Assembly (NCBI GenBank): GCA_022773305.1
Contig: JALFAW010000088.1
Coordinates: 1-55,735, forward strand
Length of the DNA stretch: 55,735 nucleotides
Source: Spirochaetia bacterium
GTDB lineage: Bacteria; Spirochaetota; Spirochaetia; Treponematales; Treponemataceae
Direction: 5' to 3'
Shown: piece after piece, positions 1 through 55,735 of the stretch
How positions within the stretch are numbered: the stretch's first letter is position 1
How the letters are laid out: every line of letters starts with the position of its first letter
Notes under the pieces: generated by a model
What the model saw: the letters and a program-made list of their open reading frames with translations, nothing else
Database searches by the model: none
What the model was told of the DNA's origin: nothing
Made by a program: the position numbers and the translations under genes

Positions 1-858
1 TATCAGCAAAAAAACATTTCCAAAATTGCCTCTCAGATTGTCGAAAAGAAAACTGTTCGTGTTGTTTTGATTGCAGGTCCTTCATCTTCTGGAAAAACTA
101 CATCCGCAAAAAAACTTGCACTTGAACTGTTGGCAATGGGATATAAACCAAAGATTATAAGTCTGGACTGTTATTATGCTGGTCACGATAAAACTCCACT
201 TGATGAAAATGGAAAACCAGATTTTGAATGTCTTGAAGCTTTAAATGTTGAACTTTTGAATCAAAACCTTATTGATTTGTTTGCAGGAAAAGAAGTTACA
301 ATTCCAAGTTACGATTTCCATTCAGGAACAAGTTATTTCGAAGAAAAAAACAAGATGACTCTCGAAGAAAACGAACTTTTAATTTTGGAAGGCATTCACG
401 GCTTGAACGATAAACTTACAGCAAAAGTTCCGTCTGAATTGAAATTCAAAATCTATCTTTCTGCTTTGACTCAGCTTAATTTAGACGACCACAACAGAAT
501 TTCAACTAGCGACAATCGTTTAATCAGAAGAATTGTTCGTGATAATAATTTCCGAGGTAAACCTGCAAGCGGCACTATTGATATGTGGCCTAGTGTAACT
601 CGCGGTGAAGCTCTACATATTTTCCCATTTCAAAACAATGCTGATGCTGTTTTAAACACCGCTTTAGATTATGAGCTCTCTGTTTTGCGAGTTTATGCAG
701 CGCCACTTCTTCGTCAAGTTAAACCAACAGAAAATTCATATAGTGAAGCCCGCAGACTCCTTTCTTTCCTTGAAAACTTTGCTACTATTGCACCAACAGA
801 AGTTCCAGAACGCTCAATCATACGTGAATTTATTGGTGGGAGTGCTTTTAAATATTGA
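1..858 (+). CDS. Uridine kinase-like nucleoside kinase, 3' part
   Basis: The reading frame is open from base 1, so the gene begins upstream of the window; the track start at 67 is only an internal TTG. The visible 285 residues carry a P-loop GPSSSGKTT at about residues 26-34, followed by a phosphoribulokinase/uridine kinase fold with DCYY (substrate site) and LEGIHGLND. Proteins with this kinase domain phosphorylate uridine or cytidine using a nucleoside triphosphate. In spirochaetes and some thermophiles the kinase is the C-terminal half of a longer protein with a TGS/threonyl-tRNA-synthetase-like N-terminus; that part is outside the window, so the full architecture is inferred. It converges on fliJ. 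Substrate specificity is not proven. Confidence 0.85.
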   Translation, partial: YQQKNISKIASQIVEKKTVRVVLIAGPSSSGKTTSAKKLALELLAMGYKPKIISLDCYYAGHDKTPLDENGKPDFECLEALNVELLNQNLIDLFAGKEVTIPSYDFHSGTSYFEEKNKMTLEENELLILEGIHGLNDKLTAKVPSELKFKIYLSALTQLNLDDHNRISTSDNRLIRRIVRDNNFRGKPASGTIDMWPSVTRGEALHIFPFQNNADAVLNTALDYELSVLRVYAAPLLRQVKPTENSYSEARRLLSFLENFATIAPTEVPERSIIREFIGGSAFKY

Positions 859-865
859 TTTTAAT

Positions 866-921
866 ATAAAAAATCAATTCCAATCATCTGATTTTATTTA
901 TAGGATTTTAGATGATTGGAA
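866..921 (-). terminator. Hairpin terminator at the end of the fli operon
   Basis: A perfect 12-bp inverted repeat, TTCCAATCATCT (878-889) and AGATGATTGGAA (910-921), spans the fliJ stop codon. On the minus strand it is followed by a T-rich run (ATTGATTTTTT), so it would end the fliJ transcript. The upstream arm lies inside the last fliJ codons. Confidence 0.6.
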
Positions 922-1322
922 GCTTCATCCATTGCATCTGCTTCCTCATAATCAGAGGCAACTCTCCATTCCTCTTTTCTTTTTTCTTTCATTTTTTCAA
1001 GTGCAACAGTTTTCTTCATACATTCGGCCAAAACAGAACGTTTTTCTTCAGTTATCAAATTTGCTTGTGTGAGTTCTTGTAATAATTCTTCTTTTTGATG
1101 ATTTAAAAGATTTTTATGTCTGCTTTGTGTAATCACATCTTCAAAACTGCTAGATTTATCTAAACTCTGATTTGAAATAATCATTTGCTTTGCTATCATT
1201 TCAAGATTACTTTTGATTTCACTTTCTTTAGAAAGCGCTTTTGCAAGTTCTGCTTCCGCTTCCTGTTTTTCGAAATTTCTAAATTCTAAAATTTTTTCCA
1301 ATTCAAATGAAAACTTTTTCAT
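894..1322 (-). CDS. fliJ: Flagellar export chaperone FliJ
   Basis: A 142-residue, highly charged, almost wholly helical protein starting MKKFSFELEKILEFRNF, which is the typical FliJ opening, and rich in E/K heptads that should form an antiparallel coiled coil. FliJ sits in the flagellar type III export gate, where it links the FliI ATPase ring to FlhA. Size and position directly after fliI match the family (about 140-150 residues). It is the last gene of the flgB-fliJ operon; fliI ends 2 bp upstream, so translational coupling is likely. FliJ sequences are poorly conserved, so the call rests on composition plus context. Confidence 0.85.
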   Translation of the reverse strand: MKKFSFELEKILEFRNFEKQEAEAELAKALSKESEIKSNLEMIAKQMIISNQSLDKSSSFEDVITQSRHKNLLNHQKEELLQELTQANLITEEKRSVLAECMKKTVALEKMKEKRKEEWRVASDYEEADAMDEASNHLKSYK

Positions 1323-1324
1323 AT

Positions 1325-2743
1325 TTATTCAGTTATTTTTGTCTGGGCATCCACTATCTGTGCTGTTGTTGGAATCATAATCGATGGCGATTCTACATAT
1401 TCTTCTTCTGGAATTTCAATTCCCGTCAATGCAGAAAGTTTACCAAGCATTTGTTCAATAGTCGAAGGTTCATATTCTTCCTGAATCAAAAACTCTTCTA
1501 TTGGTTGATGTTTTTCAATTGCTATGTCGACTAAAGCAGATTTTCCTTTTTCATAAATTCCTGAAGTAATCATAGTTTCATTATCTTGATAAGTTGCCAT
1601 CCATGTACGCACTTGTGCAACAGCTTTCCTTGTCTGCACACCGCTTACTCTTTTTGAAAGACGAGAAATTGATTGCAAAACATCAATTGCCGGATAATGA
1701 TAAGCCTGTGCTAGTTTTCTGTTTAAAACGATATGTCCATCCAGCGTACCACGCACCTTATCAGTAATCGGTTCATTCATATCATCACCATCAACAAGAA
1801 CCGTATAAAAAGCCGTAATTGAACCTTTTTTATTTGTTCCAGTTCTTTCCAGTAATTTTGGAATCATATCAAAAACGCTAGGCGGATAACCTTTTTGTGC
1901 CGGTGGTTCACCATTTGCAAGACCAATTTCTCTTTGAGCATGGGCAAAACGTGTAACAGAATCCATCATCAGCATGACATCTTTTCCCTGATCTCTAAAA
2001 TATTCTGCCACAGCAGTACAAACCTGGGCAGCACGAAGACGGCAAATAGAAGGTTCATCACTTGTTGCAACAACAAGAACAGAACGTTTCATACCTTCTT
2101 CACCTAAATCACGACGGACAAAATCTAAAACTTCGCGACCTCGCTCACCTATCAATCCAATTACGTTAATATCAGCATCTGTATTTCTTGCAATAATACT
2201 CAAAAGTGTAGATTTTCCAACTCCAGAACCTGCAAAAATACCAAGTCGCTGCCCTTTTCCCACTGTGAGCATAGAATCAATTGCACGAACTCCAGTTGTA
2301 ATACGTCTATTAATATCTTGTCTTTCATTTGGAGACGGAGGATTTTGAACCGCAGGATAATAAGTTTGCGGAACAATTTCTCCCTTATCATCACAAGGTT
2401 TCCCGCTTGCATTAATCATTCTACCTAAAAGGTTATATCCAACAGGGACCATCAATGTTTTTCCAGTTCCAATAACTTCAAGACCAACCTCGATTCCTTT
2501 TGTATCACCATAGGGAGCCAGACGGACTTTTTTTCCTTCTAGACCAACAACTTCTGCTTCTAAAATAGAACCATCTTCCAGTTTGATTGTACATATTTCA
2601 CCAATAACAGAACGTGGACCTTCACTTTCAATTTCAAGACCACGAACAGCAGTTACTTTTCCTGTATACAAAATTGTTTCAGCATCAGCAACTTTTTCAA
2701 GATATTTTGTAAAATTAAATTCGCCAGTGTAAGATGATTTCAC
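1325..2743 (-). CDS. fliI: Flagellum-specific ATPase FliI
   Basis: A FliI/YscN-type ATPase that powers flagellar protein export. Walker A GSGVGKST lies near residues 172-179, followed by the Walker B region MLMMDSVTRFA and the conserved GEPPAQKGYPPSVF segment. The track begins at a TTG (2782), but the better start is GTG at 2743, preceded by GGAGG six bases upstream; this gives 472 residues (family about 440-470) and an N-terminus KSSYTGEFNFTKYLEKV. Start choice is inferred; function is secure. It lies between fliH and fliJ, and FliH, FliI and FliJ form the soluble export complex. Confidence 0.95.
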   Translation of the reverse strand: MKSSYTGEFNFTKYLEKVADAETILYTGKVTAVRGLEIESEGPRSVIGEICTIKLEDGSILEAEVVGLEGKKVRLAPYGDTKGIEVGLEVIGTGKTLMVPVGYNLLGRMINASGKPCDDKGEIVPQTYYPAVQNPPSPNERQDINRRITTGVRAIDSMLTVGKGQRLGIFAGSGVGKSTLLSIIARNTDADINVIGLIGERGREVLDFVRRDLGEEGMKRSVLVVATSDEPSICRLRAAQVCTAVAEYFRDQGKDVMLMMDSVTRFAHAQREIGLANGEPPAQKGYPPSVFDMIPKLLERTGTNKKGSITAFYTVLVDGDDMNEPITDKVRGTLDGHIVLNRKLAQAYHYPAIDVLQSISRLSKRVSGVQTRKAVAQVRTWMATYQDNETMITSGIYEKGKSALVDIAIEKHQPIEEFLIQEEYEPSTIEQMLGKLSALTGIEIPEEEYVESPSIMIPTTAQIVDAQTKITE

Positions 2744-2793
2744 TTTTGTCCTCCGCATAAGATTTTTTTCTTCGTTATACAATGTGCGGTAAA

Positions 2794-3726
2794 TTATTCT
2801 GCTTGAGTCAAAGAATCCTGACGTTTGATACTTTTTAGTGGAGAAACTTCAAGAATTTTGTTTTCAAGTTCTGTTAATTGGCTGGAAATTCTGGCATCGA
2901 TTGAACCAAAATCAGTTTCAACAATAACGCCACCTTTTTCTACAGATGAGTCTTCCAAAATAGAAATATCTTCTACATTTTCTACATGTTCAATAAATTC
3001 TTTTATATGTTCAGACGTAAGTTTTACATCTTCAAGGTTTACTCTCAAAGTAACTTTTCCACGTGTTTTGACTTTTTTTAGTGCCGCAAGAGTATTTGCC
3101 ATAACAACATTTTTTTGATTCTCTGATAAAATTTTGATGACTTTTCTTGCCATTAGTATTACAAGTTCTACAATCTGACTTTCGGTATCCTGCAATATTT
3201 CTTCACGACGCTGCATTACCGCTTCAAGGATTTTATGCATTCGGTCAATCAATCGGTTAACTTCATCTTCACCTTTTTCATACCCTTCTGCAAGTCCGTT
3301 ATCGTACCCTTTTTGAAAAGCATCTGATTCTGTTTTTTGTTTTTGCGATTCAGCATCCTGCAAAATAGAAGCTGCTTGATTTTTTGCTTCTGCGATTATT
3401 CGTTCCGCTTCTTTTTGAGCATCGGCTTTTATAATTGCAGCATCATCTGTTTGACGTTTAACTTCTGCAAAAGCTGCATCTTCGGCCTTTTTGATGATTT
3501 CATCAGCTTGAGTCTGAGCTTGTACAAGCATTTGTTTTTTTTCGGTTTCCCATTGTACTTTAAAAGCTTCTGCTTCACGTCGCAAATCATCAGCAGTAGG
3601 ACCTGTATAAACTTCTTCGACAACTTCAGGTTCTTCAACAACAGGAGAATAATCTTTATATAAGGGAAGCATCACTTTATCTTCAACAATTTTAGCTTCT
3701 CCTGGACGAAAAACTGTTTTTGCCAT
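2794..3726 (-). CDS. fliH: Flagellar assembly protein FliH
   Basis: 310 residues. The first about 70 residues are acidic and proline-containing; residues about 70-170 form a long A/E/K-rich coiled coil; the C-terminal part (from IVELVILMARKVIK) is the FliH/YscL stator-like domain that binds FliI. FliH negatively regulates FliI and tethers it to the C-ring. The protein is longer than enterobacterial FliH (about 235), as in other spirochaetes. It is followed by fliI and preceded by fliG with a 27-bp gap. Confidence 0.9.
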   Translation of the reverse strand: MAKTVFRPGEAKIVEDKVMLPLYKDYSPVVEEPEVVEEVYTGPTADDLRREAEAFKVQWETEKKQMLVQAQTQADEIIKKAEDAAFAEVKRQTDDAAIIKADAQKEAERIIAEAKNQAASILQDAESQKQKTESDAFQKGYDNGLAEGYEKGEDEVNRLIDRMHKILEAVMQRREEILQDTESQIVELVILMARKVIKILSENQKNVVMANTLAALKKVKTRGKVTLRVNLEDVKLTSEHIKEFIEHVENVEDISILEDSSVEKGGVIVETDFGSIDARISSQLTELENKILEVSPLKSIKRQDSLTQAE

Positions 3727-3753
3727 ACCTTTTTATCTCCAAAAATTCATTAA

Positions 3754-4860
3754 CTAAGAAACAAGCTCATCTTCACCGGAACGAGCAATGACAATTTCAC
3801 CAATCTCTTCAAGATGACGAATCATAGATACGATTTTCTGTTGTGATTCTTCTACATCTTTCAAGCGTACTGGTCCCATAAATTCCATATCATCTTTGAG
3901 CATAGCAGCAGCACGTTTGGACATATTTCTAAAGATTTTATCCTGAACATCACTATCAACAGATTTCAAAGCTTTTGCAAGTTCTGGCTGATCTACATCG
4001 CGCAAAACTTTCTGAATTGCACGGTCGTCGAGCTGAACAATATCTTCGAACACAAACATTCGCTTTTTGATTTCTTCTGCCAAATCAGGATCATCCTCTT
4101 CGAGAGATTCGATAATCGCTTTTTCAGAAGAACGATCTACCTGGTTCAAGATTTCAACGATAGCTTCAACACCACCGGCAGCTGTATAATCTTCAGAAGA
4201 AAGAGTAGAAAGTTTCTTTTCCAAAACTCGTTCAACTTCACGCAAAACATCTGGAGAAGTTCGGTCCATAGTTGCAAGTCGTTTAGAAACTTCAGCCTGC
4301 ATATCTTCTGGAAGATTCTGCAAAATAACAGCAGCTTTTCCAGGTTCAAGATATGCCAAAATCAAAGCAATTGTCTGAGGATATTCCTGTTGAATAAAGT
4401 TTAAAAGATGTGCAGGGTCGGTTCGGCGAATAAAATCAAATGGACGCACCTGTAAACTAGAAGTAAGCCTGTTTATAATATCTATAGCTTTTTGAGAACC
4501 AAGTGATTTTTCCAAAAGTTCCCTTGCATAATCAATACCACCAGTTGTGATGAAGTTTTGAGCATTCATCAATTCCTGGAATTCTTCCAAAACAGAATCT
4601 TTAAACTCAGGATTTACTTTTTCCTGCCGAGCAATTTCAAAAGTCAGAGTTTCAACTTCATCTTCACGCAGATGCTTCATAATCTCAGCAGAAACATCAG
4701 GACCAAGTGAAATGAGGAAGATTGCAGCTTTCTGTCGTCCTGTCAAACTTTTATAATCTTTTGAATTATTCTTTTTTCCAGATGAACCAGCAGGTTTTAA
4801 CTGACCTGGCTTTGGCACTGGTTTAGGATTCGATTTAGGTACTTCTGTTTCGTCTGCCAT
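3754..4860 (-). CDS. fliG: Flagellar motor switch protein FliG
   Basis: 368 residues with the full FliG arrangement: a basic, proline-rich N-terminal tail, a FliF-binding N domain (LTGRQKAAIFLISLGPDVSAE), the middle ARM domain with the conserved EYPQTIALILAYL, and a C-terminal torque domain containing the charged helix that contacts the stator (DRAIQKVLRDVDQPELAKAL). FliG forms the rotor ring and converts ion flow through MotAB into rotation. Spirochaetes often have two FliG paralogues; this copy, coupled to fliF (1-bp gap), is the motor-type FliG. No key region is missing. Confidence 0.95.
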   Translation of the reverse strand: MADETEVPKSNPKPVPKPGQLKPAGSSGKKNNSKDYKSLTGRQKAAIFLISLGPDVSAEIMKHLREDEVETLTFEIARQEKVNPEFKDSVLEEFQELMNAQNFITTGGIDYARELLEKSLGSQKAIDIINRLTSSLQVRPFDFIRRTDPAHLLNFIQQEYPQTIALILAYLEPGKAAVILQNLPEDMQAEVSKRLATMDRTSPDVLREVERVLEKKLSTLSSEDYTAAGGVEAIVEILNQVDRSSEKAIIESLEEDDPDLAEEIKKRMFVFEDIVQLDDRAIQKVLRDVDQPELAKALKSVDSDVQDKIFRNMSKRAAAMLKDDMEFMGPVRLKDVEESQQKIVSMIRHLEEIGEIVIARSGEDELVS

Positions 4861-4861
4861 T

Positions 4862-6565
4862 TTATTCCTCCATCAACCATGTTCTTATGAGCATTGCAAC
4901 ATCTTCCGGATGTTCTTTTGCCATTGCAATTGCATTTTCCTGAAGTTCCATTCGCCTTGTTTCTTCAACAGACATTGTAACTTCCATACTGTCTTCTTTT
5001 GCATCCCAAAGAGCCCTTTCTCTTGCAGCCTGCTGTTCGGCAAGAAGTCTTGCTTCCCTTTCACGGCGGCGACGTTCAAGTTCACGACTGATAATTCTAA
5101 AGAGGATAAAGCTCACAAGAACAACTGCAATAGCAATCAATATCATCAAGATAGTGCGTTTTCTCTGTAAAGCGGCAAAATATGCATTATCTTCTTGTAA
5201 AAATTCATCATCTCTATCGTATGCAATATTTGTAACAGCTACCTGGTCACCTCTGCTTCTATCATAGCCCATAGCTGCTTTTATGCTTTTTTCTGCTTCG
5301 GCCATATCTTCTGGAGAAACAGGAGTATATTCACGTTTTATAGAACCGTCTTCAATAATTAAATTACCTTCGTTATCTTTTACTTTTTTCCATTTTCCAT
5401 CCAAGTTTACAGAAACAGAAATTTTATTTGGTTTTGGTGAAGAAATTTCTGTTGTATCTGTTCTATTTTGAACATGATTAATTGTAGTTCCAGTTTCAGT
5501 TGATTTTCCGATAACATTCGACATATCACTATAAACAGGTGGAGTCTGTCCTTCTACACCAGCAGGACCTTCTGGATTGTAACCAGTTCCCTGCCATTCT
5601 TTTGTAACAGTTTGAGTCGAAAGTGGCAATGTATCTCTCAATTCAGAATCATCATAAGGAGTATCTGGATTATCTTCTTTTATTACAATCGGTTTATATT
5701 CTGTTGACTGACTTTGCCGCTGAGACATATCCATTTCCACAGCAACAACCATATCTCGACATCTATCTTCTGTAAATGTTTTTTGCAAAGCCTTCAATAT
5801 TTTTGCACGGATTTCAACTTCAAGCTGACGAATCAATTTCTGCTGCTTTTTTACATTATCAATTCTGTCGCTTTCAGCCATTCCTTCAAAATCATTAATC
5901 TGATTTCCATCTTCATCAGCAATGATAAGATTTTCAGCCTTTAAGCCTTCCACTGCAGATAAAATCAAATCCTGAATGCCTTTAATACGTTTTTTATTTG
6001 TATATAAATCACTGTTGTTCGTGACTTTTAAAATTACACTTGCAGTAACAGGATTTTGATCTTCTTTAAAAAGTTTATCTTCTGGTGAAACAATATTAAC
6101 ATCTGCAACTCTGATATCTGGAATTGTTTCAAGATGCTGCGTAAGCTGCTTTTGCATTGCCTGAAGTTTTTTCACTTTTACATCTTCATCTGTTGTAAAA
6201 ATATCCCTATCAAAAATTCCTGCAAACGGGTCAATATTAGACGGCAAAAGTCCTTCAGTACTTAAAATCGTCCTAAGTTTTCTTGCAGTCACTTCATCAG
6301 ATACATAAATATATCCTCTATCATCAGAATCTGCAGAAATATTTTCTTCTGAAATTCTATCTAAAATTTCGTTAAGTCTGACTGTATCTGTAATTGGAGT
6401 ATTTAAAATGCGATATTGTGTCGGCTTTGCAGAAATGCGTGCCGTTAAAACTATTGCGATGATTACAACTATGATTATGCCAATCAATATGACTTTTTGA
6501 ATTGGTTTCCACTTTGACCACAAATTCTTTATGGAAGTTAAAACCTTTTTAAGCCATTCGTTCAT
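4862..6565 (-). CDS. fliF: Flagellar MS-ring protein FliF
   Basis: 567 residues. Two membrane segments bracket a large periplasmic region: VILIGIIIVVIIAIVL near residue 25 and ILMILIAIAVVLVSFILF near residue 460. The cytoplasmic tail ends in a FliG-binding helix (AIAMAKEHPEDVAMLIRTW). FliF forms the MS ring, the base on which the rotor and export gate assemble. The start follows GAGGGG. Unlike the usual close packing after fliE, 384 bp separate the two genes; that gap holds a mosaic repeat copy and a good sigma70-type promoter, so fliF-fliJ may be transcribed partly on their own. Confidence 0.95.
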   Translation of the reverse strand: MNEWLKKVLTSIKNLWSKWKPIQKVILIGIIIVVIIAIVLTARISAKPTQYRILNTPITDTVRLNEILDRISEENISADSDDRGYIYVSDEVTARKLRTILSTEGLLPSNIDPFAGIFDRDIFTTDEDVKVKKLQAMQKQLTQHLETIPDIRVADVNIVSPEDKLFKEDQNPVTASVILKVTNNSDLYTNKKRIKGIQDLILSAVEGLKAENLIIADEDGNQINDFEGMAESDRIDNVKKQQKLIRQLEVEIRAKILKALQKTFTEDRCRDMVVAVEMDMSQRQSQSTEYKPIVIKEDNPDTPYDDSELRDTLPLSTQTVTKEWQGTGYNPEGPAGVEGQTPPVYSDMSNVIGKSTETGTTINHVQNRTDTTEISSPKPNKISVSVNLDGKWKKVKDNEGNLIIEDGSIKREYTPVSPEDMAEAEKSIKAAMGYDRSRGDQVAVTNIAYDRDDEFLQEDNAYFAALQRKRTILMILIAIAVVLVSFILFRIISRELERRRREREARLLAEQQAARERALWDAKEDSMEVTMSVEETRRMELQENAIAMAKEHPEDVAMLIRTWLMEE

Positions 6566-6640
6566 CTGTCCCCTCCCGTGAACGAATTTGTTAAAAATCT
6601 AACCGCTTATACAGATAATTTTTAAACAACAATTTTAATA

Positions 6641-6669
6641 ATTATATCATAGAAAAAAAGAATTGACAA
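6641..6669 (-). promoter_or_regulatory. Internal sigma70-type promoter for fliF-fliJ
   Basis: On the minus strand: TTGTCA (6669-6664), 17-bp spacer, TATAAT (6646-6641). Predicted transcription start is near 6634, giving a leader of about 70 nt before fliF. It lies on the fliF side of the mosaic repeat, so it can serve fliFGHIJ regardless of readthrough across the repeat. Confidence 0.65.
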
Positions 6670-6722
6670 TTAAAAAGTGGCTACTTTAAAAATAATAATG
6701 AGACAAAAAAAATTATTAATCA

Positions 6723-6862
6723 GGTTCAATTTCGAGTATTTGATTTACAAACCGTGGCAAGGATTGTAAGGGCTGGCGAAGCCAGTTCCGAAGCGGAGCG
6801 AAGGAATGAAGCGATAGCGGAACCCTGAAAAGCCTGTTTTTTGCGAAGCAAAAAGCCACCCT
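6723..6862 (+). repeat. Mosaic hairpin repeat, copy R1
   Basis: Complete copy of a dispersed element. The head begins GGTTCAATTTCGAGTATTTG and runs to ACCGTGGCAAGG; a GC-rich middle contains the mini-hairpin CTGGC-GAA-GCCAG (6773-6785); the tail contains TTTTTGC-GAA-GCAAAAA and ends GCCACCCT. The first 89 bp are identical to copy R6. It lies between fliE and fliF, in antisense orientation to the operon. The 6566-6949 gap holds nothing else recognisable apart from the fliF promoter. Confidence 0.85.
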
Positions 6863-6949
6863 AAAAAATAAAAATTCAAAATTCGACATTTGTCCAATCA
6901 AATTGATGATCTTTAATTTTTTCTTAAGCTTAAAGTGATTTTGATTATT

Positions 6950-7366
6950 TTATCTTGTTGTCGTAATTTCGTTCCAGCCACTTACAAGACGGTCAATTAC
7001 AGTCTGCGCAAGATTTAAACTCATCCTCGCTTTTGACATTGCAATTGTAACATCATGAATATCTACTTCATCAGGATTTGTGATGATTTTTTCCTGAAGA
7101 TTCGAAACTTCCAGCTGCTGAGAATTAACAGATTTTACAGCCTCTATAAGATAATCGGAAAAAGTTTTCTTTTGAACACCATTTTGGCTTATCTGCTGAA
7201 CAGATACTGCTTCAGAATTGCGTGAAACACCCTGTACAGAAGAAATCGGAGAAAAGCCTGGATTTTTCGCAGTTAATGGTTCAATTCTTTTTGTTCCATA
7301 ATGAGAAGCATCTATTCTATTCATTTGTAACTGATTAATTTCTGGTATTTTCATAATTTTCGTCAC
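6950..7366 (-). CDS. fliE: Flagellar hook-basal body protein FliE
   Basis: 138 residues. The C-terminal half has the FliE signature: FSDYLIEAVKSVNSQQ followed by DVTIAMSKARMSLNLAQTVIDRLVSGWNE. FliE joins the MS ring to the proximal rod and is itself secreted by the flagellar export system. The N-terminus is longer than in E. coli FliE (104), as expected for spirochaetes. The track start is a GTG (7366) only 3 nt from AAGGA; an ATG at 7354 is 15 nt away. Neither spacing is ideal, so the start is uncertain by four codons. Confidence 0.9.
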   Translation of the reverse strand: MTKIMKIPEINQLQMNRIDASHYGTKRIEPLTAKNPGFSPISSVQGVSRNSEAVSVQQISQNGVQKKTFSDYLIEAVKSVNSQQLEVSNLQEKIITNPDEVDIHDVTIAMSKARMSLNLAQTVIDRLVSGWNEITTTR

Positions 7367-7405
7367 TTATCCTTTTTTATATTAATCAGTATAACTCTGT
7401 TTTGA

Positions 7406-7864
7406 TTATCGTGCAATGTCCAAAGCTGCTGTAAACATATCTTTTGCACCATCGATAACTGTAGCGTTTGCTTCGTATGCTCTGGAAGCAGAAATCAAAT
7501 CTACCATTTCGTTTACAATATTAACATTAGGATATTCAACATAACCTTTATTTGGACCACTTTTAATTGCATCAGGATGATCTGGGTCATAAACCATTCT
7601 GCCTTGAGATGTATCTTGTGTAATCTCAAGAACTTTTACTCCTTTTCCAGGTCCGTTATCTAAATCTGAAGGAACAAACGGAGTGCGCCATGTTGCGCTT
7701 TTGTCTGACACAGGACGCATTACAACTGTTGATTTTTTAAAAGCACCACCTTCCTGAGTTCTCGTTGTCGAAGCATTTGCAATATTATTAGAAATCACAT
7801 CACTTCGAAGTCTTTCTGCTGCCATTCCTGTTGATGCTATATTTATACTTGTAAACATTCCCAT
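7406..7864 (-). CDS. flgC: Flagellar proximal rod protein FlgC
   Basis: 152 residues with the rod/hook N-terminal motif (NIASTGMAAERLRSDVISNN followed by IANAST) and the matching C-terminal helix (NVNIVNEMVDLISASRAYEANATVI) that together build the D0 coiled coil of axial proteins. FlgC is one of the four proximal rod proteins crossing the periplasm. It is followed by fliE and preceded by flgB, the standard order. Length is close to the family norm (about 135-150). Confidence 0.95.
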   Translation of the reverse strand: MGMFTSINIASTGMAAERLRSDVISNNIANASTTRTQEGGAFKKSTVVMRPVSDKSATWRTPFVPSDLDNGPGKGVKVLEITQDTSQGRMVYDPDHPDAIKSGPNKGYVEYPNVNIVNEMVDLISASRAYEANATVIDGAKDMFTAALDIAR

Positions 7865-7897
7865 AATTTACCTCGCTAATCTTTCAGTAATATACTG

Positions 7898-8314
7898 TTA
7901 TTTTTTCATTGCAGTATTGAGCTGATCAAATTCAAAACTTGTGAGTTGTGTGAGCATTCTGTATTGCATCTGAATCTGAAGAATATTGTTGGCTTCTGTT
8001 TCAGCATCAACATTATTTCCATTTGCTTTTGCAGTTGAAACATAATCAACAACACGACGTGGCTGAACTTCTCTATAATCATAAGGAACGTTTATCTGAA
8101 TGTGTCTTTCATCTGAAACTGAAAGTTTAAATCCATTTTTTGCTTTTTCTTCCGACTCAAAAGCACGTTTCAATTCACTTTCAAAGTTTACTGTCGAACG
8201 TTTAAAATTTGGAACTTCACTGTTTGCAAGATTATTTGCAGTTACCTGATAACGCAATGATGTCACGTCCATTTCGCGCTGAAGCAAATCAATAGAACGA
8301 GTAAAACTGTTCAT
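7898..8314 (-). CDS. flgB: Flagellar proximal rod protein FlgB
   Basis: 138 residues with the rod signature YQVTANNLANSEVPNFKRS near the N-terminus and a C-terminal helix MQYRMLTQLTSFEFDQLNTA. FlgB is the most proximal rod subunit and is exported through the flagellar secretion system. First gene of the flgB-flgC-fliE-fliF-fliG-fliH-fliI-fliJ operon. The ATG is preceded by GGAGG at a normal distance, and the transcript probably starts at the sigma28-type promoter at 8401-8427, giving an 80-nt leader. Confidence 0.95.
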   Translation of the reverse strand: MNSFTRSIDLLQREMDVTSLRYQVTANNLANSEVPNFKRSTVNFESELKRAFESEEKAKNGFKLSVSDERHIQINVPYDYREVQPRRVVDYVSTAKANGNNVDAETEANNILQIQMQYRMLTQLTSFEFDQLNTAMKK

Positions 8315-8400
8315 TTTTCCTCCAATTTGTTAGCCTAGAACCATGATTTTCACACTTCTAAGCTCAACCTCAAAAAAAAATTAGTTTACATCTACCCTAA

Positions 8401-8427
8401 TTGTCGGCTTTATGAAAAAAAAGTTTA
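8401..8427 (-). promoter_or_regulatory. Sigma28 (FliA/WhiG) type promoter for the flgB operon
   Basis: Minus strand reads TAAA (8427-8424), exactly 15 bp, then GCCGACAA (8408-8401). The flagellar sigma factor consensus is TAAA-N15-GCCGATAA, so the match is 11 of 12 positions with the right spacing. The TAAA element is the reverse complement of the -35 region used by the divergent hydrolase gene. Confidence 0.7.
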
Positions 8428-8454
8428 GACATTTAAAACAAAATAATATATTAT
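8424..8454 (+). promoter_or_regulatory. Sigma70-type promoter for the hydrolase gene
   Basis: TTTAGA (8424-8429), 17 bp, TATATT (8447-8452), or TATTAT two bases further on. The ATG at 8461 lies only 6-8 nt after the -10 element and no Shine-Dalgarno sequence is visible, so the transcript is probably leaderless. It overlaps the divergent sigma28 promoter. Confidence 0.55.
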
Positions 8455-8460
8455 TTGCCC

Positions 8461-9189
8461 ATGACTTTAATTAATCTTACTCAAAATATCAGTTACATTC
8501 CTTCTTCCACGAAACCATTCTCCTGTGATGTTATTTTTATAAAAGGACAGAAATTTACGTGGATTTTTGACTGCGGTACAACAAAAGAAATTGCAGACGA
8601 AATCAACAGAATTCAAACACCAAAAAATATTGTGATTTCTCATTTTCACCCAGACCACATTTTGAATCTTGCACGCGTAAATTATGATAATCTTTATGTT
8701 TCAAAATATACAAAAAAATATACATTCAAAGGGACTGTATTAGAATCAGATTTTTTTACACAGGATTATTTAGAACAGACAATAACCACAAATCTACAAA
8801 ATACTAAAAATACACAGAGTTTACAAAATTCACTAGCCATTCAAAATGATGATAAAAATCAAATAAAAATATTTCATCTTCCTTCAAGTCATGCAAAAGG
8901 ATGCCTATGCCTTGCCTGCGGTGATTACTGTTTTATGGGTGACGGAACATACGCAAAAGAACTGATTGGAAATCACTATTACAACGCGCAGCTTCTTTTA
9001 CAAATGATAAATGTTATGGAAAAAATAGATGTAAAATATTTTTGCCTGAGTCATGACAAAAATTTCGTGCAAAACAAGGAAACTGTTCTCGCACTTTACA
9101 AAGATATTTATAAACGGCGACAGGAAGGAAATCCCAAAATCAGCGTAGAAGATTTTTTCAATGCCGATGGAACAGTCAAAACAGACTAA
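8461..9189 (+). CDS. Metallo-beta-lactamase fold hydrolase
   Basis: 242 residues with the metal-binding signature HFHPDH (HxHxDH) near residue 60, a second metal ligand region SSHAKGCLCL, the bridging Asp in FMGDGTY and a final histidine in CLSHD. These ligands are those of a dinuclear zinc hydrolase. Family members cleave thioesters, phosphodiesters, lactams and other substrates; nothing here fixes the substrate. The track starts at TTG (8455); ATG 8461 is preferred because it sits at the predicted transcription start. Transcribed divergently from flgB and convergently with cstA. Confidence 0.8.
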   Translation: MTLINLTQNISYIPSSTKPFSCDVIFIKGQKFTWIFDCGTTKEIADEINRIQTPKNIVISHFHPDHILNLARVNYDNLYVSKYTKKYTFKGTVLESDFFTQDYLEQTITTNLQNTKNTQSLQNSLAIQNDDKNQIKIFHLPSSHAKGCLCLACGDYCFMGDGTYAKELIGNHYYNAQLLLQMINVMEKIDVKYFCLSHDKNFVQNKETVLALYKDIYKRRQEGNPKISVEDFFNADGTVKTD

Positions 9190-9227
9190 TAATCAAAAAT
9201 GAAAAAAAATCACACAAAATAAAAAAA

Positions 9228-9308
9228 GGCAGACGCATTATAAATGCTTTTTCAAAAGGTAATCGCAAAAAACGAGCACATTTTTCAAAAGATTATAATG
9301 CATCTGCC
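9228..9308. mobile_element. Short inverted-repeat (MITE-like) element between convergent genes
   Basis: Ends are near-perfect inverted repeats: GGCAGACGCATTATAA (9228-9243) and TTATAATGCATCTGCC (9293-9308), 15 of 16 matching. Inside is a direct repeat TTTTTCAAAAG. The terminal motif resembles the 19-bp ends of the element at 52.0 kb (GGGCAAACGCATTATAAAA). It could equally act as a bidirectional terminator for the hydrolase and cstA. Confidence 0.5.
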
Positions 9309-9347
9309 ATATTAATCAAAACACAAAACAGGATAAAAACTTAAAAA

Positions 9348-11075
9348 TTATTTTGCTTTAGCCTGTTTTGCAAAAGTTTTAACACCTTCGATAACAAGAA
9401 TGATTGCAAGAACAGCCATACTTGCAGCAAAGAATAACTGGAACCAGTTACCCCAGAAGAAAGCTCCTTCAGCACCAGCAACCATCAGCTTAAGTTTTCC
9501 AACTACAGTAAGAACCAACTGAGTCAAAGTAGCAGCAAGCATAAATACCATTGGAATGTAGAACATCTTATTATTCTTTCCAACTTCGCCAAGCCATGCA
9601 GCAACAGCAAGAAGAGCAATACCTGCAAGCAACTGATTTGCAGCACCAAACAAAGACCAGATTGCAGAAAGTTTTAAGAATCCGAGAACAGAACCAATCA
9701 AAACCATAATTCCAGTTCCAAAAACAGGATTAGCCAAAACTTTTCGTACACCTTTTGCATCTTTCCAATCTTTTTCACCTTCTTTCAAGAAAAGTTCGCT
9801 GAACATAAAACGACTCAAACGAGTAGCCGAATCAAGAGAAGTCAAAGCAAAAACAGAAACAGCAAGAGTCAGCAAAGCACTGATGGTATTATAAATTCCG
9901 CTTCCTTCATTTCCAAACATAGTAGCAATACCTGCACCAAAAGCAGCAGAAGGAGAACCAAAACCTTTGTTAGTATATTTTGACCAAACCACTCCCACAG
10001 CAATCAAAGAAATAACACCCAAAGCAGATTCAATGAGCATAGAACCATAACCAATAGGTTTTGCATGAGCTTCAGAATCAAGCTGTTTAGAAGTAGTACC
10101 AGAAGCAATCAAAGAATGGAAACCAGAACATGCACCACAAGCAACTGTGATAAACAAAGTTGGGAACATAAAATTACCGTTTACTTTCCAGCCAGCAAAA
10201 GCAGGAATTTCAAATTTCACATTTCCTTTAAATGCAGAAAGAATAATTCCCACAATAGCAATCAACATCATAGCATACAAAAGGAAAGAAGAAAGATAAT
10301 CACGAGGCTGAAGCATAATCCATACAGGAATTAACGAAGCAATTGCAATGTAAAGTGCAACAAAAATAATCCAGCCAGTTCTGTTCATAACAAAACCTAC
10401 ATTCAATCCCAAAATTACAATAGCAACAATTCCCACAATTCCAATAATAGTAGCAGGCAAAACTTTAACTCCGCCTTTGTTAGTCATAATTCCATAACAA
10501 ATAGCAAGCACAATGAACAAAACAGAAATCATAGCTGTAGTCTGATTATTAGTAGGATTTGTAGTAAAACCAAACGCTTTTCCAGATGCATCAATCTGTT
10601 CAGCAGTAGTAAAGAAAGTACCAGCAACAACATTTACAAACGAAGCAATTACAAGAATCAAAACAAGAAGTGCAAAAATTATAAAAAGCTTCTTTGATTT
10701 AGAACCCATCGAATCTTTAATGATTTCACCAACAGATTTTCCGTCATGGCGAATAGAAGCAAAAAGAGAACCAAAATCCTGCAAACCACCAAAGAAAATA
10801 CCACCAATAACACACCACAAGAAAACAGGAACCCAACCAAAAACAGCGGCCTGAATAGGACCATTAATCGGACCAGCACCAGCAATAGATGAAAAGTGAT
10901 GTCCCATCAAAACAGCTGGTTTAGCTTCTACATAATCCACACCATCAGGCATAGTTTTTGCCGGAGTCTTTTTTGCAGGGTCAATACCCCACTGTTTTGC
11001 AAGATATGAACCATAAAAAACATATCCGGCAAAAAGCAAAACGATTGCAGCAAGAATAATCAATAATGCTGTCAT
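9348..11075 (-). CDS. cstA: Carbon starvation protein A, CstA-type transporter
   Basis: 575 residues, about 15 hydrophobic segments, with family landmarks: DGVDYVEAKPAVLMGHHFSS near residue 45, AGAGPINGPIQAA, and CGACSGFHSLIASGTTSKQL in the middle. CstA/BtsT-type proteins are inner-membrane transporters linked to peptide or pyruvate uptake. This is the shorter Gram-positive/anaerobe form (E. coli CstA is about 700). The start has AGGGGG upstream. The gene upstream on the same strand encodes a 162-residue soluble protein, possibly cotranscribed across a hairpin-rich spacer. Substrate is not determinable here. Confidence 0.9.
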   Translation of the reverse strand: MTALLIILAAIVLLFAGYVFYGSYLAKQWGIDPAKKTPAKTMPDGVDYVEAKPAVLMGHHFSSIAGAGPINGPIQAAVFGWVPVFLWCVIGGIFFGGLQDFGSLFASIRHDGKSVGEIIKDSMGSKSKKLFIIFALLVLILVIASFVNVVAGTFFTTAEQIDASGKAFGFTTNPTNNQTTAMISVLFIVLAICYGIMTNKGGVKVLPATIIGIVGIVAIVILGLNVGFVMNRTGWIIFVALYIAIASLIPVWIMLQPRDYLSSFLLYAMMLIAIVGIILSAFKGNVKFEIPAFAGWKVNGNFMFPTLFITVACGACSGFHSLIASGTTSKQLDSEAHAKPIGYGSMLIESALGVISLIAVGVVWSKYTNKGFGSPSAAFGAGIATMFGNEGSGIYNTISALLTLAVSVFALTSLDSATRLSRFMFSELFLKEGEKDWKDAKGVRKVLANPVFGTGIMVLIGSVLGFLKLSAIWSLFGAANQLLAGIALLAVAAWLGEVGKNNKMFYIPMVFMLAATLTQLVLTVVGKLKLMVAGAEGAFFWGNWFQLFFAASMAVLAIILVIEGVKTFAKQAKAK

Positions 11076-11118
11076 TTCATTTTCCCCCTTTGGAAAATTA
11101 AAAAAAAATTTATAAATT

Positions 11119-11223
11119 CTGCCGTGCCCCCTTACGGGGTCGCTATGTCCGCACTTCGCCGACTAACCGCGGCTCATCCGTCTAAAAGACGGACTGCTTC
11201 GCAGGTGCTCCCAGCGCTCACGG
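11119..11223. repeat. GC-rich hairpin cluster related to the mosaic repeats
   Basis: Between cstA and the 162-residue gene, a GC-rich island in an AT-rich spacer contains small hairpins: CCCC/GGGG (11127-11138), CCGTCT-AAA-AGACGG (11178-11192) and CTGC-TTC-GCAG (11194-11204). The last, and the adjoining string GCTCATCCG, also occur in mosaic copy R3, but the conserved head and tail are absent. It looks like shuffled modules of the same family. Confidence 0.6.
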
Positions 11224-11257
11224 AAAATTACAAAAAAAACAAAAACTTCCAAAAAAC

Positions 11258-11746
11258 TCAAATTTTTTGAATCATTTTTTTAAGTTCACTACCAAGTCTG
11301 TTACAAAAAACCATTCCAGAAGCTAAATCCTTTACAGCAAGTTTAAAATTGCTCCACCCGTAAAGCCCAAGCTTGTAAGAAACAGAATATTTAATTTTTC
11401 TGACATTTTTTTTCACATCATCACAAAGACTGTCAGCAATAACAATCAAAGTAACATCAGAATTCTTATGCCCATAATACGGCACAATTTTTGAACATCC
11501 ATATTTCCACGCATCATCTGCAAGATTTTTTAACTGTTCAAGACTCAAATCATTTTCAAGTTTAAAAAAAACAAATTCATTTGAATCAATGCTTGCAATT
11601 TTTGCTGCTTTCACAAGAATATACTGTTCACCATGCATCACAAATTCTGCTTCCGCATCAAACGGTTTTTGAATATTTTCTTTTTTAATAGAATAGTAAC
11701 GCTCATAAGCTTGTAAAAGCTTTTCCAAAAAAACAGATTTTTCCAT
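11258..11746 (-). CDS. Uncharacterised 162-residue protein upstream of cstA
   Basis: A soluble alpha/beta protein with no signal peptide or membrane segment. Notable stretches are AEFVMHGEQYILVKAAKIA, a YGHKN segment, VTLIVIADSLCDDVKKNVRK and SYKLGLYGWSNFKLAVKDLASG. I recall similar proteins encoded next to cstA in other anaerobes, but could not check this, so a role in regulating or assisting CstA is only a suggestion from position. No clear Shine-Dalgarno sequence precedes the ATG. Coding looks real: composition matches its neighbours and the C-terminus is well formed. Confidence 0.7.
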   Translation of the reverse strand: MEKSVFLEKLLQAYERYYSIKKENIQKPFDAEAEFVMHGEQYILVKAAKIASIDSNEFVFFKLENDLSLEQLKNLADDAWKYGCSKIVPYYGHKNSDVTLIVIADSLCDDVKKNVRKIKYSVSYKLGLYGWSNFKLAVKDLASGMVFCNRLGSELKKMIQKI

Positions 11747-11875
11747 AACAAATCTTCAAATCATTATTCAAATTCTAAAGTACATTTTATCATTAATAAT
11801 TTTTAAAATCAATAAATTTATTTAAATATACTTAAGTAAAACAAGAAAAACGCATAATAAAAAAAATGGCTATAG

Positions 11876-12154
11876 CTAATAATCCATAATTCTATCCTCA
11901 GAGATGCCTTTAGATACAAGGTATTTCTGAACAAACTTTGAATTTAAGTCCTTACGAATAGTGAAAATTCCAATGTTTGTATTTTTTAATAGTTCTGCAG
12001 CCTTTGAAATAGAAACTACCCAGTTATTATCATTCGCATAATTATAGTCGCTTGAACCTATTTTGACTAATCTAGGACTACCTTCACGTTTTTCAGTTCC
12101 AAAACCTTCCATGTCAAAAGCGTATTCTTTTTCAAGTTCATTTATGTCAATCAT
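11876..12154 (-). CDS. Small uncharacterised protein, 92 residues
   Basis: The track starts at TTG, but the ATG at 12154 preceded by GGAGGCAAGT is the clear start and gives 92 residues. The sequence is hydrophilic with alternating strands and helices (WVVSISKAAELLKNTNIGIF, KFVQKYLVSKGISEDRI). No family recognised and no catalytic motif visible. It stands alone between hslU and the cstA pair, with a repeat-like hairpin region upstream. Confidence 0.6.
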   Translation of the reverse strand: MIDINELEKEYAFDMEGFGTEKREGSPRLVKIGSSDYNYANDNNWVVSISKAAELLKNTNIGIFTIRKDLNSKFVQKYLVSKGISEDRIMDY

Positions 12155-12240
12155 ACTTGCCTCCAATCTTTTCCAATTTAAATATTATAACTTATCCCAC
12201 TTTTACCATGTAAATCTTCCAAAAAAGATTCTGCCACCAC

Positions 12241-12380
12241 TATTTACGGACATAGCCAAAAAAATTACAGAAAAGTTAGTTTCAGGGAGTGAGGCACAAG
12301 GAAAAAAGACTTTTTTTTGGGGGCATAAAAACTATTATAATGCCGCTATGCTTTTTGGCATAAACGGCAGTTATAAAAGC
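12241..12380. repeat. Hairpin-bearing repeat shared with the 52-kb region
   Basis: Contains GGGAGTGAGGCACAAGG, then a run AAAAAAGACTTTTTTTTGGGG, then ACTATTATAATGCCGCT, all with close counterparts at 52.14-52.24 kb. The 3' part forms a broken inverted repeat: TTATAA-TGCCG-ATGC facing GCAT-CGGCA-TTATAA (12335-12376). No gene is visible in 12155-12410. Confidence 0.55.
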
Positions 12381-12410
12381 TTGATTTAAAAATTTATAAT
12401 TTTTTGATGG

Positions 12411-13946
12411 TTACAGAATATATCTTGATAAATCTTCATTCTGTACAATATCACCAAGTTTGCTGTCAACATAAGCTGAATCAATAACAATTGTTTCACC
12501 TTTATGTTCATCAGCATCAAAGTTGATATCCGACAAAACTTTTTCCATAATTGTGTGAAGACGACGGGCACCAATATTTTCAGATTTGGAATTCACATCT
12601 TCTGCTACAAAACTAATTCTATCCAAAGCATCTTCCGCAAATTCAAGTTTTACACCTTCTGTTTCCAAAAGCGCTGTATATTGCATTATCAGAGAATTTT
12701 TTGGTTCTTTTAAAATTCGTTTAAAATCTTCTTTATGCAAAGAATCAAGTTCAACTCGCAATGGGAAACGTCCCTGAAGTTCTGGAATCAAATCACTTGG
12801 AGCAGCCACACTGAAAGCACCCGCAGCAATAAACAAAATATGAGTTGTATCAACAACCCCAAATTTTGTATTCACGTTACTTCCTTCAACAATCGGCAGA
12901 ATATCACGTTGAACACCTTCGCGACTTACATCCTGTCCGTGACTTTCACCGTGAACGGCAATTTTATCAATTTCGTCAATAAAAATAATTCCGCTTTGCT
13001 CAACACGACGTTTTGCTTCGTCAGCAACTTTATCATGATCAACCATGCTGTCCAATACTTCTGCTGTCAGAATCTTTCGAGCTTCTTTTATTGTTACAGA
13101 ACGCTTCTTTTCACGTCCACCACCATTCATCATATTTAAAATGCCCTGCATGCTGTTTTGTAAATCATCAATACTTCCGCCTGCAATTATTTCCATATTC
13201 GGCATTTGAGACTGACGGCGAACCATCATATCAACTTCACGCTCTTCGAGTTTTCCTTCGCGTAACATCTGACGGAATTTTTCACGAGTATGATTATCTT
13301 TGTCAGTTTGTGCGTTTTCGTCTTTTGCTTCTTCAGTTTGATTATTCTGAATATTTTCATTTGCAGTATTTTCTGACAGTTTCTGGATTTCAGATTCCAT
13401 TTCCTGTGCAACTTTGTTCAAGTCAATAGTAATCTCAGTTCCTGAAGTCTGTGTCAAAAATCCCAAAGGAGCTTTCTGGTCAGAATTATTGTTCTTTTCA
13501 TCTTTTTTGGATTTCTTTTTTCCAGTTCCAGGTAAAAGTAAATCAAGAAGTTTTTCTTCTACAATTGAAACAGATTTTTCTTTTAAAGATTCTTCCATTT
13601 CAGCCTTTACGTCATTGTAACCTACAGCCATAAGATCGCGAACCATACTTTCTACATCACGACCAACATATCCTACTTCTGTATATTTTGTGGCTTCCAC
13701 TTTCAAAAAAGGAGCACCGCACAGTTTTGCAAGACGACGTGCAATTTCTGTTTTACCACATCCTGTCGAACCAATCATCAAAATATTTTTTGGTGCAACT
13801 TCATCACGAATATCTTCAGGCAGTTTTAATCTTCTGACTCTGTTTCTAAGTGCAACTGCTACCGCCCTTTTTGCTTTATCCTGACCAATAATATAACTGT
13901 CAAGTTTCTCCACAATCTGTTTTGGTGTGAGTTCAATGTTTTCCAT
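12411..13946 (-). CDS. hslU: ATP-dependent protease ATPase subunit HslU
   Basis: AAA+ unfoldase of the HslUV (ClpYQ) protease. The start is the ATG before ENIELTPKQIVEKLD, 12 codons inside the track ORF, giving 511 residues. Walker A is GSTGCGKTE, Walker B IIFIDEIDKIA, the pore motif GYVGRDV, and the C-terminus EDLSRYIL matches the tail that inserts into HslV. It is longer than E. coli HslU (443) because the I domain carries an extra acidic and Asn/Gln-rich stretch (around residues 155-240). It lies just after hslV, 13 bp apart. Confidence 0.97.
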   Translation of the reverse strand: MENIELTPKQIVEKLDSYIIGQDKAKRAVAVALRNRVRRLKLPEDIRDEVAPKNILMIGSTGCGKTEIARRLAKLCGAPFLKVEATKYTEVGYVGRDVESMVRDLMAVGYNDVKAEMEESLKEKSVSIVEEKLLDLLLPGTGKKKSKKDEKNNNSDQKAPLGFLTQTSGTEITIDLNKVAQEMESEIQKLSENTANENIQNNQTEEAKDENAQTDKDNHTREKFRQMLREGKLEEREVDMMVRRQSQMPNMEIIAGGSIDDLQNSMQGILNMMNGGGREKKRSVTIKEARKILTAEVLDSMVDHDKVADEAKRRVEQSGIIFIDEIDKIAVHGESHGQDVSREGVQRDILPIVEGSNVNTKFGVVDTTHILFIAAGAFSVAAPSDLIPELQGRFPLRVELDSLHKEDFKRILKEPKNSLIMQYTALLETEGVKLEFAEDALDRISFVAEDVNSKSENIGARRLHTIMEKVLSDINFDADEHKGETIVIDSAYVDSKLGDIVQNEDLSRYIL

Positions 13947-13959
13947 AAATCTAAAATCC

Positions 13960-14508
13960 TTAATTATTTTCCAAAGTTTCAATTGTTAAGTTTTGATTTG
14001 TATAAATACAAATGCTGCCTGCAATTTTAAGAGAACGTTCTGCAATTTCTTTTGCTGATAAATCAGATGAATCAAGATAAGCAAGTGCAGCAGAATAAGC
14101 GTAATTACCGCCAGAACCAATTGCAATTGCATCATTTTCAGGTTCAATTACATTTCCATCCCCACTAATCAAAAGAATGCGGTTTTTATCAGCTACAAGA
14201 AGCATTGCCTCAAGTTTTTGAAGGCTTCTGTCAGTTCTCCAGGCTTTTGCCAGTTCAACGGCAGCTCTCATAATATCACCATTATATTCTTTTACCTTTG
14301 TTTCAAATCTGTCCAAAAGTGTAAAAGCATCAGCAACAGAACCTGCAAATCCTGTCAAAATCTTTCCATCATAAATTTTTCTAACTTTTCTGGAATTTCC
14401 TTTGCAGACAGTTTCACCCATTGTACACTGTCCGTCTCCTGCCATAGCAACCTGACCGTTTCTTTTTACGGCAAGAATTGTAGTACTTCGAATTTTTGTT
14501 TTTCCCAT
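13960..14508 (-). CDS. hslV: ATP-dependent protease proteolytic subunit HslV
   Basis: Threonine peptidase of the HslUV complex, a bacterial relative of proteasome beta subunits. The motif [20 protein letters not shown] places the catalytic threonine at residue 9, so an 8-residue propeptide (MGKTKIRS) must be removed; other species carry only Met or a similar short leader. The conserved [18 protein letters not shown] segment is present. 182 residues is normal. AGGAA precedes the ATG. Confidence 0.97.
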
Positions 14509-14549
14509 TTTATTTCCTTTTATATATCAATTCTAAAATTTTCAAAAAA

Positions 14550-14662
14550 ATACGTCTGACTCACAATACGTCGAGTCAAGGCACGCTAACGCTTAAAGCC
14601 TTAACTTCGCCGTTTTGAGGGGTTGTACAACCACCTCAATCAGAAAGAATTCAGACTTATTC
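14550..14662. repeat. Tandem hairpin region between xerC and hslV
   Basis: Several small inverted repeats in a GC-richer island: TGACTC/GAGTCA (about 14555-14576), AAGGC/GCCTT, and TGAGG-GG-TTGTACAA-CCA-CCTCA (about 14615-14638), with outer GTCTGA/TCAGA pairs. Sequence differs from the main mosaic family but the style (stacked short stems between same-strand genes) is the same. No ORF of note in 14509-14726. Confidence 0.5.
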
Positions 14663-14726
14663 TTATAAGTATAATAAAAAATTCACGCTACTGACAATAT
14701 TTTTTTTATTATTTATAAACAGTTTT

Positions 14727-15647
14727 TTACCTTTTTTTTTCACCATTTGCACCGTGAGGATGGGCTTTATTGTAAATATCAATAAGTTTTTCTGTTGTCA
14801 CATGAGTATAACGCTGTGTTGTACTTATAGAACTGTGACCGAGCATTTCCTGAACAATTCTCACGTCTGCTCCGTTACCAATCATTGTTGTCGCAAAAGT
14901 ATGACGGAAAGCATGCGGATTTACATGATGATTTGTTCCTTCTTTACCAGAATATTTTGTGATTATAAACCTTACTCCATTAACAGACAACGGCAATCCG
15001 CGTTGATTAATAAAAAGCTTGTCAGATGGATTTTCAATTCCCTTATCTAAAATCATTTTTTTTCTGTCTTCCAAATAAACTTTCAATGCGTTTCTAGATT
15101 CAGATGCAAAATATACGCGCCGCTGTTTATTTCCCTTTCCAGTAACTATTGCCGAATGATAATCATCCAGAAAATCACTCAGTTTCAGATTTGTAATTTC
15201 ACTGATTCGACAACCAGAAGAATAAAGCATTGTCATAATTGCGTAATCTCTATTTTTCCACAAAAGTTCATTTTCTATCGGCTGATGACATAAATCATCA
15301 ACTTCAGCCTGCGTCATAAAGTTCGGCATGCGTTTAGGATTTTTTACCGTTTTTAGTTCAAGTGCTGGATTTTTTTGTATGTATTGATAGCGTAATCCAA
15401 ATGAAAAAAGTGTTCTTACCGCTGAAATAAATCTGTTTATGCTTGCAGCTGCTTTTTTTTGCCTGGAAAGTTGTCCAATGCATAAAAGCAAGTTCTCTTT
15501 TGTGACTGATGAAATTTCTATTTCTGGTGATAAAAAATGTTGCAGTAATGACAAATCATTTTTATATCCAATCACTGTGTTTTCAGAAAGACCTCTTACA
15601 GCCGAAAGATAATTTAAAAACTCCTCTACAAAATCCTTTAACTTCAT
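14727..15647 (-). CDS. xerC: Tyrosine recombinase XerC
   Basis: 306 residues with all catalytic residues of the family: Arg147 (SSGCRISEI), Lys171 (GKGNKQR), His245 and Arg248 (HAFRHTFA), His271 (GHSSIS) and nucleophile Tyr280 (RYTHVT). An N-terminal SAM-like core-binding domain precedes the catalytic domain. XerC and XerD together resolve chromosome dimers at dif during division; a second Xer lies at 21402-22301. The assignment to XerC rather than XerD follows gene order and is less certain than the family. It has its own leaderless-type promoter. Confidence 0.88.
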   Translation of the reverse strand: MKLKDFVEEFLNYLSAVRGLSENTVIGYKNDLSLLQHFLSPEIEISSVTKENLLLCIGQLSRQKKAAASINRFISAVRTLFSFGLRYQYIQKNPALELKTVKNPKRMPNFMTQAEVDDLCHQPIENELLWKNRDYAIMTMLYSSGCRISEITNLKLSDFLDDYHSAIVTGKGNKQRRVYFASESRNALKVYLEDRKKMILDKGIENPSDKLFINQRGLPLSVNGVRFIITKYSGKEGTNHHVNPHAFRHTFATTMIGNGADVRIVQEMLGHSSISTTQRYTHVTTEKLIDIYNKAHPHGANGEKKR

Positions 15648-15654
15648 ACTTTTG

Positions 15655-15660
15655 ATTATC
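15655..15660 (-). promoter_or_regulatory. -10 element of xerC, leaderless type
   Basis: GATAAT on the minus strand ends 7 nt before the xerC ATG with no Shine-Dalgarno sequence between. The 15 bases ATAATCAAAAGTATG are identical at deoD. The -35 region is weak (TTCTAT at 17 bp). Confidence 0.5.
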
Positions 15661-15715
15661 GGAAACAGATTCTGAAAATAGAATAAATCTTTTCGAAATT
15701 GTGAATTCTAAAAAA

Positions 15716-17224
<1,509 letters not shown>

Positions 17225-17230
17225 TTAATA

Positions 17231-19378
17231 TTATTCCTTTTCAGATAAAATCTGATTTTCATTTTCCTGCTCATCTGCACTATGTAAATAATCACAATCT
17301 GGATTTATACAACTCTTGTAAGCACCATTTTTTTTGTCATATTTTTCCACAAGGAACCAGCCACATTTTGGGCAATACTGGTCAATTGGTTTAAAGTGAG
17401 AAATAAACGTACATTTTGGATAATTTGTACATCCAAAGAAAGATTTTCCTCGACCTTTTGTCTTGCGCTCAACAATATCTCCATTACAATCCTTACATGG
17501 ACATTTTGCAAGCGGAATTGATTTTGTGTTATGACATTCTGGAAATCCTGAACATGCAAGGAAAAATCCAAATCTTCCGAGTTTTTTAAGCATCGGTTTG
17601 CCACATTTATCACAAACTTCATCTGTCTTCTCATCAAGAAAACCTTTTATACTTTCCTGATGTTCCATTACATCATCAACATTTTTTTTGAATGGAGAAT
17701 AGAATTTTCCTATAACTTCATTCCAGACAAGTTCATCAGCTTCAACCTGGTCTAATTCTGTTTCTATCTTTGCAGTAAATTCTTCATTTATGACAGCAGG
17801 GAAGTTTTCCACAAGAATTTTGTTTATCATTCTTCCAAGTTGAGTAGGTACAAGTTGTTTATTTGATCTTGTAACGTAATAACGGTCAAGCAAAGTAGAA
17901 ATGATTGTTGCATAAGTTGAAGGACGGCCAATTCCTTTTTCTTCAAGCATTTTTACGATAGAAGCATCTGTATATCTTGCAGGTCCTTGTGTAAAATGCT
18001 GTTCCGGATGGAAATTATCTACGTCAACAGTTTCCCCTTCTTTTAGAGATGGCAATGCTGAAGTTTTTTCTTCTTTGGAAGCCAAAAGTTTTATAACTTT
18101 GTAAAATCCTTTGTCAACAATTTTACTTGCTGATACTCTGAAAGTTGCCTCATCTGCATTTATTTCAATTGAAGTAGTTTCCATTTTTGCATTATTCATT
18201 TGACTTGAAACAAAACGTTCCCATATTATTGAATAAAGTTTAAACTGATCATGTGTCAAGTTCTCTTTTATGCTTTCTGGAGTATATGAAACATAAGTTG
18301 GACGAATACCTTCATGGGCATCTTGAGCAGATTTCCCAACTGCATAATGTATTGGTTGTTCTGGTAACTCTGAAGGATAATTTTTTGACAGAAAATCGCG
18401 AACATCAGCTAAAGCAGTTTCAGAAATTCGAACAGAGTCTGTACGCATATATGTTATTAAACCCACATGATTTGAACCAATCTGAATTCCTTCATAAAGC
18501 TGCTGTGCAATTTGCATTGTTTTTCGTGAAGTAAAGCCAAGTTTATTTGCAGCATCCTGTTGCAGTTTCGAAGTTGTAAACGGAGGTTTTGGGCGCACAG
18601 TTTTTTCTGTAGTTTTTTTTGTCGCAACTTTACATTCACTTGATTTGATTTTTTCTATAATCTTTTTAACTTCGTCTTCTGATTTTAGCTCAGGTTTTTC
18701 ACCAGCATATTTTACAAGTTGTGCTGAAAATTTCGATTTTCCTTTCATAAAATCAGCATCGAGCGACCAATATTCTTCAGGCAGAAAATCTTCTACTTCT
18801 TTTTCTCGTTCACAAATAAGTCGCAAAGCTACAGACTGAACACGTCCTGCAGAAAGTCCATTTTTTACTTTCGACCACAAAAGTGGACTCAAATTGTATC
18901 CGACAAGTCTATCCAAAACTCGTCTTGCCTTCTGTGCATTTACTTTTGCTTCTACAATTTCTCCAGGATTTTTTACAGCCTCTGTGATTGCCTTTGGTGT
19001 AATTTCGTTAAAAACAATTCTGTTTATTTTAGCTTTTGTTTTATCTTTTAAAGCATTATTTAAATGCCATGCAATTGCTTCTCCTTCACGGTCATTATCG
19101 GATGCAAGCAGAACTGATTCAGACTTTTTTGCTTCCTTCTGCAATTCTTTTAAAAGTTTGGCTTTTCCTCTGACAGTGATATATTCTGGCTGAAAACCAT
19201 TTTCGACATCAATTGCCATTCTGGATTTTGGTAAGTCTATCAAATGTCCAACAGAAGCACGAACAATATATCCTGGTCCTAAGTATTTTTCAATTGTATG
19301 TGCTTTGGTTGGAGATTCAACAATCACCAAAGTCTGTTTTGCATTTTTGTCAGTGTTTTTTTTGTTTTTTTCAGCCAT
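17231..19378 (-). CDS. topA: DNA topoisomerase I
   Basis: Type IA topoisomerase that relaxes negative supercoils. 715 residues: TOPRIM domain with VIVESPTKAHTIEKYLG at the start and SDNDREGEAIAWHLN, the active-site tyrosine in GLITYMRTDSVRIS, and three C-terminal four-cysteine zinc-ribbon modules (CDKCGKP, CPCKDCNGD, CPKCGWF). AGGATAG precedes the ATG. Upstream is dprA with an 80-bp gap; downstream is glpK. Confidence 0.97.
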   Translation of the reverse strand: MAEKNKKNTDKNAKQTLVIVESPTKAHTIEKYLGPGYIVRASVGHLIDLPKSRMAIDVENGFQPEYITVRGKAKLLKELQKEAKKSESVLLASDNDREGEAIAWHLNNALKDKTKAKINRIVFNEITPKAITEAVKNPGEIVEAKVNAQKARRVLDRLVGYNLSPLLWSKVKNGLSAGRVQSVALRLICEREKEVEDFLPEEYWSLDADFMKGKSKFSAQLVKYAGEKPELKSEDEVKKIIEKIKSSECKVATKKTTEKTVRPKPPFTTSKLQQDAANKLGFTSRKTMQIAQQLYEGIQIGSNHVGLITYMRTDSVRISETALADVRDFLSKNYPSELPEQPIHYAVGKSAQDAHEGIRPTYVSYTPESIKENLTHDQFKLYSIIWERFVSSQMNNAKMETTSIEINADEATFRVSASKIVDKGFYKVIKLLASKEEKTSALPSLKEGETVDVDNFHPEQHFTQGPARYTDASIVKMLEEKGIGRPSTYATIISTLLDRYYVTRSNKQLVPTQLGRMINKILVENFPAVINEEFTAKIETELDQVEADELVWNEVIGKFYSPFKKNVDDVMEHQESIKGFLDEKTDEVCDKCGKPMLKKLGRFGFFLACSGFPECHNTKSIPLAKCPCKDCNGDIVERKTKGRGKSFFGCTNYPKCTFISHFKPIDQYCPKCGWFLVEKYDKKNGAYKSCINPDCDYLHSADEQENENQILSEKE

Positions 19379-19457
19379 ATTCTATCCTTAAAAATAAAGT
19401 CTTTCAGTATCATCCTTTTTTTCATAGAATGAAAACCGGTTTAAAAATCTGCAGAAA

Positions 19458-20519
19458 TTATACCGACTCAAACAATTCAGCCTGAACAATTTTTGCATTT
19501 CTTATTCCAGGTTCTTCATTCAAAACAGCACAAAAATCATCGAAATCTTCGATAACAGGAGCGCCCTCTTCCAAAAACTTTTGCACAGTATTTTCTAGTT
19601 TATATTTGCTTGCGGTTCCTTGAGAAAACTTCTTAAGCAAATCTTTTTTTACGATATCAGACATCTTCAATGCCATTTCGCTAAAACAAGCTTTATGTAG
19701 AAATACTTCCCTTCCATATTCCAATGCAAAATCTGCAGTTATAAGAGAACCGCTTCCATTGGGAGCTTCAATTACCACTGTAGATTCTGACAAACCTGCA
19801 ATAATTCTATTTCTTGCAACAAAATGCCAGTTTGCAATATTCATTTTAGGTTCATATTCACTTATAATGCATCCACCAGTTTTTAAAATCATCTGAGCAA
19901 GCTGTTTATGCCTGTATGGAACAATTTCATCAATTCCGCTTGGTAACACAGCAATTGTGTGTCCTAAATTTTTCGAAATCTCTTCGTCATCCAAAAAATC
20001 AAAATATGCATCTACGGAACCTTTGTGTGCATATCCATCTGCCCCATAAGCAAGTCCACTAACAACACAGTATCCATTTTTTGCTGCCTGATAAGCAAAA
20101 TCCCAAGCACTATCTCTTCCCTGTGCAGAAAGTTTCCTGGTTCCTACAACAGAAACATATTTTCTTCTATTTAATAATTCTGCATTTCCACGACAAAACA
20201 AAAGTAAAGGCGGATCTGAAATCTGCTTTAACAAAAAAGGATAATTTTCATCTAAATTTAAAATTATCCTAATATTGAGAAATTTGCAATATTCTAATGT
20301 AATTTTTGCCATGCGAAGATTATCTTTTCCATTCCAAATCGCTTTTTCTGAAATCTGGCGATGAATCATTTTTGAAATTTCTTCTTTGGACAGTAAAGAC
20401 AGTGTAGTATAATCGTCCAATTTTTTTAATAGCATCTCTTTTTCAAAGAACGACAAAAAAGTGATTCTATGCAAACACAAATAAAAAAGAATTATATCTT
20501 CATTTTGAATATTGTGCAT
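19458..20519 (-). CDS. dprA: DNA-processing protein DprA (Smf)
   Basis: 353 residues. The central Rossmann-like DprA domain shows YVSVVGTRKLSAQGRD, VVSGLAYGADGYAH, VLPSGIDEIVPYRH and GSGSLITADFALEYGREVF. DprA binds incoming single-stranded DNA and loads RecA; many non-competent bacteria retain it. An N-terminal helical region precedes the core and a short variable C-terminal tail follows. It overlaps the upstream TPR gene by 20 bp, with AAGGAG inside that gene, so the two are translationally coupled. Confidence 0.93.
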   Translation of the reverse strand: MHNIQNEDIILFYLCLHRITFLSFFEKEMLLKKLDDYTTLSLLSKEEISKMIHRQISEKAIWNGKDNLRMAKITLEYCKFLNIRIILNLDENYPFLLKQISDPPLLLFCRGNAELLNRRKYVSVVGTRKLSAQGRDSAWDFAYQAAKNGYCVVSGLAYGADGYAHKGSVDAYFDFLDDEEISKNLGHTIAVLPSGIDEIVPYRHKQLAQMILKTGGCIISEYEPKMNIANWHFVARNRIIAGLSESTVVIEAPNGSGSLITADFALEYGREVFLHKACFSEMALKMSDIVKKDLLKKFSQGTASKYKLENTVQKFLEEGAPVIEDFDDFCAVLNEEPGIRNAKIVQAELFESV

Positions 20520-21237
20520 TTAAAACTTTCTCCTTATTTTCTAATGCAATTTTTTTTGTTTCCTGTGATTTTGTTGTGTTTATTATTTTATCATACATTT
20601 CTGTGGATTTGTCAAATTCATAACACGAATAATATGCACGAGCTAGAACAAACATAGCATCAATATTTCTAGTATCTATTTCAATGGCTTTTTCAAGATA
20701 AGGAATTGCTTTCTGGCTTTCATCCAATTCAAAAACATAAAGCACACCAATTCCATACAAAGCTCTGACATATCTGTCTTCTATTGAAATTGCTCTCAGA
20801 TAAGCTTCTTCTGCAAGTTTTAAATAATTATATTTCTGCTGAGTATTTCCAGTTCCACCAAAATCTAAAGCAGCATGAGACATATATCCTGCACAAACAC
20901 CAACATAATAATATAAATTTTGATTATCAGGATAATATTTTAAAGCTTCTTGAAAACATTTTAATGCTTCCCCATACATTTTCTGATCAAGATATCTTGT
21001 TCCAAGAATCTTATACCAGATTCCAACCTGACCTACAGCCATCTGAACATCAGCGGCACGTTCTCCATATTTTTTTATTGCATCTTTGAGTTCATCTATT
21101 GTTGTTGGATTTGAAACACCTTCTTCAAGTTTCTGATAACGAAGAATTTTTTTATTTGAAACTTCACAGGAAACAAAAACTGTAATAACTGCTGAAAACC
21201 CCAAAATTATAATTATTTTATGCATAATACTTTTCAT
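20500..21237 (-). CDS. TPR-repeat lipoprotein
   Basis: 245 residues from the ATG at 21237, which follows AGGGGG; the track start (21261) is eight codons too early. N-terminal signal peptide MKSIMHKIIIILGFSAVITV ends in a lipobox-like FVSC, so the protein is probably a lipoprotein. At least four tetratricopeptide repeats follow (MYGEALKCFQEALKYYPDNQ, AEEAYLRAISIEDRYVRALY, AIPYLEKAIEIDTRNIDAMF). TPR proteins act as scaffolds; no partner is identified. Sits between xerD and dprA, as a TPR-like gene does in other treponemes as far as I recall. Confidence 0.8.
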   Translation of the reverse strand: MKSIMHKIIIILGFSAVITVFVSCEVSNKKILRYQKLEEGVSNPTTIDELKDAIKKYGERAADVQMAVGQVGIWYKILGTRYLDQKMYGEALKCFQEALKYYPDNQNLYYYVGVCAGYMSHAALDFGGTGNTQQKYNYLKLAEEAYLRAISIEDRYVRALYGIGVLYVFELDESQKAIPYLEKAIEIDTRNIDAMFVLARAYYSCYEFDKSTEMYDKIINTTKSQETKKIALENKEKVLNAQYSK

Positions 21238-21401
21238 TTTGTCCCCCTTTTCACAAATCAATTTTTGTCAAAACATAAATACAATATATAATATACAAAA
21301 TATAAGTTTATTTTTCTACAAATTTTTACTTATTTTAAATAAATATTTTTTACATTTTTTTCAATCACTTTTTTTATCTTTGCATGAAGTGTAAAAAAAA
21401 T

Positions 21402-22301
21402 CTATAAATCCTGCATCTTTGCAGATTCAAAATATTTTTCATGAGCTTTTTCAAGCTGGTCGTCTGTCACATGTGTGTAAATTGTAGTTGTACTCAAATC
21501 ACTATGTCCCAAAAGTTCCTGCACAGAACGCAAGTCTGCACCACCAGACAACAAATGCGTTGCAAACGAATGACGAAGAGTGTGCACTTTTGCATCTACT
21601 CCAGACAATGCTTCCAGTTCCTTAAACCTTTTCCAAACACCTTTTCTTGAAATCGGTTCCCCTTTATAATTCACAAAAAGCTGTGGAACATTTCTTCCTT
21701 TTGTCAGAGAAGGGCGCACTTCTTCCAAATAAATTTTGATTTTTTCAAATGCACGTTCACCAAAAGGAACAATTCTCTCTTTATCACCTTTTCCACGCAC
21801 AAGAATCAACTTTTCTTCCAGATGAACGTTTGCAATCAAAAGACTGCACGCTTCGCTAATCCTTAAACCACAAGAATAAATCAGTTCAAACAGTGCATCA
21901 TCCCGAATACCAGAAGCAGTCTTTGTATCTATTACACTTAAAAGATTATCAACTTGCTCTACAGAAAGCACTTTAGGAATTTTTTTTGAAGCTCTTGGTT
22001 TTTCAAGCAGTAATGTAATGTTTTCTTCCCAAAAACTTTTTCGCACAAGAAAATCACCAAAAGCTCGAAGAGCTGAAATATCTTTTGCAATTGTCAGTTC
22101 ACTCACACCCTCTTCTTGTCTTTTTATCAAAAAAAGAATTAAATCTTGAGTAGAAACAGCACGTAACTTAATTTTTTCTTTAACCAGAAAATTCAAAAAC
22201 TCTTCTACAGAAATTTTATAAGTCATTGCAGTTTGTTCTGAATCTCTTTTGACAAGAATCAAATCTGAATAAAACTGATTCAAAATTTCAAGGACAGTCA
22301 T
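21402..22301 (-). CDS. xerD: Tyrosine recombinase XerD
   Basis: 299 residues with Arg147 (SCGLRISEA), Lys171 (GKGDKER), His240 and Arg243 (HTLRHSFA), His266 (GHSDLS) and Tyr275 (IYTHVT). Full SAM-like N-domain. Size fits XerD (298 in E. coli) and the motif LSGGADLRSVQELLGHSDLS is XerD-like. Acts with XerC and FtsK at dif. It follows ftsZ by 27 bp, coupling dimer resolution to the division operon. The 21238-21401 gap upstream of the TPR gene is AT-rich with no feature seen. Confidence 0.92.
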   Translation of the reverse strand: MTVLEILNQFYSDLILVKRDSEQTAMTYKISVEEFLNFLVKEKIKLRAVSTQDLILFLIKRQEEGVSELTIAKDISALRAFGDFLVRKSFWEENITLLLEKPRASKKIPKVLSVEQVDNLLSVIDTKTASGIRDDALFELIYSCGLRISEACSLLIANVHLEEKLILVRGKGDKERIVPFGERAFEKIKIYLEEVRPSLTKGRNVPQLFVNYKGEPISRKGVWKRFKELEALSGVDAKVHTLRHSFATHLLSGGADLRSVQELLGHSDLSTTTIYTHVTDDQLEKAHEKYFESAKMQDL

Positions 22302-22328
22302 TTTTCACCTATTTTCAATTAAAAAAAG

Positions 22329-23828
22329 TTAATCATCTGACAGCTTGATTGAACGACTAAATTCTGGTTTTCTCCAGATTGCTGGCTGATTGATATCCGC
22401 TTCGTTTGGAACAAAACCAGCTGGAGGTGTAAATGATTTATAATTTGGCTGAGCAAAACTTCCATCTGAATTGCTTTTTTCATTAGGATATTCAGAATCA
22501 AAAAGTTCCTGACCAAAATTTTCTGCTCCCTTGTTTTTTTTATTTACGTTTTGGAGATTGTGTCCATTTTGATTTTGAATAGAAGATTGCCCTTCACTAT
22601 TATGTCTTTCATTCTGTGAATTGTGACTGTTATTTGATAAATCTTTTTTTGAAATAAAATCTCCACCTAAATCATTCATCGCTCTATTTTGTCCACGTGA
22701 AACACTATTCAAAATATTTTCAAATTCTGAAGCACTTACTACATTTTCTGGAAGCTTCTTAGGTTTTGCTATTTCAACTATTTTTGTTGCTTCTTCAGTT
22801 TCTTTTATTTCATTTTGAGATTTTTCAAAACCAGTTGCTATTACAGTTACACTGATTTTTCCTTCAAGTTCTGGCTGGGTAACTTGACCCCAGAACATAT
22901 TATATTCTTTGTCAGCAGAAGCAGTAACAATTTTACAGATTTCACCTACTTCTTTTAGAGTAATTTCTTCTGAACCACAAATATTTACAAGAAGATTTTT
23001 TGCACCATCAATTTTTGAATCTTCAAGCATTGGATTATTAATAGCATTATAAGCTGCATCGGTTGCCCTATTTTCACCTTCACCAATACCAATTCCAAAA
23101 ATAGCATTTCCCTGACCAGCCATAGCATTTCTCACATCAGCAAAGTCTGTATTTACATCTCCAGGATTTGTAATTATATTTGAAATACCTTCAACGCCTT
23201 GACATAAAACTTCATCTGCTTTCCTAAAAGATTCTTTTACAGTGAGATTTTTATCAATATTTTTAAAAAGCTGTTCATTTGGAATCACAATCAAAGAATC
23301 AACTTGTTCATGCAAACGTTCAAGTCCTTCTTTTGCCTGACGCATTCTGACATTACCTTCGAATTCAAAAGGAGTTGTTACAACTGCAACAGTAAGACAT
23401 CCAAGTTCTTTTGCAATTTTTGCAACAACAGGAGCAGAACCAGTCCCAGTTCCACCACCCATTCCTGCAGTAATAAAAACCATATCTGCACCACGTAAAG
23501 TGTTTGTGATTAATTCTTTATCCTCTTCTGCAGCTTGTTCACCAATAGAAGGTCTACCACCAGCTCCTAATCCTTTTGTAACTTTTTGTCCGATTGCAAG
23601 TCTAGTAGGAGCTCGAGAACGATTTAATGCCTGTAAATCTGTATTCAAAACGATAAATTCAACATTACTCAATTCACGAGAAATCATTCGGTTTACGGCA
23701 TTTGACCCACCTCCACCGCATCCAACTACTTTTATAACAGTAGGATTTCCTCTCAAATCATCATTGTAATCATTTGAATCAACATACGAATCATCATCAT
23801 TTACTATAGAAATTCCCAAACCACCCAT
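22329..23828 (-). CDS. ftsZ: Cell division GTPase FtsZ
   Basis: The start is the ATG at 23828 after GGGAGG, 21 codons inside the track ORF, giving 499 residues. Tubulin signature GGGTGTGS at 124-131 and T7 loop [16 protein letters not shown] are intact. FtsZ polymerises at midcell to direct septation. There is an acidic N-terminal extension of about 30 residues and a long Asn/Ser/Gln-rich C-terminal linker (about 385-480), ending in a conserved-peptide-like [16 protein letters not shown] that should bind FtsA. A mosaic repeat separates it from ftsA. Confidence 0.98.
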
Positions 23829-23938
23829 AATTTCCTCCCATAGAATTACCATATTAGTAAAACTTAAACAGATTTTGAACCTGCTAAGCAAACCTTATAA
23901 AAGATTAAATAAATTTCGAATTCTGATTCATTAAATTC

Positions 23939-24085
23939 AGGGTGGCTTTTTGCTTCGCAAAAAACAGGCTATCCGGGGTTTCGCTATCGCTCCAGCCGCT
24001 TCCCTCGCTCCGCTCAGTCCAGTGGCCGCCTTCGGCGCCCCTACTATCCTTGCCACGGTTTAAAACCAAAAACTCGAAATAAATC
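23939..24085 (-). repeat. Mosaic hairpin repeat, copy R2
   Basis: Reverse-oriented copy between ftsA and ftsZ. Minus strand reads a diverged head (TCGAGTTTTTGGTTTTAAAC), then ACCGTGGCAAGG, a middle with CGCC-GAA-GGCG (24037-24027), a GCGATAGC stem, and the tail TTTTTGC-GAA-GCAAAAA ending GCCACCCT. The first stem differs from R1 on both arms while staying paired. It lies in the sense direction of the division operon and would be transcribed with it. Confidence 0.85.
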
Positions 24086-24100
24086 TAAATATCTTAATTT

Positions 24101-25375
24101 CTAAAATAATTTTTTTATCATTGATTTAAAAAATCCATCCCCACCTTTTTTTGTTACTTTCTTTCCAGTTGACCTTTTTTTTATTCTTTTAGAATCACTT
24201 TTTTGAAGCACTGACTGATAAGAAACAACAAGTCCAATCGCAGTTGCAAAATCAGGTTTTCTATAATCTTCTTCAATGCCCCCAAGACTATCAGGATAAC
24301 CTATTCTGACAGATGAAGTTTTAAAAACATACTGTGCAAGATCTACAACACCATCCATATTTGCACCACCACCAGTCAAAATAATATTCCCAGAAAGTTG
24401 CTTAATCGAATCTTTTGTATTTTTAACTACAACATTTTTTACCATAACAAAAATCTGTTCCATTCTAGCCTGTATTATCTGACAAATCTGAGATTGTTTT
24501 GTAATATCAGGTGATTTTCCACCAACCCCTGGTAAAATAACCTCTAGATCATTTTCTGGATTTATGTTAGGAAGCCAACAACAACCTGATTCAATTTTGA
24601 TTTTTTCCGCAGCTTGAGTTGTAATACCAGTAACAATTGCTATATCGTTTGTAACAAGATTGCCACCAACTGGAATTGACGCTGTACTAATTGGTGCTCC
24701 CTTAAAAAGAACAAGAACATCTGTTGTTCCAGCCCCCAAATCAATAAGGATTGATCCTAATTCCATTTCATCTTGATGACAAACAGAATGTGTCTGAGCC
24801 AAAGTCTTGAGCATCACTCCTTCAAGAAAATAATCTGCACGAGAAATACAGGAACGTAAATTCTGAATAATAGATTTTGATACAGTTACTATATGCACTT
24901 CAGCTTCAAGTCTAGTTCCCATTCTGTGAATTGGATCTGTAATACCACTCACACCATCTACAATAAAATTCTGTGGAATAACGTGAAGTTTTTCTTTATC
25001 ATCTGAAACTTTAATTGCAGTTGCACTATCAATAACTCGCTGAATATCAGCTGGTCCAATTTCCTTTGTAGATTTATTTGTGCTAGAAACAGGAACAACA
25101 CCTTTTGAATTCTGGCTTTCAATCAACTCGCCACCTACAGCCGTCACCACAGATTCAACTGTAGTTCCAGCATTTTGTTCCACAGCATCTATTGCTTCTT
25201 TGATTGCATTTTTTGCATCTTCTATGTTTACGATTACACCGTTTCTTAAACCTGCTGATTTTTTTTGAGCTGTTCCAGTGATTACCATTTTATTAGTTTC
25301 AGGATCAATTTCTCCAATGGCAACACGAATTACGCTTGTTCCAATATCAAGACCAACAATTTTATTCTCTGTCAT
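24101..25375 (-). CDS. ftsA: Cell division protein FtsA
   Basis: 424-residue actin-like ATPase that anchors FtsZ to the membrane. Phosphate-1 motif VGLDIGTSVIRVAIGE, phosphate-2 LGSILIDLGAGTTDVLVL, adenosine motif NIILTGGGANMDG. The C-terminus ends in a basic amphipathic segment (GGDGFFKSMIKKLF), the membrane-targeting helix. GAGGAAG precedes the ATG. It is about 100 bp downstream of ftsQ. Confidence 0.97.
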   Translation of the reverse strand: MTENKIVGLDIGTSVIRVAIGEIDPETNKMVITGTAQKKSAGLRNGVIVNIEDAKNAIKEAIDAVEQNAGTTVESVVTAVGGELIESQNSKGVVPVSSTNKSTKEIGPADIQRVIDSATAIKVSDDKEKLHVIPQNFIVDGVSGITDPIHRMGTRLEAEVHIVTVSKSIIQNLRSCISRADYFLEGVMLKTLAQTHSVCHQDEMELGSILIDLGAGTTDVLVLFKGAPISTASIPVGGNLVTNDIAIVTGITTQAAEKIKIESGCCWLPNINPENDLEVILPGVGGKSPDITKQSQICQIIQARMEQIFVMVKNVVVKNTKDSIKQLSGNIILTGGGANMDGVVDLAQYVFKTSSVRIGYPDSLGGIEEDYRKPDFATAIGLVVSYQSVLQKSDSKRIKKRSTGKKVTKKGGDGFFKSMIKKLF

Positions 25376-25477
25376 AATACTTCCTCAAAAATCATATTTG
25401 CATCAGATTTCAACAAAACACTTTTGCTTTTCCATAATTTATTTCTTCTGGAAAAGACTTTTCATTCTATAATAATA

Positions 25478-26362
25478 TCAATTATTTAAAATAATTTCAT
25501 CATTTTTTACTTGATTTTTAGTTCGATAAGAAACAGAACCATACCTTAAATCAATTTCGCAAACATCAGAACCAAGTTGTTTGACAACATCAAGAACAAC
25601 CATCATATATTTTAACGCTTCTTCATTCAAAGAACGATCAGTTAACACTTTTATATGAGACTGTGAAGGAATTAACGCAAGTTCGTAATTTCCAAACTCT
25701 TTGGGTTGAACACAAATTTCGGAAATTCCAGCAAAATAGGATTGAGGAAGTTCACTGATTTTTGTAATCTGATCAATCAAAGGTCTATATTTAGCTGGAA
25801 TTCTCATTCCCTGAGCAAGATATTCAATCGGAAGTCCTGAAATAATCGGAACTTTATTTGAATCAACATTTAATCCTTTTTTTCCTTCAAAAATTACTCC
25901 ATTTTTGTCAATCTGCATTGCAATTGTATCATCTTTTGTTGACACAAATGTAAGTGCAACAGGTTCTCTTTCTACAATATTAATAAATACTTTATCAGGA
26001 AATTTTTTTTCCACAATAACACTTTCAATTTCTGGATTAGAAGAAATGAGTGCATTTGCCTTTTCTACATCAAAAGTATGCCAATTATCATTACACATTG
26101 GAAGAATCATCTGCCCTATATCCTGTGCAGTAAATTTATTCTGTCCAGAAACAGTAATCTTAGGGCTAGAAAAACCAGGCATGATAACTTTATAGTAAAA
26201 AAACTCCCCAGCCAAAACAAGACACAAAAACACAAATACAACTTTAATGATTTTGATTTTCTTTTCAGTTTTTTCAGATGAACTACTGCTATTTATATCA
26301 GAACTGAGAAAATAATCTTTATCTAGATATTCATCCGATGTTAATACACTAATATCACTCAT
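25478..26362 (-). CDS. ftsQ: Cell division protein FtsQ/DivIB
   Basis: 294 residues: acidic cytoplasmic N-terminus, one membrane segment (IKVVFVFLCLVLAGEFFYY, about 41-59), then a POTRA domain beginning KITVSGQNKFTAQDIGQMI and a beta domain with VFINIVEREPVALTF. FtsQ links early FtsZ/FtsA to FtsL and FtsI/FtsW in the divisome. 14 bp after ftsW. FtsQ sequences drift quickly; the call rests on topology, POTRA motif and position. Confidence 0.9.
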   Translation of the reverse strand: MSDISVLTSDEYLDKDYFLSSDINSSSSSEKTEKKIKIIKVVFVFLCLVLAGEFFYYKVIMPGFSSPKITVSGQNKFTAQDIGQMILPMCNDNWHTFDVEKANALISSNPEIESVIVEKKFPDKVFINIVEREPVALTFVSTKDDTIAMQIDKNGVIFEGKKGLNVDSNKVPIISGLPIEYLAQGMRIPAKYRPLIDQITKISELPQSYFAGISEICVQPKEFGNYELALIPSQSHIKVLTDRSLNEEALKYMMVVLDVVKQLGSDVCEIDLRYGSVSYRTKNQVKNDEIILNN

Positions 26363-26376
26363 AATCTACCTACTTT

Positions 26377-27558
26377 TTATGATAAGTACGAAAAATCTTC
26401 TAAACTTACTTCATCGAATTCAGAAATATTTTCAATACTTTCTTCTCCTCTTGATGTATTTAAAATAAAACCACACATTGCAAGTGTTATTATTATCGAA
26501 GAACCTCCAAGTGAAAAAAAAGGTAAAGGAATTCCTGTTGACGGCAATAATCCACATACAACCATAATATTCACCATTGATTGCATAAAAATTACAGAAA
26601 CACAACCAAACCCTGCATAAGACGAAAATCTATCCCCGCAATTTATAGCACTTTTATATCCCCGCCATGCAAAAAATAAAAGCAAAATGATGTAAGCAAT
26701 TACACCTACAAATCCCATTGCTTCAGCCCATCCAGCAAAAATATAGTCAGCCTGATTTTCTGGAATAGAATTTATTTTTACAAGACCAGAACCTATTCCA
26801 CTACCCCATATTCCACCTGAACTAATTGCATTTTTTGCCGCTCTAGCCTGATAATTAAGTGTAGAATTAAACTGATCAGGATGAAGCCATCCTAAAATTC
26901 GCTTAATTCTATATTTTTCTAAAAACATTGCTATAAGACCTGTTGGAATTGCCAAAATAGAAAAAGGTATAATCCATAATAATTTCTGTCCAGCCACAAA
27001 AAATAGCAAAATTCCTATCAAAAGGATAAAGAGACTTGTTGACATATCTTTTTGCAAAATCACAACGCCCACAAAAACAACAAGAATAATCACACTTGGT
27101 AAAAGATTCTTTTCATCTGGATTTTCAAGGCGTTCCTGTTTATCAAAATAATTTGCCAAAAATAATACAACTGCAAACTTCACAAGTTCCGATGGTTGAA
27201 AACTAAAATTTCCAGGCATTTTTAACCATCTTCTAGCTCCATTTTTTTCGATTGAAAGAGGTTTTATAAAAGTTAAAAGGCATAATACAAAAGAAACAAT
27301 CACAATAATTCCGATAAATCTCCTTATCACTTTTATATCAGTAAATAAAAATACAAAAAAAAGTACAAAACCAATTGCCGATGAAATTAATTGTCTTTTT
27401 ACATATCCAAACGAATTATTACTAAAATGATTTTTAGTACAAGCAAATAAAGTAAAGATTCCAAGTCCCCACAAAAGCAAAATAGAAACGACTAGCCACA
27501 TATCAACTTTATGGTAATTTTCCGAGGGCTTTTTCGCATAAAAATTAAACTCGCTCAC
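26377..27558 (-). CDS. ftsW: Peptidoglycan glycosyltransferase FtsW (SEDS family)
   Basis: 393 residues, ten predicted membrane segments, with SEDS landmarks: RRWLKMPGNFSFQPSELVKF, FILLIGILLFFVAGQKLLW, and the C-terminal GLLPSTGIPLPFFSLGGSS. FtsW polymerises lipid II glycan at the septum with a class B penicillin-binding protein. It begins with GTG, whose GTGA overlaps the murF stop by 4 bp, with GGGGG upstream. Whether it is FtsW or RodA is settled by its place in the division cluster. Confidence 0.95.
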   Translation of the reverse strand: MSEFNFYAKKPSENYHKVDMWLVVSILLLWGLGIFTLFACTKNHFSNNSFGYVKRQLISSAIGFVLFFVFLFTDIKVIRRFIGIIVIVSFVLCLLTFIKPLSIEKNGARRWLKMPGNFSFQPSELVKFAVVLFLANYFDKQERLENPDEKNLLPSVIILVVFVGVVILQKDMSTSLFILLIGILLFFVAGQKLLWIIPFSILAIPTGLIAMFLEKYRIKRILGWLHPDQFNSTLNYQARAAKNAISSGGIWGSGIGSGLVKINSIPENQADYIFAGWAEAMGFVGVIAYIILLLFFAWRGYKSAINCGDRFSSYAGFGCVSVIFMQSMVNIMVVCGLLPSTGIPLPFFSLGGSSIIITLAMCGFILNTSRGEESIENISEFDEVSLEDFSYLS

Positions 27559-29030
27559 TGAATTTCCCCCTCATTTTTTGAAAGTACAAAATAAGGAATA
27601 AGTTTATCAAGCTCCATGCTATGAGAACCTTTTAAAAGTATTATTTCATTACCATTTACTTTTTCAAGAATTTTTTCACCAATTATTTCAAAATTCATAG
27701 GGGAGCTTTCACCAAACCAAAACACATTTTCCATATCCTTGATTACGTTATAACAAAACTTCATTTCAGTACCAATTAAAAAAACAAAATATGGAGAAAG
27801 ATTTTTTATTTTTTCACCAATAACTTTATGACTATTTTCAGATTCTTCTCCAAGTTCTTTCATATCCGCGAGAACAAGAATTTTCTTTTCATAAGCAATG
27901 TCATCAAGATTTTGACAAAAATCTAGCACTTTAAGCATAGAATCTAGATTAGCATTATAACAATCTTTGATAAGAACAGATTTTTTATGATTTTTTAATT
28001 CGGTTTTTAAAATTTCCATTCTACCGCCAATCGAACAAACATTTTCAATTCCATGTTTTATTGAAACAGCATCAATTCCAAGTTTCTTTGCAAGAGCGAT
28101 GACTCCAAGTGCATTTTGAAAATTATATTCTCCCGAAAGACTTAAATGAATTTTTATTCCATCCACAAAAAAATCAGTTCCAAAAAGCCCCAAATCTTTA
28201 CCAAATTCCACACCAGATTTAGAAACAGGGACAGACCTTCCAAATTTTATTTTTTCCCCTTTCACATTTTCTAAACAAAAATCAGCAAAAACATCATTAA
28301 ATGGAACAAAAGCAGCACCGTCTTCTGGAATATAATCAAAAGAATGACGTTTCTCTCTAGCGATATTTTCCTTTGTTTTTAAAATTCCAATATGTGCAGT
28401 TCCAATATTCGTGATTATACCATACTTTGATTTCCAAATATTAGATATTTCTTCTATCTCTCCAAATCGGTTCATTCCCATCTCAAAGATACCAATTTTT
28501 TCATCACCTTTTATTTTAAACACCGACAAAGGAAGTCCAGTTTCTGAATTAAAATTTCCTTTTGTATAAGCAACATTTTTTTCACCAAAATATTCTTTAC
28601 AAATACTAACAAGCATTTCTTTAGTCGTAGTTTTTCCACTCGAACCTGTTATGCTAACTTTAATCATATTGGAACATTTTTTTTCGACATACGCTTTTGC
28701 AGCGTCTTGCAGAGCATGTAAAGTATTTTCCACTTTTATAAAGCAGATTTCTTTATTTTTTTCAGCAAGTTCATCATAAAAATCAGATTTCTTTTGATAT
28801 TCACTTTCATTTAAAAGAATAACACCTGGTTTTTTTTCCAAAACAGAAGGAATATATTTATGACCATCTTGAAATTCACCAAGCAGAGGCACAAACATTA
28901 CTTTTGAATCTTGAGAAACATTTCTGCTATCTGTCTGAACATCACAAAAAAAGCACTCAGCATTTCCACTGCCAATTTCATTTCCTTGAACAGCTTTTAT
29001 AAGTTCATCTTTTTCAAGTAAAGTATCCAT
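27555..29030 (-). CDS. murF: UDP-MurNAc-tripeptide--D-alanyl-D-alanine ligase MurF
   Basis: The better start is ATG 29030 (after AGGGG), giving 491 residues; the track ATG at 29060 lacks a ribosome-binding site. The Mur ligase ATP motif SITGSSGKTTTKEML and the central and C-terminal Mur domains (YNFQNALGVIALAKKLGID, DCYNANLDSM, LADMKELGEESENSHK) are clear. MurF adds D-Ala-D-Ala to the peptidoglycan precursor in the cytoplasm. No murE, mraY, murD or murG is in this cluster; they must be elsewhere. Confidence 0.93.
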   Translation of the reverse strand: MDTLLEKDELIKAVQGNEIGSGNAECFFCDVQTDSRNVSQDSKVMFVPLLGEFQDGHKYIPSVLEKKPGVILLNESEYQKKSDFYDELAEKNKEICFIKVENTLHALQDAAKAYVEKKCSNMIKVSITGSSGKTTTKEMLVSICKEYFGEKNVAYTKGNFNSETGLPLSVFKIKGDEKIGIFEMGMNRFGEIEEISNIWKSKYGIITNIGTAHIGILKTKENIAREKRHSFDYIPEDGAAFVPFNDVFADFCLENVKGEKIKFGRSVPVSKSGVEFGKDLGLFGTDFFVDGIKIHLSLSGEYNFQNALGVIALAKKLGIDAVSIKHGIENVCSIGGRMEILKTELKNHKKSVLIKDCYNANLDSMLKVLDFCQNLDDIAYEKKILVLADMKELGEESENSHKVIGEKIKNLSPYFVFLIGTEMKFCYNVIKDMENVFWFGESSPMNFEIIGEKILEKVNGNEIILLKGSHSMELDKLIPYFVLSKNEGEIQ

Positions 29031-29084
29031 TTTTGATTTTCCCCTCTGCTTTCTAACCATCTATCTTACAAAAAATCTTTGTAA

Positions 29085-29399
29085 CTATTTTTTTTCACCT
29101 GTCATTTCCACTCGCACAATATCTTCTGCCTGAGCCTTATGCATTCCAAGTTCTTCTACCGCCATTTTTTCAATTCTGTCAGCACTTGAAAGAATCGAAA
29201 TTTCATTCACAATTTTTTTATTTTCTTCAATCAGTTTTTCCTGTTTTTGTTCTAAAGCTTTTATTTCAATCTTTAGTTTTGAATACCTTTTAGCCTGAAA
29301 TCCATACATAAAAAGCATAAAAGGAATTAAAAGTACAAAAAGACAGATTCCAATCCTTATAAAAATATTTTTTACATTAACTTTTGTTTTATTTTTCAT
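29085..29399 (-). CDS. ftsL: Cell division protein FtsL-like
   Basis: 104 residues: short basic N-terminus, one membrane segment (IGICLFVLLIPFMLFMYGF, about 15-33), then a coiled coil with heptads (KLKIEIKALEQKQEKLIEEN) and a final segment RIEKMAVEELGMHKA typical of FtsL/DivIC. These small bitopic proteins bind FtsQ and activate septal synthesis. Start is preceded by AGGG. It lies 1 bp after rsmH, the standard position. Sequence identity in this family is low, so topology and order carry the call. Confidence 0.85.
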   Translation of the reverse strand: MKNKTKVNVKNIFIRIGICLFVLLIPFMLFMYGFQAKRYSKLKIEIKALEQKQEKLIEENKKIVNEISILSSADRIEKMAVEELGMHKAQAEDIVRVEMTGEKK

Positions 29400-29400
29400 A

Positions 29401-30387
29401 TCAATACCCTATTACCCCATCAAGATGATAAGGAGTATCATCTCTCAACTTTCTGATTACCCTAAGTTTTGCACTTCTAGACGGAGAATTCTGTTTAATT
29501 TCTTCTTCAGTCGGAATGACAGGTTTTCTAGTCAAAATTTCAGCACATTTTTCACCACCACAACGACACACTGCCACCTGAGGAGGACAAACGCACTGTT
29601 TTCCAAGATTTCTAAAATAATTTTTTACAATTCTGTCTTCCAGCGAATGAAAAGTTATCACACCCATTTTTCCACCAGGTTTTAAGCATTTAAAAGCATC
29701 GCTCAAAGCTTGCGGAAGTCGTTTCAATTCACTATTAACAGCAATACGTAAAGCCTGAAAAGTTCTTGTTGCCGGATGAATATTAGCATATCGATAATTT
29801 GCAGGTACAGCATCCCAAATAATCTGAGCTAAGGCCTTAGCAGATTCAATTTTTCCACCGTTACGTGCTTGAACTATTGCAGCAGCAATTCTACGACTCA
29901 ACTTTTCTTCTCCATAAAGATAGATTAAATCAGCAAGTTTATCTTCTGGAAGTTCATTAACTAAATCACCAGCAGATTTTTCAGTTCCAGAATTTAACCG
30001 CATATCAAGTTTTTCATCATATCTAAAAGAAAAACCACGGTTAGACTTTTCATAATGAAAAACAGAAATCCCCAAATCAAACAAAATTAAATCAGGTTTT
30101 TCATATTCAGATGGATAATCAGCATAAAAATCATTAAACCAACCGTTATAAAAATGAATTCGCTGTTCAAATTCCTTCAAACGTTCTTTTGCACGTGCCT
30201 GAATAACATTATCTGCATCAAGTCCAACAACACTAAGACCTTTAAATTTTGTCAAAAAGTTATAGGTGTGTCCCCCTTCACCCAAAGTCGAATCAATCAT
30301 AAGACAATGGTTTTCATAAGGTTCACCCACAGGAGAAAGATATTTTAAACATTCATTTAATAAAACAGGAGTATGAACAACTTCCAA
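29401..30387 (-). CDS. rsmH: 16S rRNA m4C1402 methyltransferase RsmH (MraW)
   Basis: 328 residues. SAM-dependent methyltransferase acting on C1402 of 16S rRNA in the ribosomal P site. Motifs: VHTPVLLNECLKYL at the start, DSTLGEGGHTYNFL (SAM-binding loop), GLDADNVIQ, LFDLGISVFHY and HPATRTFQALRIAVN, GVITFHSLEDRIVK. It begins with TTG (30387), preceded by GGTAGGT; no ATG or GTG is available in the right place. A cysteine cluster (CVCPPQVAVCRCGGEKC) is the usual insertion. A mosaic repeat separates it from mraZ. Confidence 0.96.
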   Translation of the reverse strand: MEVVHTPVLLNECLKYLSPVGEPYENHCLMIDSTLGEGGHTYNFLTKFKGLSVVGLDADNVIQARAKERLKEFEQRIHFYNGWFNDFYADYPSEYEKPDLILFDLGISVFHYEKSNRGFSFRYDEKLDMRLNSGTEKSAGDLVNELPEDKLADLIYLYGEEKLSRRIAAAIVQARNGGKIESAKALAQIIWDAVPANYRYANIHPATRTFQALRIAVNSELKRLPQALSDAFKCLKPGGKMGVITFHSLEDRIVKNYFRNLGKQCVCPPQVAVCRCGGEKCAEILTRKPVIPTEEEIKQNSPSRSAKLRVIRKLRDDTPYHLDGVIGY

Positions 30388-30457
30388 TTTAACCTACCAA
30401 TATTTAAAATCAGTAAAATTTCAAGTTATTTAATCAAAATACAAATTTTTATATTTT

Positions 30458-30602
30458 GAGTGGCTTTTTGCTTCACAAAAATCAGGCTTTGCGCCCTTCG
30501 CTAACGCTCATCCGCTTCCCTCGCTACGCTCAGTCCAGTGGACTGCTTCGCAGGGGCTACAATCCTTGCCACGGTTTAAAATTAAAAAACTTGAAATAAA
30601 CC
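30458..30602 (-). repeat. Mosaic hairpin repeat, copy R3
   Basis: Reverse-oriented copy between mraZ and rsmH. Minus strand: diverged head, ACCGTGGCAAGG, CTGC-GAA-GCAG (30553-30543), a GAGCGTTAGCG stem, and the tail TTTTTGTGAAGCAAAAA in which one pair is G-T. It would be part of the mraZ transcript leading into rsmH. Confidence 0.85.
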
Positions 30603-30625
30603 ACTGTGATATAACAACAAAAAGC

Positions 30626-31069
30626 CTAAAAACTTATGTCGTTAAATTCTTCAGCAGCATCTCTAAAAGATTCTTCTGTACTTGTAAGATATTCTTTGTA
30701 AGTATTGAAGTCCCACAATTCCATATATTTTGCAATACCTAAAATTGTGCATTCTTTTGAAAGATTAGCATATTCGCGTAAGCTTTGTGGGATTGAAAGG
30801 CGACCATTTTTATCAAACTCGACAGGTTGTGCTGGCGCAATAAAATGACGCACAACATTCAAGCTTTTGCTTTTCATCATTGAAGCATTCGCCATCAATT
30901 TGTTCTGAAAGTTTTCCCATTCATCAGAAGTAAAAAGCCATAAGCAGCGATCTAAACCTTTAGTGACCATAACTACATTTTGATTTATAGCAGTTCTCAA
31001 TTTTACTGGAAATGAGACTCTACCTTTTTCATCAATTGTATTATTGTATTCACCAGTTAACAGATTCAT
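30626..31069 (-). CDS. mraZ: Transcriptional regulator MraZ
   Basis: 147 residues from ATG 31069 (the track GTG two codons upstream lies inside the operator). Two AbrB-like/SpoVT halves: NTIDEKGRVSFPVKLR and PVEFDKNGRLSIPQSLREYA, each with the DxxGR motif. MraZ binds repeated GTGG-type boxes ahead of its own gene and represses the division/cell-wall cluster. Here four such boxes at exact 10-bp spacing run into the start codon. First gene of the cluster. Confidence 0.95.
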   Translation of the reverse strand: MNLLTGEYNNTIDEKGRVSFPVKLRTAINQNVVMVTKGLDRCLWLFTSDEWENFQNKLMANASMMKSKSLNVVRHFIAPAQPVEFDKNGRLSIPQSLREYANLSKECTILGIAKYMELWDFNTYKEYLTSTEESFRDAAEEFNDISF

Positions 31070-31110
31070 ACCCACTTATTTCCACTTTTTACCACTTTTT
31101 CCCACTTATT
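31070..31110 (-). promoter_or_regulatory. MraZ operator: four boxes at 10-bp spacing
   Basis: Minus strand reads AGTGGGAAAA, AGTGGTAAAA, AGTGGAAATA and AGTGGGT followed directly by the ATG. The four repeats are in exact 10-bp register, i.e. on one face of the helix. MraZ is known to bind tandem TGGG-type boxes upstream of mraZ. The boxes lie downstream of the -10 element, over the transcription start and 5' leader. Confidence 0.85.
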
Positions 31111-31114
31111 ACTA

Positions 31115-31142
31115 ATTTTATAATATTTTTAACTAAAGTCAA
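31115..31142 (-). promoter_or_regulatory. mraZ promoter
   Basis: Minus strand TTGACT (31142-31137), 16 bp, TAAAAT (31120-31115). Predicted transcription start is near 31108, at the first MraZ box, giving a leader of about 40 nt made entirely of operator repeats. Confidence 0.6.
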
Positions 31143-31219
31143 TGCTTTTTTATACCAATAATATATAAAATTGTTTTTTTTCCAAAAAAATATTCCATAC
31201 AGTTTGATAGTGATTTTAA

Positions 31220-31915
31220 ATGCAGTTTTCCACACTCAATGAAAGCAGTTTACATAAAAGTCTCAAAAACATTTACGCTGCAATTTACAGTGGGCAAACC
31301 GAAATTGAAAAAGACAATCATGTTTACGATATAATCACAAAAAAACAGAATGTTATCGAAATTCAAACCAAAAATCTTTCTAAGCTTTTACCAAAAATAC
31401 TTGATACTATCAAAAAAGGTCACAACATAAAAATTGTTCATCCTATCATTGTAGAAAATACAATAGAAATATATGATTCTGATGATAATCTGATATCAAG
31501 AAGAAAAAGTCCAAAAAAACAAAATATTTATTCAATATTTAATGAATTAACAGGAATTTATGATGTTTTGTTAAATAAACATTTTTCATTAGAAATCATA
31601 TTTATTAAAATGACAGAAGTAAGAATGCGTACAATCGAAAATATTCAATCGCAGAATAAACGGAGAAGGTTTAAAAAAAATTGGATTAAAACAGACAAAC
31701 GACTTGAACAAATAATTGAAACCAAACGCTTTTCCAACAAAGAAGATTATTTAAAACTCTTACCAGATTTACCAGAAAAGTTTTGTTCAAAAGATTTAGA
31801 AGAAAGAATCGGTAAAAAAAATAATCCAAATCTGATCTTATGGGTTCTTTCGCACATGAACATAATAAAACATGTTGAATCACAAGGCAGAAAAAAAATC
31901 TACAAAATAATATAA
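31220..31915 (+). CDS. Putative restriction-endonuclease-like fold protein
   Basis: 231 residues, basic. The N-terminal half has SLHKSLKNIYAAIYSGQTEIE, a candidate acidic residue in YDIITKKQ and VIEIQTKNLSKLLPKI: an E-x20-D-x8-ExQ pattern compatible with a PD-(D/E)xK nuclease core (inference). The middle IFNELTGIYDVLLNKHFSLE and a basic linker RRRFKKNWIKTDKRL follow, and the C-terminus (LEERIGKKNNPNLILWVLSHM) looks like a winged helix. I recall a widespread uncharacterised family with an EIQT motif but no experimental role. No Shine-Dalgarno sequence; a GATAGT 8 nt upstream suggests a leaderless start. Divergent from mraZ. Confidence 0.6.
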   Translation: MQFSTLNESSLHKSLKNIYAAIYSGQTEIEKDNHVYDIITKKQNVIEIQTKNLSKLLPKILDTIKKGHNIKIVHPIIVENTIEIYDSDDNLISRRKSPKKQNIYSIFNELTGIYDVLLNKHFSLEIIFIKMTEVRMRTIENIQSQNKRRRFKKNWIKTDKRLEQIIETKRFSNKEDYLKLLPDLPEKFCSKDLEERIGKKNNPNLILWVLSHMNIIKHVESQGRKKIYKII

Positions 31916-31923
31916 TTTTAAAA

Positions 31924-31963
31924 CCCTTGCCACGGTTTGTAAATCAAATACTCGAAATTGAAC
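31924..31963 (-). repeat. Mosaic repeat, truncated copy R5 (head only)
   Basis: 40 bp just after the nuclease-like gene. Minus strand is GTTCAATTTCGAGTATTTGA continuing to ACCGTGGCAAGGG, identical to the R1/R6 head, but the middle and tail are missing. The head alone can therefore exist as a separate unit. Confidence 0.75.
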
Positions 31964-31992
31964 AAAATAATTATTTTAATCAAAAAAGAAAA

Positions 31993-32032
31993 AAAATCCC
32001 CTGTAATTGCCAAAACAATCACAGGGGATTTT
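31993..32032. terminator. Bidirectional terminator
   Basis: AAAATCCCCTGTAATTG pairs with CAATCACAGGGGATTTT around a CCAAAA loop, with A and T tracts on the two sides. It serves the nuclease-like gene on the plus strand and the flaA pair on the minus strand. Confidence 0.8.
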
Positions 32033-32050
32033 CTGCATCAAAAAAAGAGA

Positions 32051-32773
32051 TTACCAGTTATCAAGCATATCATCTTCGTCATGATTTTCCATATCATAAA
32101 GATCTGTAACTGCACGCAAATCATCAAGGTACATATAATATGAACCACGAGCCTGCATAGGATTACAATCAACACGGAAACCAAGAACTTTTAAACCTGG
32201 TTTATCACCATAGTAAGCACTACTTTGAACAATACCATGTTCTCCATCTGGACTAGGAGGAACTACACAAGTAAGTTTTTTCCATCCACTGAATCCAAGA
32301 TTTCCTAAATATAATTCATAATTACTTCCAAAATAATCCTGAACAAGAACATACATATCGTGAGATTGATTACGTCCACAAACCCACAAAGAAATAGTTT
32401 TTGTAGTTCCTTCAATAGGAATAGGTCTAGCAGATTTAATTGTAAACGAATTTTTACCGCGTTTAAAGAAATCTACTCGAACACCATAAACCATTTTATC
32501 TTCATCTTCTTTACCTTCATCTTCAGCTAATGGTTCCTTCATAGAAGGAGCACCTTCAAAAAGACGGGCAGCAATTGTACCATCATCAGATGAAATATGA
32601 ACTTTCCATGAACCTTCCCTTTCAAATTTATCAAGAGAAACTTCACGTAAAGATGCCATTGCAGAATCTGCTCCAACATTTTCAGGATTTGGTTCTTGCA
32701 AACTTGAAGTCTGTGCAAAAATAAAACCTGAGGTCAATATTGCCAAAACACCAAAAGTCAAAAACTTTTTCAT
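32051..32773 (-). CDS. flaA: Flagellar filament sheath protein FlaA, second copy
   Basis: 240 residues from ATG 32773 (GGAGG upstream). Signal peptide MKKFLTFGVLAILTSGFIFA with cleavage after FAQ, so it is exported to the periplasm through Sec, as expected for the sheath around spirochaete periplasmic flagella. The FlaA domain shows SARPIPIEGTTKTISLWVCG, WKKLTCVVPP and the C-terminal YYMYLDDLRAVTDLYD. Acidic C-terminus. It starts one base after the stop of the first flaA gene, so the two are translationally coupled. Corresponds best to the FlaA2 type of treponemes. Confidence 0.9.
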   Translation of the reverse strand: MKKFLTFGVLAILTSGFIFAQTSSLQEPNPENVGADSAMASLREVSLDKFEREGSWKVHISSDDGTIAARLFEGAPSMKEPLAEDEGKEDEDKMVYGVRVDFFKRGKNSFTIKSARPIPIEGTTKTISLWVCGRNQSHDMYVLVQDYFGSNYELYLGNLGFSGWKKLTCVVPPSPDGEHGIVQSSAYYGDKPGLKVLGFRVDCNPMQARGSYYMYLDDLRAVTDLYDMENHDEDDMLDNW

Positions 32774-32774
32774 T

Positions 32775-33536
32775 CTATTCTGCCTCCGAAACTTCATCAG
32801 AATTATCATTGCTGTCACCAAATTCAATATCTTTCAATTCATATCCATCAAAGATATATGAAAGTGAATTAGATGTATATTTTATCTGATCAAAGAAAAT
32901 TACATAATCATCAACATATTCTTCTGCATCCGAACGCACTCTAAAACCAACAAATGTTAAATTTGCAGGACCCGAACGCAAATGTGATTTCTGCTGAATC
33001 CAACCAGGAATTTTTATAATAATATTTTTCCAACCATTAAATGCAAGACTTCCAGCTGGTAATACATGTACAACACCGTTTGGATCACGTACCATCAATT
33101 CAAGATAATAATTGTAGTTAGCACCCCAAACCCAGAAATCAATTGCTGTTACATTTCCAATAAAAGGAATCTCAAAAGGCTTATCATCTGCTGTTGGATA
33201 AACTTCAAACCAGTTATCACCTTTTCTATTAAAAGCAGTTTTCACACCAAAAACTTTAAAATCCTTTTCTGTTCCTTTATATAACTGTTTGAGTGAATTT
33301 GGAACGCCTTCGTAATATCCAATTTTAGGATATCCTTCTGCAACAAAGCGGCTTGGATTAACCGTCCAATCCCAGCTATATGCTTTTCCATCATACATAT
33401 AATTCTGTTCACCAGCAGAATCAAAATCTTCCATTAAAAATGTCTCAATACTTTTTGAACTTGGCTGTGCGAACAAAGGCAAACCAATAACAAAAGTAAA
33501 TGCAAGACCAACTAAGACTCTAAGTCCCCTTTTCAT
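32775..33536 (-). CDS. flaA: Flagellar filament sheath protein FlaA, first copy
   Basis: 253 residues. Signal peptide MKRGLRVLVGLAFTFVIGLP ending LFAQ. The FlaA domain includes VTAIDFWVWGANYNYYLELM, LAFNGWKNIIIKIPGWIQQ and a C-terminal VIFFDQIKYTSNSLSYIFDG. FlaA forms the outer layer of the periplasmic flagellar filament over the FlaB core and affects filament shape. AGGAG precedes the ATG. A sigma28-type promoter lies about 50 bp upstream. The two copies are clearly related but differ in the N-terminal third; they may form a mixed sheath (inference). Confidence 0.9.
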   Translation of the reverse strand: MKRGLRVLVGLAFTFVIGLPLFAQPSSKSIETFLMEDFDSAGEQNYMYDGKAYSWDWTVNPSRFVAEGYPKIGYYEGVPNSLKQLYKGTEKDFKVFGVKTAFNRKGDNWFEVYPTADDKPFEIPFIGNVTAIDFWVWGANYNYYLELMVRDPNGVVHVLPAGSLAFNGWKNIIIKIPGWIQQKSHLRSGPANLTFVGFRVRSDAEEYVDDYVIFFDQIKYTSNSLSYIFDGYELKDIEFGDSNDNSDEVSEAE

Positions 33537-33587
33537 GCAAAACTCCTTGAATTATATCATTTCGATAATAAAATTCTTTCAAAATTA

Positions 33588-33614
33588 TTATCGGCATAAT
33601 TATTCAAAAATATA
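33588..33614 (-). promoter_or_regulatory. Sigma28-type promoter for the flaA pair
   Basis: Minus strand TATA (33614-33611), 15 bp, GCCGATAA (33595-33588). The -10 element matches the flagellar sigma consensus completely and the spacing is exact; the -35 has three of four bases. Predicted leader about 45 nt. A TATAAT closer to the gene (about 33552-33557) lacks a -35 at normal spacing. Confidence 0.7.
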
Positions 33615-33683
33615 ACTTTTGTCAATTATATTTCCTATATTATTCTTTGTCAAACCAAAATTGAAATAAAATTACAAAAAACA

Positions 33684-33728
33684 AAAAAAAATCAGGCTTC
33701 AATTAATAATGAAAACCTGATTTTTTTT
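33684..33728. terminator. Terminator after fba
   Basis: AAAAAATCAGG (33686-33696) and CCTGATTTTTT (33716-33726) form a hairpin flanked by A and T runs on either side. Oriented to end the fba transcript on the minus strand and able to work in the other direction. Confidence 0.75.
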
Positions 33729-33805
33729 GATTATTTCAGATAATTTCCTAGAAACTTCTTTTGAATTTTTTATTTAACTCAATTTTCTAGGTTTAATTAC
33801 TGGAA

Positions 33806-34813
33806 TTAGTCATCAAGATGACCAGCACTTCCCAATACTTCTCTGTTTTTGCGTGAATACATTTTTACAAGTTCATCACGAGCAGGTTTGAGATACTGAC
33901 GTGGGTCAAAATCTCCAGGGTTTTCTGCAAGATGTTTACGAACTGCAGCAGTCATTGCAAGACGACCATCTGAATCAATATTGATTTTACAAACAGCAGA
34001 TTTAGCAGCTTTTCTAAGCTGTTCTTCTGGAATTCCAACTGAGTCAGGGATTTTTCCACCATATTGTTCGATAATTTTTACATATTCCTGTGGTACAGAA
34101 GAAGAACCATGAAGTACGATTGGGAAACCAGGAATCTTTTTTTCAATAGCTTCGAGTACATCGAAAGCTAATGGAGGAGGATTCAAAACTCCATCTGGTC
34201 CACGTGTACACTGTTCAGGTGTAAATTTACAGCGTCCATGAGATGTTCCAATAGAAATTGCAAGAGAGTCACATCCAGTTTTAGTAACGAAATCTACAAC
34301 TTCTTCAGGTTTTGTATATTTTGATTCTTCAGCAGCAACATCATCTTCTACACCACCAAGAACACCAAGTTCAGCTTCTACTGTGACTCCACGAGCATGT
34401 GCATATTCAACAACCTTCTTTGTTTCAGCAACATTTTCATCATAAGGAAGAGCCGAACCGTCGAACATTACTGAAGAAAAACCTGAATCGATACAATCTT
34501 TACATACTTCAAAATTTGGACCGTGATCAAGGTGAAGAACAATTTGTGGTTTTTCACATCCAAGTTCCTTTGCATATTCTACAGCACCCTGAGCCATATA
34601 GCGAAGAAGTGTTGCATTTGCATAAGCACGTGCACCTTTTGAAACCTGAAGGATGACTGGAGATTTTGTTTCAACTGCAGCTTGAATGATTGCCTGAAGT
34701 TGTTCCATGTTATTGAAGTTATATGCAGGAATTGCATATCCACCTTTAATAGCCTTTGCAAACATTTCTTTTGTGTTTACAAGGCCAAGTTCTTTGTAAC
34801 TTACATTAGCCAT
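33806..34813 (-). CDS. fba: Fructose-bisphosphate aldolase, class II
   Basis: 335 residues. Zinc-dependent aldolase splitting fructose 1,6-bisphosphate. Zinc and catalytic motifs: VLHLDHGPNFEVCKDCID, FSSVMFDGSALPYDEN, VEAELGVLGGVEDDV, SLAISIGTSHGRCKF, VLHGSSSVPQE and KINIDSDGRLAMTAAVRKHL. This is the class IIB form with the longer loop. AAGGA precedes the ATG. It stands alone with its own terminator; central to glycolysis in a sugar fermenter. Confidence 0.96.
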   Translation of the reverse strand: MANVSYKELGLVNTKEMFAKAIKGGYAIPAYNFNNMEQLQAIIQAAVETKSPVILQVSKGARAYANATLLRYMAQGAVEYAKELGCEKPQIVLHLDHGPNFEVCKDCIDSGFSSVMFDGSALPYDENVAETKKVVEYAHARGVTVEAELGVLGGVEDDVAAEESKYTKPEEVVDFVTKTGCDSLAISIGTSHGRCKFTPEQCTRGPDGVLNPPPLAFDVLEAIEKKIPGFPIVLHGSSSVPQEYVKIIEQYGGKIPDSVGIPEEQLRKAAKSAVCKINIDSDGRLAMTAAVRKHLAENPGDFDPRQYLKPARDELVKMYSRKNREVLGSAGHLDD

Positions 34814-34913
34814 TATATCTTCCTTTTTTCGAGAAATCCCGAATTTGTATTGATTATAATATAAGTGATTTTAATGTTTTTTTCAAGTTTTTTAATTAAT
34901 ATCAAAAATATTT

Positions 34914-35465
34914 TCAAATTGGACAAACAAAAACTAATGCTTCAACAATAGAAGGTAATATCATAAATATAATAAAAACAATAGCATAAATAATAATCTG
35001 AATAATTTTTTTTAAAACAATAGATTTATATAATAGTTTTACAGAAAATGAACAGGCAAAGATCATCATTACATATAAAACAGGTTTTATAAACAATAAA
35101 AAACCTGAATACAAACCTTCCGCTGTCGTAAGAATAATAAAAGGAAGATAAACTGCAAAAAAACTCAACTCTAAAGGGAGAAAATTTTCTATTTTGTATT
35201 CCCAATTATCTCTTGAAAAAACTACAAACAAAAAATAAGGAATTAACAGAGGTAAAACTGTCTGATTTAACAGGAGATATGTTAAATTTTCTCTAAAATC
35301 ATATGGGATAATTCTATGCGAAAAAGTAAATAAAACTAAAAACAAACTTAGGACTACTGCACAAATCATTCCAAATAAAATAGAAGGTAATAACTTGGAA
35401 TTTTTCTTATAAAAACAGAACCATACAAGTAAAACTGGTAATACTAAAAAAGAAAACAAAAACAT
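34914..35465 (-). CDS. Uncharacterised polytopic membrane protein
   Basis: 183 residues and almost entirely hydrophobic, with about five to six membrane segments (FLFSFLVLPVLLVWFCFY, ILFGMICAVVLSLFLVLF, LPLLIPYFLFVVF, FFAVYLPFIILT, IIQIIIYAIVFIIFMILP). No transporter or enzyme motif seen; short charged loops such as RDNWEYKIEN. GGGG precedes the ATG. The promoter region contains a 14-bp perfect palindrome close to the start, hinting at repressor control. Function unknown. Confidence 0.65.
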   Translation of the reverse strand: MFLFSFLVLPVLLVWFCFYKKNSKLLPSILFGMICAVVLSLFLVLFTFSHRIIPYDFRENLTYLLLNQTVLPLLIPYFLFVVFSRDNWEYKIENFLPLELSFFAVYLPFIILTTAEGLYSGFLLFIKPVLYVMMIFACSFSVKLLYKSIVLKKIIQIIIYAIVFIIFMILPSIVEALVFVCPI

Positions 35466-35482
35466 CTTTTCCCCATAAAAAC

Positions 35483-35496
35483 CACCGTATACGGTG
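35483..35496. promoter_or_regulatory. Palindromic operator candidate
   Basis: CACCGTATACGGTG is a perfect 14-bp palindrome, 17 bp upstream of the membrane-protein ATG. It is GC-richer than its surroundings and placed where a repressor would block transcription or early elongation. The cognate regulator is not in the window. Confidence 0.4.
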
Positions 35497-35615
35497 AACC
35501 AATAATGGCGAGATTTTTTTTTAGTTTATAAATAATAACATAAATTATAAACTTGAGTGATAAATATAAAATGAAAGTATCTTTTTCACTCTTTTTAACA
35601 ATACAACAAACAGTT

Positions 35616-36425
35616 TTATTTTGCCGAAATTTTCATAATTTTTGCAGAACCTTCTACAGTCACTTTTTCTCCAGGTAAAACTGCATAAATTTCTTCAGCT
35701 TTGATTGGAGAAGCAATTTTTTCATTCGAAGCTTTGATTACTGCGTTTTGTGAAGACAAAACATATAAAAGTTGAGTTGATTTTGGAGCACTTCCTTGAG
35801 GACATAGCATACTCCATCCACCTTTTACATCAATCTCATCTAAAGAAAAATATTCACATTCAAAATGTTTGTCAAACTGGGCAATAGGAATCATATCATC
35901 CTTTTTTATTACTGAAAGACCTTTTTCTATATGAACCTCTCTTCCCCGCCCCCAATCATAAAGGCGGTAAGTTAAATCACAAGATTGTTGAACTTCCAAA
36001 AGTCGAAGACCAGCTCCAATAGCATGAACTGTACCTGCAGGAATGTAAATAAAATCTCCTTTTTGTACTTTTACAAAATTTAGATACTGTTCCAAAGTAT
36101 TATCTTTTATAGCTTTTGCAAGAACTTCATTTGAAAAACCATCTCTGATACCGTAAACTAATTTTGCATCTTCTGTGGCATCCAATACATACCAACACTC
36201 TGTTTTTCCACAGTTACCAACACCTTCCAATTTCACGGCAAATTCATCATCAGGATGAACCTGAATAGAAAGAGTGTCATTTGCCTGAATAATTTTCACG
36301 AGCAAAGGATATTCTCCGCCTATGGCGTTTTTTAAATCATTTTGACAACCATTTGGATGTGTAGAAGCTATCCAAAGTTCATGACCCCAAATTTTCTCTG
36401 ATTTTATTGATTCTAGTTTAAGCAT
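35616..36425 (-). CDS. manA: Mannose-6-phosphate isomerase, type I
   Basis: 269 residues, the short Bacillus-like form. Interconverts mannose 6-phosphate and fructose 6-phosphate. Zinc ligands are in LSIQVHPDDEFA and KTECWYVLDA, and IPAGTVHAIGAGLRLLEVQQ is the conserved core cupin segment with the active-site region LTYRLYDWGR. Starts 3 bp after the nucleotidyltransferase gene, so the two form an operon and plausibly act in mannose activation. Another cupin sugar isomerase is possible but less likely. Confidence 0.9.
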   Translation of the reverse strand: MLKLESIKSEKIWGHELWIASTHPNGCQNDLKNAIGGEYPLLVKIIQANDTLSIQVHPDDEFAVKLEGVGNCGKTECWYVLDATEDAKLVYGIRDGFSNEVLAKAIKDNTLEQYLNFVKVQKGDFIYIPAGTVHAIGAGLRLLEVQQSCDLTYRLYDWGRGREVHIEKGLSVIKKDDMIPIAQFDKHFECEYFSLDEIDVKGGWSMLCPQGSAPKSTQLLYVLSSQNAVIKASNEKIASPIKAEEIYAVLPGEKVTVEGSAKIMKISAK

Positions 36426-36428
36426 TTT

Positions 36429-37343
36429 TTATTTTTCCCACAATTTTTCAGGATAATAACCAGATTGTATTTTTTTAGCTATTTCATCTTTTACAATCTG
36501 TCTATCTTCGGGATAAGTCATACCAAACCAAGTTTCAGTAGAATTAAAGAACTTAATAATCCCTTTTTTATGTTCAATAATATCACCAGCCGAAACAGGT
36601 AAAAGTGCTTCTGCTTTTGGAGCTTCAACGTTATTTTTGATAAAATTTTCCCAATAAACATTAAATTCTTCAAATGCTTTTGGTGAAAAACCAAAAAGGT
36701 TCATACTTACCCATTCTTTTCCAGTAAGAATTTTCTTTTCTCCATCTGGCATTTCACTAATAATTTTATCATTTTCATCATAGTAAATTTTTAAATTCTC
36801 AACAATAGAATCAAGCTGACCGTCTTTTACAGTACAAACACCACGACTAACTGAACCAGAGCGACTCATTGTATTTCCTAAAACATAACCAACCATTGCA
36901 TGCTCAGTTGAATCATTATCTATAGAAGAAAGATAACCACCAAGAACTTCAAAAGCCTGTCTTCCATAATAATCATCTGAATTTATAACCGCAAAAGGAG
37001 TATTAATTGCTTTTTCTGCACACAAAACAGCATGAGTTGTTCCCCAAGGTTTCTGTCGGTTTTCAGACAATTTTATCTGTTCAGGTGTCAAAAGAGATTC
37101 TCTTTGCTGGAAAACATATTCTGCATCACAATTTTTTGCAATTCTGTCAAAAAGTCTTTCTCTAAAAGCCTGTTCAATATCTTTTCTGATGATAAATACT
37201 ACTTTTCCAAAACCGCTTTTTATTGCATCATAAGTTGCAAAATCCAAAAGACATTCGTTATTCTGTCCAACTGCATCAATCTGTTTTACACCACCATAAC
37301 GGCTTCCCATTCCAGCTGCCAATACTAATAAAGTTGGTTTCAT
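36429..37343 (-). CDS. Sugar-phosphate nucleotidyltransferase-like protein
   Basis: 304 residues with a nucleotidyltransferase fold: LVLAAGMGSRYGGVKQID is the NTP-binding loop, KPWGTTHAVLCAEKAI the sugar-binding region, and FAVINSDDYYGRQAF carries the metal-binding Asp pair. Enzymes of this fold join NTP and a sugar 1-phosphate. The pairing with manA suggests a mannose 1-phosphate guanylyltransferase-type activity, but this subfamily is uncharacterised and the specific substrate is an inference. GAGG precedes the ATG. Confidence 0.75.
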   Translation of the reverse strand: MKPTLLVLAAGMGSRYGGVKQIDAVGQNNECLLDFATYDAIKSGFGKVVFIIRKDIEQAFRERLFDRIAKNCDAEYVFQQRESLLTPEQIKLSENRQKPWGTTHAVLCAEKAINTPFAVINSDDYYGRQAFEVLGGYLSSIDNDSTEHAMVGYVLGNTMSRSGSVSRGVCTVKDGQLDSIVENLKIYYDENDKIISEMPDGEKKILTGKEWVSMNLFGFSPKAFEEFNVYWENFIKNNVEAPKAEALLPVSAGDIIEHKKGIIKFFNSTETWFGMTYPEDRQIVKDEIAKKIQSGYYPEKLWEK

Positions 37344-37408
37344 TTATTTACCTCATTTTCAATTAATTTTTATATTTTTTTTACTTCATTTTAAGTAAAA
37401 TAACTTTA

Positions 37409-38113
37409 CTACAATTTTAATGCTGTTTCAAGTGCCAAAACCATCATATCTTTAAAAGTTGTTTGACGCTCGAGAGCAGTTGTCTGTTCGCCCGTTGCAA
37501 TATTATCACTTATAGTTAAAATTGCTAAAGCTTTTCTATTAAACTCTGCTGCAAGTGTATACAATTCTGCTGCTTCCATTTCTATGGCTGCAATGCCAAA
37601 CTTTTTCCACATTTTCCAGGTTTCTCTTTCATCGTAAAAACGGTCAGATGAAACACAGGGTTTAACAATCGGTTTTAATTCCAGTTCAAGTGCAGTATGA
37701 TAAGCTTTATCGAGAAGTTCAAAATCAGGAATTGGAGCAAAATGATTGATACCAAAACGCTGAGTTTGCAAAGCTGAATCTGAACAAGCTGCATTTGCAA
37801 TCACAATACTTCTACATGGTACATTTTCACTGACTGAACCTGCTGTTCCAATTCTAATGGCATTTTTTACATCATAGAATTGAAAAAGTTCCTGAACATA
37901 GATTGATAAAGAAGGTTGTCCCATTCCAGTTCCCTGAACTGAAATTTTTTTTCCTTTATAATAACCTGTAAACCCAAACATTCCACGAACTTCGTTATAA
38001 CATTCTGCATTTTCTAAGAAATTTTCTGCGATAAACTTAGCACGGAGAGGATCACCAGGCAACAATATTGTATCCGCAATTACTCCTTGTGGAGCTTGAA
38101 TATGTGTACTCAT
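37409..38113 (-). CDS. deoD: Purine-nucleoside phosphorylase, DeoD type
   Basis: 234 residues from ATG 38113; the track start is eight codons upstream. Phosphate-dependent cleavage of purine nucleosides in salvage. Motifs: LPGDPLRAKFIAENFLENA, VRGMFGFTGYYKG, GTGMGQPSLSIYVQEL, IRIGTAGSV and EMEAAELYTLAAEFNRKAL, with the catalytic Asp in TISDNIATGEQT. The trimer-of-dimers (hexameric) class. No Shine-Dalgarno sequence; TATAAT lies 7 nt before the ATG, predicting a leaderless mRNA. Confidence 0.95.
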   Translation of the reverse strand: MSTHIQAPQGVIADTILLPGDPLRAKFIAENFLENAECYNEVRGMFGFTGYYKGKKISVQGTGMGQPSLSIYVQELFQFYDVKNAIRIGTAGSVSENVPCRSIVIANAACSDSALQTQRFGINHFAPIPDFELLDKAYHTALELELKPIVKPCVSSDRFYDERETWKMWKKFGIAAIEMEAAELYTLAAEFNRKALAILTISDNIATGEQTTALERQTTFKDMMVLALETALKL

Positions 38114-38120
38114 ACTTTTG

Positions 38121-38126
38121 ATTATA
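38121..38126 (-). promoter_or_regulatory. -10 element of deoD, leaderless type
   Basis: Perfect TATAAT on the minus strand, 7 nt from the ATG. The -35 region is a T-run (TTTATT at 16 bp), not a good TTGACA. Same ATAATCAAAAGTATG string as xerC. Confidence 0.6.
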
Positions 38127-38211
38127 TCAATAAACAAAAAAAAATAAAGCGAAAATTTTATATTTTTTGAAAAATATACAAATTTTTACTTGTATTTAAT
38201 AATAATTATGC

Positions 38212-38217
38212 TATACT
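38212..38217 (+). promoter_or_regulatory. -10 element of nfeD, leaderless type
   Basis: TATACT (38212-38217) is followed by 7 nt and the ATG at 38225, with a possible -35 TTGTAT 16 bp upstream. No ribosome-binding site fits between. Confidence 0.55.
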
Positions 38218-38224
38218 AAAAAAT

Positions 38225-38683
38225 ATGAATGAATTTATTATTAATTATGGATCATGGATTTGGATTGGAATTCTTGTTATCAGTTGTTTTATAGAAGCTT
38301 TCACCTTCGGACTTACTACTATTTGGGCAGCAATAGCAGCTATTCCATTAATTTTTATTGCACGAACAGGATTAGCTTTTCAGTGGCAAATTCTCATATT
38401 TTTACTGATTACTTTAGTCTTAATCATATTTACTAGACCTTTTGCCATCAAAAAGTTAAAAACTGGAAAATCAAAAACTAATGCTGAAACAATTATCGGG
38501 CAGGAAGTTTTGATTACAAAAACAATCAGTAATTTTGAAAAGGGGGAAGCTAAGGCAAAAAATGGTGTTATTTGGACTGCTATATCTAAGGATAATATTA
38601 TATTGAAAAAAGGAACAGTTTGTTCTGTCGTTTCTATTGAAGGAAACACAATTTGTGTAGAAGAAAAAAAAGAGGTAAATTAA
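38225..38683 (+). CDS. nfeD: NfeD-like membrane protein
   Basis: 152 residues: three to four N-terminal membrane segments (WIWIGILVISCFIEAF, IWAAIAAIPLIFIA, WQILIFLLITLVLIIF) and a C-terminal OB-fold typical of NfeD (IIGQEVLITKTISNFEKGEA, VWTAISKDNIILKKGTVCSV). NfeD proteins partner with stomatin/SPFH proteins in membrane microdomains and quality control; exactly such a gene follows, overlapping by one base (TAATG). The short form lacks the N-terminal protease domain of long NfeD. Confidence 0.88.
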   Translation: MNEFIINYGSWIWIGILVISCFIEAFTFGLTTIWAAIAAIPLIFIARTGLAFQWQILIFLLITLVLIIFTRPFAIKKLKTGKSKTNAETIIGQEVLITKTISNFEKGEAKAKNGVIWTAISKDNIILKKGTVCSVVSIEGNTICVEEKKEVN

Positions 38684-39567
38684 TGATTTATATTTTTATT
38701 GCAATTTTTATTATTATTTTGATTATGATTATTGTGAACATTCGCGTTGTTTCACAATCACAAGCATTTATTATTGAAAGATTGGGCGGTTATCATTCTA
38801 CGTGGAATGTTGGAATTCATGTAAAGATGCCGTTTATCGATAAGATTATTAACAAAATGTCACTAAAGGAAAAAGTTTTTGATTTTCCGCCTCAGCCTGT
38901 CATCACAAAAGATAACGTAACTATGATGATTGACACTGTTGTTTATTTTCAAATTACAGATCCAAAACTTTACACTTATGGCGTGGAAAAACCTATAAAT
39001 GCACTTGAAAACCTTTCTGCAACCACTTTGCGAAATATTATCGGTGAACTTGAACTTGATGAATCACTAACTAGTAGAGATGTGATTAACACAAAAATGC
39101 GTTCAATTCTAGATGAAGCAACAGACCCATGGGGCATAAAAGTGAACCGTGTTGAAGTAAAGAATATTGAACCTCCACAAGCAATCAGGGAAGCTATGGA
39201 AAAACAGATGAAAGCAGAACGTGAACGTCGTGAACAGATTTTGATTGCTGAAGGACATAAACAATCTGCTATTTTGGAAGCTGAAGGAAAAAAACAGGCT
39301 TTAATTCTTGAAGCAGAAGCTGAAAAAGAAGCTGCCATTCAAAAAGCAAAAGGCGAAGCACAAGCCATTCTTGAAGTTCAACAGGCAAAAGCTGAAGGTT
39401 TAAAAATGATAAAAGAAGCTGGCATGGACGATAAAGTGATTAAACTTAGGAGTCTTGAAGCATTTGAAGTAGCTGCAAATGGTCAGGCAACAAAAATAAT
39501 TATTCCGTCAGAGATTCAAAACATGGCTGGAGTTGTAGAATCAATCACTCAAGTAATTAAAAAATAA
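38683..39567 (+). CDS. SPFH/stomatin-like membrane protein
   Basis: 294 residues from ATG 38683 (AGGTAAATTA upstream), ten codons inside the track ORF. One N-terminal membrane anchor (MIYIFIAIFIIILIMIIVNI), then the SPFH (band 7) domain starting VVSQSQAFIIERLGGYHSTW with VITKDNVTMMIDTVVYFQIT, then a long charged coiled coil rich in EAEGKKQALILEAEAEKEAA. Related to QmcA and stomatins: oligomeric scaffolds in the cytoplasmic membrane. Operon partner of nfeD, the common arrangement. Confidence 0.93.
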   Translation: MIYIFIAIFIIILIMIIVNIRVVSQSQAFIIERLGGYHSTWNVGIHVKMPFIDKIINKMSLKEKVFDFPPQPVITKDNVTMMIDTVVYFQITDPKLYTYGVEKPINALENLSATTLRNIIGELELDESLTSRDVINTKMRSILDEATDPWGIKVNRVEVKNIEPPQAIREAMEKQMKAERERREQILIAEGHKQSAILEAEGKKQALILEAEAEKEAAIQKAKGEAQAILEVQQAKAEGLKMIKEAGMDDKVIKLRSLEAFEVAANGQATKIIIPSEIQNMAGVVESITQVIKK

Positions 39568-39574
39568 CCTTACA

Positions 39575-39621
39575 AACACAATAATCAAATGGTATCGCTA
39601 ATACTGATTGATTATTGTGTT
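39575..39621. terminator. Inverted repeat between convergent genes
   Basis: A perfect 14-bp inverted repeat, AACACAATAATCAA (39575-39588) and TTGATTATTGTGTT (39608-39621), lies between the SPFH gene and the histidine kinase. AT-rich, without a strong T tract, so termination is plausible but not certain. Confidence 0.45.
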
Positions 39622-39674
39622 CATGTTATTGGAACTATCCTTCAGAAATACTTACTAAATTAGATTTACAAATG

Positions 39675-41801
39675 TTATATTATATTATTACTTGAATGTA
39701 AGTTTACTGTTACTATAACACATGTTCCGCTTGGTTTATTTTGTTCTATTTTGAATTCAGCTCCAATTTGATTAGCACGATATTCCATAGAATTCATTCC
39801 AATACCTTTTTTCTCTTTTATTGCATTTTTGCTTATACCACAACCATTATCACAAACTTTGGCGATTATTTTATTTTTTTCAGAGTTAACAGAAACTTCA
39901 ACTTTTGACGCTTTAGAATGTTTAAGAACATTATGTAAAGCTTCCTGAATGATTCTAAAAAGATTTAACAATTTGATTTTATCAAAAACTAGATTTTCAT
40001 TAACATTCCATTTATAATCACACGAAATTCCTGATTGAATCGAAAACGAATTACACAAATTACACAAACTGTTATTCATACCTAGACTATCTAGTTCCAC
40101 AGGATATGAATTATGAGCATATTGTCGAGTACACTGCAAAGTTTCTCCTGTAAGCTGAGCAAGTTCAACCATCTGTTCTTTTGTGACAGGTACAGTTTGA
40201 TTTGAATAACTACGACATAACATTGAAATACCAGCCAAACGTTGGCATATATCATCATGCAAATCATTGCTGAACCGTTGTCGTTCAAGTTCGCTTATCT
40301 TTAACACTTCTGCTTCAACTTTCATTCGTTGATTATTTGCTTTTACAAGTTCTTTTGTTCGCTTTGTAACTTCTTTTTCAAGATATTCAGAATATTTTTC
40401 TTTTTCCTCTAGAGATTTTAATCGGTTTAATACTTGTGCAATATTATTTGAAATTGAAGTAATGTATGGGAGTAAAACATGAGAAGCTTCATAAAGTATA
40501 CACCCAATAATATCATCACCAGAACGCAGGTATTTAAATATCAAAGAAGTTTGTTTTGAATTATCAATTCCAAGGAATTTTTGATAAAAATCTCCAAAAG
40601 TAATAGTTTTTCCTTTTGAAAAATCAAAAAATTCGTTTTTATTTCTTTTAACATAAATAGGAAGAACATATAATTGATTATTTTTTACTGATTTTTTTAA
40701 TTCATATTCTTTAAACTTCAAAATGCAGAAACTAGTAACTTCAAGTTGTGAAATATTTTCAGATATCACATAATTCAATCCGTCAATAGAGGAAATATTA
40801 TTCATCTGCTGAGCAATTCTGTTTACAATTCGCAAAATATTTTCAGAACGAACATATTTTGACTGAATATGCTTTAAAAATTTTTGCATATCATTATTTT
40901 TATTCTGTTCTATTAATATGTCTTCTGTTTGTTTTAGTAAATCATAATTACATCCACAGGAATTTCTATACATCACTTTTGATTCAATGAAAGTTTCATC
41001 ACTTACTGATTTTTTTTCAACAAATTCTTTAATCAATTCCAATGATTTTTCACCAATCTCTTCTAAAGGTTGATGAATTGTTGTCAAAGCTGGAATTTCA
41101 AATTTTGCTTGAGGAACATCATCGAAACCAGTTACGGCACATTCTTTCATGTTTAATCTTTCGCTATTCATTTTGAAAAATTTATAAATTCCAAGTGCCA
41201 TATTATCATTTGCACAAACTACGACATCAGGCAGATTATCATCATTTTCCTGCAGATATTCTTCCAAAGCTTGAATAGCCACATGCTCCAAAAAAAAACC
41301 ATATTTTATCGTATATTGCAAATCGGAAAACCATGGTTGATATGCATCAAGAGTTTTTTTGAAAATCTGTTCTCGTAAAATAGCATCGTGGTGTTTAGGA
41401 CTTCCTCCAATATACAAAAATTTTTTGTAATTGTGTTTTAAAATAAGATGTTCCACAAGTTCTTTCATTGACTCATCAGTTTCAATCATTAAAGAAGGCA
41501 CATTTTTGATTTTTTGTCCTACAGAAATGACAGGAATATTTTCCCAATATTTTTGAATATCTTCTTTTTTTGAAAAAGCAAAATTATCAGTAATAACAGA
41601 CGTTAGTAAAATTATTCCATCTACATTAAAAAAATGTTTCTTTGGAAATTGAGAAACAAGTTCCTCCATTGACATATTTTTATTGTCTTGTTGAAAACAA
41701 ACTATTTCAACCCCATGTTCTTTTGCTTTTTTTACGATACCTTTGTATACAGATATCTGATATTCTTCATCTAAAAGATTTAAAAACAATCCTATGCGCA
41801 T
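39675..41801 (-). CDS. Cytoplasmic histidine kinase with periplasmic-binding-protein-like sensor domain
   Basis: 708 residues from ATG 41801; the track adds 37 codons that would overlap the divergent gene. Residues 1-290 form a LacI/Peripla_BP-type ligand-binding domain (MRIGLFLNLLDEEYQ, CANDNMALGIYKFF, TTIHQPLEEIG, then RNSCGC). There is no DNA-binding or membrane segment, so sensing is intracellular. 300-450 resembles a GAF region; 465-505 is a coiled coil. The kinase is HisKA_3 type: His515 in LHDDICQRLAG, N-box EALHNVLKHSKAS, DNGCG and GIGMNSMEYR. It very likely phosphorylates the divergent NarL-type regulator. Ligand unknown, perhaps a sugar. Confidence 0.88.
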   Translation of the reverse strand: MRIGLFLNLLDEEYQISVYKGIVKKAKEHGVEIVCFQQDNKNMSMEELVSQFPKKHFFNVDGIILLTSVITDNFAFSKKEDIQKYWENIPVISVGQKIKNVPSLMIETDESMKELVEHLILKHNYKKFLYIGGSPKHHDAILREQIFKKTLDAYQPWFSDLQYTIKYGFFLEHVAIQALEEYLQENDDNLPDVVVCANDNMALGIYKFFKMNSERLNMKECAVTGFDDVPQAKFEIPALTTIHQPLEEIGEKSLELIKEFVEKKSVSDETFIESKVMYRNSCGCNYDLLKQTEDILIEQNKNNDMQKFLKHIQSKYVRSENILRIVNRIAQQMNNISSIDGLNYVISENISQLEVTSFCILKFKEYELKKSVKNNQLYVLPIYVKRNKNEFFDFSKGKTITFGDFYQKFLGIDNSKQTSLIFKYLRSGDDIIGCILYEASHVLLPYITSISNNIAQVLNRLKSLEEKEKYSEYLEKEVTKRTKELVKANNQRMKVEAEVLKISELERQRFSNDLHDDICQRLAGISMLCRSYSNQTVPVTKEQMVELAQLTGETLQCTRQYAHNSYPVELDSLGMNNSLCNLCNSFSIQSGISCDYKWNVNENLVFDKIKLLNLFRIIQEALHNVLKHSKASKVEVSVNSEKNKIIAKVCDNGCGISKNAIKEKKGIGMNSMEYRANQIGAEFKIEQNKPSGTCVIVTVNLHSSNNII

Positions 41802-41808
41802 ATAAATA

Positions 41809-41840
41809 ATTATACAATATTTTTGAATTTGTGGTATAAT
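41809..41840. promoter_or_regulatory. Paired divergent leaderless promoters of the kinase/regulator
   Basis: In the 46 bp between the two start codons lie two perfect TATAAT boxes back to back: minus strand 41814-41809 for the kinase and plus strand 41835-41840 for the regulator. Each ends exactly 7 nt before its ATG. Neither gene has a Shine-Dalgarno sequence. Each -35 region overlaps the other promoter and is weak, so activation by the response regulator is plausible. Confidence 0.65.
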
Positions 41841-41847
41841 TATTTTT

Positions 41848-42498
41848 ATGGAATGTTCAGTTATTATTATAGATGACCATCCGCTTTTCAGTCGCGGATT
41901 AGCACAACTCATAGAAACTCAAAAAGATTTTAAAGTTGTTGGAATGGCAAAAGACAGAATCGAAGCACTAGATTTGATTAATAAAACCACTACAGATTTA
42001 GTGATTCTCGATTTAAATCTAGGACAAGAAGATGGACTTGAATTGATTAAAGATATTCTTTCATTTAATTCCCACATAAAAATTCTCGTTCTTTCAATGC
42101 ATGATGAAAGATTTTATGCAGAACGTGCTTTAAAAGCTGGTGCAAAAGGTTACATAATGAAAGCCGAAGCAGAATCTCAAGTCATAAATGCATTAAAAAC
42201 AGTTAAAAATGGCGATATTTATTTAAGTGAAAATGAAAAGAAAAGGATGAAGGAACTTCTTCAAGGAGATTCAGATAATTCTGATAAGTTTGCAACAATT
42301 TCTACTCTTTCCGATAGACAATTACAGATTTTTTCATTGATTGGAAAAGGTTTAGGTACAGTAGATATTGCAAAAAAACTTAATTTAAGTATTAAAACTA
42401 TTGATACTCACAAAGAGAATATAAAAGCAAAACTTCACTGCACTTCTTCAGCCGAATTGAGACAAATGGCAATAAACTGGACTAGCAAAGCAGACTAA
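41848..42498 (+). CDS. NarL/FixJ-family response regulator
   Basis: 216 residues. Receiver domain with IIIDDHPLFSRGLAQL, phosphoacceptor Asp55 (LVILDLNLGQEDG), LVLSMHDE and the Lys in KGYIMKAEAE; C-terminal LuxR-type HTH beginning LSDRQLQIFSLIGKG with VDIAKKLNLSIKTIDTHKEN. It should bind DNA on phosphorylation by the adjacent kinase. Target genes are not evident; candidates are its own intergenic region and carbohydrate genes. Confidence 0.93.
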   Translation: MECSVIIIDDHPLFSRGLAQLIETQKDFKVVGMAKDRIEALDLINKTTTDLVILDLNLGQEDGLELIKDILSFNSHIKILVLSMHDERFYAERALKAGAKGYIMKAEAESQVINALKTVKNGDIYLSENEKKRMKELLQGDSDNSDKFATISTLSDRQLQIFSLIGKGLGTVDIAKKLNLSIKTIDTHKENIKAKLHCTSSAELRQMAINWTSKAD

Positions 42499-42532
42499 AA
42501 ATCACTTTTTTATAATTATTAACTAATAAACG

Positions 42533-42569
42533 AAAAAAGACAGGTTTGTTCAAAAGCCTGTCTTTTTTT
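42533..42569. terminator. Bidirectional terminator between the regulator and cheY
   Basis: AAAAAAGACAGG (42533-42544) pairs with CCTGTCTTTTTTT (42557-42569) across a 12-nt loop. T-tracts occur on both strands, so it can end both convergent transcripts. Confidence 0.85.
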
Positions 42570-42596
42570 ATATTAAAAAAAACTATTAACTATTGT

Positions 42597-43031
42597 CTAT
42601 TGCAAAACTTTAGCAATACGTTCCAAAACCTTTTTGCGGTCAAGAGGTTTTATAATATAACTCTTTGCACCAGTCATTAAAGATTTTTTTACCAGTTCTT
42701 CTTTACCAAGAGCACTTACCATTACAACCTTTGCATTTTTATCAAAAGCCATAATCTGTTCCAAAGCAGTAATTCCGTCCATCTTTGGCATTGTAATATC
42801 CATAGTTACAAGGTCAACATTTGGACACAATTCCTTATATTTATCAACACCTTCTTTTCCATCAGCTGCAGTTGCAATAACTTCGTAACATTCGCTTGAC
42901 AGAATCTGACTAAGCTGTTTTGCAACGAACATTGAGTCATCTACAACTAAAACTTTATATGGAGTTCCATCTGCTTTTTTTCCTTCAGGTGGACGGTCAT
43001 TGATAGTTGGATAATCTTGTGTTGTTTTCAT
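42597..43031 (-). CDS. cheY: Chemotaxis response regulator CheY
   Basis: 144-residue single receiver domain with a 25-residue N-terminal extension. VLVVDDSMFVAKQLSQIL, the phosphoacceptor in VDLVTMDITMPKMDGITAL, VVMVSALGKEELV and KSYIIKPLDRKKVL cover the acidic pocket, Thr/Ser and Lys positions. Phospho-CheY binds FliM/FliN to change flagellar rotation. AGGAG precedes the ATG. Last gene of the cheA operon, next to the CheX phosphatase that acts on it. Confidence 0.95.
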   Translation of the reverse strand: MKTTQDYPTINDRPPEGKKADGTPYKVLVVDDSMFVAKQLSQILSSECYEVIATAADGKEGVDKYKELCPNVDLVTMDITMPKMDGITALEQIMAFDKNAKVVMVSALGKEELVKKSLMTGAKSYIIKPLDRKKVLERIAKVLQ

Positions 43032-43074
43032 ATTGTCTCCTAAGAGAGCAAATAAATTGCTCTATTTATTTTTT

Positions 43075-43557
43075 TTAAGCACGTTCCCTAATAGAAACAT
43101 TAACTTCAATTTTACCACAATCTGAAAGAAGAGGTACAATTAAAGCTTCAACGCTATCTGTAGTTCCACCCAAAGCAGCAATTTCCATTTTCTGACCAAC
43201 AAAAAGAGCTGGAGGTGTTAAGTCGAACCGGAATCCCAATTCATGCAACTTTGTAACAGCCTGAGCAGTAATCAAATTTGCCAATTCACTGATTGTAGCT
43301 TTTGCCAAATCATCAAATTCTGGCAATTTCTCACCATTCATTGCAGAAGCAATATTTAAAGCAGTTTCCATAGTCATATCAAAAAGAACACGACCTTCTA
43401 CATCACCTGCCAAGCCAACCAAAGCAGCAACACCCATAACCGGCATAGCAGTTGATTTTAAATACAAATCTCCACGTTTTACTTCTGCACCACCAAGAAC
43501 TTCTTGAAGAACTCTAAAAGAAGTTTCAACAAATGGATTAATATACTCTACTCGCAT
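43075..43557 (-). CDS. cheX: CheY-P phosphatase CheX
   Basis: 160 residues with the CheX fold; the active-site helix reads FDDLAKATISELANLITAQA, containing the conserved E-x2-N of the CheC/CheX/FliY family (ELAN). Starts MRVEYINPFVETSFRVLQEV as in other spirochaete CheX. CheX dephosphorylates CheY-P and replaces CheZ in spirochaetes. Between the cheW-cheR-like gene and cheY. Confidence 0.95.
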   Translation of the reverse strand: MRVEYINPFVETSFRVLQEVLGGAEVKRGDLYLKSTAMPVMGVAALVGLAGDVEGRVLFDMTMETALNIASAMNGEKLPEFDDLAKATISELANLITAQAVTKLHELGFRFDLTPPALFVGQKMEIAALGGTTDSVEALIVPLLSDCGKIEVNVSIRERA

Positions 43558-43576
43558 ATTTATCTCCTATATTTTT

Positions 43577-44989
43577 TTAATCCTTGCCATAAGCAACTAT
43601 TTTATCTACAGTTTTTTCGCCAAAATTGAAATTAGATGGCATAGCTTCATTTTCACCAATTATTACTATACCATTTCCTTTCATTTTTTCCAAGAAGTCA
43701 GAAACAACAGTTTCCTGAGCATTCTCGTCAAGCAAAGAAAGAATATCTCTTGCAAAAATAATGTCTACCATTGGTAAAGCATTTGTATTTTTGCAATCAT
43801 GATATTCAAACATAATACTTTCTTTTATTTCTTGACTAAAAGTATATTCTCCATTTGCTTTTTTTGTCAAAAATGGAGCATACCAATCTGTAGACAAATT
43901 AGCTGGAACAGAAATCAAAGCTGCATTTGAAACACTCAACAAATCAATATCCTGAGCATAAATCCTGATTCTTGCAGCCGGATAACGTTTCTTTAAAACA
44001 CAGGCCAATGAATAAGTTTCCATTCCTTTTGCACAACCTGGATTCCAAACAACAATTTGTTTTGCAGTATTATCAGGTAATGCTTTCTCTAAATTCTTCG
44101 CATATTCTTTTGTCCACCATGCTTCTGAACAGGTTGACCAGAATGTTTTTAAAAACTCAGCAGAATCTTTATCATTATTAATCTGAGGATTATCTTCATT
44201 TTTGATTTTTTTCCACTCTTCATAACGATGATTTACCCAAGACTTATTTACTGATGTTACAAAAAACTTTGAATATTTTTGTAAACTGTCAGCGATGAAT
44301 TTCAAATCAACTGGATTAGATTTTGCAGATGTTTGAGAAATTGTTTTTGCAATATCAGTAGCTGATTTTTCCTGAGCAGCAGCAAGAACTGGAGCAGAAG
44401 GTGCACCTACCGATTTTGAAAAAACAGTCTGTGGTTTTGTATAATGAGCCTTAAGCATTTCATCATTATTTGAATCAAATGTTTCTTTTGAAGAAAAAAT
44501 TCTAGTTACATCTAAAAGAACATAAAGTCTATTATTACTTTCAACAACACCATCAATATATTTAATATTAATATCACCAAAAAGAGGATGAGGTGGTTGA
44601 ATAGTACTTTTCTGAACGCCCACAACTTTATCAATTTTATCTACAACTATACCAAAAATTTGATCATCAACAGTAAGAATAATCATATTTTCAAGTTTGT
44701 TTTCATCTCGTGGAGGAACTTCAATATTAAAAAATAAACGTAAATCAAGAATTGGAATGATTTCACCACGAAGATTATAAACACCAAGTACAAAAGGTAA
44801 TGTATTTGGCACGTATGTAAAACGCCCTGCTTTTGCAATTTCTTTTACATACATAATATCAACTGAGTAATCTTTATCTGCCAACGAAAAAGTAACCATT
44901 TTAAAATCAATAACAGTTGCATTTTCATTTTTTTGTTCAACCTGTTCTGCCACATCAATAGCCACAAGTGTTTTATTATCTAGTTCCAT
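43577..44989 (-). CDS. cheW: CheW fused to a CheR-like domain
   Basis: 470 residues. Residues about 25-170 are a full CheW domain (VTFSLADKDYSVDIMYVKEI, VLGVYNLRGEIIPILDLRLF). A Ser/Ala-rich linker leads to a C-terminal domain (about 225-470) resembling CheR: VVWNPGCAKGMETYSLACVL aligns with the SAM-binding segment, then RIYAQDIDLLSVSNAA and VDIIFARDILSLL. The usual GxxTGEEPYS is changed (CAKGMETYS), and the NVMIYF-type motif reads RDILSLL, so methyltransferase activity may be lost. Similar CheW-CheR-like proteins are known in spirochaete receptor arrays. It follows cheA by 24 bp. Confidence 0.9.
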   Translation of the reverse strand: MELDNKTLVAIDVAEQVEQKNENATVIDFKMVTFSLADKDYSVDIMYVKEIAKAGRFTYVPNTLPFVLGVYNLRGEIIPILDLRLFFNIEVPPRDENKLENMIILTVDDQIFGIVVDKIDKVVGVQKSTIQPPHPLFGDINIKYIDGVVESNNRLYVLLDVTRIFSSKETFDSNNDEMLKAHYTKPQTVFSKSVGAPSAPVLAAAQEKSATDIAKTISQTSAKSNPVDLKFIADSLQKYSKFFVTSVNKSWVNHRYEEWKKIKNEDNPQINNDKDSAEFLKTFWSTCSEAWWTKEYAKNLEKALPDNTAKQIVVWNPGCAKGMETYSLACVLKKRYPAARIRIYAQDIDLLSVSNAALISVPANLSTDWYAPFLTKKANGEYTFSQEIKESIMFEYHDCKNTNALPMVDIIFARDILSLLDENAQETVVSDFLEKMKGNGIVIIGENEAMPSNFNFGEKTVDKIVAYGKD

Positions 44990-45013
44990 AAAAATACTCC
45001 TAATATTGACCTG

Positions 45014-47521
45014 CTACATATATTGATTTTGCTGTTGTGCAAGAAGTTCCTGTTTTACGCCAAGTTCAAGTAACTGACTAACATCAATAATTAAAGAAAC
45101 AGAACCATCACCTAGAATTGAAGCCCCAGCAATTGCTGGAGAATTTGTAAACTGATCTTTCAGTGGTTTGATTACAACATCTTCTTCACCGATTAGAGCA
45201 TCTACCATAACACCAATTTTCTTTTCCTGAGAACCAACAATTACAATATAGCATTCATCTGACTGAACAGTTTCTTTTATGCCGAAAAGTCGTGAAAGAC
45301 GCAAAATGCTTATAACTTCATTTCGAACATTCATAATTTCATAATTATCAATATGATTGATTTCCTTGATATTTATGCACTGACTTTCAATAACATTTGC
45401 AATTGGAATTGAGTAAACTTCACGTCCAACACGAACCAAAAGACCTTGAATAATAGCCAAAGTCAATGGAAGTTTTATGATAAACGAAGTGCCTTTCCCT
45501 TTTGCAGAATTTACAGAAATTGTTCCTTTCAAGTTTTGAATCATTGTTTTTACAACATCAAGACCTACTCCACGTCCAGAAATGTTTGAAATCTTATCTG
45601 CAGTTGAAAAACCTGGCTGCATTATCAACTGATATGCATCCTGATCTGAAAGAACTTTATCTGGATGAATAAGACCTTTTTCTATAGCTTTGCGTTTTAC
45701 TTTTTCTACATCAATTCCAGCACCATCATCTTTGATTTCGATGACAATCATATTTCCTTCATTTGATGCTTTGAGCAAAACTGTTCCTGTTTCAGGTTTG
45801 CCATTTGCAACACGAACATCTGGCATTTCAATTCCATGGTCAACAGAATTTCGCACACAATGCATGATTGGGTCAAGCAAATCTTCTACTACTGATTTAT
45901 CAAGTTCTGTGTCTTCACCTTCAATCACTAAATCGATTTTCTTATTCAAATCTCTTTGTAAATCGCGAACAACACGAGGGAAACGACTGAAAATCTGATT
46001 GATTGGAACCATTCGGATTTTCATTACGCCTTCCTGTAAATCTCCTGCAATTGTACCCAGATTTTGAGTGTAAGAACGGAATTTTGCATATATATTTTTT
46101 GTTTCAGCTTCATATTCATCAAAAATATTTCCAAGAGTACTGTATTCCTGCATAATATTTTTTCTGATTTCATTTGCAGAAGCACCATTTTTTGCTTCTT
46201 CAATATAATCTGGAAGTTTATCAAACAGAGAATGAAGTTTTTCTTTAAATTCAGCTTCCAAAGTCTGGAAATGAGAAATTTCACTTGCATTTTGCATTGC
46301 AAGCTGATTGAAAGAAGCTTTATTGATAACGGCTTCTGAAACAAGATTCATAAGATTATCAATTCGTCTTGAATCTACACGTAAAATTGAACCTTGCTGT
46401 GGATGAACTCCTTCTTTTTTTGGCTCAACTTTCTTCTGTTCTTTTACTTCTGATGTTCCTGCCGGTTTTGAAGCATTTTCTGCAGGGGCAGATGCTGAAC
46501 CTTTAGAACTTTCTGGTTTTAGAATATTATCATTTAAAATATCTTTCAATAAATCATTTTGAGCATCTGAGATATTTCCTTGCGGTAAATCAAGTGATGG
46601 AGTAATTGGTGCTGAAGAAACTGTTGACTGAGAAGCAACTGGAGATTGAACTGGAGCTGCTGAATGAGAAACATCAGAAGCTGTACCAGTAGTATTATCT
46701 ACAAGATAATGTGCATCAGTTATTAATGTTACATCACTTAAAAAAGATGCATCTTCAAGTTGAGAACCGTCTGCTTCTGTAGCAATATAATAATATACAT
46801 CTTCATAAAACTGATCTTCGTAAAGTGCATCAAAATCAGGAACTGTTTTAAGGACATTTCCAACTGATTTTAAAGCGGCAAAAACTTGAATACCACCTAC
46901 AGTATTCATAGGATTGTTTTCATCAAATTTAACGGCAACACACCAAAGTTTTTGAGAACCTTCACAAGTTTCCTTTAATTCAGCGAATTCTGCTTCTGAT
47001 AAATCTGGTAAAATCATGCCAGAACTTTGAGCAGGGGCTTTCTGAACAGGTGCAACAGTTTGTACTGGTGCAGAAACTGGAGATGCTGGTTTTGGTGCAG
47101 ATGCTTTTGTTTTTGCATCTCCTTTTTGAGGAATGTAAGCATGAAGTTTATTTTCAAGATCATCAATATTTTCCTGATAAATACTTCCATTTTGACGTGC
47201 TTCAAGCATAGCTTTGATAACATCGATAGAAGTAAGCAAAATGTCAACAACAGCTTCATCAACTTTCAATCTATCAGAACGAATTTCATCCAGCACATCT
47301 TCTACTGTATGTGTAAAATGAGAAAGTTCCATCATCTCTACTGTTGCAGAACCGCCTTTCAAAGTATGGGCTGCACGGAAAATTTCATCAATAGCCTCAT
47401 GATTTGAAGGGTCGTTTTCTATTACAAGAACATTACTTTCCAGCTGTTCTACCTGCTGTTCAGCTTCAGCAAAGAAATCTTTTAAGAGTTCTTCGTTATT
47501 TGGGTCAAGATAATCACTCAT
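45014..47521 (-). CDS. cheA: Chemotaxis histidine kinase CheA
   Basis: 835 residues. P1 Hpt domain with His52 (FRAAHTLKGGSATVEMMELS); a long Pro/Ala/Ser-rich linker (about 140-385) enclosing a degenerate P2-like domain (160-285); P3 dimerisation helices from LRVDSRRIDNLMNLVSEAVI; P4 ATPase with DPIMHCVRNSVDHGIEMP, IKDDGAGID and SGRGVGLDVVKTM; P5 CheW-like domain at the end. It phosphorylates CheY in response to receptors. First gene of cheA-cheW/R-cheX-cheY. Its promoter predicts a leaderless message. Confidence 0.97.
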   Translation of the reverse strand: MSDYLDPNNEELLKDFFAEAEQQVEQLESNVLVIENDPSNHEAIDEIFRAAHTLKGGSATVEMMELSHFTHTVEDVLDEIRSDRLKVDEAVVDILLTSIDVIKAMLEARQNGSIYQENIDDLENKLHAYIPQKGDAKTKASAPKPASPVSAPVQTVAPVQKAPAQSSGMILPDLSEAEFAELKETCEGSQKLWCVAVKFDENNPMNTVGGIQVFAALKSVGNVLKTVPDFDALYEDQFYEDVYYYIATEADGSQLEDASFLSDVTLITDAHYLVDNTTGTASDVSHSAAPVQSPVASQSTVSSAPITPSLDLPQGNISDAQNDLLKDILNDNILKPESSKGSASAPAENASKPAGTSEVKEQKKVEPKKEGVHPQQGSILRVDSRRIDNLMNLVSEAVINKASFNQLAMQNASEISHFQTLEAEFKEKLHSLFDKLPDYIEEAKNGASANEIRKNIMQEYSTLGNIFDEYEAETKNIYAKFRSYTQNLGTIAGDLQEGVMKIRMVPINQIFSRFPRVVRDLQRDLNKKIDLVIEGEDTELDKSVVEDLLDPIMHCVRNSVDHGIEMPDVRVANGKPETGTVLLKASNEGNMIVIEIKDDGAGIDVEKVKRKAIEKGLIHPDKVLSDQDAYQLIMQPGFSTADKISNISGRGVGLDVVKTMIQNLKGTISVNSAKGKGTSFIIKLPLTLAIIQGLLVRVGREVYSIPIANVIESQCINIKEINHIDNYEIMNVRNEVISILRLSRLFGIKETVQSDECYIVIVGSQEKKIGVMVDALIGEEDVVIKPLKDQFTNSPAIAGASILGDGSVSLIIDVSQLLELGVKQELLAQQQNQYM

Positions 47522-47529
47522 ATTAAAAT

Positions 47530-47557
47530 ATTATATACCGAAAACAATAGATTTCAA
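47530..47557 (-). promoter_or_regulatory. Strong sigma70-type promoter of cheA, leaderless
   Basis: Minus strand TTGAAA (47557-47552), 16 bp, TATAAT (47535-47530), then 8 nt to the ATG. There is no room for, and no trace of, a Shine-Dalgarno sequence. The best supported of the leaderless promoters here. Confidence 0.7.
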
Positions 47558-47642
47558 GCAAAATTATAAAAAAAATCAAAAAAAAATAATATTTGATTAA
47601 TTCTATAATTTTTTACTTGAATCTTTAAAATTCAATCTCTTG

Positions 47643-47765
47643 TTTAAACCGTGGCAAGGATAGTAGCCCCTGCGAAGCAGTCCACTGGACTGAGCGAAGC
47701 GAGGGAAGCGGATGAGCGTTAGCGAAGGGCGAATAGCCTGTTTTTTGCGGAGCAAAAAGCCACCC
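47643..47765 (+). repeat. Mosaic hairpin repeat, copy R4
   Basis: Between cheA and the carboxylesterase gene. TTTAAACCGTGGCAAGG, then CTGC-GAA-GCAG (47670-47680), a GAGCGTTAGCG stem, and a tail TTTTTTGCGGAGCAAAAA ending GCCACCC. The distal head seen in R1 is missing or diverged. Apart from this and the cheA promoter, nothing is seen in 47522-47834. Confidence 0.85.
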
Positions 47766-47834
47766 AAAATAAAAAATAAATAATGTATATTTTACTTTAT
47801 CAAAAAAATAAAATTTTTCACAACTTGAGATAAA

Positions 47835-49187
47835 TCATACTGAAAATTTCATGTCATTTACTTTGGAAGAATCAAAATTTTCCCAGAACGGCATTTGTGA
47901 ATCATCGCAGTCTTTGCCGTTCGGATCACCTGTTTTGATGAAATTGCACAAATAATTGCACATTTTTCTGGAAACATCATAATGCTTTCCTGTGAACGGA
48001 CGCCAGCATTTTGCAAGAGTTTCAAACCAGAACCACAAATCTACTGAATGGAATTTTCCAGGATTGTCCCAGCCTGGAATATCAACATCAAAATGATAAA
48101 AATAATTTTTGTCTTTGATGCCATGTTTTTCCATGTACTGCTGGTACATAATGTTTGCCTGTTTGATTGGATTTTCAGTTTTTCCGTCAGGTGTCTGGAA
48201 ATTAAATTCGTCTGAAGTGTAGCCGAACATCATAGGGACTGATTTAAAATCATTTTTTTCTACTGCTGAAAAGAAATCTGAATGTATGAATTTGTTGTCA
48301 AGAACTGGTGTCCATGTTTGAATTGATTTTGCATGTCCGCCGTATTCATCCCATTTTTTGCGAAGTTCTGCTGTAGTGAATTTTCTCATTTCTGCAAGAT
48401 TTTTTGCCCCGCAAAATTCAAAAAACTGTTTCCCCATTTCTTCTGCTGTGCTTAAAGGCTTTGGATTCATTACGGTGTTTCCCGGCATGTAAAACATTCC
48501 GCTGTGGCAGACTGCACGATTGAAAAGTCCGTCTGAACCTTTAAGAATCTGGGTTAGAACGCTTGCTCCGCCCGCAGATTGACCACCGATTGTGATATTC
48601 TGGTTATCACCACCGAATGCTTCGATATTATCTTTGACCCACTGAATTGCCATTCTCTGGTCAAGAAGTCCGAAATTTGTCGGAGCTTCCGGGTTTTCTT
48701 TTGTAATTTCAGGGTGGCTCATAAATCCAAACATATTCAAACGGTAAGCTATTGTTACCACAACAATGCCGCGTCTTGCAATTCTTTCTCCGTCAAATTC
48801 CATTTCGGCTGTAAAACCTGTCTGAAATCCTCCGCCAAAAATCCAAACGTAAACAGGAAGTTTTTGTGCATCTTTTTTTTCAAGGTCAGCTGGTGTCCAA
48901 ACATTTAAATAAAGACAATCTTCGCTCATCGGGATGTCTTTATCTACCGACCACTCGCGGCAATATAAATCATCTGGATTGTAATAAGGTGTTGGTTGTA
49001 CCGAAATGGGACCAAACTTATATGCCTGGAGCGCACCTTCCCACTTTTCTACTGGAACAGGTGCGTGAAACCGCAAATTGCCAACTGGAGGCTTTGCAAA
49101 AGGAATGCCTTTGAATGAAGTGATTCTTGGATCTGCGGCTGGCAAACCTTCAATTTTTCCAAGTTTTGTTTCGACTGTTCTAATCAT
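47835..49187 (-). CDS. Type B carboxylesterase
   Basis: 450-residue alpha/beta hydrolase of the carboxylesterase/cholinesterase family. Oxyanion loop IFGGGFQTG, nucleophile Ser in ITIGGQSAGGAS, SEDCLYLNVWTPADL signature near residue 90, and catalytic His in GKFHSVDLWFWFE. No signal peptide, so cytoplasmic. Last gene of an operon with GH43 and a lipoprotein esterase, so it may act on acetylated or feruloylated oligosaccharide fragments after uptake (inference). AGGGAGG precedes the ATG. Confidence 0.9.
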   Translation of the reverse strand: MIRTVETKLGKIEGLPAADPRITSFKGIPFAKPPVGNLRFHAPVPVEKWEGALQAYKFGPISVQPTPYYNPDDLYCREWSVDKDIPMSEDCLYLNVWTPADLEKKDAQKLPVYVWIFGGGFQTGFTAEMEFDGERIARRGIVVVTIAYRLNMFGFMSHPEITKENPEAPTNFGLLDQRMAIQWVKDNIEAFGGDNQNITIGGQSAGGASVLTQILKGSDGLFNRAVCHSGMFYMPGNTVMNPKPLSTAEEMGKQFFEFCGAKNLAEMRKFTTAELRKKWDEYGGHAKSIQTWTPVLDNKFIHSDFFSAVEKNDFKSVPMMFGYTSDEFNFQTPDGKTENPIKQANIMYQQYMEKHGIKDKNYFYHFDVDIPGWDNPGKFHSVDLWFWFETLAKCWRPFTGKHYDVSRKMCNYLCNFIKTGDPNGKDCDDSQMPFWENFDSSKVNDMKFSV

Positions 49188-49200
49188 TTTTCCTCCCTTT

Positions 49201-49436
49201 AAAAGTCAAGAAGATTGTTTCAACAATCGACTGACTTTTTTACGCTGTTCCGTAATGTAATGAGGAACAGCAGTTTAATGTAAGATAAAGCCGCGCTATT
49301 TTAGCGGTTTTATCACACTCCTATTAAAACACCGCGTTAGCGGCGAGCCAGGATGGCGAGTATCCAAGTTTATGAAGTGCAGAGCACGAAATAAACTTGG
49401 TGATAAAAATTACATGGACGTAATTTTTATCACACC
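49201..49436. repeat. Array of stacked hairpins between GH43 and the carboxylesterase
   Basis: At least five inverted repeats in 236 bp: AAAAGTCA/TGACTTTT with inner GATTGTT/AACAATC (49201-49241); GCTGTTCC/GGAACAGC (49244-49271); GATAAA-CCGC/GCGG-TTTATC (49284-49314); CCAAGTTTAT/ATAAACTTGG (49364-49400); GTGATAAAAATTAC/GTAATTTTTATCAC (49399-49436). On the minus strand the two hairpins with GTGATAA stems follow AGGAG directly. No ORF. It lies inside the operon transcript. Confidence 0.75.
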
Positions 49437-49438
49437 TC

Positions 49439-50833
49439 CTATAATTTTATGGATTTGAGCTGTCCTGCTCCATATCCTTTAAATGTAAGATAAATTGCAT
49501 TAATTCCGTCTGGAATTGAAACCTGAGCGGAATTTTCTTCCCAAAAGTTTGAATATATAACTTTGATTTTTCCAAGAATTTCTCCATCCCATTTTGTGCG
49601 AACTTCGAACTCTCCATCAAAATAACCGCGATTTACTATTGTAAGTTTTTTGATGTTTTTGCAATCAAAATATTTAAATCCTATGGTTGTATTATTTTGA
49701 ATATTCACAATGTAGCCGGTTTCCTGGTCACCATCGCGTCCATCCTGTGTGATTCTTGCAAACTTTTCTCCGCCAACATATTTACTTGGCATTTGAGTGT
49801 TAAAAATGTTGCAGGCAATGCAGGCTGGATATTCACCAACAGCACGTAAAGGTCCGCCGTTTAATCCACAGGAAGTAATTTCTACCTGGTCTATAGTTCC
49901 GTCTTCTGCAATTTTGATTTTTTCGGCACAGCCCTGACGACTGTACCAGGTTCCGTTTGTATGACGATGATAGAAAATGTAATACTCTCCGTTGATTTTT
50001 TCAAATCCGCCATGATTATTTGCCCCATAAGCAGCTGGCATATCTGAAGGTTTGTAAGATGAAATTCCAACATCACAATTACTCACAATCACACCGCGGT
50101 ATTGAAAATCTTTGACAGGATTTTTACTTGTGGCATAACAAAGTTCGTGCATTGCGCTGGAAGAATATACAAAATAATAAGTATCACCAACTTTTCTGAT
50201 AGAAGGAGCTTCGAAAAATTCGTGGTTTTCAAAAGATGTATTTTTACCGTAACAGTCTCCTGGAACTATGACATTGTAGTCTTCTTCGATGGTAAGCATA
50301 TCTGCTCCTAAAACAGTTGCCATCGCTCCAAGTCTGTCTTGCATTTGATGTCCACAAAATCCTGTGTAAAGGTAAGTTTTATTTCCTTCTGTGAGAACTG
50401 CAGGATCAAACTGAGGCATATTTCCCTGTCTTTCTCCAAGTTTTGTTCCGTCTTTGTAATGAACGTAACCGTAAAATTCATATTTTCCAGCCGGAGTGTC
50501 GCAAACAGCAACTGAAACAAAACTTGCTTTATCTAAAACATAATAAAGATAATATCTTCCGTCAGGACCTTGCGTTACATCAGGAGCATACAAAACCATT
50601 CTGCCGTCTTGAGCAGGATCCTGGTCTTTTTTATAGATTACCCCTTCATATTTCCAGTCAGTTAAATCTGTAACATTCGCTGAATAACAGACATAGTCTC
50701 CTAGACAAAAAACTGCACCATTAAACATATCGTGTGAACCAAAAACATAAACTCTGTCTCCAAAAACATGAGGTTCACCATCAGGTACATATTCCCAAAA
50801 TGGCATATATGGATTAAAACACTGTTTTTTCAT
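49439..50833 (-). CDS. Glycoside hydrolase family 43 enzyme with C-terminal carbohydrate-binding domain
   Basis: 464 residues. Five-bladed propeller of GH43: DGEPHVFGDRVYVFGSHD holds the N-terminal Asp base, GRYYLYYVLD and YFVYSSSAM are blade motifs, and FFEAPSIRKVGDTYYF carries the catalytic Glu; NNHGGFEKINGEYYIFYHRH follows. Residues about 335-464 form a beta-sandwich like CBM6 (IGFKYFDCKNIKKLTIVNRG). No signal peptide, so intracellular. GH43 enzymes remove xylose or arabinose from hemicellulose oligomers; exact activity is not settled. Confidence 0.92.
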   Translation of the reverse strand: MKKQCFNPYMPFWEYVPDGEPHVFGDRVYVFGSHDMFNGAVFCLGDYVCYSANVTDLTDWKYEGVIYKKDQDPAQDGRMVLYAPDVTQGPDGRYYLYYVLDKASFVSVAVCDTPAGKYEFYGYVHYKDGTKLGERQGNMPQFDPAVLTEGNKTYLYTGFCGHQMQDRLGAMATVLGADMLTIEEDYNVIVPGDCYGKNTSFENHEFFEAPSIRKVGDTYYFVYSSSAMHELCYATSKNPVKDFQYRGVIVSNCDVGISSYKPSDMPAAYGANNHGGFEKINGEYYIFYHRHTNGTWYSRQGCAEKIKIAEDGTIDQVEITSCGLNGGPLRAVGEYPACIACNIFNTQMPSKYVGGEKFARITQDGRDGDQETGYIVNIQNNTTIGFKYFDCKNIKKLTIVNRGYFDGEFEVRTKWDGEILGKIKVIYSNFWEENSAQVSIPDGINAIYLTFKGYGAGQLKSIKL

Positions 50834-50880
50834 CTGTCATCTATCTCCTGAAAAAAATTGTTTCATTATAGTTTTATTGA

Positions 50881-51852
50881 TTACTGAAAAACTCTAAGCA
50901 TGAATTGATAGAATCCGCCACGAATTGCAACTGAATTGTGATCGGCACTCATAATTTCAAACCAAAGATGCTCTACACCATTATCATTGAAAATTTTATG
51001 ATAAGATTTTGGGAATTGACCAACAGTTCCATCGTTTGTGCCACAACAAATCATAAAAAGTTTTGGAAGAGGATTTGATCCAACAAATTTCATATCCTCT
51101 ACAGCAAGCTGACCTTCGTGACTCATAGCCCAGTCTTTTGCAGGAACAAGTCCTGGAGCTGGAGCAATGGCACCAATATAACCAAAAAGGTCAGAACGTT
51201 GTAAACCGATAAAAATTGATTCACGTCCGCCCATTGAAAAACCACAAGCAGCGGTATTCTCACGACCAGTTAATACTGAATAGTTTTTTTCAATGTATGG
51301 CATGATGTCATTTACAAGTTCATTGATAAAATTGTCATAAGGAAGAACGGCTTCGCTTGAAAAACCAGGTTTTAAATTCGGGTCGCTTGAAGCATACATA
51401 TGACCAAAAACCATGATGACTTCTTTTGCAAGTCCATCAGCAGCAAGATTTGCCGTAATCTGGCGGAATTTATTATTGTCATCATTAATCATACAATTTT
51501 CGTCGCCAAAAATTCCATGTTGAAAATAGATGACTGGATATTTTTTTGTGCCGTCATAACTTGCTGGTAAAAGAATGGAAAAAGCACGTTCCATATTACA
51601 AGTATTTGAATGATATTTCACATGTTCAACTTTGCCAAGTTTTACATCGCTTCTCTGTTCAGAAACTTCTTTTGGGCAGTCAAAAGCAATTTCATTTCTG
51701 ATCTGATATTTTTCCAAATACTCCATTTTTTTTGTTTCCTCATTTTGCTGATTTGATTGATTGTTTAATTGAATTTCTTCTTTTTTGCTAACACAACTAA
51801 TGATAAGCGGAAAACTCAATAAAACACATGCTAATTTTACTGTTGATTTCAT
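50881..51852 (-). CDS. Secreted lipoprotein esterase (feruloyl/acetylxylan esterase type)
   Basis: 323 residues from ATG 51852 (GGAG upstream); the track ORF begins 46 codons too early. The signal peptide MKSTVKLACVLLSFPLII ends in a lipobox-like IISC. The alpha/beta hydrolase domain of the esterase D/feruloyl esterase family has the nucleophile in ACGFSMGGRES, an Asp in CCGTNDGTV and a His in SADHNSVA. It should sit on the cell surface or in the periplasm and cleave ester side chains of xylan. First gene of the hemicellulose operon with GH43 and a carboxylesterase. Confidence 0.88.
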   Translation of the reverse strand: MKSTVKLACVLLSFPLIISCVSKKEEIQLNNQSNQQNEETKKMEYLEKYQIRNEIAFDCPKEVSEQRSDVKLGKVEHVKYHSNTCNMERAFSILLPASYDGTKKYPVIYFQHGIFGDENCMINDDNNKFRQITANLAADGLAKEVIMVFGHMYASSDPNLKPGFSSEAVLPYDNFINELVNDIMPYIEKNYSVLTGRENTAACGFSMGGRESIFIGLQRSDLFGYIGAIAPAPGLVPAKDWAMSHEGQLAVEDMKFVGSNPLPKLFMICCGTNDGTVGQFPKSYHKIFNDNGVEHLWFEIMSADHNSVAIRGGFYQFMLRVFQ

Positions 51853-52041
51853 AATTAACAACTCCATATTTATGACAACACAAGGCTTACGAAAATTCCA
51901 CTTTATATAAAAACAAGAAGTGGTAATCCATGAGAAATTGTAAGAATATTTATAGAAGAAAACAATAAGTGAAAACCACCAATTTTGCATGAATCATGCA
52001 CGAGGGAGTGAAATTTTTAATGATTTTAAAAGTTAGGTCTG

Positions 52042-52264
52042 TCCCTAGGGCAAACGCATTATAAAATGATTAGTTGTAATATCTGGCTCCCGGTCGTAAT
52101 TCACAGGTCAAAAACGCGCAATAATGCGCTAGACGTTTTTTGGGGTATAGAAACTATTATAATGCCGCTCTCGCGGCAGCCCCAAAAAAAGTCTTTTTGC
52201 CCTGTGTCTCACTCCCTCGTGCCAACTTTTATGAAAATATTTTTTATAATGCGTTTGCCCTGGG
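52042..52264. mobile_element. MITE-like element with 19-bp terminal inverted repeats
   Basis: Ends are GGGCAAACGCATTATAAAA (52048-52066) and its exact reverse complement (52242-52260), extended by TCCC/GGGA with one extra base on the left. About 220 bp, no ORF. Internal hairpins: GCGCA-ATAA-TGCGC (52116-52129), TGCCGC-TCTC-GCGGCA (52163-52178) inside TTTTTTGGGG/CCCCAAAAAA. It marks the border between core genes and the plasmid-type replicon. No target-site duplication is obvious. Confidence 0.6.
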
Positions 52265-52333
52265 ATAACAAACTAGCATTATTGAATAATTATAAGCATA
52301 ATATTTTTTCTATCATGTTTTTCTTCAACATTT

Positions 52334-52438
52334 ATTTCAAAACTGTAACCTTTTTTACTCACTTTTATATTTTTTTATTTCAAAAGTGTAACTATTTTTT
52401 ATTTCTTTAAAAAAAGATTTATTTCAAAACTGTAACTA
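52334..52438 (+). repeat. Upstream iteron triplet
   Basis: Three direct repeats of ATTTCAAAACTGTAACTA or its AAGTG variant start at 52334, 52377 and 52421, spaced 43 and 44 bp, close to four helical turns. The rest of 52265-52782 is very AT-rich, holds the GTTTAA cluster and the parA promoter, and has no gene. Confidence 0.9.
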
Positions 52439-52588
52439 TATTAAACAAAAATCAACATCACTGAAACGGCTCTTCTTTTCATTTTCCAGCGTTTATTATG
52501 TAAATCAATAAATTACTCAAAAAAGTAAAAAAATCCTCTCAAAACAAAGATTTGAACGTTTTTTTTAAATATTAATTTTGATTAAATC

Positions 52589-52681
52589 GTTTAATCTCTG
52601 TTTATCTGACATTTATTGGTTTAACTATTATATTATTTAATAGTTTAACTTATTATTACTTTTTGTTTAACATCTGTTTAA
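52589..52681 (+). repeat. GTTTAA repeat cluster upstream of parA
   Basis: GTTTAA occurs at 52589, 52619, 52643, 52665 and 52676. Two of them are arms of an imperfect inverted repeat GTTTAACTATTA (52619-52630) and TAATAGTTTAAC (52638-52649). Position just upstream of the par promoter suits an operator or centromere (parS) bound by the small partner protein; this role is inferred. Confidence 0.5.
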
Positions 52682-52719
52682 TAACTAATAAATAATTAAA
52701 GTATTTACTAGCCATTAAC

Positions 52720-52747
52720 TTGACATTTTATGATTAAATGGTTAAAT
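52720..52747 (+). promoter_or_regulatory. parA promoter
   Basis: TTGACA (52720-52725), 16 bp, TTAAAT (52742-52747). The -35 is a perfect consensus. It gives a leader of about 30 nt containing GGAGG before the GTG start of parA. Confidence 0.6.
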
Positions 52748-52782
52748 ATGTATTAAACCTAAAAACAATCAAGGAGGCAAAC

Positions 52783-53526
52783 GTGAAATCTTATGCATTT
52801 GCTTTGCAAAAAGGCGGAACTGGAAAAACAAGCATCAGTGTATCACTTGCTGTTGAACTTGCTTCAAAAGGAAAAAAAGTTGTATACATCGACTGCGATC
52901 CTCAGGGAAATTCCAGTTCATGGCTTTTAAACAGTTTTGAACATGAATTGGCTGATATACTTTATGAAAAAGCGCAGGTTTTAGAATGTGTTTATAAATC
53001 AGATGTTGAAAATCTTTATGTAATTCCAACTTTTGGTGTCGGAGGTGAACTAAAAGTCTGGGCAAAAAAAGAAACATATCCTTTTATTTTCCAAAAAAAC
53101 ATTCTCCCTCAGCTTCAAGAACATTTTGACTATTGTATTTTTGATACATCACCTGCTTTTGATGAATTTGAAAAATCAGTTTTTATTGGTTGTGATGAAG
53201 TAGTTCCAGTTTTGAAATTGGATGAATTTTCAAAAGACGGATGGGAAATTTTTACAAAAAATCTTTCTCAAATTGACAAACAATATGGTGTACGTCCTAA
53301 ATATAAAAAAATCATTTTAAATCAGCAGGATAAACGTCTTTCAAATCAAGCTGCATATCTTGAAGCATATAATTCATCTGAAACTTCATTTGAATTTATT
53401 GTAATTCCAAAAGACCCTGCATTTGAAAAAAGTCAAAGTGCGCACACAACTATTCAGGATAAAAGAGTTCGTGCAAAAAAAGAAACTCTAGAATCTATAT
53501 CAAATTTAGCACAGAGGTTAATGTAA
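52783..53526 (+). CDS. parA: ParA-type partition ATPase
   Basis: 247 residues from GTG 52783, five bases after GGAGG; the track ATG at 52738 lies in the promoter. Deviant Walker A KGGTGKTS at 10-17, the second loop VYIDCDPQGNSSS and Walker B YCIFDTSPAFDE. It lacks an N-terminal DNA-binding extension, so it is the short ParA/Soj (type Ib) class. These ATPases move plasmid copies using a small DNA-binding partner; the next gene, overlapping by one base, fits that role. Confidence 0.92.
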   Translation: MKSYAFALQKGGTGKTSISVSLAVELASKGKKVVYIDCDPQGNSSSWLLNSFEHELADILYEKAQVLECVYKSDVENLYVIPTFGVGGELKVWAKKETYPFIFQKNILPQLQEHFDYCIFDTSPAFDEFEKSVFIGCDEVVPVLKLDEFSKDGWEIFTKNLSQIDKQYGVRPKYKKIILNQQDKRLSNQAAYLEAYNSSETSFEFIVIPKDPAFEKSQSAHTTIQDKRVRAKKETLESISNLAQRLM

Positions 53527-53882
53527 TGGCAGTACACGAAAAAAACTTATCATTTGCTGAAGAACAAAAGTTGAAAATTGCGGAAAGCGTAAAAAATACT
53601 ACAAGTCTATCTGAAAGTGTAATTCCGGAAAAGAAAGTTGAAGATAACTTGTCTTTCAAAACTGTAACTATTCAATCTTCTGTATCACAGAATTCCAGAA
53701 AAAAAGATGTATTGATTGGAATTCATGTTACAAAAGAAGAACAAACAGAGCTTCGTCAAATGTTTTGCTCAAATGGTTTTTCTCTTGCTACTGCATATAG
53801 AGCAGCAATGACTTATTTGAGACAAGATATTAGTGATGGAAAAGCAATAATTACAAACAATGGTGAAATCTTAAGAAAATAA
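53526..53882 (+). CDS. ParA partner, ribbon-helix-helix-like DNA-binding protein
   Basis: 118 residues, starting at TAATG overlapping the parA stop. The N-terminal 65 residues are polar and probably flexible. The C-terminal part fits a ribbon-helix-helix: a strand (DVLIGIHVT), a helix (KEEQTELRQMF), a turn (CSNGF) and a second helix (LATAYRAAMTYLRQDI). Small RHH proteins after a short ParA bind centromeres and repress the par promoter (ParG/Omega-like; inference). Codons 43-48 contain a complete iteron, TTTCAAAACTGTAACTA, translated as FKTVT. Confidence 0.7.
   Translation: MAVHEKNLSFAEEQKLKIAESVKNTTSLSESVIPEKKVEDNLSFKTVTIQSSVSQNSRKKDVLIGIHVTKEEQTELRQMFCSNGFSLATAYRAAMTYLRQDISDGKAIITNNGEILRK
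53653..53670 (+). repeat. Iteron inside the par partner gene
   Basis: CTTTCAAAACTGTAACTA matches the replicon iteron in 17 of 18 positions and lies within coding sequence, same orientation as the triplets. Confidence 0.85.
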
Positions 53883-53979
53883 AAAAATCCTTACAAACTT
53901 AAAAATAATGGATATTTTGAAGAAGACGACATATTTCTCGATGGATATCGTTTCAAGCCCGTAGAACCCCTTTTTTGAG
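53883..53979 (+). pseudogene. In-frame open stretch after the partner stop codon
   Basis: After the TAA of the partner gene the same frame stays open for about 32 codons, reading protein-like sequence (NNGYFEEDDIFLDGYRFKPV) to a TGA. No start codon with a ribosome-binding site fits. It may be a decayed C-terminal extension, a gene remnant, or chance. Confidence 0.3.
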
Positions 53980-54044
53980 CATTTGAGAGGACTTTTTCTT
54001 ATTACCAGAATTTTCAAAAGTTTTTCCTCATAAAGGAGGGTATA

Positions 54045-55034
54045 GTGAAAAAAAACAAAAAAGACCAGAAAAATGAAATAATCTCAGCAGATAATTCTGA
54101 TGCAGAATTATTCAATTTTGATTATAAGCCTGATATAAAACAGTCATTAGCTTATTTGCCAGCTCTTTTTACAACAGCTTCTTTACCTTTCAGAAATGTA
54201 AATAAAACTGTATTTGTACGAAAAGGCACAAAAGGAATTACATTAAAACTTACATCGCCTTTTAATGTACCTTATGGACGTTATGGAAGATTACTTTTAA
54301 GTGTTTTAACTACACATGCAGTAATTAATAAAGGAAAAGGTTCTGGACCTGTGTATATGGAATATGCAAAACTTAGCGATTTATTAAAAGAATTACAATT
54401 ACCAAAAAGTAGAGGACCTGAAATCAAAGAACAACTTGAATGCTTTTCAAACGCAGCATTTTCTTTTACACAAAAGGTTACAGAATTGAAAGCGGGATAT
54501 CTTTTTGAAGATTTATATGATGGAAATTATCCAAAACAAGATATACAAGTAACAACACATACTACCGGAAATATTCGTTTCACAGAAGGAGTTCAATATA
54601 AAGAAGCTGATGATGGAAGTGGTGATAAAAAAAGTTTTGCTTTTAAAATAGTTTTATCACCAGAGTTTGCAGCATTTTGTCAATCTCACGCAGTTCCTAT
54701 AAATTATACAGTTTACAAAAATATATCTTCTCCAATTGCAAAAGATATTTATGCTTGGCTTGTGTACAGAAATAATTCAATAACAGAACCGTTGTTTATT
54801 CCAAGACATCATCTTGTTGAACAATTTAATCCTGTAGATGATGCAAAAAACGAAAATCAGGAGAATGTAAGTTATTTTAGAATAATCGAATATATTAAAG
54901 AAATAAAAGAAAAGCATTATCCTGAATTAAAGGTAAGTTTTGATAAAACAGGGGAGGGGATTACTCTTTATAAAAGTAAACCTCCTGTTCTAGAAAAAGA
55001 TACAAGATATGCATTAATAACAACTGATATTTAA
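54045..55034 (+). CDS. repA: Plasmid-type replication initiator RepA
   Basis: 329 residues from GTG 54045 with GGAGG five bases upstream. The core matches the plasmid RepA family: FNVPYGRYGRLLLSVLTTHA, YAKLSDLLKELQLPKSRGPE, SFAFKIVLSPEFAAFCQSHA, VPINYTVYKNISSPIAKDIY and AWLVYRNNS. Such initiators bind iterons and open the origin with DnaA. Iterons lie on both sides of the gene, with DnaA boxes after it, as expected. N-terminal 35 residues are charged and flexible. Assignment to the RepA_C-type family is from memory of motifs. Confidence 0.85.
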   Translation: MKKNKKDQKNEIISADNSDAELFNFDYKPDIKQSLAYLPALFTTASLPFRNVNKTVFVRKGTKGITLKLTSPFNVPYGRYGRLLLSVLTTHAVINKGKGSGPVYMEYAKLSDLLKELQLPKSRGPEIKEQLECFSNAAFSFTQKVTELKAGYLFEDLYDGNYPKQDIQVTTHTTGNIRFTEGVQYKEADDGSGDKKSFAFKIVLSPEFAAFCQSHAVPINYTVYKNISSPIAKDIYAWLVYRNNSITEPLFIPRHHLVEQFNPVDDAKNENQENVSYFRIIEYIKEIKEKHYPELKVSFDKTGEGITLYKSKPPVLEKDTRYALITTDI

Positions 55035-55280
55035 ATCTTAGAAAAAAAATAGTTACACTTTTGAAAGATTTTATTCAGTTATCCACATATCCACAATCTC
55101 TATTAATTGTTTAAATATATTAATTGTTAATTAATTGTTTTTATAGAAGATATTTCAAAACTGTAATTATTTATTTCAAAACTGTAACCATAGAAAAATT
55201 TATAAGGTTTCTAAATCTATAAATAACATAAAAATAGGTCCTGAAAAACAGCATTTCAAAAGTGTAACTAAAAAAGTACG

Positions 55281-55304
55281 TTATCCACAAGAAAATGTGG
55301 ATAA
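55281..55304. promoter_or_regulatory. Inverted pair of DnaA boxes
   Basis: TTATCCACA (55281-55289) and TGTGGATAA (55296-55304), both perfect matches to the DnaA box, facing each other with a 6-bp spacer between two iterons. Confidence 0.75.
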
Positions 55305-55463
55305 CTATTTCAAAAGTGTAACTATTTTAAGAATAAATTTAAGAATAAAAAACTCATAATCTGAATTTCTATAATACTTTAGTTCAGAAAAATTTGAATA
55401 TGATTTCGAATATTGGGAATCATATCAGAAAAAATATAAAAATAATAAAAAGAAGATAATGTT

Positions 55464-55568
55464 ATTTCAAAACTGTAACTAAAAAAAAGCAAACAAACAG
55501 ATTTCCATTTCAAAACTGTAACTATTTATGTTTATTAAAAAATATGTTTTATTTCAAAAGTGTAACTA
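55464..55568 (+). repeat. Downstream iteron triplet
   Basis: ATTTCAAAACTGTAACTA at 55464 and 55507, and the AAGTG variant at 55551. Spacing 43 and 44 bp, the same as the upstream triplet. The last iteron abuts mosaic repeat R6. Confidence 0.9.
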
Positions 55569-55735
55569 GGTTCAATTTCGAGTATTTGATTTACAAACCG
55601 TGGCAAGGATTGTAAGGGCTGGCGAAGCCAGTTCCGAAGCGGAGCGAAGGAATGAAGGTAGCACGAAGTGCGTACGTAACCCTGAAAAGCGCGAGTTTGC
55701 AATGCAAACTCGGGACGAGAAATGCATAGCATTTC
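55569..55735 (+). repeat. Mosaic hairpin repeat, copy R6 (runs off the window)
   Basis: First 89 bp identical to R1, including CTGGC-GAA-GCCAG. Then the module changes to GCAC-GAA-GTGC (55661-55671), the string AACCCTGAAAAGC is shared again, and the tail is replaced by CGAGTTTGC-AAT-GCAAACTCG (55692-55712) and GAAATGC-ATA-GCATTTC (55719-55735). The element continues past the window end. Confidence 0.85.

Follow-up and report, generated by a model that had tools for sequence, protein, structure and literature searches.

Two triplets of iterons, each with spacings of 43 and 44 bp, flank the par-rep cassette at the end of the DNA analyzed here (55,735 nucleotides in full, hereafter the window), raising the question of what these arrays do for the replicon and why their spacing is so regular. 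The end of the window is the replicon of a Treponema plasmid, with parA, a parB-like gene, and repA arranged in line (Table 1). The iteron motif is ATTTCAAAASTGTAAC, after which most copies carry TA, and a recount on this motif returned exactly the six triplet starts and both 43/44 spacings given in the original prediction. Only the two triplets had been listed there; they do not form a closed pair but make up 6 sites of a 13-site system in the parA-parB-repA cassette, and a distinct core origin lies between the two. The additional sites lie at 53654 (+) in parB, 55052 (-), 55153, 55174, 55254, and 55308. Exact TTTCAAAASTGTAAC sites number 12 in the window, with one further site at 55153 carrying a single mismatch, and allowing up to two mismatches gave 14 matches compared to 1.2 expected from shuffles (0 of 100 shuffles attained 14). 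Across the 3.1 Mb assembly, the exact motif is confined to this replicon and contig C54, and is absent in the reversed control.

Contig C54 (locus L017, 6348-6809) repeats the sequence upstream of parA at 90% identity, next to other flanking genes. This copy stops at the parA promoter and reflects either two copies of the plasmid or strain variation within the assembly. Other repeats were also seen in the window. A one-mismatch iteron lies inside parA (53203-53217, -) and is retained only in the related loci L068, L069, and L070. A dispersed repeat family of ~70-190 bp occurs at 6709-6898, 23936-24109, 30446-30597, 31918-31988, 47646-47781, and 55548-55708, where one copy follows immediately on the last iteron and the contig stops shortly past this copy. 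Immediately upstream of the upstream triplet is a MITE-like element of ~225 bp with inverted ends GGGCAAACGCATTATAAAA (52038-52264), a partial copy of which is found at 12258-12347.

Table 1. Features of the par-rep cassette and its iteron arrays (window coordinates)
Feature	Position	Strand	Basis
Upstream triplet copy 1	52334..52349	+	exact motif
Upstream triplet copy 2	52377..52392	+	exact motif; 43 bp past copy 1
Upstream triplet copy 3	52421..52436	+	exact motif; 44 bp past copy 2; pitch 42-44 in six other sequences
AT-rich region before parA, short TTTAA-type repeats	52440..52782	.	sequence, heptamer counts
parA, partition ATPase	52783..53526	+	PF13614 E 2.6e-30; GTG start, AAGGAGG upstream
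parB-like gene	53526..53882	+	AF2 model and alignment
parB-internal iteron	53653..53668	+	exact motif; codes FKTVT in disordered linker
repA, replication initiator	54045..55034	+	PF04796 E 5.8e-11; fold match
Inverted iteron just past repA stop	55052..55066	-	motif; conserved in family
DnaA box TTATCCACA	55079..55087	+	exact match
AT-rich segment	55098..55147	.	conserved AATTGTTAATTAATTG-type sequence in relatives
Core origin iteron A	55152..55167	+	one mismatch; layout conserved
Core origin iteron A'	55173..55188	+	motif; 21 bp past A
Core origin iteron B	55253..55268	+	motif; layout conserved
Inverted DnaA-box pair TTATCCACA / TGTGGATAA	55281..55304	.	between iterons B and C
Core origin iteron C	55307..55322	+	motif; 54 bp past B
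Downstream triplet copy 1	55464..55479	+	exact motif
Downstream triplet copy 2	55507..55522	+	exact motif; 43 bp past copy 1
Downstream triplet copy 3	55551..55566	+	exact motif; 44 bp past copy 2; relatives' pitch 44-45, one interval 54

The protein expected to bind these sites is, from its predicted structure, a two-winged-helix iteron initiator. RepA scored 43.4 bits against RepA_C (PF04796; curated cut-off 26), and its AF2 model (pLDDT 76), searched against the PDB, placed the two-winged-helix initiators RctB, RepE, pi, and pPS10 RepA at the top of the list. The closest match was to domains 2-3 of RctB (Foldseek E 6.9e-8, VIA Z 14.4), with RepE at Z ~11 and pi at Z 10.7. A profile sequence search of the PDB with RepA returned no match, so the fold assignment rests on the predicted structure, and no NCBIfam family matched ParB or RepA. 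In the AF2 model of the parB product, residues 24-51 form a disordered linker (pLDDT <50) and a helical C-terminal domain begins at residue 70 (pLDDT ~90), the latter appearing ribbon-helix-helix-like. The AT-rich region before parA is a candidate centromere and par promoter.

Downstream of repA, three exact DnaA boxes fall within 273 bp of the stop codon, together with a conserved AT-rich block that, judged by its sequence, is likely the DNA unwinding element. The core layout is found family-wide as an inverted site followed by steps of ~110-140, 21/22, 76-80, and 54 bp, with DnaA boxes. Direct repeats lie at an origin near rep, as four core iterons plus accessory copies, which is the arrangement of an iteron-controlled theta replicon, and both triplets are further iteron clusters outside the minimal origin that share the sequence of the origin iterons. 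In two relatives (L063 and L064), most iterons sit between parB and repA, not past repA. Matches in a promoter scan were at or below chance, giving no firm repA promoter.

In order to compare spacing in relatives, where variability had been named beforehand as evidence against the original prediction, RepA relatives were collected and found in 18 of 97 genomes, in 15 genome-contig loci, and on the complete plasmids pTRESU01 (T. succinifaciens NC_015386.1, RepA 58% identical) and pTB1 (T. bryantii NZ_AP025287.1, RepA 42% identical), the named organisms being mostly gut and rumen Treponema. Five loci, L068 through L072, make up the same-RepA clade (79-95% RepA identity), and five others were excluded from spacing statistics, four with no callable iteron family (L045, L058, L062, and L065) and one containing Ns (L066). 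Viral contigs yielded one RepA relative only and no iteron pairs.

The upstream triplet has a pitch of 43/44 in the window, 43/42 in C54, 42/44 in L068, 43/44 in L069, and 44/44 in each of L070, L071, and L072. For the downstream triplet, the values are 43/44 in the window, 44/44 in L069, 54/44 in L070, 45/44 in L071, and 44/44 in L072, the L068 sequence stopping short of this array. Spacing is therefore held at 42-45 bp, with one interval of 54, in the RepA clade of at least 79% identity, whereas other layouts occur in more distant relatives, and exactly 43/44 is not universal even within the clade. When gaps of 30-60 bp were allowed in a pattern search of 200 genus genomes, 24 pairs were recovered, all at 42, 43, 44, or 54 bp; as these pairs belong to the assembly that contains the window and to the five clade loci, they are not a new sample, but they show that no other spacing within the 30-60 bp range occurs.

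More distant relatives lose the triplet. L048, the closest by ParA (75%), has a RepA diverged at 62% and carries inverted pairs 33-40 bp apart, with sites matching its own origin iteron TATCAAAACTGTTAC. In L071 and L072, RepA is 79% identical, ParA is 44% identical, and ParB has an unrelated C-terminal domain, and triplets of the same iteron are still present. As L071 and L072 keep the triplets and the L048 sites follow their own origin iteron, the arrays track RepA and not Par type. The assignment of the triplet sites as iterons of a two-winged-helix initiator is supported. A rival idea is that the upstream triplet belongs to the centromere or acts as operator of parA or of the neighboring gene: the triplet does lie upstream of parA, where bound RepA could affect the par promoter, but it has the sequence of the RepA origin iterons, which is unchanged when parA and parB are replaced, its distance to parA ranges over 363-681 bp, and the gene flanking it upstream differs among members, leaving such a role very improbable. 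Two other candidates were rejected, namely a second origin at the upstream triplet, where no DnaA box is present in the window or L069-L072, and a conserved neighbor-gene promoter, as flanking genes differ among members.

The regular pitch is not accompanied by conserved sequence. Between divergent members, the triplet spacers mostly resemble one another no more than shuffled sequences do, in agreement with the original prediction that the intervening sequence is not conserved; the spacer between core iterons B and C, unlike these, is conserved. The homology block shared with L069 and L070 corresponds to 52503-55324 in the window, and in the triplets, which lie outside it, only the iterons and the pitch are clearly kept. 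In a jitter test, 18 of 25 clade intervals fell at 43-44 bp compared to 2.4 expected (p=5e-5), as did 8 of 17 in pTB1 compared to 1.2 expected, and outside the clade and pTB1 the excess was weak (8 of 106 compared to 3.3 expected, p=0.014), these spacing p-values being indicative only, because the loci are not independent. The pTB1 array consists of 11 iterons (L085 9152-9603; NZ_AP025287.1 ~57675-58126) with differing spacers and successive intervals of 43, 43, 43, 44, 42, 43, 43, 43, 42, and 43 bp, and is an independent instance of the pitch. A second repA lies near this array.

Some of the constancy in pitch may be passive inheritance. A history in which a ~44 bp unit was tandemly duplicated, with the pitch surviving solely through the rarity of indels, would account for the weak spacer similarity seen in a few pairs (L069-L070, z 3.5; L070-L072, z 2.8). 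Such a history is nonetheless an improbable full account, as the distance from the third upstream site to parA has drifted across the range given above while the pitch stayed at 42-45 bp, upstream and downstream spacers within one plasmid show no similarity, and the sole outlier differs by approximately one turn, 54 bp being that much longer than 44.

This last observation leads to helical phasing. The clade spacings are multiples of one period, with a best fit at ~10.8 bp (mean cosine 0.81, p=2e-4), compared to a mean cosine of only 0.39 at 10.5 bp. The original claim that all repeats share one DNA face therefore stands in part: phasing is significant and fits at ~10.8-11 bp per turn, but at 10.5 bp per turn 44 bp is a non-integral number of turns, the third site is turned ~100 degrees from the first, and the sites deviate from a strict single-face arrangement. 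Such an arrangement would require a local helical repeat greater than that of textbook B-DNA, or RepA that bends or untwists the DNA. Separating iterons by half a turn abolishes cooperative binding (PMC4980987).

Any additional copy of this iteron will necessarily take up some RepA, and in RA3 repeat blocks flank the rep genes, with DR1 titrating the initiator (PMC9455977). The triplets could accordingly act as further sinks for RepA, reducing the free initiator with neither looping nor phasing. Titration of this kind requires no fixed pitch, yet the pitch is retained with saturated spacers; titration alone accounts for the copies, not the pitch, and we regard it as unlikely to be the whole explanation. 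The triplets are most likely RepA-binding inc-type control arrays, by analogy to F incC or P1 incA, that work through phased RepA, and as an explanation of the data as a whole we favor, with reasonable though not high confidence, inc-type accessory arrays at which phased RepA pairing limits initiation. RepA would initiate at the core origin directly downstream of repA (55052-55322), with the triplets serving as accessory binding arrays at both ends of the par-rep cassette. RepA molecules approximately four helical turns apart would cooperate in binding and expose a shared surface, which could pair with RepA bound at the origin iterons or at the other triplet, in cis and in trans, and would shut off initiation as RepA and iteron dose increase. 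In F, the oriS and incC arrays are paired by RepE and initiation is blocked (PMC13028717), and handcuffing is established for pPS10 and P1 (PMC4857107). The conserved pitch thus probably contributes to self-limitation of plasmid replication, by a mechanism familiar from plasmids such as F. Pairing in cis would loop out parA-parB-repA; this looping of the cassette, part of the original prediction, is plausible, with precedents in other plasmids. For P1, in vivo measurement of looping by RepA was attempted with an inconclusive result (PMC8053113).

The iteron inside parB is the more surprising element of the replicon. When parA, parB, and repA were scanned with a motif model trained solely on sites past the repA stop, an internal iteron was found at p<0.01 by codon shuffles in parB at 23 of 29 loci, in parA at 8, and in repA at 5, with the independent lineages numbering approximately nine by eye, fewer than the loci because several are close relatives. 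The peptide encoded at the parB site contains KTVT in some lineages and SQIxN or NSSVI in others, the site is reversed in several loci, including pTRESU01 (L084 7714; NC_015386.1 ~151203), and it persists where parA and parB have been replaced. As the site is found in either orientation, specifies differing peptides, and accompanies unrelated ParB C-terminal domains, sequence comparison indicates selection on it as DNA. A literature search of partial coverage found nothing on iterons within parB-type genes, which is weak evidence of novelty.

Located ~390 bp before the repA start, the parB iteron could join the RepA complex, and in the most speculative step of the model the complex at this site may hinder transcription into repA, by repression or as a roadblock. 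Rather tentatively, the end triplets and the parB-linker iteron might form one RepA-bridged unit that folds the cassette and couples replication control to partition-gene expression. This family offers a natural test, repeated across its phylogeny, of whether iteron-array geometry, and not just iteron number, controls plasmid copy number; with a conserved pitch and freely varying spacers, insertions of half a turn would address geometry cleanly. A direct physical connection of the initiator to the partition operon is also suggested, in Treponema plasmids of gut and rumen that have received little study.

Among known systems, the F oriS-repE-incC region resembles this replicon in its initiator fold, in having iteron arrays to either side of rep, and in its DnaA boxes and AT-rich region. 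Here, unlike in F, the core origin is downstream of rep, the accessory triplets flank par plus rep, an iteron lies inside parB, and the pitch is ~44 bp, the usual iteron pitch being ~22 bp. Within the same family, pTB1 shares the 42-44 bp pitch but has a single long array without adjacent parA and parB, and pTRESU01 shares the parB-internal iteron but is without triplets at 44 bp. SGI1, as far as the available part of its description extends, also has a RepA_C (PF04796) initiator and an oriV that directly follows rep and contains four iterons along with AT-rich DNA and a DnaA box, but its iterons are GC-rich 17-mers, and flanking triplets or an intragenic site go unmentioned in that part (PMC7433901). 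RA3 (IncU; DR1-repA-repB-DR2) is likewise organized with long repeat blocks flanking its replication genes, one of which titrates the initiator (PMC9455977), but differs in initiator and repeat types, in an origin within the 3' end of repB, and in antisense control. The best fold match, RctB, acts at ori2 of Vibrio cholerae chromosome 2; in the available portion of the source, distant sites control this origin through initiator-mediated handcuffing with partition crosstalk, the sites being 39-mers and 29-mers, with 44-bp triplets undescribed there (PMC6090056).
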